The position numbers and the translations under genes are program-made. From contig JAIORJ010000219.1 of assembly GCA_021108185.1 (NCBI GenBank), forward strand, positions 1-36,107: 36,107 nt of DNA, read 5' to 3'. The notes beneath the pieces were generated by a model that was given only the letters and a program-made list of their open reading frames with translations, made no database searches and was not told the DNA's origin. Within the stretch, counting starts at the first letter, position 1; every line of letters starts with the position of its first letter. The DNA comes from Methanococcoides sp. (lineage in GTDB: Archaea; Halobacteriota; Methanosarcinia; Methanosarcinales; Methanosarcinaceae). Of the stretch, positions 1 through 36,107 are shown in pieces.

Positions 1-4
1 TCTT

Positions 5-1963
5 GTGAAATTGATACTTGAAGAACTTTCATTTTCTGAAGCTAAAAAGCTTCTTGATAATTATTACTTTACGTATAATTTGAACGAAGCTCTTGTAAGG
101 GAAGTGCTGTGTGAGAAGAATGTAAGCATAACTCGTCATTTTTCATTCATAGATATAGATTCTACTAATATGAAAAATCTTGTAAAGACATACAATAGCA
201 ATAACCCTGGTGAAGAAGCATACTTAGAAGACAAAGATAGTGTTGATTCACAATACAGGAATCTAATATCTAAATACGAAAAAAATAACAAAAAAAATGA
301 ATCTGAATATATGCAGTACTTAAAGCAATTTTGCGATCAATTTGAAGCAGATATTAAGGATCAAAGCTTTGATGTAAAACAGTATTATTTCAGAGATCAT
401 GATCTCTACAATATTTCAAGATCAAGATTTTTAGAACATAGGAACATGAGGAATCATTTTAGTTATTCTAATTCAATTGGCCCTATTGTTCCACTAACCC
501 TAACATTCCCAGTACTAAAAAGTGACTTTTATGAAAGAAACAATTTGGACAAAATAAAGGAAGTAAATTTTGATACTTTTTACTCTGCATGTTATGGAGA
601 TCCTTATGAAACATATATGAAATATCCCTCTTGGATCATAAAAGAGATCATCTCCATTAATCCATTTTTAGACGAATTTATGGACAAAGTATACTATGAT
701 TCCGAAAAATACAACTCATTACGTGAATTATCAATTAAAAACACAGATTTCGTTGGTCAAATTGACACAAAATTCAAGCGATGCTGTGCCCATTTGAATT
801 TTTCTGAAATAAAGAACGATATCATCGATTTACAAAACCAAACGGTTGAATGCTTGAATTCGATCAAAAACAAAGACATTGAAGATGTAATTGATGAAAA
901 ATCGATCATTATCAACATGAAATTTGGATCTATTATTAGACTACTTGATAAAACTAAAAATATTAAAAATTTGAGTGATCAATATATCGAAAACAATTAT
1001 GCATCCTTATTTGAAGAACATTATTCTGTATTTGAATATGAAAAGTTGATACTTCCAATATTGGCTTTGATCCACACATCTCCACGAGCATTAAATGAGT
1101 TCCTCAATGGAGACTGGAAACCATTCAATTTAATGTTTCACAATCAGCGAGATACAGACAACAGTGAATTCCTAACTAAGCTTATCCATATAACATTGGT
1201 CGATGCAATGTGTACCTCAACAATATTCAAAAAAGGTATTGTAAATGCATTTTCTTTCAACTCATCTGTTGTGAATGGGTTCGATATGTTTAGTAGAACT
1301 GCAAAACAAAATGATATCGACTTTGCAGAACATAAAATCAATATAATGGGTGAATATTACGGTGAACTTTCCTATAAACAATTACGAAAAGAAGAATATA
1401 AGCCACTAAGTATCCAGATGAAACAGATATATGATTTATATATTTCACTGTATTATTCAACCAATGCCAACGATGATCAGAAAAAAATATCATCATCTTT
1501 ATCATTAAATCTTATTCCGGATGTTGGATTTCAGTTCTTCACCGTTCATAACTTGAAAGATGCTATATCTCTTATTAAAAAACTAAGTGATACAAGAAAC
1601 TCATTATACAGCCATATTAGGAGCCTTCTTTCTACTAAGATGCAAAACATCGTCCTATATTGTGATATTTCTTCAGAGCCTTCCATTAAACTAAAAGAAG
1701 AGCTTCTAGACGAATTAAGTCATGTTATGCTAAAGCCAGAACTTTATAAGAAAGGTATTTTTGATAAACTTTTACAATCCGATGAAAAAGTAAAAGATGC
1801 AGTGGAGTACATATCCGAATCTAATGTCTCATTCAAAGACATGATTCAATCAGTACATGAAAATTCAGGGTCATCTCTGGCTAGACAAATATTAATTTCA
1901 AACCAACAGATCCTACACAAAATATTCAAAGATGAATTTGACTATGATGAACGCTATTATTGA
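5..1963 (+). CDS. Unknown 652-aa protein with two HEPN-like motifs; start may lie before the window
   Basis: I do not recognise a family. The protein is largely hydrophilic, rich in Asn, Lys, Ile and Asp, with no signal peptide or clear membrane segment. Two stretches resemble the HEPN ribonuclease motif (Arg, a polar residue, then His after 4-6 positions): RNMRNH at residues 146-151 and RNSLYSH at 531-537. HEPN domains occur in many RNA-cutting defence and toxin proteins, but two short motifs do not prove the fold. The apparent GTG start at base 5 has no visible ribosome site, and the frame is open to the window edge, so the real start may be upstream. The gene is more AT-rich than the glycogen genes. 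It lies 255 bases before an RNase III gene on the same strand. Coding status is fairly sure; function is open. Confidence 0.75.
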   Translation: MKLILEELSFSEAKKLLDNYYFTYNLNEALVREVLCEKNVSITRHFSFIDIDSTNMKNLVKTYNSNNPGEEAYLEDKDSVDSQYRNLISKYEKNNKKNESEYMQYLKQFCDQFEADIKDQSFDVKQYYFRDHDLYNISRSRFLEHRNMRNHFSYSNSIGPIVPLTLTFPVLKSDFYERNNLDKIKEVNFDTFYSACYGDPYETYMKYPSWIIKEIISINPFLDEFMDKVYYDSEKYNSLRELSIKNTDFVGQIDTKFKRCCAHLNFSEIKNDIIDLQNQTVECLNSIKNKDIEDVIDEKSIIINMKFGSIIRLLDKTKNIKNLSDQYIENNYASLFEEHYSVFEYEKLILPILALIHTSPRALNEFLNGDWKPFNLMFHNQRDTDNSEFLTKLIHITLVDAMCTSTIFKKGIVNAFSFNSSVVNGFDMFSRTAKQNDIDFAEHKINIMGEYYGELSYKQLRKEEYKPLSIQMKQIYDLYISLYYSTNANDDQKKISSSLSLNLIPDVGFQFFTVHNLKDAISLIKKLSDTRNSLYSHIRSLLSTKMQNIVLYCDISSEPSIKLKEELLDELSHVMLKPELYKKGIFDKLLQSDEKVKDAVEYISESNVSFKDMIQSVHENSGSSLARQILISNQQILHKIFKDEFDYDERYY

Positions 1964-2218
1964 GTTATTAGAAAATCTAAAACGAAGTGAAATAGATTTT
2001 CTTCATTTTTTTGTTTAAGCATCGAAATATTTAAATGTAATAATGTAGAAGTTAAATTTGACAAAACTAAAAAAACAACAAAAATCAATTCGTAAGATCT
2101 TTTAGGTTAACTAATGCTACAAGCTAGCATTCTTCTAACGTTTAGGATAATATGAATTAATTTTTCTTATTTTTCTTTTTTTGTTGCAAACATTTACTCG
2201 AAAAAGGAGTTTAGTAAA

Positions 2219-2917
2219 ATGAATATAGCAACAGGCAGACTTGCCCTTATAGAAGACAGAATTGGATATGAATTTGAAAATAAAGATCTGTTCAACCTGG
2301 CATTTACACACAGATCAGCCAATCCTAAAACGAACAATGAAATACTCGAATTTGATGGCGATAAAGTATTAAATTTTGTAATTGGAACTTTCCTTTCCAG
2401 AAATTATCAACTTAATGAAGGAAAGCTCACGAAATTAACAAGCTATTTTGTTAACAACAAACATGTACTTCCAAGCCTTTGTCTTGAACTAGGATTGGAT
2501 GAATTTTTGTACATTACAGACTACGAGAGAAATAATGAACTAAGTCGTAGAAAATGGATACCTAGTCTTTTAGAAGCACTAATTGGAGCAGTTTATCAAG
2601 ATTCTGAAGATGATGTCGAAATAACAAAAGATCTCATTTATAGGCTCTATGGAGAAAGACTCGAGCTCGACAATGAAAAAATAGAGAAGATTCTTCGTAA
2701 ATGTGATCCAATAAGTTCACTAACTGAATATTGTCAAAATCTGCATTTTTTTGAAGTTTATGCAAAACGAGTTGGAGGATCAGATAATGCTCCAAAACAC
2801 CGCGGATATGTTGAGATGGGGGCTCGAGACTATGAAGGTGATGTGATTTTAGGTGCACAAAGCCTGGCAAAAGAAAATGTATGTGAAAAGGTCTTGGCTG
2901 ATCTCAAACTAATCTAA
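2219..2917 (+). CDS. rnc: Ribonuclease III (RNase III domain plus dsRNA-binding domain)
   Basis: Predicted double-strand-specific endoribonuclease of 232 aa, the usual bacterial length. The RNase III signature NEILEFDGDKVL spans residues 40-51, giving Glu41, Glu44 and Asp48; NEGKLTKL at 66-73 supplies the Glu matching E. coli Glu65; LLEALIGAVYQD at 117-128 supplies Glu119, matching E. coli Glu117. The residue matching E. coli Asp114 is Ser116 here, so metal coordination may be altered. A C-terminal dsRNA-binding domain covers about residues 163-232. The ATG follows a GGAG site at 2206-2209 with 9 bases of spacing. RNase III is common in bacteria but sparse in archaea, so transfer is possible. 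The family call is sure; full activity is less so. Confidence 0.9.
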   Translation: MNIATGRLALIEDRIGYEFENKDLFNLAFTHRSANPKTNNEILEFDGDKVLNFVIGTFLSRNYQLNEGKLTKLTSYFVNNKHVLPSLCLELGLDEFLYITDYERNNELSRRKWIPSLLEALIGAVYQDSEDDVEITKDLIYRLYGERLELDNEKIEKILRKCDPISSLTEYCQNLHFFEVYAKRVGGSDNAPKHRGYVEMGARDYEGDVILGAQSLAKENVCEKVLADLKLI

Positions 2918-2950
2918 TAATATGAATGGGACAATCCCATTCAACTTTTT

Positions 2951-3195
2951 TTAAAAAATGTATGGTCTAATATCAATTATTTCTACCTGGTCTTTGAACT
3001 TATGATAATATTGTGATACAGTCTTGATATCTAGATATTTCTCTTCAAACTCCGTCTTTAATGTAGTATTTTTACTAAGGACACTCTTCACGCTTCTATT
3101 CATGAAAAACGCAGCGTGCAAACTCTTCCTCACTTACAAAACCACATACTTCAATTTCATCGATTTAATCAGATTTTTCTTTTTCCTTCACTCAT
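2951..3195 (-). pseudogene. Decayed small ORF, family shared with 6120-6338
   Basis: Read on the minus strand from 3195, a frame with DEIEVCGFVSEEEFARCVF runs into a stop. A second frame then continues with a segment ending HKFKDQVE, and ends at 2951. Together the pieces resemble the minus-strand remnant at 6120-6338 (DELEVCYHLSEEKFASCII, then LIQRMKGEME). This suggests two broken copies of one small protein of about 75-80 residues. I do not recognise the family. The rest of the gap between rnc and the next gene shows only A/T-rich DNA and (AAAAC)n repeats. Confidence 0.4.
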
Positions 3196-3202
3196 CGAAC
3201 TC

Positions 3203-3716
3203 ATCTACGTAGCCTTAAATAAAACAAAACAAAACAAAACAAAAACAAATATGTTGAAACTTATAATATTAATTTTTAAATAAAAGAATAACTTTTTATC
3301 ACTAAAGCCCAAAATTACTAATGTGATCCCGAAACTTTACTTTTATTCCTTTGGTGTCTGGGTGCTGTTCATCATACCTGCCATACTAAACGGTATATCA
3401 ATAGAGCTTTATGCACCTTATACAGGTGAACTTCTTGCCCACCAGATAAGTTCGGTGATCTTCAGCGCAGTCATATTTACAGTTACCTATGTTTTCCTGA
3501 AACATTCGAGTGTTTCAGGGACATCCAGGCAGTTCATTTTTGTTGGGCTGATGTGGCTGCGCCTGACAATATCCTTTGAATTCTTCTTCGGACATTTTAT
3601 TATAGGTTACTCCTGGCAGCGCATTTTATATGATTACAATATCTTCGAGGGACGCATCTGGTTGCTTGTGCTGATCGTAACAGCGACATCCCCCTGGCTT
3701 GCCAACAGGATACTGT
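3203..3716 (+). repeat. Dispersed repeat, copy 1 (140-aa gene and upstream leader)
   Basis: This segment recurs inverted at 10240-10830 and directly at 21613-22147. It covers a leader with AAAAC tandem units (four clear units here, three in copy 2), a conserved block just before the start codon, and the membrane-protein gene. Homology with the other copies stops near 3716, inside the last codons of the gene, so this copy lacks the downstream 18-codon ORF. Its 3-prime half is almost identical to copy 2, while its 5-prime half has diverged from copies 2 and 3. Confidence 0.85.
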
Positions 3717-3748
3717 CCCAAGGTCAGGCAGGAGTCTGGGATCGCTGA
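3323..3748 (+). CDS. 140-aa-family integral membrane protein, copy 1
   Basis: Protein of 141 aa, mostly hydrophobic, with about four predicted membrane helices near residues 8-26, 42-60, 72-92 and 110-128. I recognise no family and no catalytic motif. Two paralogues lie at 10293-10715 and 21672-22094, sharing MIPKLY at the start and a conserved LLYDYNIF- or ILYDYNIF-like segment near residue 105. The start is GTG; there is no in-frame ATG upstream before a stop at 3281-3283. The C-terminal end (after ANRIL) differs from both other copies. That fits the point where repeat homology ends, so the last 10 residues are probably recruited sequence. The gene converges with the flavoprotein gene downstream. 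Confidence 0.7.
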   Translation: MIPKLYFYSFGVWVLFIIPAILNGISIELYAPYTGELLAHQISSVIFSAVIFTVTYVFLKHSSVSGTSRQFIFVGLMWLRLTISFEFFFGHFIIGYSWQRILYDYNIFEGRIWLLVLIVTATSPWLANRILSQGQAGVWDR

Positions 3749-3779
3749 TGTTGGTGAATAGCACAATAACTCCCAACAT
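3748..3779. terminator. Possible hairpin between convergent genes
   Basis: A perfect 7-base inverted repeat (ATGTTGG at 3748-3754, CCAACAT at 3773-3779) sits exactly between two converging genes. There is no strong T-run, so its role as a terminator is only inferred from position. Confidence 0.35.
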
Positions 3780-3783
3780 GGGT

Positions 3784-4380
3784 TTAACGAAGATCCTCTG
3801 CCAGTTTTTTACCAGCTTCAAATGCTTTCTTTAGAACTTCAACATCTTTTGAGACAACTCCCCGATCGAAACAAGCAGTCACTGGGAACTTTTCGATGTC
3901 CTCGTAACCCAAGGCTTCAAGGGGCATTTCCATAGCTTCGAGTGCAAACCCCATTTCTTCGATCTCTAATTGTTCACAGATAGAGAAGACGATCGCTTTT
4001 CGACCTTGGTCCGCAAGTTTGCTTGAATACTGTCTAGGGCGGTCATTTGTGAAATTATAGTAAGGGTATAACCTATCGATGAAGGATTTCATAGACGATG
4101 TTATGTTGTAATTGTAGGTAGGAGACCCAAGGATAAGACCTTTTGCGGCTTCGATCTCAGGATAAAGGAGATCCATCCCATCGTGGAATTGCGTACAGGT
4201 CCCAGCTTTTCTACAGGCTTCACAGCCAATGCAGGATTCAATGGAATAATTCCTCAACAAGACTTTTTTTGTATCAGCTCCTGCTGATTCTGCCCCTTTT
4301 AAAAAATTGTCAAGCAGGATATCGGTGTTTCCGTTTTTCCGAGGACTCCCTCCGATCCCAATAATTTTTACTTTGTCCAT
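3784..4380 (-). CDS. Iron-sulfur flavoprotein (Isf / NADPH-dependent FMN reductase family)
   Basis: Predicted cytoplasmic electron-transfer flavoprotein of 198 aa. GSPRKNGNTD at residues 11-20 is the FMN-phosphate loop of the flavodoxin-like fold, and GSPTYNYNITSSMKSFIDR near 105-123 is the second conserved flavin-side motif. Cys50, Cys53, Cys56 and Cys62 form the compact CX2CX2CX5C pattern that binds a [4Fe-4S] cluster in methanogen Isf proteins. Isf from Methanosarcina accepts electrons from ferredoxin and can reduce O2 or H2O2, so an oxidative-stress or redox role is plausible. Start is ATG at 4380 with an AGGTTAAAAG-like stretch upstream, a weak ribosome site. It looks monocistronic. Confidence 0.9.
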   Translation of the reverse strand: MDKVKIIGIGGSPRKNGNTDILLDNFLKGAESAGADTKKVLLRNYSIESCIGCEACRKAGTCTQFHDGMDLLYPEIEAAKGLILGSPTYNYNITSSMKSFIDRLYPYYNFTNDRPRQYSSKLADQGRKAIVFSICEQLEIEEMGFALEAMEMPLEALGYEDIEKFPVTACFDRGVVSKDVEVLKKAFEAGKKLAEDLR

Positions 4381-4410
4381 CTTTTAACCTCATATTTTTC
4401 AATTTGTTCT

Positions 4411-4695
4411 TTAACAAACGATCTGCTACTAACTACTTGTTCTGCAAAACAATATAGTATTTCTTATTCTGACTGGAAGAAGATGGGATTTTCAAAAGGC
4501 ACTTTGCATTACATGAAGTAGAATGCGAAAGATTATAAGCCGTTTACTCTCAATGCTCATGTTAGAGAGGGTAAAGCCGTGGAAAAATTATTGAAGGAAT
4601 TGAAGGTTAATTTACCACTAGTAAATTTACCAATTGTTAATTTATCAGTAAATCAAATAGTAATAATAGTAGATCGATATGTTGCGAAGGTGTAA
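4411..4695 (+). pseudogene. Degenerate ORF with an in-frame TAG, possibly a Cas1 C-terminal relic
   Basis: One frame is open from about 4411 to a TAA at 4693-4695 except for a TAG at 4519-4521. It reads SDWKKMGFSKGTLHYMK, then TAG, then NAKDYKPFTLNAHVRE. This resembles, from memory, the C-terminal tail of some Cas1 proteins (a GxSKGTLHY...KPF-type segment), but I cannot confirm that. The remaining residues become repetitive (VNLPLVNLPIVNL), from three near-repeats of a 12-base A/T-rich unit at about 4608-4655. No start codon with a ribosome site was found. It is most likely a gene relic. No cas gene or CRISPR array lies nearby in the window. Confidence 0.3.
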
Positions 4696-4746
4696 AATTC
4701 AAGAAGTTTTAAAAATATTGGTAGAGAGATAAAACTCAACTAATTC

Positions 4747-5847
4747 TTAGCAATAGGACCCATCTGAACGATAAATATCTATCAGCTCATTGATATCTGC
4801 AATAGATGTTGGTCCCTGTGTACGGTAGTCATCAATTGCCGCATTCACTTCACCAATATCGATCACACAGTCCTTATTTTCATCGTATGGATTGTATGTA
4901 AATAAACACAATGGCAGATAGTCGATGTTGTTCTCATCAATTACGTATGGTAAATCGCAGATCCCATCCCCATCTAGATCTTCACCGACCTGGCTGAAAC
5001 CTGTGCCATTCGGATGTGCCCAGAAGTTTCCGCCTAAGTATGGGCCTCCAACAATGTTTGTGCCTGCTGTTTTGGTGGTGTTCAAGGTGGTGTATATGCC
5101 GAGATAAGCCACATCAATCTGAGCATTCATCGTGTTGTTGAAATAGTTGTTAGCTATCTTTCCGTAGGAATTTCCATGTATCTTGATTCCAACTTCATTC
5201 CCATATATGGTGTTGTTGTAAATATCGCCGCTGCCAAAGTCCCATATCCTAATTCCCACACCATTCTCATATATAGTGTTGTTAACCAAGGTGACGTCTG
5301 CCTGGCCTTCAATAGTTATTCCAGTACCAGAGCAAGAAAACACTTCGTTATTCTCTAAAATACCTTCACTATCGAATAATCGTATTCCTCTCGAAATTAC
5401 GGTGTTATTGATCACGGAAATGTTACTACCACCCGCAAAAATTCCCCCGTCCGATATAATGTTATTTCTCAGTTCGCTGTGTAAGGATTCTGAAAAACCT
5501 ATCCCTCCACCACCTGTTACATTAAAACCGATGATGGTCACGTTATTTACATTTTCGGTTAAATTTCCAGCATGGAAGACATAATCATCCATCCCCAGAA
5601 CACCCTGGACAGTGGTAACATCAGGTCCGGATTCTGCTATAATGGTCAGTTCTTTGTTTACATCCACGTTTTCGACATACGTTCCCGGGTAAACAAGGAT
5701 TGTATCCCCATCAATTGCAGCATCTACAGCTTCCTGTATCGTGGCATATCCACCATCGCCCACATAAAGAGTATCTGCTGCAGCAGTTCCCATGGTCATT
5801 AATACTAAAACAATTCCAATACAAATCAGTATACTTTGTTTAATCAT
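4747..5847 (-). CDS. Secreted right-handed beta-helix protein with EF-hand/dockerin-like C-terminus
   Basis: Protein of 366 aa from the chosen start, likely exported. Residues 1-25 form a signal peptide (MIKQSILIC, a hydrophobic core, then a cut near TAAADTLYV). The body has NosD/PbH1-like repeats with many NNT and NN turns, such as NNTIYENGVGI and NNTIYGNEVGI, typical of parallel beta-helix proteins. The C-terminal 50 residues hold a calcium-loop-like DENKDCVIDIGEV followed by a second helix pair, resembling archaeal dockerin-like modules. Such proteins often sit at the cell surface; the ligand is unknown. The ATG at 5847 was chosen because a GGGGGGTG ribosome site lies just upstream; an ORF 18 bases longer is possible. 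No C-terminal membrane anchor is visible. Confidence 0.85.
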   Translation of the reverse strand: MIKQSILICIGIVLVLMTMGTAAADTLYVGDGGYATIQEAVDAAIDGDTILVYPGTYVENVDVNKELTIIAESGPDVTTVQGVLGMDDYVFHAGNLTENVNNVTIIGFNVTGGGGIGFSESLHSELRNNIISDGGIFAGGSNISVINNTVISRGIRLFDSEGILENNEVFSCSGTGITIEGQADVTLVNNTIYENGVGIRIWDFGSGDIYNNTIYGNEVGIKIHGNSYGKIANNYFNNTMNAQIDVAYLGIYTTLNTTKTAGTNIVGGPYLGGNFWAHPNGTGFSQVGEDLDGDGICDLPYVIDENNIDYLPLCLFTYNPYDENKDCVIDIGEVNAAIDDYRTQGPTSIADINELIDIYRSDGSYC

Positions 5848-6119
5848 TTCCGCACCCCCCACCAAATAATTAAAAAGATAAATACCGAATTAAATCTATA
5901 TTTAAAAATGATTTTCAAAGCATATATCCTTTTGTTAGAAATTAAATCAGTACCAATTGTTACTACTTTTAGACATAGATTAAATTCTTTTTAACAAAAA
6001 TTTAGCGTACAAACAAATCCGATATTTTACTCCCTTATATGTCCCTGAATGATTTTGCGATGGATAAGATTCAAACCTCAAGCTCTCACGAAATACAATT
6101 GCTGTCTATCTGGACAATA

Positions 6120-6338
6120 CTACTCCATTTCACCCTTCATCCTCTGTATCAAATCATAACAATGTTTAGCAGCCACTCCAAATTGCTTCTTCAACAACTT
6201 GCAGAATTAATCAGTCGTGATGCCATCATACACATGATTAATTAATTCATAAATAATACAGCTTGCAAACTTCTCTTCACTTAAATGATAGCACACTTCA
6301 AGTTCATCGATATGAGCAAAAGGTTCCTTTTTCTTATC
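6120..6338 (-). pseudogene. Decayed small ORF directly downstream of the 55-aa gene
   Basis: In the same frame as the 55-aa gene and immediately after its stop, the minus strand reads DKKKEPFAHIDELEVCYHLS and on to YDGITTD. A TAA at 6207-6209 follows, then FCKLLKKQFGVAAKHCYD and LIQRMKGEME to a TAG at 6120-6122. The protein-like sequence continues on both sides of the TAA, so this looks like one gene of about 73 codons broken by a stop. It resembles the other broken ORF at 2951-3195. No family recognised. The rest of the 5848-6120 gap holds nothing I can identify. Confidence 0.4.
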
Positions 6339-6506
6339 TTAGAAGAGGTTAGCATAAGATGAAAGTCTGAGGAAGGCCATCAGAGCAATGGATACTGTAA
6401 GGGTGGCAATGAATGCCCCGTTGCCATCGATTTTAAGTCCTTTATTTGTCCATTCAAGGATACTGTCTTCTTCATCCATTGTAGAACCTGCGTAGTATGT
6501 GTCCAT
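6339..6506 (-). CDS. 55-aa single-span membrane peptide, copy A
   Basis: The 55-residue product starts MDTYYAG, has an acidic N-terminal half (DEEDSILEW) and one membrane helix at about residues 29-46 (IATLTVSIALMAF). It differs from copy B at 22990-23157 by only two residues (Ser/Thr at 8, Lys/Arg at 21). The ATG at 6506 was chosen because AGGAGG (complement of 6516-6521) lies 9 bases upstream; a longer ORF reaching 6548 would ignore that site. A 12-base inverted repeat lies 42-77 bases upstream and is conserved in copy B. Function unknown. Two near-identical copies with identical ribosome sites argue that it is a real gene. Confidence 0.7.
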   Translation of the reverse strand: MDTYYAGSTMDEEDSILEWTNKGLKIDGNGAFIATLTVSIALMAFLRLSSYANLF

Positions 6507-6547
6507 TTCTTCTTTCCTCCTAATTTTATGGCAATGAGTATCTATCA

Positions 6548-6583
6548 CGATTAATCATTGCACACATCTATAATGATTAATCG
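6548..6583. promoter_or_regulatory. 12-bp inverted repeat upstream of 55-aa gene, copy A
   Basis: CGATTAATCATT (6548-6559) and AATGATTAATCG (6572-6583) are perfect reverse complements with a 12-base spacer. Each arm contains the self-complementary core TGATTAATCA or nearly so. The same dyad with the same spacer length precedes copy B. Position and symmetry suggest an operator for a dimeric regulator, though an RNA hairpin is also possible. Confidence 0.5.
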
Positions 6584-6845
6584 TTTATTAATGTTTCGGA
6601 GTAAAGAATTATTTGTATAATTCATATTTTTCAAACTACCTATGTCTTCTCACATCAATTTGCAGAACCCCCTTATCCTGAAACGGATGTCATGATATGC
6701 CATCCACATTCTTTTTTATACCATTCAAAAGACTTTGTAACATTTTAAAGCCGTTGTCCATTTTGAGCCCTCAGTCCATTTTACACATCAGGCGCCGATT
6801 ATAACGGGATTGGGCTATATCTGAACGACAACAACCTATCTATTA
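6584..6845. other. Intergenic region without a recognisable gene
   Basis: Between the 55-aa gene's dyad and the kinase leader I see the shared repeat flank up to 6632, then sequence without a convincing ORF, RNA or repeat on either strand. Confidence 0.4.
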
Positions 6846-6878
6846 GATCAAGAGTTCCTGTTTCTTCTACTCTTGATC
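6846..6878. promoter_or_regulatory. 10-bp perfect inverted repeat in the sensor-kinase leader
   Basis: GATCAAGAGT at 6846-6855 and ACTCTTGATC at 6869-6878 pair perfectly around a 13-base pyrimidine-rich loop, about 90 bases before the kinase start codon. It could be an operator or a leader hairpin. No T-run follows, so a terminator is less likely. Confidence 0.4.
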
Positions 6879-6964
6879 GACTCCTTTATGACTTTTTGAA
6901 GATTGGGGTCTTCAACACACAGCAAGTCGGGGATATAGTTAAGGGAAATTGTGGGGGGACTTTG

Positions 6965-9394
6965 ATGAGTGATCTATCTATCGAGAAGGGGCTACTGGAG
7001 AGTGAAGAGATATACAAAGCGTTGTTTGAAGGTACTGCCGAGGGAATACTTGTTGCAGATATTGAAACAAAAGAATTCCTGTTTGCCAATCCAGCTATGT
7101 GCAAAATGTTGGGTTATACAGAAGAAGAATTGATGCAAAAAAGTTTACTTGACATTCATCAGGAAAATGATCTGAAATGTGCGATCTCTGAATTTGAGAG
7201 CCAGGCACGAGGGGAGAAAACCTTATCGTCATCCAGACCCTGTTTGCGAAAAGATGGAACAACGATATATGCAGATATTAACACAACTAATGTCTCGATA
7301 AATGGAAGAGAATGTAATGTAGGTTTCTTCACAGATATCACCGAGCGTAAGGAAGTGGAGGAAAGGCTCAAATGGGAGTTCACTGTCAACAAAGCACTAG
7401 CGGAGTTGGCGAATGCACTTATCGATCCTAAAGAAATCGTAGAGAAGATTTCAGATATGGTTCTGGATATCGCCAAGGATCTCACTAAGAGTAAACATGG
7501 ATTTGTTTCTACCATTGACCCTGAAACAGGTGCCAGTGTTGCACGTGGCCTTATCGAGATGATGGAAGTGTGTCAAGTCTCTCTGGAGAACAAACGGATT
7601 GCTTTCCCGATAGGTGAGGACGGAGTCTATCCCAGCCTCTAGGGGCATGCGTTGAACACGAAAAAGGCGTTTTATACCAATTCTCCTCGGACTCATGAAA
7701 AATCCGTTGGAATACCAAAAGGGCATATCGTACTCAACAATTTCCTCAGTGCTCCGGCGGTGGTACGGAACGAACTATTTGGACATATCGCACTTGCCAA
7801 TTCCGAAACAGGTTATACAGAACGGGAACTTAATGTGATCAAAAGGATTGCTGATCTCTATGGCCTATCAATGGAACGCAAGCAGATGGAAGAAGCTCTA
7901 CGTAAGAGTGAGGCCAGTTTGTCCAATGCACAGCGTATTTCTCATGTTGGAAACTGGGATTGGGACATTGTTAACAATAAGTTAAAATTCTCAGAAGAGA
8001 TATATCGCATCCTTGGGATGGAAAACCAGGAATTCGGGGATACCAATGAGGATTTTTTAAAGTTCGTCCATCCTGATGACGAGTTGTTTGTTCAAGATAA
8101 TATAAATATGGCAATATATGAACATAAACCGTATAGTATTGATTACCGCCTTCTTTTGCTCGATGGCTCAGAATGTATTGTTCATGAGGAAGCCGAAGTT
8201 ACGTTTAATGAAACCGATCAGGCCATTCGAATGTTTGGGACTATGCAGGATATTACTGAACGTAAGAAAGTGGAAGAAGCCATTCAACAGTATGCATACA
8301 TTTTCGAGAATGTGCGAATAGGGCTTTATGTCTATTATTTAGAGAACTTAGATGATGATAGAACTCTCAGGCTGATAGCTGCAAATCCAGCAGCTTCTGA
8401 TTTTACAGGTGTTCCCAATGAAGTTATCCTTGGAAATACTTTAGATGAGATTTTTCCCGGTCTCAGAGAGAAGGATATTCCACAGACTTATGCAGAAGTT
8501 GTTCGGACTGGTCAGTCCAGAGTCTTGGAAGATATTTACTATGGTGATGAACGAGTTCTTGAGAATACATTTTCAGTCAAGGTCTTTCCCTTACCAAATA
8601 ATTGTGTAGGGGTAGCATTCGATAATATTACCGAGCGCAAGAAAGCAGAAGAAGCAATGGTCAATGCTAAACTTGTTGCGGAAGCTGCCAACAAATCCAA
8701 GGCCGAATTTATTGCAAATATGACCCATGAGCTAACAACACCCCTTAACGCTGTCATCGGATTTTCTGAAATGTTAATGCTGGGAACTTTCGGAACGCTC
8801 AATGATAAACAAACAAGATATGCGAACAATATTAATTCAAGCGGAAAGCATTTACTGGATCTGATCGACGATATTCTTGACCTTTCTAAAGTTGAAGCTG
8901 GAAAGATGGAACTTCATATTAATGAATTCTTTGTATCCGATGCTATTGATGAAGTAGAAGCATTGATGATACCTATTGCATCACAGAAGAATATTGACCT
9001 GACATGTAACATCGACATTGAAACACCTACCATAAAAGCAGACACAATAAAATTCAAGCAGATTCTTTACAACCTCGTGAACAATGCCATTAAGTTCACG
9101 GATCAAGGAGGTTTTGTAATTATTGGAGGAAAAATATCAGAGGACCTTGTGCATATTTATGTAAAGGATAGTGGCATTGGCATTTCACCAGAGGATCAGG
9201 ATAAACTGTTCAACCCTTTCTTTCAGGCGGATTCTTCAAGTACCAGGGAGTATGGGGGTACCGGTCTTGGCCTTGCCCTTATCAAGAAATTTGTTGAAAT
9301 GCACGGTGGAAAAATCTGGGTTGAAAGTGAAGTTGGAAAAGGTAGCACATTTAGATTTAGCATACCAACTAGTCTTAAAAGCACATCCCATTGA
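6965..9394 (+). CDS. PAS-GAF-PAS-PAS sensor histidine kinase with an in-frame TAG codon (possible pyrrolysine or nonsense mutation)
   Basis: Predicted cytoplasmic hybrid-free sensor kinase, 809 aa if the TAG at 7640-7642 (codon 226) is read through. Order: PAS (about 15-130), GAF (about 150-300), PAS (about 315-430), PAS (about 435-550), HisKA with FIANMTHELTTPLNAVIGF, then HATPase_c with the N-box LVNNAIKFT, DSGIGISPEDQ and GTGLGLALIKKF. There are no membrane segments and no receiver domain. The TAG lies inside the GAF domain; the reading frame is the same on both sides and the protein similarity continues across it (GVYPSL, TAG, GHALNTKKAFYTNSP). Family members usually have Trp at this spot, so TGG to TAG is one base change. 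The ATG at 6965 has GGGGGG just upstream; the second half has only a TTG at 7652 without a ribosome site, so independent translation is unlikely. The partner regulator is not in the window. Confidence 0.85.
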
Positions 9395-9455
9395 TCAATA
9401 TTAGCTCGAATGCAACTGCTTGGGTAGACAGCATTTGTACTTTGTCAATCCCTGA

Positions 9456-9587
9456 TCACAGTAACTCACTCTTTTTTATTTTCTCTGTCAATGCTACTCC
9501 AACTGCCTGGGCGATACCGTCATCAATCAAAGTATTGCTACGGTTTGATCGATCTTGATGTTTAAATTTAGGAAAGAGGATCTCTAC
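9456..9587 (-). pseudogene. 43-codon ORF fragment downstream of the phosphodiesterase
   Basis: The frame is open from just after a stop at 9588-9590 to TGA at 9456-9458. It reads protein-like (SNRSNTLIDDGIAQAVGVAL, then TEKIKKSELL), but has no start codon or ribosome site. It may be the C-terminal remnant of a lost gene; I do not recognise the family. Confidence 0.25.
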
Positions 9588-9614
9588 TTATGAATTCATC
9601 TGATCCGCTCGTAC

Positions 9615-10145
9615 TCACTTCCTCTCATACTCAAAATAACTACAGACATCCCCATCACACCTTATCACCCTCCCCTTTACCTTACCCTCAATTATGTCAA
9701 GTTCTATGGCGCTGGGTTCAGCAACTCCAGGCACTATCGCACTGCCAGGAGAGAGCAGGAGTACCTCATAATCCTCAATGATCGGATGGTGGAAATGCCC
9801 GAAGATCAGAACATCCACACCCATCTCTTTTGCCAGATAGCGCAGGCCGTCCGGGTTATCCGATGTAAGTTGGCCTTTGTGAATGACCCCTACCCTGACA
9901 CCCTCAACCTCAATTACCTGCCTTTCAGGCAAAAGTTCCATCAATTCAGGTACATCAGTATCTCCGTGGACTGCCACAAGCTCTCCTAAACCTGCCAGTT
10001 CATTGTAACATTCCAGTGTCTCAAAATCCCCTGCATGGATCAATATATCACTGTTCTTCATAATTGTGACCAGATCATCCGGCAACAATTCAACCAGCGA
10101 CTGCCCAGGTTTGATATGCGTATCTGATAAAATGATTAGTTTCAT
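9615..10145 (-). CDS. YfcE/MJ0936-type metallophosphoesterase (phosphodiesterase)
   Basis: Predicted soluble phosphodiesterase of 176 aa, near the usual length for this small calcineurin-like family. Metal ligands visible in order: Asp8 and His10 (SDTH), Asp40 (HAGDF), the HGDTD motif at 60-64 (more often HGNxD), His89, and His117/His119 in FGHFHH. SPGS at 132-135 is the conserved C-terminal turn. Family members hydrolyse phosphodiesters with Mn or Ni; the natural substrate is usually unknown. The Asn to Asp change at position 62 is mild. ATG at 10145 is preceded by GGGGGAAAC. It stands alone between the sensor kinase (convergent) and repeat copy 2. Confidence 0.9.
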   Translation of the reverse strand: MKLIILSDTHIKPGQSLVELLPDDLVTIMKNSDILIHAGDFETLECYNELAGLGELVAVHGDTDVPELMELLPERQVIEVEGVRVGVIHKGQLTSDNPDGLRYLAKEMGVDVLIFGHFHHPIIEDYEVLLLSPGSAIVPGVAEPSAIELDIIEGKVKGRVIRCDGDVCSYFEYERK

Positions 10146-10239
10146 GTTTCCCCCATTAACTTATTAAAATCTTACATTACTGGCATATAATGATTCCCCA
10201 CACAAAGACGAGATACATTGTTGCAATGTGGGTAATCGC

Positions 10240-10296
10240 TCAGTATAACATGACGATGATCTTCTTTCTTCGATGCCTACTTCTCGCAGATTTCAT
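10240..10296 (-). CDS. 18-aa basic peptide, translationally coupled to membrane protein copy 2
   Basis: Encodes MKSARSRHRRKKIIVMLY. Its ATG overlaps the stop of the 140-aa gene in an ATGA junction, and a GGGGATCAC ribosome site lies within the end of that gene. The same arrangement occurs after copy 3 (MISTRSRHRRRMIVVMLH at 22091-22147), with 11 of 18 residues kept, including the RSRHRR core. Copy 1 lacks it. A short real peptide is plausible, but so is repeat homology without translation. Confidence 0.4.
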   Translation of the reverse strand: MKSARSRHRRKKIIVMLY

Positions 10297-10715
10297 TGTG
10301 ATCCCCTGTCAGTTGGAACCCAAAGTATCCTGTTGACAAGCCAGGGGGATGTCGCTGTTACGATCAGCACAAGCAACCAGATGCGTCCCTCGAAGATATT
10401 GTAATCATATAAAATGCGCTGCCAGGAGTAACCTATAATAAAATGTCCGAAGAAGAATTCAAAGGATATTGTCAGGCGCAGCCAAATCAGCCCAACATAA
10501 ATGAACTGCATGGATGTCCCCGAAACACCTGAATGTTTCAGGAAAACATAGGTGGCTGCAAATATGACTGCGCTGAAGATCACCGAACTTATCTGGTGGG
10601 CAAGAAGTTCACCAGTATAAGGTGCATAAAGCTCTATTGATATGCCATTTAATATAGCAGGTATGATGAACAGCACCCAGACACCAAAGGAATACAAATA
10701 AAGTTTCGGGATCAC
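10293..10715 (-). CDS. 140-aa-family integral membrane protein, copy 2
   Basis: Protein of 140 aa with the same four predicted helices as copies 1 and 3; no recognised family. It starts at GTG, like its paralogues. Residues 1-80 are identical to copy 3 or nearly so, while residues 80-128 follow copy 1 (RLTISFEFFFGHFIIGYSW). The ending is NRILWVPTDRGSQ. The stop overlaps the start of an 18-codon ORF. It is the first gene past the end of the glycogen cluster and points the same way, separated from it by a strong hairpin. Confidence 0.7.
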   Translation of the reverse strand: MIPKLYLYSFGVWVLFIIPAILNGISIELYAPYTGELLAHQISSVIFSAVIFAATYVFLKHSGVSGTSMQFIYVGLIWLRLTISFEFFFGHFIIGYSWQRILYDYNIFEGRIWLLVLIVTATSPWLVNRILWVPTDRGSQ

Positions 10716-10830
10716 ATTAGTAATTTTGAGCTTTAGTGATAAACAGTTATTCTTTTATTTACAAATTAATATTGTAAGTTTCAACATATTTGTTTTTGTT
10801 TTGTTTTGTTTTATTTAAGGCTGCGTAGAT

Positions 10831-10869
10831 AATAAAGGAGCCTTCCGTAAGACCGGAAACTCCTTTATT
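10831..10869. terminator. Strong hairpin, likely terminator at the end of the glycogen cluster
   Basis: AATAAAGGAG (10831-10840) pairs perfectly with CTCCTTTATT (10860-10869), and inside it TTCCG (10843-10847) pairs with CGGAA (10854-10858). T-rich DNA flanks both sides. It lies 115 bases past the stop of the debranching-enzyme gene. The hairpin and the 55 bases to its right recur at 23161-23250 after the 55-aa gene. Confidence 0.55.
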
Positions 10870-10925
10870 TAATCAGCTTTTTATTATTCTCCATTTTACA
10901 AATTCGTGATCACAGGTAAATACCA
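10831..10925 (+). repeat. Dispersed hairpin repeat, copy A
   Basis: Matches 23161-23250 in the same orientation: a shared GACCGGAAACTCCTTTATTT block, then TAATCAGCTTTTTA and a CAAATTTGTGATCA-like stretch. The other copy follows the 55-aa gene, so this may be a detached piece of that gene unit. Confidence 0.65.
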
Positions 10926-10983
10926 ATCATACCATTTTTTATCCTTCAAACTCATTTTTTTGAGTTACTTTTTCCAACCAGTA

Positions 10984-12966
10984 TCAACTTTGAATGTTTA
11001 CATCTTCGACACAAGCCCGTAATATCTCAGCCACGCTCCATGCCTGGGAAATGCATCCATCTGGCCTATGCGGAATATCACCATCAAATATCTCGGAGAT
11101 AGTTCCTATCCCAGCCTCATCAAGATGAGGTCCAAAATTGAGTAATAATTGCCTGCAATATTCCCGGCTTGAGGGAGATCTGTCGTGCACCTTTGCATAT
11201 GCAGTAACAAATGGTCCGAGTAACCAGGGCCAGACCGTACCATTATGATATGCACGGTCCCGGGAATCTCTGTCGCCCCTGCATCTTCCAATATACCGAC
11301 TGTCATTCGGTGATAAGGTCCTCAGACCATAGGGAGTCAATAGTTCTTCACCGACCCTTTCAACGATCATTTTCTCCTTGTCAGGATCAAGCATTGTGTA
11401 GGGCAGTGATACTGCAAAGATCTGGTTCGGCCTGATGGATGCATCTTTACTGACAGACATATCCCCATTCACAGATACGTAATCATAAAGGCACTTCTCC
11501 GTCGGGTTCCAGAAAGTATCAACGAAGTTGTTCTTTACCAATTGAGAGGTTTCAAGATACTGCTTTGTGTCTGCACCCACCAATTCCCCCAGCCAGTTTG
11601 CAATGTAGAGGGAATTGTACCACAAAGCGTTGATCTCACAGGCTTTTCCGGTCCTCGGTGTTATCTCCCTATCACCGATCTTCACATCCATCCAGGTAAG
11701 CTGACCTTCATGCTCAATGAGTCCGTCCTCATCCATACGGATTCCGTATAAGGTCCCCTCAATGTAGTTATGTATTATTGACCCAACCGTATCCCACATC
11801 TTTTTAACAAATTCGGTATCCTTGGTATAGGAATAATATCGCCCAAGGGAATGGATGAACCAGAGGGAAGCATCAACTGTATTATAGTCCGGAGGAGAAA
11901 TCCCGTCATCTGAAAAACGATTTGGTATAAGGCCTTCTGAGCAGTGTTCCGAAAAGGTGCTCAGAATCTCTTTTGCATCATTGAACCTTCCTGTCACAAG
12001 AGTAAGTCCCGGAACCGAGATCATCGCATCCCTTCCCCAATCCGCAAACCAGTGATAACCTGCGAGTATCGTTTCTGAACTGGTAGAGTTGCGTTGCACA
12101 ATGAAAGAGTCTGCAGCACTGACGAGCTTCTTTGCGAGATCATCTGTTAAATTGCAGCAGTCCTGCAGAGAGCTTTGCCTTGAAAGTTCCCTTTCATATT
12201 CAGAATTAACAAGTTCAAGATCAATGTCCATATTTTCTGAAACAGAGGTCGAAGCTACAACATACATTTCACTCACATGATCCGAGACCTGTCTTTCAAA
12301 ATGACCAGGGTTATAGAGATCATCCTGATAAGCTTCCCCTCGCTCACGTTCGATGTCATATTCTAGATTATAGTACCATTGTGATTCCTGTCCATATTGC
12401 ATATTGGACCGCAGTTGCAGAACACCATCAACAGTTCTCAACTGAACTCCTGAAGCATCATGCCTTTCACTAAAACTGATCTCATCTGCCCTTTTAAGCT
12501 GGTGGAAATCTCTGTTGGTCACAAGAGGCAATATACGGAAAACAAGGTCCTCATTATCAGGATTTATTAGTTTGTACCTGACAATTGTGGTGTTCTGCCC
12601 ATGGATCATGAAGATATTCTTTATCAGCTTAATGTTCCCGATACTGTACTCAAAGGTCGGTAGCGGAGAAGCCGAAAAACGCTCGAGATATTTGAAACCT
12701 GAAGGATACACTGTATCGGGATACCTGTGGACTGCAAGACGATGGACCGCATTTCCAATAACGATCTCTTCATCAAGGGAAGAAAGCAACACCCTACGAT
12801 CAACAGGAGGATTTGCAGAAGCGATCAGTAGACCATGGTATTTTCTGGAATTCTCACCAATAATAGTAGATGATGCGTAGCCTCCAATGCCGTTCGTGAT
12901 CAGCCATTCCCGTGAAATTGCGGATGTAGGATCAAATTCACCAATATATGTTGCATAGGGGGACAT
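10984..12966 (-). CDS. Glycogen debranching enzyme (amylo-alpha-1,6-glucosidase, GH133)
   Basis: Predicted to remove alpha-1,6 branch stubs from glycogen; 660 aa, cytoplasmic. The N-terminal GDE_N domain spans about 1-250, with EWLITNGIGGYASST near 20-34 and NSRKYHGLLIAS near 39-50. The C-terminal (alpha/alpha)6 domain carries GYHWFADWGRDAMI at 303-316, then DYNTVDASLWF, TGKACEINALWYN and YHNGTVWPWLLGP, all hallmarks of archaeal and bacterial amylo-1,6-glucosidases. ATG at 12966 has an AAGGTG site 8 bases upstream. It is the last of seven same-strand genes, 44 bases after the GH15 gene, and is followed by a hairpin at 10831-10869. Confidence 0.95.
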   Translation of the reverse strand: MSPYATYIGEFDPTSAISREWLITNGIGGYASSTIIGENSRKYHGLLIASANPPVDRRVLLSSLDEEIVIGNAVHRLAVHRYPDTVYPSGFKYLERFSASPLPTFEYSIGNIKLIKNIFMIHGQNTTIVRYKLINPDNEDLVFRILPLVTNRDFHQLKRADEISFSERHDASGVQLRTVDGVLQLRSNMQYGQESQWYYNLEYDIERERGEAYQDDLYNPGHFERQVSDHVSEMYVVASTSVSENMDIDLELVNSEYERELSRQSSLQDCCNLTDDLAKKLVSAADSFIVQRNSTSSETILAGYHWFADWGRDAMISVPGLTLVTGRFNDAKEILSTFSEHCSEGLIPNRFSDDGISPPDYNTVDASLWFIHSLGRYYSYTKDTEFVKKMWDTVGSIIHNYIEGTLYGIRMDEDGLIEHEGQLTWMDVKIGDREITPRTGKACEINALWYNSLYIANWLGELVGADTKQYLETSQLVKNNFVDTFWNPTEKCLYDYVSVNGDMSVSKDASIRPNQIFAVSLPYTMLDPDKEKMIVERVGEELLTPYGLRTLSPNDSRYIGRCRGDRDSRDRAYHNGTVWPWLLGPFVTAYAKVHDRSPSSREYCRQLLLNFGPHLDEAGIGTISEIFDGDIPHRPDGCISQAWSVAEILRACVEDVNIQS

Positions 12967-13010
12967 AAGAATTACACCTTAAAATATATTCAGTTCGAAC
13001 TCGAACTCTT

Positions 13011-14954
13011 TCACGCTTTTTTCAATTCATTCAGAAGCAGAGCATTTTCGATAAACAGTGCACAGCTCCAGCCTAAAGGTCTGGCCCATGCAGCTTGTCC
13101 GGTGTTCTTGTCCACCTGCTCGGACAAGAGACCGGTGCTGGTAGTGCTTCTAATTGTCCATTTAATGTATTCAATTGCCTTATTCACCAGCAGGTCATAT
13201 TCATCATCCCTTTTCTCCAGCGATAGGGCAAGAGTGAGCAAGGCACGGGAAAGCCATAATGTTGTCACAACCCACGGATTACCATCTATATAGTTGTCAT
13301 TTTCATAACGTTTTATCCCAAAATACCCATTTACCGGAACCCTGAGAGCATTTTCAATATGCTCTATCATTGAGAGTATCATGGTCTTTTCATCAGGATC
13401 GTTCGGTGAAAGAAGAGCGAAGGGAATGAAAGTGCCTATCATGCTCGAATCCACGGTCCTGTGGATATTGTTGTCAATGATACCCCGGGAAAAATAGCCT
13501 TCCTCAAGCCACAGTTTCTCAATGGTCTCCTTCCTGACCAGTTCAGCCCTGTCGAACCATTTTTCCGCAAGCATCGGTTCACCATTTTCCCTGGCCAGAT
13601 GGGCAGCACCTTTCAGACCGGCATAGATAGCAGCATTCGTATAACTGAATATGCCTTTATCGGATTCCCACAGGCACCTGCATGGATCGTGAAGACCCTG
13701 GACAGTCCTTCCCATGAGATATTCTGCACCCCCAAGCACCGTTTCCCACATGGTTTTAAGAAATTCAGATCTTTCAGCTACTTCCAGTTTTAGATAATAG
13801 TGATCAATTGCATAAACCGTTGAACCGGTCTCATCTATCTGCGTGGAATCATCAAAATTACCCCAGGAAGGAGCTTGTTTTCCATCAAGCCAGTATCTCT
13901 GGAACCACGAACCATTAGGAAGTTGGGTTCTTTTACACCACCCAAAGAACTTTGTCGCAAATTCAGGATAACCGGCATTCAATAGAGCAAGAACGACTTC
14001 TACCGTATCCCTGTTCCAGCAGAACCCATATCCCCCACACATCTCAAAAGCAGGGTCGAACTCAGGAGAAGCTACAAATGATCCCTCATCAGGGTCATTC
14101 AGTAAGTTCAGAGAAAGTAATGAGCGAACGTATAGGCTATTGACCTCTTTTTTGAAAAGAGGATCATCATCCAGTGCAGATAATTCTAAAGCTCGCTTTT
14201 TTGATAACCATCGAGCTGAGCTATCTTCATATCCATGCATTATGTCAGCAGGGGACTGCTCCATAACATCACCCAGCAGGTCGTATATCAACGGTCTTTC
14301 TGAAGCGATACCGATAAACAGCGTGATCGTGGTACTTTCACCAGGCAAGAGGTTAAGCTCCCACCCGAGCGAACTGTCCAGATCACCGATCTCTTCAACA
14401 TTTCTCTGGAGACTACCATCTTCCATATCACTTCTGGCACTTGCCACCCACCCATTCTCCTGTATCTTACCAACCTGCCACTCCTCAAATTTCGGAGCAC
14501 TTGCCAGACCAATGTAGAAGTTCTGCATGTATTGAACAAGCATACCGGCATCCGGGTCACAAAAAGCAGAGTTTCTTCGATGGGTCTCTCCTGCCTGGAA
14601 ATTAGAATAATAATAGAATTTGCCACTGAGGTGCTCTTTTGATGTGATCTCATACTTTCGTACAAGGACCGGCATTTCCTCATGCATAAAGTCATGAATT
14701 GATACTTCAACACCGGAAAAATGGGACAGATGGGTTGTGACTACATTCGTGCCATCCACATATTCTTGTTTAGAGGTCCATTCCGAAGAATCCGTCCATA
14801 GTAACTTCCCACCTGTGTAAATGCAGGCTTTGGACTCACCAATGTGTTGAGCCCAATCTCGCCTAGGGTAAAACAATCCCAGTATATTACCCTTTTCACC
14901 CATTGATACAAGCAATTTATCATTGCCGAGTATAGCATTTGGATGTCTGATCAA
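13011..14954 (-). CDS. Glucoamylase-type glycoside hydrolase (GH15)
   Basis: Predicted glucan 1,4-alpha-glucosidase of 647 aa, releasing glucose from chain ends. The N-terminal half (about 1-260) is the beta-sandwich domain of archaeal GH15 proteins. The (alpha/alpha)6 catalytic domain carries YGFCWNRDT at 309-317, QIDETGS at 372-378 with the general acid Glu375, and GLLSEQVDKNTG near 607-618 with the general base Glu. GNPWVVTTLWLSRALL is also typical. There is no signal peptide, so it acts inside the cell on stored glycogen. The start is TTG, chosen because AGGAGAG lies 6-7 bases upstream. It sits 22 bases after the active GH57 gene. Trehalase is another GH15 activity, less likely in this context. 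Confidence 0.9.
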   Translation of the reverse strand: MIRHPNAILGNDKLLVSMGEKGNILGLFYPRRDWAQHIGESKACIYTGGKLLWTDSSEWTSKQEYVDGTNVVTTHLSHFSGVEVSIHDFMHEEMPVLVRKYEITSKEHLSGKFYYYSNFQAGETHRRNSAFCDPDAGMLVQYMQNFYIGLASAPKFEEWQVGKIQENGWVASARSDMEDGSLQRNVEEIGDLDSSLGWELNLLPGESTTITLFIGIASERPLIYDLLGDVMEQSPADIMHGYEDSSARWLSKKRALELSALDDDPLFKKEVNSLYVRSLLSLNLLNDPDEGSFVASPEFDPAFEMCGGYGFCWNRDTVEVVLALLNAGYPEFATKFFGWCKRTQLPNGSWFQRYWLDGKQAPSWGNFDDSTQIDETGSTVYAIDHYYLKLEVAERSEFLKTMWETVLGGAEYLMGRTVQGLHDPCRCLWESDKGIFSYTNAAIYAGLKGAAHLARENGEPMLAEKWFDRAELVRKETIEKLWLEEGYFSRGIIDNNIHRTVDSSMIGTFIPFALLSPNDPDEKTMILSMIEHIENALRVPVNGYFGIKRYENDNYIDGNPWVVTTLWLSRALLTLALSLEKRDDEYDLLVNKAIEYIKWTIRSTTSTGLLSEQVDKNTGQAAWARPLGWSCALFIENALLLNELKKA

Positions 14955-14976
14955 ATATATCTCTCCTTTTCAAGGA

Positions 14977-16179
14977 TCATTCTTCGTTCATTTCAGCCAG
15001 TTTCCTGAAAACACAGGATTTGAAATCCAATAATGCTGCAATGAAATTTATGGCTGCATCATAGGGTGATGTATGGATACTGAAATACGAATGTACATCT
15101 CCATCACCTAACCATTTAGTACTCATGTAGTAATAATGATCAGATGTAAGAAGATGCCTCCATATGTTGATGAGCTTCGGATCATTCGTTCTTTTCACAT
15201 AAGGTCCAAGCATTTTTGCCTCTTCGAAGCATCTACGCTGCATGTCGTTACCAAGCCATGCACTTGTATCCCTCTCCATATCTGCCCATGAGATCGTGTT
15301 AAAGTCGCCGACATCTATCTCTCCTACCGGTTCGTACTTCTCGACGATCTCAGAAGGAGTATTGAACTCAAGACCTTTGTTAAGAACCTCACCAGGTAAA
15401 GCCCTGAGGAAATCAAAGATACCGGAGTCGGACCATTGATGCTCACCAAAGGTCTCGTAATCCATGAAGATGTTCATACAATCTCCTTGTTCTGTGGCAG
15501 CCCAGTGTGCCCACTTGTCAGCAGTTAATGGATACTCTTCCCACCATCTCGCCGAGAAACGATAACCGATATCATCACTCATCTTATAGTTCCTGAGAAG
15601 AACGGGTAGGTCACAATCCTTTGCTTTGTAGACATAATTAGGTGAACGGGAGTCCAACAGCTGATCAACACCTTCTGTAAGTATTGCTTTGTAACCCATG
15701 GATGAAACTGTTTCCGCAATACTGTTATTGTAAAGGAGTTCCGTATTCCTGAAAACCTGTGGTTTTACACCAAGCAGGTCTGAAGTAAGCTCATGATGTT
15801 CCAGGATCTCTTCCCTAAACTCGTTCTTGTCATCGAAAAGACCTGCAAGGGAATGATAATTGGTCTCATCGATAAATTCCACCCGTTTTGAGTCTGCAAG
15901 TTGGGTGAAAACATCAAGTACATCAGGATTCCATTTTTCGCACTGGCTTAGAAGCGTACCGGTTATTGAAACACTGAACTTGAAATTGCCTTCATGCTGG
16001 TCAACGAGTTCTGCCAGGAGGGTCGTGGCTGGAAGGTAGCACTTACGGGCAACCTTCTCGAAGATATTCCTGTTTATTGCAACATCGAAATACCTTTCAA
16101 ACCCTTTAGAATCATCCGGCCAGAACCACTTCAAACGATACGGCTGATGGAGTTGGAAGTACATGCATACGGATTTCAT
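14977..16179 (-). CDS. GH57 alpha-amylase-like glycoside hydrolase
   Basis: Predicted intracellular retaining alpha-glucan hydrolase or transferase of 400 aa. GH57 conserved regions: FQLHQPYRL near 8-16 (His11), FRNTELLYNN at 143-152 with the nucleophile Glu147, and MDYETFGEHQW at 239-249 with the acid/base Asp240. The helical segment following the barrel ends with an STKWLGDGDVHSYFS motif, common in archaeal GH57 amylases. The ATG overlaps the preceding gene's stop (ATGA) and has a GGAGGTGA site, so the two are translationally coupled. GH57 also includes branching and 4-alpha-glucanotransferase activities; the short length favours alpha-amylase. No separate branching enzyme is seen in the cluster. 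Confidence 0.9.
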   Translation of the reverse strand: MKSVCMYFQLHQPYRLKWFWPDDSKGFERYFDVAINRNIFEKVARKCYLPATTLLAELVDQHEGNFKFSVSITGTLLSQCEKWNPDVLDVFTQLADSKRVEFIDETNYHSLAGLFDDKNEFREEILEHHELTSDLLGVKPQVFRNTELLYNNSIAETVSSMGYKAILTEGVDQLLDSRSPNYVYKAKDCDLPVLLRNYKMSDDIGYRFSARWWEEYPLTADKWAHWAATEQGDCMNIFMDYETFGEHQWSDSGIFDFLRALPGEVLNKGLEFNTPSEIVEKYEPVGEIDVGDFNTISWADMERDTSAWLGNDMQRRCFEEAKMLGPYVKRTNDPKLINIWRHLLTSDHYYYMSTKWLGDGDVHSYFSIHTSPYDAAINFIAALLDFKSCVFRKLAEMNEE

Positions 16180-17306
16180 ACCTTCACCTCCAGTATTGCG
16201 CGTTTAAAGTCCGAAAGTGCGGAGAAAATATTGACTGCCTTTTCATAACCGAGATTCTGGTTATCAGACCCCATCTCCAGCAATATTTCGCTTTGCTGCA
16301 AGTATCGATAGATACAGTTCAGTTTATCATATTCAGGAGCACCTTTTATAGACTGTAGGATCTCACCGATACTTATCAGTTCATGCAGGTATAGGTGCTG
16401 CGGGTGATTGCCCATCAGATTATGCATCCCATAGCGAGAAGTGGACTTGTTCATGATAGATGGAAGTTCCTTTGTCTTAAAATTCTTCAAAGCTTCTTCA
16501 GGTGTTATCATGGAAATTCCATATTTCTCAAAACTTGCCGGAAGATCGATGAGGAATTGAAGTATATCACTTCTGTTATGCTGATGGGAAAGGATAGAAC
16601 TGTATTTGAAATGTAATGTGGTCACATCGCCTTCCATGTTGGCTATCCATGAAGCAAATTTATCAGCTATCAAAGGGTAGCTTATCCATTTCTGATCTGA
16701 AAAGCGGATCTCTATATCTTCACTTAAGGGTATGTGACGCAGCAACGTTGGTATATGATTATCATAAACCTGGTTTGGATCATTTCCATACAATAAGTTC
16801 TCCGAACCTTCTGAAATAAGGCACTTGAACTTCATCTCCTTAAGGATTGCACTGAGCTCTTTTGTAAGTATCAGTTCAGTATTTATGAAAGTCCGGGGAT
16901 TGACATTGAAGATCTCCTTGATCTTATCCCGATGCATGGTGACCTGTTCTTTAAATTCCTTACTATCAGGGAAAAGGGATGATATGGAATGATAATAAGG
17001 TGATGCTGAAAACCCGGCACCCCTGTCTTTTAGCTCCTTAAATGATTCTATTACAGCAGGATTCCACTTACATTGATCTAAAAAGATGCCGGATATATCA
17101 AAAGTATACTTTGCACCGTTATCTATGGAATCCAGCAAAGCTTCATTCGTACGGATTATCTCCGGGACATTTTTTTCTAAAGCAGAGTACATTTTGGACT
17201 GATCAAAATATGTTTCGAATTCCGGAGAGCGATACCCCTCCGATGGCCAGTACCATTTTAGCACACAAGGTAGATGTACTTCTGAACAGATGCAAACCGA
17301 CTGCAT
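16176..17306 (-). CDS. GH57-like protein lacking the catalytic acid (probable pseudoenzyme)
   Basis: Protein of 376 aa, paralogous along its whole length to the next gene. The N-terminal VHLPCVLKWYW matches LHQPYRLKWFW, and FINTELIL at 140-147 keeps the nucleophile position Glu144. At the fourth GH57 region, the paralogue's MDYETFGEH is FKYSSILSH here. The acid/base Asp becomes Lys234 and the following Glu becomes Ser, so normal hydrolysis is unlikely. It might bind glucan, regulate, or pair with the active copy. The reading frame is intact and coupled to the next gene by a 4-base overlap, which argues it is kept. Start ATG at 17306 has AGGAGG 7 bases upstream; a TTG six bases earlier would lie too close to that site. 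Confidence 0.85.
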   Translation of the reverse strand: MQSVCICSEVHLPCVLKWYWPSEGYRSPEFETYFDQSKMYSALEKNVPEIIRTNEALLDSIDNGAKYTFDISGIFLDQCKWNPAVIESFKELKDRGAGFSASPYYHSISSLFPDSKEFKEQVTMHRDKIKEIFNVNPRTFINTELILTKELSAILKEMKFKCLISEGSENLLYGNDPNQVYDNHIPTLLRHIPLSEDIEIRFSDQKWISYPLIADKFASWIANMEGDVTTLHFKYSSILSHQHNRSDILQFLIDLPASFEKYGISMITPEEALKNFKTKELPSIMNKSTSRYGMHNLMGNHPQHLYLHELISIGEILQSIKGAPEYDKLNCIYRYLQQSEILLEMGSDNQNLGYEKAVNIFSALSDFKRAILEVKV

Positions 17307-17365
17307 TCCCAAGCCTCCTATTTTATTATATTATTGATGGCATCAATACGATTGATAACCATAAT

Positions 17366-18535
17366 TTAGTTTTTGAGAGCATTAAGGTATGCTTCACTTG
17401 TATTTTCTGCGATATTGAGCCAGTTGTACCTGGTCTCGATAAGTTCGTTACCGGCTTTTCTCATGCTGTCATTGGAGAGGTCATCAAGTACGTAATTTAT
17501 GCCCCATGCAATAGAATCCGGATTTTTGTAGACAAGGATACCATCAACGAAATTATCGATTATTTGGACCGCATCCGTTGCAACGATGGTCCTTTCAGCA
17601 TCCCACCCTTCAAGAACAACTATACCAAAAGGTTCGTTCCTGCTCGGAATACAGAGAATATCACATGCGTTGAACCAGTCCTTGGCTATTTCATCATCCA
17701 CATACCCCAGGAAATGACAATTATCTGAAACTTTTTCAGCATTTGCAAGAGCTTCACATGGAGGGCGCATTTCACCTTCCCCGATGAAAACAAATTCCGT
17801 GTCCCAACGATGATCCAGCACTTCAGGAATAGCTTCAACAAGTATATCCGGACCTTTTTGGTAGCTCATACGTCCTATGAACAGAACAACCGGTGCGAGA
17901 GGATGGATACCGAATCTTTCTTTCACTTCACCTGCATCAACATTCTTTTTGATCTTTCCATGGAAGATACCATTCGGAATGATCGAGATCTTCTCATCGG
18001 GTATCTGGTACAGGAACTTGATCTCATCTGTAAGTTGCTGTGATGTGGATATGACCTTCGTGGCTTCATAGCCAGATTTCCATTCCCTATGGGATATTTC
18101 CTCGGCTTCCCACCAGTTTCCATGTTTGTTACCATTCCGCCCCCATTCGGTACTGTGATATGTGAACATAAAAGGTATACCAAATTCATATTTGATCCTT
18201 GAGACCACATTGAAAGGATGCCAATCGTGTGCATGCAATATATCGAACTTGCCATATTCCTTCGTAACATCAAGGAATCTCGAGTACATTGAATCACACA
18301 TGCTATCCATTTGCTGAACAATGCCTCCTGAGAGAGAATGGTCTACCCGATGGTAGTGAACCCCATTGACCTTCTCATATGGTTCCAGCCCATTATTTCT
18401 GGTAAATATGTGGACCGAATGTCCCATCTCAGCAAGAGCTTCAGCAAGTTCGGAAACATGCGGAGCTATACCACCCACTTTTATCGAGTGTAGACTCTCC
18501 CAAGAGAACATCCCGATCTTTAAATTTTTCCCCAT
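17366..18535 (-). CDS. Glycosyltransferase, GT4/GT5 type (glycogen-synthase-like)
   Basis: Predicted retaining GT-B glycosyltransferase of about 389 aa. The N-terminal GGIAPHVSELAEALAEMGH binds the acceptor side, followed by HAHDWHPFNV near 110. The C-terminal domain begins PVVLFIGRMSYQKGPDIL, and the nucleotide-sugar motif EPFGIVVLE near 300-310 has the EX7E spacing of GT4 and GT5 enzymes. Archaeal relatives make glycogen-like alpha-1,4-glucan or related glucosides. No membrane anchor is visible. ATG at 18535 (MGKNLKIG) was chosen; a TTG 15 bases earlier is possible, and the ribosome site is weak in both cases. It sits 59-61 bases from its neighbours in the glycogen cluster. The exact donor and product are unsure. 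Confidence 0.85.
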   Translation of the reverse strand: MGKNLKIGMFSWESLHSIKVGGIAPHVSELAEALAEMGHSVHIFTRNNGLEPYEKVNGVHYHRVDHSLSGGIVQQMDSMCDSMYSRFLDVTKEYGKFDILHAHDWHPFNVVSRIKYEFGIPFMFTYHSTEWGRNGNKHGNWWEAEEISHREWKSGYEATKVISTSQQLTDEIKFLYQIPDEKISIIPNGIFHGKIKKNVDAGEVKERFGIHPLAPVVLFIGRMSYQKGPDILVEAIPEVLDHRWDTEFVFIGEGEMRPPCEALANAEKVSDNCHFLGYVDDEIAKDWFNACDILCIPSRNEPFGIVVLEGWDAERTIVATDAVQIIDNFVDGILVYKNPDSIAWGINYVLDDLSNDSMRKAGNELIETRYNWLNIAENTSEAYLNALKN

Positions 18536-18596
18536 TTTTTTCAAATCCAATTAGTTTATAGTATTAGTTAAATATTTAGATTAGTACTTAAAAGTA

Positions 18597-19586
18597 TCAT
18601 TCAGAGCCATCCTGAAAATTACCCTGAAGATATTTCACAGCGGTTTCCGGAGGCATTGTATTGATGTATACTTCTGTGTTTTTCTCAAAACCCGCTGCCT
18701 TCGTTGTAACCGGTTGAAGCTTTAAGTTAAAGTGATATCCAGGTTCGTCTCTTAGCTGATAGAACATGTAATTATATGGTATCTCACCCATATTGTCCCG
18801 GAGACATGAGAGAGCAGAACGTATTGCTTTACCCAGAGAGTTCAACTGGTCCTGATCAAAGCCTGAGATATGATTTGTATGTCCCTTAGGCAGGATCCAC
18901 ATCTCATACGGGACCTTTGAGCAATAAGGTGCTATAACCGTAAAATGCTCATTTTCATATAAGAGCCTCTCACTTTTGCTTTCTTTTTCTACGATGTCAC
19001 AATAAGGACATCTTGAAAATGATCCTATGACCTTCATCTCTTCCATTAATAGCGGAGGTTTAATGGGCATCGCTATTAGCTGGGAATGGGTATGTTCCAA
19101 AGACGCACCCGCCTTTTCCCCCCAGTTCTTAAACAGTGAAACGTATTCGATCTTATCAATGGCTTCGTAGTGAATTACACGATCCTGATAGACCTTCATA
19201 AGTAATGCCATCTCTTCATCTGAAAGATCAGGGATCAGATTCTCATGCGTAGGTGTTTCAACTATAACTTCATGAAAACCATAACCTGGAAATACCTCAT
19301 GATCTGAATTAACTTCACCTGCATCCGGAGCAAGTGCAGGATAAAGATTTGGCATACAACGCACATCCCATCCTGTTACTCTTGAACTTTCGGAATCTTT
19401 CAGAATGCTGCCATTTTTATAAACAGCAGTTGCAAGAGGTGTTTTATCTTCTTCCCCGGCACAAAAAACACAGTTATTGGAGGCCTTTTCTTTCTTTTCT
19501 GCTTTGAACACTGAAGGTCTTTTACTTCTTCCTGGTGCTATTATGCAATATTCATCCAGAAAATAGTGCTTGCGTATCTCTGACAT
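18597..19586 (-). CDS. galT: Galactose-1-phosphate uridylyltransferase family protein (HIT superfamily)
   Basis: Predicted nucleotidyl transferase of 329 aa linking UDP-sugars and sugar-1-phosphates. CVFCAG near 40 and CPYC near 215 are the zinc-binding pairs, and LEHTHSQ near 162-168 is the HXHXQ active site whose second His forms the uridylyl intermediate. YEMWILPKGHTNHI lies in the second half. In this cluster it would more logically supply UDP-glucose for glycogen synthesis, or recover glucose-1-phosphate, than serve galactose use, since no galK, galE or glgC lies in the window. Several starts are close together (TTG 19604, ATG 19598, 19595, 19586); I took the last, preceded by GATGGGG, with modest certainty. 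Confidence 0.85.
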   Translation of the reverse strand: MSEIRKHYFLDEYCIIAPGRSKRPSVFKAEKKEKASNNCVFCAGEEDKTPLATAVYKNGSILKDSESSRVTGWDVRCMPNLYPALAPDAGEVNSDHEVFPGYGFHEVIVETPTHENLIPDLSDEEMALLMKVYQDRVIHYEAIDKIEYVSLFKNWGEKAGASLEHTHSQLIAMPIKPPLLMEEMKVIGSFSRCPYCDIVEKESKSERLLYENEHFTVIAPYCSKVPYEMWILPKGHTNHISGFDQDQLNSLGKAIRSALSCLRDNMGEIPYNYMFYQLRDEPGYHFNLKLQPVTTKAAGFEKNTEVYINTMPPETAVKYLQGNFQDGSE

Positions 19587-19661
19587 ATTCCCCATCATCC
19601 CCAATATAGATATATTCAGTTTCTTTTCATAAGAACAATACTTTTTTAACAGGTACAGATA

Positions 19662-21467
19662 TTATTTTAATTTTGTACCTGTAAGCATCTCGTAGTATTC
19701 CTTAGTAGGCTCCTGCCAGTTCATATCCTTAGCAAGGAGATTTGCTTCCTGACAGAGGAAGTTGTATTTTGTCTTGTCATCAGTGTAAGTGTCTATGAAG
19801 TAATCCATGGTAAGTGCATAATCTGCTATCGTTTCAAGATAGGCAAGATCGATATTATCAACTACCAGTACCCCACCCATCCCCATCACTAGGCGCTTGG
19901 CAGTGCTTAACGCATCACTGAATCCACAAACCTTGCTGACAATGCTGGGTGTTCCTTCCTTTCCAGCTTCAAGACCAGTTAACAGGAAAGGCTCATATCT
20001 TGAAGGGAATATGCCGGCAATACAACCAGCCATGAATTCATCGACAGTCATGTTGAAACCGCCATCATGATCTGACAACCACTGAGGGTATAGAACAGCA
20101 GAAACATACCTGTCACCATTTGGAAGTTTGGAACATTCAAGTCCCCTGTTCTCGATCATATTTTGGATTCGTAATTCTTCACCGATCAGTATATCTTCAT
20201 TGAGCATGATCGGGAAATTTTCCGGCAGATTTGTTTTAGGACCATGAGCAGTTATGATGAAACACACGACCCTGTAGTTATTATCAAGCTTACCGGCTTC
20301 GACCTCTATCCTTACCATCCTGTCAAGAAGAAGAAGTGAATCCAGTAGGTCAGGATAACCTTTATTTTCAATTTCGATACGTGATATAGAGAATATAGGA
20401 ATGATCTTTTCCGGTAATAGCTCTACACTGTGATGCGTATTATAAAGTTTACTGGCAGTTAATTCCTGAATCTTAGTACGGCATTTTAACTTTTTATCCA
20501 ATAATTCATCGATGTCCTCGATCTCAAGATCGATACCATTCCTCACAACAATGGAATCAATGCCATAGAACAATTTGATCTCTTTTTTTGTAGAATCTCC
20601 TACTGCAGTTACAACATCTGCATATGAGGACAACGACTCAAGAGTTGCCATATTCTTTGGAGTCCCATCACCCAATGAACTATCATTTTCCCGTATTTTT
20701 TTAATAGAAAGATGTCCTGCAACTCTTCCCGGAATAGTTGCATGATAGGTTGCAACTGTATTGATCGTAACACCGGTCTTCTTGAGTCTGGCAATTGCAT
20801 AAAATACCCCGAACTCGTGGCAGTGCAGTGAAACATACAATGTAGGCATCAAAGAACTGGCAAATTCGGATATCAGTTTATCTTCATAGGCACCGGCAGT
20901 CTCTTCCCTGAGAGATACTAGAGTATGAACAAATTCAGATATTGCATATGAAAGATTAAGATAATGTGCATATTCGGTCCTGTTCCCCAGATCCTCAAAG
21001 GATAAGGAATCGAGGCCAATGAGGTCATAAGCTTCAGCCTTGATCTTATTTTCCAGACAAATATGTTCGCCTTTATATTCAACGACCACTCTACAAAAAT
21101 CATTGGTCTTGAACATCAAGTAAACAATTTCTATCTCTTTGACCTTTATTGCTCCAACAACAATTTCAATGCCTTTTACCTTGAGTTCTTCAATGATCAT
21201 TGAAAGTTCTTCATCGGGAACAAAATCATCAAATTCAGTCATGTCTGTGATACGATTCAGACCTTTGTTCCAATCCGAACCACTATGACCATAATAAGAA
21301 CCCACAACGAAGATCCTTGGAGTCGATTCCTCTTCGATGGTACCGTCTTCAAGCATTTGAGCAAGATTCTTTACTTCCGCATCAATAACATTCCATATAC
21401 CGCCCATCTTATTGGACTTCGGACCAGCTTCTTCACCAGCAATAATAATACATTTACGTTCGATCAC
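19662..21467 (-). CDS. Glycogen synthase-like glycosyltransferase (GT3-like)
   Basis: Predicted cytoplasmic glycogen synthase of 601 aa. The N-terminus has GPKSNKMGGIWNVIDAE with the glycine-rich GGIW loop and GSYYGHSG near 72-79. HCHEFGVFYAIARL near 213-226 and VATYHATIPGR follow. The C-terminal domain has IFPSRYEPFLLTGLEAG with the catalytic EX7E-like pair. This layout resembles the fungal/animal GT3 family more than bacterial GlgA, and GT3 enzymes use UDP-glucose, which fits the galT gene next door. The start is GTG in the string GGGTGATC, with GGGGG about 8 bases upstream. It is the first gene of the cluster, so the main promoter should lie at 21480-21560. The family call is good; the donor sugar is inferred. 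Confidence 0.85.
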   Translation of the reverse strand: MIERKCIIIAGEEAGPKSNKMGGIWNVIDAEVKNLAQMLEDGTIEEESTPRIFVVGSYYGHSGSDWNKGLNRITDMTEFDDFVPDEELSMIIEELKVKGIEIVVGAIKVKEIEIVYLMFKTNDFCRVVVEYKGEHICLENKIKAEAYDLIGLDSLSFEDLGNRTEYAHYLNLSYAISEFVHTLVSLREETAGAYEDKLISEFASSLMPTLYVSLHCHEFGVFYAIARLKKTGVTINTVATYHATIPGRVAGHLSIKKIRENDSSLGDGTPKNMATLESLSSYADVVTAVGDSTKKEIKLFYGIDSIVVRNGIDLEIEDIDELLDKKLKCRTKIQELTASKLYNTHHSVELLPEKIIPIFSISRIEIENKGYPDLLDSLLLLDRMVRIEVEAGKLDNNYRVVCFIITAHGPKTNLPENFPIMLNEDILIGEELRIQNMIENRGLECSKLPNGDRYVSAVLYPQWLSDHDGGFNMTVDEFMAGCIAGIFPSRYEPFLLTGLEAGKEGTPSIVSKVCGFSDALSTAKRLVMGMGGVLVVDNIDLAYLETIADYALTMDYFIDTYTDDKTKYNFLCQEANLLAKDMNWQEPTKEYYEMLTGTKLK

Positions 21468-21514
21468 CCAGTAAACCCCCGAACTTATTAATTATCTGTA
21501 GAATTAGCAGGAAC

Positions 21515-21526
21515 ACTATATTAGGT
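21515..21526 (-). promoter_or_regulatory. Candidate TATA box for the glycogen cluster
   Basis: On the minus strand CCTAATATAGTG lies about 50 bases before the GTG start of the first glycogen gene, with A-rich DNA just upstream. The position is right for an archaeal promoter; the match to the consensus is only fair. Confidence 0.3.
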
Positions 21527-21671
21527 TTTGTAAGAATATCAGCTCTGTAGAGATCTCAAACCAAAATAAAAACACGATCTGGCTAAAAAACCTAAATTAA
21601 AGCTTTAAACTTACAATATTAATTTTGAATCGAAGAATAACTGTTTATCACTAAAGCTCAAAATTACTAAT

Positions 21672-22094
21672 GTGATCCCGAAACTTTATTTGTATTCCTT
21701 TGGTGTCTGGGTGCTGTTCATCATACCTGCTATATTAAATGGCATATCAATAGAGCTTTATGCACCTTATACTGGTGAACTTCTTGCCCACCAGATAAGT
21801 TCGGTGATCTTCAGCGCAGTCATATTTGCAGCCACCTATGTTTTCCTGAAACATTCAGGTGTTTCGGGGACATCCATGCAGTTCATTTATGTTGGCCTTA
21901 TGTGGCTGTTCCTGCCAATATGCTTTGAATTCCTCTTTGGAGACTTTGTCATAGGCCACTCCTGGCAGCGCCTGTTATATGATTACAATATCTTCAAAGG
22001 ACGCCTCTGTTTACTTGTGCTTATTGTAACAGCGACATCCCCCGAGCTTGCCAACAGGATCCTCGGTGCTCCAGATAACAGGAGATCACAATGA
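21672..22094 (+). CDS. 140-aa-family integral membrane protein, copy 3
   Basis: Protein of 140 aa with about four membrane helices and no recognised family. The first 80 residues equal copy 2; the remainder has its own changes (FLPICFEFLFGDFVIGHSW, then FKGRLCLL). It ends NRILGAPDNRRSQ, and its TGA overlaps the ATG of an 18-codon ORF. The start is GTG, as in the other copies. All three keep open frames, and many differences are silent or conservative, suggesting the protein is made. It is divergent from the glycogen cluster, about 200 bases away, and convergent with the VOC gene. Confidence 0.7.
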   Translation: MIPKLYLYSFGVWVLFIIPAILNGISIELYAPYTGELLAHQISSVIFSAVIFAATYVFLKHSGVSGTSMQFIYVGLMWLFLPICFEFLFGDFVIGHSWQRLLYDYNIFKGRLCLLVLIVTATSPELANRILGAPDNRRSQ

Positions 22095-22147
22095 TATCTA
22101 CGAGAAGTAGGCATCGAAGAAGGATGATCGTCGTAATGTTACACTGA
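22091..22147 (+). CDS. 18-aa basic peptide coupled to membrane protein copy 3
   Basis: Encodes MISTRSRHRRRMIVVMLH. It begins in an ATGA overlap with the upstream stop, after a GGAGATCAC ribosome site. It is the counterpart of the ORF at 10240-10296; the strongly basic centre RSRHRR is kept and changes fall elsewhere. Only 18 codons, so translation is unproven. Confidence 0.4.
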   Translation: MISTRSRHRRRMIVVMLH

Positions 22148-22151
22148 ACAA

Positions 22152-22583
22152 TTATTCACGAGGCTTAGCTTGACCGACTTCTATCAAGTAGCCGTCTGGG
22201 TCTAACATATAGCAACGATATTCAGCACTGTGATCTTTGGGCTCTGTTATAAACTCAGCACCGCGTTCTTTTCGTGATTCATAAAAATCTTGAAGATCGG
22301 CCACTCGAACATTCAAGAACGCACTCAAGATATCATGGTTTTGCTTCACAGCGACGATAGTATCGGGCTTGTCATCCGTCGGCTCGCCGCCACCAAAATT
22401 GAGTATGATCCAACTATTTGCCACTTTGATGATACATGGGGTACCATCAGCACTTGGCTCCATGACCACCTTGCCATCGAACATTTTCTCGTACCATTCG
22501 CACGAAGCCTTAACATCACTCACTATCACCGTATGCGTGAGCACAAACCCCTCATACGGTGCCGGAAAATCATTGTCTGCCAT
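22152..22583 (-). CDS. VOC-family (glyoxalase/bleomycin-resistance fold) protein
   Basis: Protein of 143 aa from the chosen start, one VOC unit pair. EGFVLTHTVIVSDVKASCEW near 11-30 contains the first metal-side His, and SAEYRCYMLDPDGYLIEVG near 120-138 is the closing strand with its conserved Glu, both typical of lactoylglutathione-lyase-like proteins. The substrate cannot be told. ATG at 22583 (MADNDFPAP) was chosen because GGTGGT lies 4-9 bases upstream; an earlier in-frame ATG at 22598 lacks one. It is convergent with repeat copy 3 and monocistronic. Confidence 0.85.
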   Translation of the reverse strand: MADNDFPAPYEGFVLTHTVIVSDVKASCEWYEKMFDGKVVMEPSADGTPCIIKVANSWIILNFGGGEPTDDKPDTIVAVKQNHDILSAFLNVRVADLQDFYESRKERGAEFITEPKDHSAEYRCYMLDPDGYLIEVGQAKPRE

Positions 22584-22598
22584 ATCTACCACCTGCAA

Positions 22599-22867
22599 TT
22601 GTTGTAAATTCAGTATGTGTCAACGAGCAGTTAAGCATTGAATTATTTGTCTGTTTGAGCTGTGATGCTAAGTGCTCGTGTTGTCACATATAATTTATTT
22701 AGGAGTTCGGGACTTATTAAGTTTTTTAATTTCGGTGTGTGCATATATCTAACTGTGCAAATTAATGGTATTAAAAAAAGAAATACTATTGTGAATAAAT
22801 GCCGTGCATTTTTTTCACGTTGCCAATATCTCCGACTTGCTGTGAGAGGACATTGGTATCTTGAAAA
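22599..22867. other. Intergenic region without a recognisable gene
   Basis: A/T-rich DNA between the VOC gene and the 55-aa gene unit. Short open frames exist on both strands but none has a ribosome site or protein-like composition. Confidence 0.4.
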
Positions 22868-22912
22868 ATGTGAATTATACAAATAATTCATTACTCCGAA
22901 ACATTAATAAAT

Positions 22913-22944
22913 GATTAATCATTATATATGTGTGCAATGATTAA
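22913..22944. promoter_or_regulatory. Inverted repeat upstream of 55-aa gene, copy B
   Basis: GATTAATCATT (22913-22923) and AATGATTAA (22936-22944) pair over 9 bases around a 12-base spacer, the same spacing as upstream of copy A. One arm has a single base change that shortens the pairing. Confidence 0.45.
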
Positions 22945-22989
22945 CCGTGACAGATAATCGTTGCCCATAAAACCAGGAGGAAAGAAGAA

Positions 22990-23157
22990 ATGGACACATA
23001 CTACGCAGGCACTACAATGGATGAAGAAGACAGTATCCTTGAATGGACAAATAGAGGACTTAAAATTGATGGAAACGGAGCATTCATTGCCACCCTTACA
23101 GTATCCATTGCTCTGATGGCCTTCCTCAGACTTTCATCTTATGCTAACCTCTTCTAA
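22990..23157 (+). CDS. 55-aa single-span membrane peptide, copy B
   Basis: The product is 55 aa: an acidic, soluble N-terminal part (MDEEDSILEW) and one hydrophobic helix at about 29-46, ending SSYANLF. Only residues 8 and 21 differ from copy A. The AGGAGGAAAGAAGA site sits right before the ATG. Function is unknown; the topology fits a small regulatory or accessory membrane peptide. A hairpin follows directly, so it appears to be a complete monocistronic unit. Confidence 0.7.
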   Translation: MDTYYAGTTMDEEDSILEWTNRGLKIDGNGAFIATLTVSIALMAFLRLSSYANLF

Positions 23158-23160
23158 GTA

Positions 23161-23250
23161 AGGGAGCCTCCCGTGAGACCGGAAACTCCTTTATTTAATC
23201 AGCTTTTTACTGTTCTACATTTTGCAAATTTGTGATCATAAGTAAATGAT
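23161..23250 (+). repeat. Dispersed hairpin repeat, copy B, likely terminator of the 55-aa gene
   Basis: GGGAGCCTCCCG, GAGACCGGAAACTCC and TTTATTT follow the stop codon by a few bases and form an imperfect version of the hairpin at 10831-10869, keeping most outer pairs through a G-T wobble. The next 50 bases also match copy A. Confidence 0.55.
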
Positions 23251-23253
23251 ACC

Positions 23254-23493
23254 AATTCCGCCTGAAAATGTTCAAATATATTTCATGGGCTTGCACCTTT
23301 TCTATATCATAGATATAATGCATGAGCTGTGCTTGGATTCGTTTTATTGTTGCTGAAAAAAAGCTACGGTTTAGAATTGAAAAGGATCTGCTGGAACCTT
23401 GCCTTTTCTAAAAAAATGCCCCGAATATTTTATCCCTGTAATTTGAACAAATAGAACAATCTATATCTTATTATTACAGTTATATCTACAAAT
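23254..23493. other. Leader region of the P-type ATPase
   Basis: No gene is visible. The stretch CTATATCATAGATATAATG at about 23300-23319 is A/T-rich and partly self-complementary and could be part of a promoter, but it lies some 200 bases before the coding start. Confidence 0.3.
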
Positions 23494-23515
23494 ATGTTGA
23501 GAGTGTGGGGGTAAC

Positions 23516-26233
23516 ATTATACTCAACGACAAAAGTATTGATTGCGGCACAAATGGCGATGAGCATAGCATTTCTCTTGAAGAGTTTCTCAAAAAGTTTG
23601 ATGCTGGCATCGAGGGATTAACAACAAGTGGAGCCTTAGAAAGGCTGGAGATCTGTGGAAGGAATATTTTTGAGAATATAGGGAGAGAATCAATCCTTAA
23701 AAAGTATTTTAAGCAATTCAACAATTTTTTCTCGGTCCTGCTTATTGCAGGGGCTTTGCTTTCATATACATCAGAACTGCTGGACCCTGGAAAAGGCAAC
23801 TTGTACATCGCCATTGCGCTTTTTGGAGTTGTCATTCTCAATGCCACGTTCACCTTTATACAGGAATATCAGGCAGAACAGATAATGGCGAGTTTTCGCC
23901 AACTTATACCCCCTGTTGCCAAGGTCCTGAGGGATGGGGAAATAAAGGAAATATTGGCACCCGAACTGGTTGTCGGGGATGTCATATTCATTGAAGAAGG
24001 AGACAAGGTCCCTGCTGATGGCCGGCTCATTGAAGAGAATACTTTAAAGGTTGACAATTCGTCATTGACCGGTGAGGCTGAGCCACAGTTACGCTCCCTT
24101 GAATGTACCCACCCAAATGTACTCGAATGCAGGAACATGGTCTTCTCAGGAACGCTTGTATTGACAGGGAACGGAAAAGCTGTTGTTTATGGAACTGGGC
24201 ACAATACACAGATGGGAAAGCTTGCAACCCTGACGGAACAGACAACATCAGTTGAAACACCCCTTCGCAAAGAGCTCAATAATTTCATCAGGATCATCTC
24301 AATAATTGCAATATTTCTCGGGATATCATTCTTTACTATCGGTTTTGTGACACAGGACCTGTTCCTGTTGAATCTCATTTTTGCAATAGGTATCATAGTT
24401 GCCAATGTCCCCGAAGGATTGCTTCCAACTGTGACCCTGTCCCTAAGCCTGGCTTCAAAAAGAATGGCAAAGAGGAATGCACTTATCAAACGGCTCGAAT
24501 CTGTGGAAACCCTTGGATCGACCACGGTCATTTGTACGGATAAGACCGGAACACTGACCCAGAATAAGATGGCCATACATTCAATGACCTTGGGCTTTGA
24601 ACAAATTGATGTGAGCAACGGGGAAGTTCCACCGGACATTCTAATGAAAGTCGCAGTACTTTGCAATAATTCAAGGCTCGTTGAAGGACCTTCGAGATAT
24701 AAGGGAGACCCTACTGAAGGTGCTTTGTTGATGTACGCATCCAAGTTTACTGATATTGATCTGATGCGGGAAAATAATATTCGCTTGAAGGAATATTCTT
24801 TCGACTCCCTGAAAGAAAGAATGCAGGTAATTTACCATACTGATTCGGATGAACAGGAATCCTACCTGAAAGGCGCAACTGAAGTTGTTATTAAAATGTG
24901 CGACCATGTCCTGATGGACGGGGACGAAGTACCTATTACCGAAGATGACCGGAACGAGCTACTTGATATGCATTTGAAGATCGCAGGAAGAGGTGAACGT
25001 GTGCTTGCTCTTGCATATCGCAGGGCAGAAGAGGAGATCGAATACGACACAGGTTTTACATTTATCGGTTTTGCCGGTGCGGTCGATCCTCACAGACCTG
25101 AGGTCAAAGATGCTATTCACAGATGTCATCGGGCCGGAATAAAGGTAGTGATGATAACAGGAGATCATCCGGTAACTGCCCTTTCCATTGCAAAGAACGT
25201 TGGTTTTAGTAGCAATGGCCATGAGCCAGTGATGATCACAGGTGCTGAGCTGGACAAATTATCAATTGATGAACTTTCAAAAAAACTGAAGGCTCCGTAT
25301 ATTATATTCGCACGAACATCCCCGGTTCAGAAATTGAAGATAGTACAGGCGTTTCAGTCAAGGGGAGAGATAGTGACCATGACCGGAGATGGTGTAAACG
25401 ATGCTCCTGCAATAAAGAACGCAGACATGGGTGTCGCCATGGGAAGCGGTACGGATGTTGCAAGAGAATCTGCTGACATGATACTTCTTGATGATAATTT
25501 CGCCACTATCGTCAATGCAGTTGAAGAAGGAAGAACCGTCTTCGATAATATCAAGAAGTTCATTGCCTACATCCTTACAAGCAATATTCCGGAAATACTG
25601 CCATTCATTGCATTTGTCCTCTTTTCGATACCCCTGCCCATGAACGTGCAGTTGATCCTTGCCATCGACCTTGGTACAGATATACTTCCGGCACTGGCAC
25701 TGGCTGTTGAGAAGGGGGAAGGGGACATAATGAAGCGTCCCCCCCGCTCAAAATATGAAAGGCTCCTGACACCACAGATACTTTTGACATCCTATGGAAT
25801 GAAAGGACCCATCGAAGCCCTGGCAGGCTTTACATGTTATTTTGCAGTACTTCTGGATGGAGGCTGGACCTGGGGACAGGCCTTGCTAAGCAATGATCTT
25901 CTCTACAGACAGGCCATTATGGCATTTTTTGCTGCGGTCATAATATGCCAGATAGCAAATTTGCTCGTATCCCGTACAAGAATTGAGTCTGCATTATCCA
26001 GGAATATGTTCACGAATAAAATGATACTGCTGGCGGTAGTGAGCGAATTAGTGATACTTTCCATGATCATGTTCAACCCATTTGCGAACACGATCTTTGG
26101 AACAGCACCGGTCCCAATGGAATATCTTGTACTTGCAATGCCTTTTGCAATATTGCTGTTCGTGCAGGATGAGATAAGGAAATATTACATCAGAAAAGGA
26201 TCGTTGCTTGCAAAGACTTTCCTGAAGTGGTGA
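23516..26233 (+). CDS. PIIC-type (Na,K-ATPase alpha-like) cation P-type ATPase, non-canonical start
   Basis: Predicted ATP-driven cation pump, about 905 aa. From the N-terminus: a cation-ATPase N domain (EEFLKKFDAGIEGLTTSGA), A-domain SSLTGEAEPQ (usually TGES), M4 VANVPEGLLPTVTLSLS, phosphorylation loop CTDKTGTLTQNKM, nucleotide-domain KGDPTEGALL, hinge MTGDGVNDAPA, M5 AYILTSNIPEILPF and M6 IDLGTDILPALALAVEKGEG. The M4-M6 segments match animal Na,K- and H,K-ATPases much better than SERCA-type pumps, so Na or K transport is likely. The frame is open from 23501, but the first ATG, GTG or TTG in frame is TTG at 23756, inside M1. A GGGGGT site at 23507-23512 points to ATT (23516) or ATA (23519) as the start. 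A frameshift or sequence error near the start is the alternative. Confidence 0.9.
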   Translation: MILNDKSIDCGTNGDEHSISLEEFLKKFDAGIEGLTTSGALERLEICGRNIFENIGRESILKKYFKQFNNFFSVLLIAGALLSYTSELLDPGKGNLYIAIALFGVVILNATFTFIQEYQAEQIMASFRQLIPPVAKVLRDGEIKEILAPELVVGDVIFIEEGDKVPADGRLIEENTLKVDNSSLTGEAEPQLRSLECTHPNVLECRNMVFSGTLVLTGNGKAVVYGTGHNTQMGKLATLTEQTTSVETPLRKELNNFIRIISIIAIFLGISFFTIGFVTQDLFLLNLIFAIGIIVANVPEGLLPTVTLSLSLASKRMAKRNALIKRLESVETLGSTTVICTDKTGTLTQNKMAIHSMTLGFEQIDVSNGEVPPDILMKVAVLCNNSRLVEGPSRYKGDPTEGALLMYASKFTDIDLMRENNIRLKEYSFDSLKERMQVIYHTDSDEQESYLKGATEVVIKMCDHVLMDGDEVPITEDDRNELLDMHLKIAGRGERVLALAYRRAEEEIEYDTGFTFIGFAGAVDPHRPEVKDAIHRCHRAGIKVVMITGDHPVTALSIAKNVGFSSNGHEPVMITGAELDKLSIDELSKKLKAPYIIFARTSPVQKLKIVQAFQSRGEIVTMTGDGVNDAPAIKNADMGVAMGSGTDVARESADMILLDDNFATIVNAVEEGRTVFDNIKKFIAYILTSNIPEILPFIAFVLFSIPLPMNVQLILAIDLGTDILPALALAVEKGEGDIMKRPPRSKYERLLTPQILLTSYGMKGPIEALAGFTCYFAVLLDGGWTWGQALLSNDLLYRQAIMAFFAAVIICQIANLLVSRTRIESALSRNMFTNKMILLAVVSELVILSMIMFNPFANTIFGTAPVPMEYLVLAMPFAILLFVQDEIRKYYIRKGSLLAKTFLKW

Positions 26234-26247
26234 TCATGTCAAACTAT

Positions 26248-26287
26248 ACTGTTAATTAGTTAGTTAGTTAGTTAACCAAATAACAGT
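26248..26287. terminator. TTAG tandem repeat inside a 7-bp dyad between convergent genes
   Basis: ACTGTTA (26248-26254) and TAACAGT (26281-26287) flank a short tandem run of four TTAG units. It lies between the converging ATPase and exchanger genes, so it may help end both transcripts. Confidence 0.35.
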
Positions 26288-26312
26288 TGAGAAGTTAATT
26301 GGAGGGGAATGC

Positions 26313-27359
26313 TCAGATAGCTAACCCGAAACTGAACAACAGTATCAGGAAGATCAAATAAATCAATATCAATACCATTCCTTCTATTCTCCTGATCTCC
26401 CAGTGAGTGTGGATGAACCATAACAAAACAACACTGATCATGATCATGAACGGGATCGTGAACATGATGCTTAGTCCTGTTATTTCAAGAGGGAACACGA
26501 ATGCAGAGATTCCCACTACCAGGAGGATATTCGTTATGTTGGAACCGATGACATTCCCAATTGCAATGCTCCCATAGCCTTTGCGTGCAGCAGATATTGT
26601 CACCATTAGTTCGGGAAGGGATGTACCGACTGCAACCAGTGTGATACCGATGAAAGTGTCAGGGACCTGAAAGAGCTGTGCAAAGAATATTGCTTGCTCA
26701 ACAAAGTATTTCGCACCCAACATCACTGCAATTCCACTAAAGGCAAGGATAAGGAGATCTTTGTAGAGATCACTATGTTCCTTATTATTTTCTTGTTCTT
26801 CACCGGAGTTGTGATTATTGATCCCTGTTCGTATACGCTGGTTCATGGTCTTTACATATTTGAATTTGACGAAATAAGTTATAAACTCCTTAAAGTAGAA
26901 TTTACCTTCGTATTTTGACGTCTCTTCGAACAAAAAGAAAATATAAGCTACATAGAGAAGGATAAGAATGGATGCTTCAGTTCTTGAGAGTTGCAGATCA
27001 AATGCAAGAACTAAGAAGAGAATGAAAGCAAAAAGCATGATGTAGCCATCCCTTTGTATCATCTGTGAATGGGTCTTCACCTCCGAGATGATCGCAGCAC
27101 ATCCAACTATAAGAGCTATGTTTGCAATATTTGAACCTACAACATTACCGATCACGATCCCACTTGAATGGGAAAGTGACGCAGCTATAGAAGAAGCAAG
27201 TTCAGGTATCGAAGTCCCAATAGCTACCAGTGTCAAGCCAATGATGAACTCTGAAACTCCGAGTTTTTTTGCAATGGAAGATGCTGAACTGACAAAAACG
27301 TCCGAGCCCTTGACCAGGAGTATAAGACCGATAAGCAGGATAACGACGTTCGATAGCAT
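26313..27359 (-). CDS. CaCA-family cation/Ca2+ antiporter (YrbG-like)
   Basis: Predicted integral membrane antiporter of 348 aa, about 10 helices. The two inverted alpha-repeats are clear: GTSIPELASSIAAS followed by GNVVGSNIANIALIVG near 48-87, and GTSLPELMVTISAA followed by GNVIGSNITNILLVVG near 243-283. The paired Glu residues in the GTSxPE motifs bind the cation in this family. A charged cytoplasmic loop (NHNSGEEQENNKEHSDL) separates the halves. It exchanges Ca2+ or a similar cation for Na+ or H+. It faces the PIIC ATPase, so the region may act in Na/Ca balance. The ATG at 27359 has no strong ribosome site. Confidence 0.92.
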   Translation of the reverse strand: MLSNVVILLIGLILLVKGSDVFVSSASSIAKKLGVSEFIIGLTLVAIGTSIPELASSIAASLSHSSGIVIGNVVGSNIANIALIVGCAAIISEVKTHSQMIQRDGYIMLFAFILFLVLAFDLQLSRTEASILILLYVAYIFFLFEETSKYEGKFYFKEFITYFVKFKYVKTMNQRIRTGINNHNSGEEQENNKEHSDLYKDLLILAFSGIAVMLGAKYFVEQAIFFAQLFQVPDTFIGITLVAVGTSLPELMVTISAARKGYGSIAIGNVIGSNITNILLVVGISAFVFPLEITGLSIMFTIPFMIMISVVLLWFIHTHWEIRRIEGMVLILIYLIFLILLFSFGLAI

Positions 27360-27448
27360 TAATTGTTACTTGAAAGTATTCCTATTTATTGTTGCGTATG
27401 ATAATCTTAAATAATAAGATTTTGATGCTATAATAGCCTATACGTATA

Positions 27449-27456
27449 TTTATATG
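27449..27456 (+). promoter_or_regulatory. TATA box upstream of ribH
   Basis: TTTATATG lies about 57 bases before the ribH start, placing transcription start near 27480 with a short leader. It is a good archaeal TATA match. Confidence 0.5.
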
Positions 27457-27512
27457 CAAGATTGATGTTTAATAAATGAGAGAATTTAGTCATTGTAAAG
27501 GAGTTTAATGCT

Positions 27513-27929
27513 TTGAGTGATAGTGAAACTATTAGATTGGGATTTGTAGTAGCTGAATTTAACAGAGACCTGACTTACCAGATGGAACTGATGGGAATTG
27601 AACATGCAAAGTTCCTTGGTGCAGAAGTTACAGAAACTATCCTTGTTCCTGGCGTTTATGATATGCCTCTTGCTATCAAGAAGCTTTGTTTGAAGGATGA
27701 TATTGACGCTGTGATAACCATTGGGATCGTTATCGAAGGTGCCACCAAACATGATGAGATAGTCGTACAGCAGGCAGCAAGGAAGATAATAGACCTTTCA
27801 CTTGAATATGACAAGCCGGTGACCCTTGGAATAGCAGGCCCGGGAATGACACGTATGGAAGCACATCAGCGTGTGGACTATGCCAAGCGTGCCGTTGAAG
27901 CTGCGGTGAAACTGGTCCAGCGTCTGTGA
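27513..27929 (+). CDS. ribH: 6,7-dimethyl-8-ribityllumazine synthase
   Basis: Catalyses the penultimate riboflavin step, joining 5-amino-6-ribitylaminouracil with dihydroxybutanone phosphate. At 138 aa it has the short archaeal length. Motifs: [14 protein letters not shown] near 10-23 binds the ring, [14 protein letters not shown] near 45-58 is the substrate loop, and [16 protein letters not shown] near 69-84 includes the catalytic His region. The start is TTG with GGAG 9 bases upstream; no in-frame ATG lies nearby. It is followed after 50 bases by the aminotransferase gene on the same strand. The flavin gene ribL lies 1.2 kb further on the other strand. Confidence 0.95.
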
Positions 27930-27979
27930 TATTAGAGTTATCCTTGAATTAAAAACGAATCTTTAAAGAGTGATCTGAA

Positions 27980-29122
27980 ATGCCATCCTCCAGACTTGAA
28001 CGTGTTGAAGAATCGGCAACGATTAAAATCGCCAATGCTGCAAACAAGATGAAAAGCGAAGGTATCGACATCATCAGCTTTAGCCTCGGCGAGCCTGATT
28101 TCAACACACCTGACCACATCTGTAAAGCAGCAGCAGATGCCATGTACCGCGGTGAAACCCATTACGCACCTTCCACAGGGATACCTGAACTGAGGGAAGC
28201 CATCGCAAACAAGTTGCAGACAGAGAACAAACTGGAAGTGACTTCCGATGACGTGCTCGTCACCCCTGGTGCAAAACAAGCTATCTTCGAGATCATGATG
28301 TCAGTTCTCGATGATAACGATGAAGCTATCCTTCCGGACCCGTCATGGGTATCCTACAGCCCCTGCATCAAATTCGCAGGTGCAAACCCCGTCTGGGCAC
28401 CAACCGATCCAGAGAACGGTTTCATGCCATACGGAATCGAGGAGCTCATCACTAACAAGACAAAGCTCATTGTAGTGAACTCACCATGCAATCCGACAGG
28501 TGGAGTATTTGACAAGGAAAAGCTCAAGACCATTGCAGACCTTGCCATCGACCACGACCTTCTGGTGCTGTCAGATGAGATATATGAGAAGATCATCTAC
28601 GACAAAAAGCATATCAGTATGGGTTCACTTGACGGCATGCATGAACGTACCATAACAGTCAACGGATTTTCAAAAGCATACGCAATGACAGGCTGGAGAC
28701 TTGGTTACGTAACAGCAATACCTGAGCTCATGAAAGGTTTCAAGAAGATACACTCACACTCCGTAAGCAGTGCGACCACTTTCGCACAGTTCGGTGGTGT
28801 AGCTGCCCTTGAAGGTCCACAGGAACCCGTCAACGACATGATCAAAGAGTTCAAAGCAAGACGTGATCTCCTCATCGATGGACTGAACGCCATTGGCATC
28901 AAATGCAAAAGACCGGACGGAGCTTTCTATGCATTTGCCGATGTCAGTGAATTTGGCAACGGCGATATAGTAGCTGAAAAACTGCTTAAGGAAGCACACG
29001 TAGCCGTAACACCTGGCTCAGCATTCGGAGTCAGTGGAAAGGATTTCGTAAGAATATCCTACGCAACATCACAGGAAAGGATAAAACAGGCACTTCAGAG
29101 GATAGAGGAAACACTCCTCTGA
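27980..29122 (+). CDS. PLP-dependent class I/II aminotransferase (aspartate aminotransferase-like)
   Basis: Predicted cytoplasmic aminotransferase of 380 aa. SLGEPDFNTP near 35-44 and NSPCNPTGG near 167-175 are fold type I motifs, SDEIY (Asp199) holds the PLP ring nitrogen, and GFSKAYAMTGWRLGY carries the Schiff-base Lys232. VRISYATS near the C-terminus holds the carboxylate-binding Arg. The closest familiar group is archaeal AspC-like enzymes acting on aspartate, with aromatic or alanine donors possible. The ATG has a GTGATCT ribosome site. It may share a transcript with ribH and is convergent with ribL. Confidence 0.93.
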   Translation: MPSSRLERVEESATIKIANAANKMKSEGIDIISFSLGEPDFNTPDHICKAAADAMYRGETHYAPSTGIPELREAIANKLQTENKLEVTSDDVLVTPGAKQAIFEIMMSVLDDNDEAILPDPSWVSYSPCIKFAGANPVWAPTDPENGFMPYGIEELITNKTKLIVVNSPCNPTGGVFDKEKLKTIADLAIDHDLLVLSDEIYEKIIYDKKHISMGSLDGMHERTITVNGFSKAYAMTGWRLGYVTAIPELMKGFKKIHSHSVSSATTFAQFGGVAALEGPQEPVNDMIKEFKARRDLLIDGLNAIGIKCKRPDGAFYAFADVSEFGNGDIVAEKLLKEAHVAVTPGSAFGVSGKDFVRISYATSQERIKQALQRIEETLL

Positions 29123-29170
29123 TCTCACATATTTTTTCTGCCTTTTTTCCAGACATTTTTGAGAGAACTT

Positions 29171-29602
29171 TCATTCCTCATTCTGTCCGTACCTTTCAAG
29201 TACCCTTTTAATAATTCTTCCACTACTACAAAGTTCACATTTCATCGCATCATCGACACGTACTACCTTTGCTTTAAAACCCCTCTCACCCAGACTTTTT
29301 TCAAGCTCACCGGTATCGAAGAACTGGTCATGCCCCAGAACGATGATATCAGGGTCTATCTCTTTTAAAGGCTCAAAGATATCACTCTCACTTCCAAGAA
29401 GTGCCTTGTCCACGACCCCGAAAGCACTTATCATCTCAAGTCGCTGTCCTTCAGGAACAATAGGTCGTGCCTTGTGCTTTATCATAGAATCCCTTGCAAC
29501 AAGGACATAAAGCTCATCGCCTAAACTACGTGCCTGTGTCAAGAAAAAAACATGTCCCGGATGCAGAAGATCAAAAGTTCCCGTAGCAAGTACTCGTGTC
29601 AA
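29171..29602 (-). CDS. ribL: Archaeal FAD synthetase (RibL, cytidylyltransferase-like)
   Basis: Predicted to adenylate FMN to FAD; 143 aa. ATGTFDLLHPGHVFFL at 6-21 contains the HXGH nucleotide-binding motif, DSMIKHKARPIVPEGQR near 38-54 carries the second nucleotide-side motif, and KCELCSSGRIIKRV near 122-135 contains the C-terminal cysteines and the SS/GxI block of the archaeal RibL family (Methanocaldococcus MJ1179 type). Glycerol-3-phosphate cytidylyltransferase is the related alternative, but the cysteine pair and archaeal setting favour RibL. It is convergent with the aminotransferase gene. Confidence 0.9.
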   Translation of the reverse strand: MTRVLATGTFDLLHPGHVFFLTQARSLGDELYVLVARDSMIKHKARPIVPEGQRLEMISAFGVVDKALLGSESDIFEPLKEIDPDIIVLGHDQFFDTGELEKSLGERGFKAKVVRVDDAMKCELCSSGRIIKRVLERYGQNEE

Positions 29603-29686
29603 GAAATATCACCATAGTTACAGATAGCTTAATTTTGCTTTAATCATTGACAATATCCTTAATAACAGTATGTAAAAGAAAAATGC

Positions 29687-30496
29687 TCAATTGAGCTTTT
29701 CATGATGACCTTCAAGAATTTCATCCCTGAAACCACGATAGCATCTCTCCACAAGGTCAAGGGTACCTTCGATGTTCAGAATATCGAACTCAAAGATATC
29801 GGCAAATTCCTTGACGATATTATCAAACTCCTTTTCGTAATGAAGCCCGGTATTCAATTTTGCAACTTTCTTGTAGCCAATGGAATCGAACACCCATTTC
29901 GAGGTTTCAACATCTGTCGGGTCTTTACCAAACCCTCCGGCAACGAGCATATCCCCCCAATTGGCTGCCCACATCGGAGTAAGGAAGAACGTACCTACAC
30001 CCTTGAAACTTTTAAGGTGGTCAAGATATGCATCCCTGCCACCAAGTACAGCTCCAATACAATCATCAACGATCTCGCCATTCTCTTCCTTGAGGATACA
30101 GATCCTGCAATTAAGGTCACTAAGCTCTTCCTCTACCTTGCCAAGAACATTTCCACAAAGCCCGTAGAACAACAGGACACCATCAGAAAAGACCGCCATT
30201 TCTTCAACTGCCTTGTAGACCTCGGACTTAAGGTTTTGAGGGATAGCATGCAGAGCGAACTCAAGGATATTGATGATAAAACAGTATTTGCCAGCACAAT
30301 TGCCCTTGTAAGCAGAGTTCAGGGATGTTGCAGGAACAAGTTTGTAGGAAATTCCGACATCATCAAGCTTTTCCACCAGACGGGAACAATCCTTGTTCTC
30401 CACCACAATAAGCTCATCTATCAGCGGATCGTTCTCCACCAGATGGACTATCTCATCCTCGAACATCCGGCATCCAATAAGACTCATTACAGGCAT
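29687..30496 (-). CDS. DUF1638 protein
   Basis: Protein of 269 aa from the chosen start, cytoplasmic, no known activity. SLIGCRMFEDEIVHLVENDP near the N-terminus, LLFYGLCGNVLG near 110-121 and FFLTPMWAANWGDM near 170-183 are recognisable features of the DUF1638 family. That family is common in methylotrophic methanogens, often near methyltransferase and corrinoid-protein genes. No such gene is visible here. The ATG at 30496 (MPVMSLIG) was chosen because GAGG lies 9 bases upstream; an ATG five codons earlier lacks a ribosome site. Confidence 0.85.
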   Translation of the reverse strand: MPVMSLIGCRMFEDEIVHLVENDPLIDELIVVENKDCSRLVEKLDDVGISYKLVPATSLNSAYKGNCAGKYCFIINILEFALHAIPQNLKSEVYKAVEEMAVFSDGVLLFYGLCGNVLGKVEEELSDLNCRICILKEENGEIVDDCIGAVLGGRDAYLDHLKSFKGVGTFFLTPMWAANWGDMLVAGGFGKDPTDVETSKWVFDSIGYKKVAKLNTGLHYEKEFDNIVKEFADIFEFDILNIEGTLDLVERCYRGFRDEILEGHHEKLN

Positions 30497-30583
30497 CTGT
30501 TCATTCCTCATACAATAGCTGGATAATGTTGATTATCGGAACTATGTGAACTGCCACCCATTGAAATAAGTGACTTCTTGTTT

Positions 30584-30720
30584 CATTGATTACCTACTGG
30601 AATCTCCACGAGCTTGAAATGGGGCAGTCCCTGCCCTACTATGTCTTCGTTCCTATCTCGATTCGGCTTTACATGTTTCGAGCAAGAGCGACACTTTATC
30701 CACGACCTTATTCGCCTGTA
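30584..30720 (-). pseudogene. C-terminal remnant resembling IS200/IS605-type tnpB
   Basis: On the minus strand a frame reads KCRSCSKHVKPNRDRNEDIV and then GQGLPHFKLVEIPVGNQ to TGA at 30584-30586. The tail resembles the variable end of TnpB proteins in methanogens, but the zinc-ribbon and RuvC parts are absent, so only a fragment is left. The rest of 30497-30897 holds no intact gene; an 18-base palindrome lies at 30786-30803. Confidence 0.4.
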
Positions 30721-30785
30721 GGTGGACATATATTTCCATTGATTGCTTGGTTCTCACAACCAGTGACTAATGGGACATATGAACT

Positions 30786-30803
30786 AATGGTATATATACC
30801 ATT
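30786..30803. repeat. 18-bp perfect palindrome
   Basis: AATGGTATATATACCATT is its own reverse complement. It lies beside the TnpB-like fragment, so it could be a hairpin from a transposon end, or an operator or terminator for the neighbouring genes. Confidence 0.5.
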
Positions 30804-30852
30804 TTAGGATGAATAAGGGTGCCTATCATTTGAAAAAGGTACAAAAGAAAGA

Positions 30853-30869
30853 GGCAGCCAAATGCTGCC
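30853..30869 (-). terminator. Hairpin terminator of the symporter gene
   Basis: GGCAGC (30853-30858) pairs with GCTGCC (30864-30869). On the minus strand it is followed by TCTTTCTTTT, as expected for an intrinsic terminator about 30 bases after the symporter stop. Confidence 0.55.
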
Positions 30870-30897
30870 CAAAATCGTATATTTCAATGAACTGAGA

Positions 30898-32490
30898 TCA
30901 GAATTTCTTACCATAACACGCATCAAGGTGTTCCTTTGATGGCTGTTTTGTCAAAAGACTGACACTCACTGCAGCTACCATTGCAAGAGGAACGGCAATA
31001 AGAATTGGGTCAACGACTGTCCAGGTACCTGTAAGTAAAGTATCGGTTCCAAAAAGAGCCTTGCAGATGCCAAGAGGTGCTGCTTCCTTTACATGCACGA
31101 ATGCCAGCCAGAACAGGCTGCTGAAAGTGCCTATGATCAAACTCGCAATTGCGCCTTCTTTTGTCATTCTCTTCCAGAACAATGCACCAATATACATCGG
31201 AAGGAAAGCTGCTGCACAAAGTCCGAAGAAGATAGCGGTTGCCCTTGCAATTATGCTGATAGGTAGAATGTATGCAAGTATGACACTGAATATAATGGTC
31301 ACAATGATACCTAATTTGGTAACAGTAATAGTATTACCTGCATTCCCTTTCATGAGGAACTCACGGTAAAAATCATGTCCTATAGCTGTTCCCATTGTGT
31401 GAAATTGTGAGCTTAATGTGGACATCGCCGCTGCAAGTAAAGTTATCATGAAAAAGATAACGAACAATTCAGGCATTGCACTGTTAATGTATTCAGGCAT
31501 GATAACGTCCAGATTCCCTTTTGCAACATCGATGGAGATCATTTCCACCGTATTGAAGAAATGGACATTTGAAAGACCACCTACAATGTATGCTACGCCT
31601 GCCATCATAAGAATGAACGGACCGCCTGCGAAAACTGCTCTATTAAGAGATTTCTTACTATCGACTGTCATGAACCTGACAGCAAGTTGTGGCTGTGCCA
31701 ATACACCAATGCCAACACCAAGAATGATGGTTGAAACCATTGTCCACCAGATTGGAGAACCAAATGCAGGCATTGCAGTCCAGCCCTGATGACCACCTGC
31801 TGCAAGAGATTCAGGAACCATTGGAGCAAGGTTCGTAAGTGCCTGATGAGCTTCTACGACACCACCGAGCTTAGCATAGGTCAGTACCAGAAGAATTGCC
31901 ATCCCAACAAGCATCAAAGTTCCCTGAAGTGCATCTGTGTACATGACAGCAAGCAGGCCACCTGTAATAACATAAGCTGCTACGATTACTATCAGGATAA
32001 GTACTGCAATATTGTAATCTATTGAAAGTGCGGTTTCCATGAACCTTGCACCACCAATAAGGACGATACCTGCATAGAGAGGCATAAAAAGGGCAATGAG
32101 AGCACCGGAATAACCTTGAATGAAACGAGACTGGAAACGCCTTCCGAGAAGTTCAGGGAAAGTTACAGCACCAAGGTTCAAACCTATCCTTCTGGTCCTT
32201 GCACCAAATACCACGAACGCTATAAAGATACCCACAAAGATATTCATGAACACAAGCCAGAGAGTTCCAAGACCAAGTGTTCCCGTCACTCCTCCAAAAC
32301 CGATGATAGCCGCTGTACTGATGAAAGCAGCACCATAAGAAAGAGCAAGGATATAAGGATTTACTTTCCGTCCGGCAAGCATGTAGTCATCTACATCCTT
32401 CGTCCTTTTGTAAGCCAACCAGCCACAATAGAAGACTGCGAGAAGATATACAAGAATGAAGATACCGAGCGTTGAAGTATTTACCGCCAT
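30898..32490 (-). CDS. Sodium:solute symporter (SSS family)
   Basis: Predicted Na+-driven transporter in the membrane, 530 aa with about 13 helices. DVDDYMLAGRKVNPYILALS near 33-52 and GAAFISTAAIIGFGG near 54-68 match the SSS (PutP/PanF/ActP) N-terminal signature; YVITGGLLAVMYTDALQG near 170-187 is the classic family motif (GGLxAVxxTDxxQ). AAAMSTLSSQFHTMGTAI in the second half marks the Na+ site. Substrate could be acetate, pantothenate, proline or another small organic; it cannot be told by eye. A 39-aa accessory peptide gene lies 3 bases upstream, so both should be one transcript. Confidence 0.92.
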   Translation of the reverse strand: MAVNTSTLGIFILVYLLAVFYCGWLAYKRTKDVDDYMLAGRKVNPYILALSYGAAFISTAAIIGFGGVTGTLGLGTLWLVFMNIFVGIFIAFVVFGARTRRIGLNLGAVTFPELLGRRFQSRFIQGYSGALIALFMPLYAGIVLIGGARFMETALSIDYNIAVLILIVIVAAYVITGGLLAVMYTDALQGTLMLVGMAILLVLTYAKLGGVVEAHQALTNLAPMVPESLAAGGHQGWTAMPAFGSPIWWTMVSTIILGVGIGVLAQPQLAVRFMTVDSKKSLNRAVFAGGPFILMMAGVAYIVGGLSNVHFFNTVEMISIDVAKGNLDVIMPEYINSAMPELFVIFFMITLLAAAMSTLSSQFHTMGTAIGHDFYREFLMKGNAGNTITVTKLGIIVTIIFSVILAYILPISIIARATAIFFGLCAAAFLPMYIGALFWKRMTKEGAIASLIIGTFSSLFWLAFVHVKEAAPLGICKALFGTDTLLTGTWTVVDPILIAVPLAMVAAVSVSLLTKQPSKEHLDACYGKKF

Positions 32491-32493
32491 TTA

Positions 32494-32613
32494 TCACCAC
32501 TCCTCACTTTCTTCTTCGTTCCACTTTAAAAGACCATACACCATACAACCCAATGCACTAACAATGCACAGTATGTATGCCAACCAGATTTGAGGATCAT
32601 CAATTCCTAACAT
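32494..32613 (-). CDS. Symporter small accessory protein (39 aa)
   Basis: Encodes a 39-aa peptide starting MLGIDDPQIWLAY, one membrane helix at about 9-28 and a charged tail (NEEESEEW). It lies directly before the SSS symporter with a 3-base gap, and its last codons include the symporter's GGAGTGGTGAT ribosome site. This matches the short accessory proteins known next to SSS transporters. It has GTGAT 5-9 bases before its ATG. Confidence 0.8.
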   Translation of the reverse strand: MLGIDDPQIWLAYILCIVSALGCMVYGLLKWNEEESEEW

Positions 32614-33028
32614 AATTATCACTTGCCATTTTTTGCCTGATATATGCTACCACATAACACACACTGATGTTGATATCTGTTAACAAGTACCATACATTAA
32701 TGTTTCGAATTTTTTCTTGTAAAATGATATAATTGAATGACTGAAAAAAGACATCAATGGAAATAAAAGTACATAGATGATTTAGAATGAACAGCCTCGC
32801 ATTACATACATATCACAAAAAGAAATGGAAGAAAATGATCCTGTAAAAAACTTATATTCTAATTATGACACCATTTCTTTGTTAAAGTACAAGTTATGCA
32901 AACTTCACCTTTTCGTCTTATAAGGATTTCTACAGAACACTGGAAAGACCAGTTCTTGATTCAAGATATTTAGCCTATTTTTAATATATTATGTTCCAAA
33001 TTACTATACGAAATATTTTAGGCAGAAG
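32614..33028. other. Divergent intergenic region without a recognisable gene
   Basis: About 400 A/T-rich bases between the symporter pair and the TM-helix protein gene. I find no protein-like ORF, RNA gene or clear repeat; it presumably holds promoters for both sides. Confidence 0.4.
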
Positions 33029-33038
33029 CCTTAAATAC
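33029..33038 (+). promoter_or_regulatory. Candidate TATA box of the TM-helix protein gene
   Basis: CCTTAAATAC lies about 100 bases before the start codon. A GGGGGA ribosome site and ATAA tandem units lie further down the leader. Confidence 0.35.
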
Positions 33039-33139
33039 AAACATACTAAATTTAAAGATGGAGTGGTGTAGGAGAGATATCTGAGTTTAGAATATTTCTT
33101 CTACAAAAATAAATAAATAAATAATCGGGGGAATATATA

Positions 33140-34060
33140 ATGGTAGAATCACCTATACTGACAAGTTTATTTGGAATGGTGGATCAGTTCATTGCATTTA
33201 TTCCGACACTTGTAGCTGTCATAATATTGATGATAGTAGCATTGATTGTCGGGAAAATACTTGGAAAGATCGGAGCAAAGGTCCTTGATAAGATAGGTCT
33301 GGATGATCTTATTGATAAAACATTCTTAGGTGGCATGATCAAAAGAACTGAATCGACCACCGTGGCAATGTTTGATAGCATAATCAAATGGTTCGTCTAC
33401 ATCATCTTTGCTGTAATTATTATAGACATACTTAAGATACAGATAGTGGCAGATTTCCTCGCCCAGATAATATTATTCCTGCCTCTTGTAATATCAGCAG
33501 CGGTAATTCTTATAATTGGATTGCTTATCGTTGATTTCCTGGCAGGACTGGTAAAAACGATCTTGATAGCATCAGGTATTGATGAAAAGATCGGAAGCAG
33601 CGGTATTGGAAAAGGTCTTGAAGCAGCAAACTTGAAAATTTCGGGAATAATTGCAGGTATTGTAAAAGCTTTTGGATACTTGATCTTCATTCTGGCAGCT
33701 TCTAATATTCTGGGATTGAATGTTGTATCTAATTTCCTGGTAGCCGTACTCAATTACATACCCAGTTTATTTGCAGGTATTCTGATACTTATAGTTGGGC
33801 TATTGGTACTTGACCTCCTTACAGATTACCTTAAAGGTATCATGGAAGGAATGGAAGTAGAGGGAAGTAATGTTTGGATCCCACTACTCAAGGGATTCCT
33901 TGCACTTGTACTGGTATTACTGGCACTTGATACAATGCTCATCGATACGAGCATATTCTATCTGCTGATAGGACCACTGGCATGGGGATTAGCTGTTGTA
34001 GTAGCTTTCAAGTGGGGTATCAAAGAAGCACTTGTGGCATATGCCAAAGAGAAGAAATAA
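33140..34060 (+). CDS. Membrane protein with conserved TM-helix repeats (MscS-related, CmpX-like)
   Basis: Protein of 306 aa with about seven hydrophobic segments. Two similar halves each contain a helix of the form PxLxxAxxILIxGLLxxD (LPLVISAAVILIIGLLIVD near 115-133 and IPSLFAGILILIVGLLVLD near 211-229), with a first copy near 21-39 (IPTLVAVIILMIVALIVGK). This is the conserved TM-helix repeat found in mechanosensitive-channel-related proteins. No MscS beta domain is present, so a channel role is possible but unproven. ATG is preceded by CGGGGGAATATATA. A T-rich run follows the stop. Confidence 0.85.
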   Translation: MVESPILTSLFGMVDQFIAFIPTLVAVIILMIVALIVGKILGKIGAKVLDKIGLDDLIDKTFLGGMIKRTESTTVAMFDSIIKWFVYIIFAVIIIDILKIQIVADFLAQIILFLPLVISAAVILIIGLLIVDFLAGLVKTILIASGIDEKIGSSGIGKGLEAANLKISGIIAGIVKAFGYLIFILAASNILGLNVVSNFLVAVLNYIPSLFAGILILIVGLLVLDLLTDYLKGIMEGMEVEGSNVWIPLLKGFLALVLVLLALDTMLIDTSIFYLLIGPLAWGLAVVVAFKWGIKEALVAYAKEKK

Positions 34061-34067
34061 TCCCCAC

Positions 34068-34087
34068 TTTTCTTTTTTTATTTTTAA
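34068..34087 (+). terminator. T-rich terminator after the TM-helix gene
   Basis: Pyrimidine-rich run with a stretch of seven T residues begins about 8 bases after the stop codon, typical of archaeal termination sites. Confidence 0.45.
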
Positions 34088-34135
34088 GATAAGTTAGAAG
34101 ATTCTTGTTGATCAACCCTTCAAAGGGGGAAGTAA

Positions 34136-34553
34136 ATGTTAAATCATGATAAAATATTTGATATTGTGATACGCTATGCCACTACACTCATCCTTTATAT
34201 ACTGCTACTCGCGATAATTGTGGGAGTGTTAAAGATCTTTGCGAGTCTTGGCTTAATTAATAGGGCTTTTTGATGGCAATTTTATTCAGATAAGTTTTCC
34301 AAACATAGTCTTTAGTGTCCTCACGGTTTTTGTTCTTATTGACTTTTTCAAGGCTTTTAATGATTATCGTGAACATGAACGAATCAGACTTACATATATA
34401 ACAGATGCCACGATTTTGATCGTTATGCGTGAGATCGCAGTTGGAATTTATGCCCAAAAAATTGAATATGAATTTATGTTAAGCCTATCGGTAGTGCTAC
34501 TGGTATTGGGTGCAATAAGAATCCTAGCGATCAAATATTCACCCAGTGAATAA
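34136..34553 (+). pseudogene. psiE: PsiE-family membrane protein interrupted by a +1 frameshift
   Basis: The first frame starts at ATG 34136 after GGGGGAAGTAA and reads MLNHDKIFDIVIRYATTLIL up to INRAF, then stops at TGA 34271-34273. Another frame picks up directly (NFIQISFPNIVFSVLTVFVL, then IDFFKAFNDYREHERIRLTY and VMREIAVGIYA) to TAA at 34551-34553. These match the PsiE family (phosphate-starvation-inducible, four helices, about 136 aa). Removing one T from the run CTTTTTG at 34266-34272 would restore a 138-aa protein. The break is therefore a single-base change in a T-run: a real pseudogene, a sequencing error, or slippage. Confidence 0.75.
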
Positions 34554-34676
34554 CAGAATAGACACAATCATCACCTTTGTGTTTTCTGTGATACGTAATA
34601 CTCCGGGGATAATCCTTTTTAATATTTTATGTGGAAATTAAATGGAAAATAGGTTTTCTACAGAGCCCCAAATAAC

Positions 34677-34685
34677 TTTATATAA
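34677..34685 (+). promoter_or_regulatory. TATA box of the 82-aa membrane protein gene
   Basis: TTTATATAA preceded by AAATAAC is a near-ideal archaeal BRE/TATA pair, about 130 bases before the chosen start, giving a leader of about 110 bases. Confidence 0.5.
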
Positions 34686-34817
34686 GTCAAAATAAGATAT
34701 GATTATGGTAAAACAGTGGGGCAAGTATGGTGGGACATATTTGTTACAAATACATAACTCTGAAATTCTATGTTTCAGCAATTCCAGACGTATTGTAATT
34801 TAAAGTGGGGAAATAAG

Positions 34818-35063
34818 ATGGCACAACAATTAAAACCATTAGCACTTAGCTTGGCTGCTGCAATAGTTTCTGCAATAGTCATGCTTTTACTTGGAATACT
34901 TGGAAATCTAGGAATGTATATAGGTGCATTTGAGATGATGCAACAATGGCATATGTTCTTCTCATTAACTCCTATCGGGATAATTGCTGGAATGATCGAA
35001 TCTGCAATCGTTTCATTTATCTTTGCATATTTGTTCGGTATATTCTATAACAAATTCGCCTAA
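34818..35063 (+). CDS. Small two-helix membrane protein (DUF5676-like)
   Basis: Protein of 81 aa with two helices: about 8-30 (ALSLAAAIVSAIVMLLLG) and 50-75 (IGIIAGMIESAIVSFIFAYL), ending FGIFYNKFA. The helix spacing and the G-x-I-x-S-x-I-x-G style of the second helix resemble DUF5676 proteins, but the match is only by eye. The ATG at 34818 was chosen for GTGGGGAAATAAG just upstream; an earlier in-frame ATG at 34770 has no ribosome site. It precedes a secreted Met-rich protein on the same strand. Confidence 0.7.
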   Translation: MAQQLKPLALSLAAAIVSAIVMLLLGILGNLGMYIGAFEMMQQWHMFFSLTPIGIIAGMIESAIVSFIFAYLFGIFYNKFA

Positions 35064-35220
35064 TCTGAATGTGTGGAATGAAACATGAAATGAAAACAGC
35101 AGAAGATCAAAGGACAGATTAAAAAATGACCCACGTAAATGAAATTCACGGGATGTAAATTCAAGGGGAAAGTCAGTACTACATGATGATGGAAGATTTA
35201 AATTTGGGGGTAATTGGATA

Positions 35221-36107
35221 ATGAAACTTTTAGGTGTACTTTTAGTTAGTATAATGTTATTTTCAGTGGCATTAGTATCTCCTGTCCTTGCGCAGATGGG
35301 ACAGGGAAATATGATGGGCCAAATGCGTGGTGAACAATTTGGACATATGGATAACAGATTTATGGGATTTGAAGAGAATAACCTTTTGCAGATATCCAAC
35401 ATGTTCGGAGTTCCAGTGAACAATATTATTTTTGATATGGGACTTCCAGAAGACACTGACCCAAGTCTGACAATTGGTGAAATTGAAGCTGAATATGGAG
35501 TATCAGGTGATCTGGTTGCCAATTACATGGTATTGCATATGGGCAACAGGCCCACATCTGTAAATTCAAGAGGATTTGTCGAGATGAGGCAGCAGGCCAT
35601 GCAGGGAATAAGGCATCAGGGAATGACCCAAGGGCTAAACTTCATGATGCAGGGTCACTCAGCATATGGGAATTATACAACATTCACTTTTGAAGAGTCA
35701 GGGGAAATACTCAATTTCGCCTTATCTGGTGATGTTATTTTTGATTCTATCAAAGTCTCAGATTTTGATTATATATCCCAGAATATTCGGGGTTCGAACG
35801 CTGCATACATTGGAAGTTCAAGTCTGATCAATATTCATGACAACCCAATGGCAACCATGCAGGTCAGAGCAATGGCCGATAAAACGGTCGTTTTCGATCT
35901 GGCAGATGGTGTTGAAGCAAGCATAGACAACGAGGAATTAAATGGAGCAACTACCATAGCGATCACCAAGAACAACTTCCAGGGATTCCTCATAGTAAGT
36001 CCTGATTTCCTGACCGGTGATCAACAAATATCCGATATTGATATTAGTCTCACAGATGGGAGCATAACTGTGGATCTTGTTGAGAACAGCCTCGTAATGT
36101 TCAGAGC
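35221..36107 (+). CDS. Methionine-rich secreted protein, 3-prime end outside the window
   Basis: At least 295 residues, still open at the window end. A signal peptide covers about 1-25 (MKLLGVLLVSIMLF, then SPVLA before the cut). The next 25 residues are rich in Met, Gln, Gly and His (MGQGNMMGQM), a composition often linked with copper or silver binding. Residues 50-100 hold a two-fold helical motif (LLQISNMFGVPVNNIIFDMG, then IGEIEAEYGVSGDLVANYM) that resembles a small repeat next to some membrane redox proteins. The rest looks beta-rich. Start ATG has TTGGGGGTAATT upstream. It follows the 82-aa membrane gene by 157 bases. Role unknown; a metal-linked surface protein is a guess. Confidence 0.8.
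   Translation, partial: MKLLGVLLVSIMLFSVALVSPVLAQMGQGNMMGQMRGEQFGHMDNRFMGFEENNLLQISNMFGVPVNNIIFDMGLPEDTDPSLTIGEIEAEYGVSGDLVANYMVLHMGNRPTSVNSRGFVEMRQQAMQGIRHQGMTQGLNFMMQGHSAYGNYTTFTFEESGEILNFALSGDVIFDSIKVSDFDYISQNIRGSNAAYIGSSSLINIHDNPMATMQVRAMADKTVVFDLADGVEASIDNEELNGATTIAITKNNFQGFLIVSPDFLTGDQQISDIDISLTDGSITVDLVENSLVMFR

Follow-up and report, generated by a model that had tools for sequence, protein, structure and literature searches.

A GH57 amylase paralogue with a remodelled active site is a candidate non-catalytic partner of an intact amylase in Methanosarcinales

A pair of overlapping GH57 genes in a glycogen cluster

The window analyzed in this study, a 36,107-nucleotide stretch of Methanococcoides DNA, carries a glycogen cluster whose genes are arranged as an operon on the minus strand. 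In 5′ to 3′ order, the cluster begins with a GT3-type glycogen synthase (19662–21467; PF05693), a GalT-like nucleotidylyltransferase/HIT protein (18597–19604; PF01087 and PF16268) and a glycogen-synthase-like GT4 glycosyltransferase (17366–18550; PF13692 and PF13439, with TIGR02149 below its cut-off). These are followed by two GH57 genes, called here PS (16176–17306) and AC (14977–16179), and then by a GH15 glucoamylase or oligosaccharide amylase-like gene (13011–14954; PF00723, with TIGR01577 at 686 bits, below its 821-bit cut-off) and a gene for an archaeal glycogen debranching enzyme (GDE, amylo-α-1,6-glucosidase; 10984–12966; TIGR01561 at 647 bits, PF06202/PF12439). PS and AC are the only GH57 genes in the host genome.

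PS encodes a GH57 α-amylase-like protein of 376 amino acids that is probably a pseudoenzyme. Its reading frame runs from an ATG at 17306, preceded by a GGAGG Shine-Dalgarno sequence, to a TGA at 16178–16176 and is free of internal stops. Membership in GH57 is evident from a PF03065 score of 188.6 bits, compared with a gathering cut-off of 21.2 bits and with the 285.8 bits obtained for AC. PS shares 32–40% identity with AC proteins, and NCBIfam assigns a name to neither PS nor AC. Identity of PS to named Methanococcoides records reaches 98%, which places the host in this genus or very near it. The closest fold matches of an AlphaFold2 model of PS (pLDDT 89, pTM 0.89) are the GH57 structures 7e1y, 1k1x, 3p0b and 5wu7, in line with the incomplete (β/α)7 barrel of the family. 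Single-sequence searches against solved structures matched no GH57 entry; profile searches against the same structures gave weak GH57 matches, and none for the AC profile.

The stop codon of PS and the start codon of AC share the four nucleotides ATGA (16176–16179), and a GGAGG sequence lies within the 3′ end of PS. An earlier note on this DNA had described PS as an intact gene overlapping its paralogue by four bases, and this description is borne out.

Elsewhere in the window, a sensor kinase gene with PAS-GAF-PAS-HisKA-HATPase architecture (6896–9394, plus strand, ~833 codons) is open but for one in-frame TAG at 7640–7642, within the GAF domain (PSL*GHALNTKKAF). A close relative (G022) carries the same TAG, and another relative (G023) has TGG (Trp) at this position. 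The TAG may be a nonsense mutation of recent origin, or else an amber codon translated as pyrrolysine; the host methanogen genus is expected to use this amino acid. Two mirrored open reading frames of 274 amino acids occupy 29702–30526 on the plus strand and 29687–30511 on the minus strand. The latter encodes a DUF1638 protein, and the former is probably spurious because it has no Pfam match.

PS lacks several hallmarks of active GH57 enzymes

The motif descriptions of a 2018 survey (PMC6037648) list as hallmarks of GH57 enzymes a glutamate nucleophile at strand β4, an aspartate proton donor at strand β7 and five conserved sequence regions (CSRs). We placed PS and AC in this register by using the motif and strand positions given there together with the strands of the predicted models. 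AC is a protein of 400 amino acids that carries both E147 and D240 (codon 15462–15460), and the same Glu and Asp are found in every AC sequence that is readable at both positions. Judging from these residues, AC is probably an active amylase.

PS retains the nucleophile, as the earlier note had recognized: the NTELL motif of AC reads NTELI, and AC E147 aligns with PS E144 (codon 16875–16877), which lies just past strand β4 (139–142 in the model). The note had also reported that MDYETFGEH is changed to FKYSSILSH, and pairwise alignment confirms that D240 of AC is replaced by K234 of PS. This lysine (codon AAA, 16605–16607) occupies the place of the proton-donor Asp at the end of strand β7 (228–234). 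The predicted structures thus place both residues as expected.

The β7 change was the only one noticed by the earlier reader, and further losses in the C-terminal part of the protein had been overlooked. The fifth conserved region is degenerate in PS (approximately 16380–16440), where RYG--MHNLMGNHPQHLY replaces SWADMERDTSAWLGNDMQRRCF in the alignment. About four to five residues are lost from the SWADMERDTSAW stretch, which is invariant in AC, and the WAD.ERD.SAW pattern is gone in all PS proteins, leaving GNxxQ. A second C-terminal loop lacks about 12 residues around the 'LGDGDVHSYFSIH' of AC. Many of the residues missing from these loops are invariant across the AC clade. The two losses largely account for the length difference between the proteins (376 versus 400 amino acids), such that the earlier statement that overall length is kept holds only as rough similarity. 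In addition, HQPYR in CSR1 is changed to HLPCV. The same design is kept in 82 distinct PS orthologues from the family of the host genome, and therefore it does not reflect chance.

The PS-AC pair is an old feature of three families

GH57 matches are present in 95 of the 112 genomes from the host's family (f1), and 93 of these 95 carry at least two copies. We therefore reject the idea that the pair is a local oddity or an assembly error. One of the two single-match genomes is 60% complete and has an AC fragment at the edge of a contig; in the other, the match is a scrap of 21 amino acids, again at a contig edge. In two f1 genomes where AC alone was recognized, the 3′ end of PS is present and is cut by the contig end. 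Thus, PS and AC occur together in every case where the contig extends far enough. Both genes are also carried by genomes of two further Methanosarcinales families (f2 and f3), and a single AC-type GH57 protein without PS is found in f4, f6 and nearly all remaining lineages of the phylum.

A maximum-likelihood tree unites the PS proteins of f1, f2 and f3 in one clade (support 100/100) with a stem of 1.03 changes per site, within which f2 branches first, followed by f3 and f1. This single, long-stemmed clade indicates that PS is old and mostly vertically inherited. In the best tree, PS is sister to the AC proteins of the same three families; because the support for this grouping is only 79/81, the duplication is dated imprecisely.

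The four-nucleotide ATGA overlap is kept in 77 of 81 measurable PS-AC pairs. It is shared by the f3 pairs, and PS and AC of f2 are a few bases apart. Among other junctions of the same operon, with some genomes counted twice, overlaps of this length occur in 2 of 135. Such an overlap can, of course, reflect ordinary operon economy, which counts against taking it as a sign of partnership. PS, AC and the GH15 gene form the constant core of the f1 glycogen cluster, around which the synthase genes move or invert. For example, in Methanomethylovorans-type genomes (L065, L066, L071, L072 and L076) the GT4, GalT-like and GT3 genes are inverted relative to PS-AC-GH15-GDE, which suggests that the synthesis and breakdown blocks of the cluster are separable.

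Catalytic residues of PS were lost stepwise and repeatedly

The earlier note had called for a survey of orthologues for the same substitution. The donor Asp is gone in 75 of the 82 distinct f1 orthologues, and some lack both catalytic residues. Lysine is found in only 35 of them, with Asn in another 35, Asp in seven, Arg in four and Ser in one. The emphasis that the note had placed on lysine is therefore not sustained, and we reject lysine as a conserved functional replacement for the donor. On the reading that we favor below, the lysine itself plays no particular part: several residues are tolerated at this position, depending on lineage, and K234 is among them.

The nucleophile position is Glu in 78 of the 82 proteins and Gln in the other four. 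When both positions are considered, the nucleophile/donor pairs are E/K (35), E/N (32), E/D (6), E/R (4), Q/N (3), E/S (1) and Q/D (1). Gln is found in three Methanosalsum sequences, where it is paired with Asn or Asp, and in one Methanosarcina metagenome-assembled genome, and in all of these the genes are intact and linked. Methanomethylovorans-type PS proteins retain the E/D pair. Outside the family, the pair is D/D in f3 and E/D in f2, and the latter, basal lineage has already lost CSR5 while keeping both Glu and Asp. The proteins therefore form a stepwise series in which CSR5 was lost first, followed by the donor or the nucleophile, lineage by lineage. Parsimony over the whole tree requires at least four Asp/not-Asp changes at the donor position and at least four Glu/not-Glu changes at the nucleophile position, one of which probably falls in an outgroup sequence (L211). 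Because both positions change repeatedly, the catalytic residues are individually dispensable. Given that the donor varies and that the basal f2 lineage lost CSR5 first, PS is better described as a protein whose active site has been remodelled, and which can do without its catalytic residues, than as one whose acid is replaced by lysine.

GH57 proteins with altered catalytic motifs were also observed in other archaeal lineages, namely L211 (genome G315), L208 (G187) and L209 (G205). L211, with the motif NTG/FNLESFG, is placed outside the PS clade, which suggests more than one origin for amylase-like pseudoenzymes.

The strongest evidence against a purely non-catalytic role for PS is the high retention of E144. 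Were catalysis of no importance, this residue should be kept less often, and altered chemistry is therefore conceivable; the presence of both catalytic residues in f2 and Methanomethylovorans PS points the same way. Perhaps PS is still an enzyme, using E144 as a nucleophile with a different acid, acting on an activated substrate such as a glycosyl phosphate, for which an acid would be unnecessary, or serving as a transferase. We consider this unlikely, even though Glu is kept in f2 as well as in most f1 proteins, PS residues D197, E166, R190 and H191 are nearly or fully invariant, and GH57 α-galactosidases are reported in the enzyme descriptions of the survey without a structurally confirmed proton donor (PMC6037648). 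The nucleophile itself is replaced by Gln in Methanosalsum and in the Methanosarcina genome and by Asp in f3, the donor drifts among Lys, Asn, Arg, Ser and Asp, and CSR5 is lost in all PS proteins.

PS is maintained by selection and has been remodelled

Median dN/dS values for PS in three genera are 0.088, 0.093 and 0.088, and the corresponding values for AC are 0.071, 0.061 and 0.051. PS is slightly less constrained than AC, yet it is clearly maintained by purifying selection. Within the PS barrel, the loops on the catalytic face vary less than the remaining positions (entropy 1.12 versus 1.68 bits, permutation p ~1.5e-4). AC exhibits the same contrast, and conservation of this face could in part be structural inertia of the barrel. 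Across the three families, AC and PS are each fixed for a residue of their own at 15 positions, including E105/S102, N197/H191, S297/R291 and T345/Q338, and several of the refixed PS residues lie on the catalytic face. These fixed differences indicate that PS has been remodelled rather than allowed to decay.

The absence of catalytic residues and a PS stem branch longer than that of AC might be taken as signs of a recent or decaying pseudogene. This reading is extremely improbable and is refuted by the dN/dS values near 0.09 in three genera and by the family-wide age of PS, along with the open frames in the listed orthologues and the distinct fixed residues. The patterns of selection and fixed differences fit a new function better than decay. 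The earlier proposal of a maintained pseudoenzyme is therefore well supported, also in view of the loss of the donor in most orthologues.

Strong selection and a conserved pocket require a ligand only, and not AC. It is conceivable, therefore, that PS binds or senses glycogen on its own and shares its regulation with AC but makes no contact with it. Plant BAM9, a catalytically dead amylase that regulates starch breakdown, offers a precedent (PMC8774843). We find this explanation doubtful, because no PS gene was seen without AC on any contig of sufficient length and because the four-nucleotide overlap is kept while other operon junctions vary.

A proposed role for PS in glycogen turnover

With modest confidence, we favor the reading that PS is a maintained, obligate, non-catalytic GH57 partner of AC in glycogen turnover, derived by duplication of a GH57 amylase. 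The evidence suggests that these methylotrophic methanogens have retained a catalytically dead enzyme in the role of a functional partner. The duplication would have occurred in the ancestor of several Methanosarcinales families, after which one copy may have become the non-catalytic partner of the surviving enzyme. Translational coupling through the overlap would yield matched amounts of PS and AC, which may then assemble as a heteromer. The altered pocket of PS could hold an α-glucan chain or a glucan end without cleaving it, and in this manner PS might position glycogen for AC or gate AC activity. The earlier note had likewise proposed that PS is a partner of the active amylase, and this holds at the genetic level, as evident by strict co-occurrence and the conserved ATGA. 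From these genomic patterns we infer that PS is inactive and that it interacts physically with AC.

Whether GH57 amylases could fill the place of the branching enzymes missing from archaea is a question raised in a 2024 review (PMC11046441). PF09210 was found in none of 61 f1 genomes, nor in 40 others tested. Likewise, PF00128 (GH13) was found in none of ten Methanococcoides genomes (the host and nine congeners), and most lineages that carry only AC also lack it. Five GH13 proteins of relatives fall below the NCBIfam branching-enzyme cut-offs. The Methanococcoides host thus has no GH13 or PF09210 protein, yet it encodes a debranching enzyme. Because PF09210 is likewise absent from lineages with AC alone, as is GH13 from most of them, this gap tracks AC rather than PS, and the proposal that PS specifically replaces the missing branching enzyme is unsupported. 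More speculatively, PS and AC might constitute a two-subunit glucan-shaping enzyme, such as a split branching enzyme in which AC cuts and PS holds the acceptor chain, in methanogens with no known branching enzyme, although we regard this as quite improbable.

Separately, the host genome contains a weak glycogen phosphorylase match (PF00343, 57 bits; contig C2, ~103601–105004, L217), which is absent from most congeners.

If the favored reading is correct, PS and AC represent a natural enzyme/pseudoenzyme pair in a storage-polysaccharide operon, present family-wide and including the genetically tractable Methanosarcina. The role of the known but functionally uncharacterized GH57 amylase-like proteins would become directly testable, as would the routes of glycogen synthesis and breakdown in methanogens that lack a classical branching enzyme. 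The successive residue losses also provide a good case for the evolution of an enzyme into a partner protein.

Relation to known systems

GH57 α-amylase-like (AAMY-like) proteins that lack catalytic residues have been recognized previously (Janecek and Blesak, 2011), and the group tabulated in the 2018 survey comprises 126 sequences, 60 of them archaeal (PMC6037648). PS proteins are probably among these archaeal members. According to the survey's account of the group, some exceptions keep the complete machinery, as do the Methanomethylovorans and f2 PS proteins here. The group is defined there by its sequences, and the relevant sections of the survey do not include a fixed tandem, an ATGA overlap, a lineage pattern of loss or selection. 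In the open-access literature, we found no description of an obligate PS-AC pair.

The sole characterized α-amylase of the corresponding GH57 branch, according to the survey's treatment of it, is the Methanocaldococcus jannaschii type (PMC6037648). AC resembles it in having all five CSRs and the E/D pair, as well as the terminal tyrosines (HYYY) that the survey gives for the α-amylase logo. PS differs in that it has lost most of CSR5 and carries neither the donor Asp nor the terminal tyrosines.

Functional analogues can be found among more distant proteins. The plant β-amylases BAM4 and BAM9 are likewise dead amylase paralogues kept as regulators of storage-glucan breakdown (PMC8774843); they belong to another amylase family, and the resemblance to PS is one of analogy only. 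Pseudoenzymes among the pectin-degrading glycoside hydrolases of beetles are, like PS, maintained alongside active paralogues (PMC6549527), but these are insect digestive proteins of another family and again serve solely as an analogy. Viewed against these systems, GH57 amylase-like proteins without catalytic residues were already known, whereas the obligate coupled pair and its stepwise residue loss look new.
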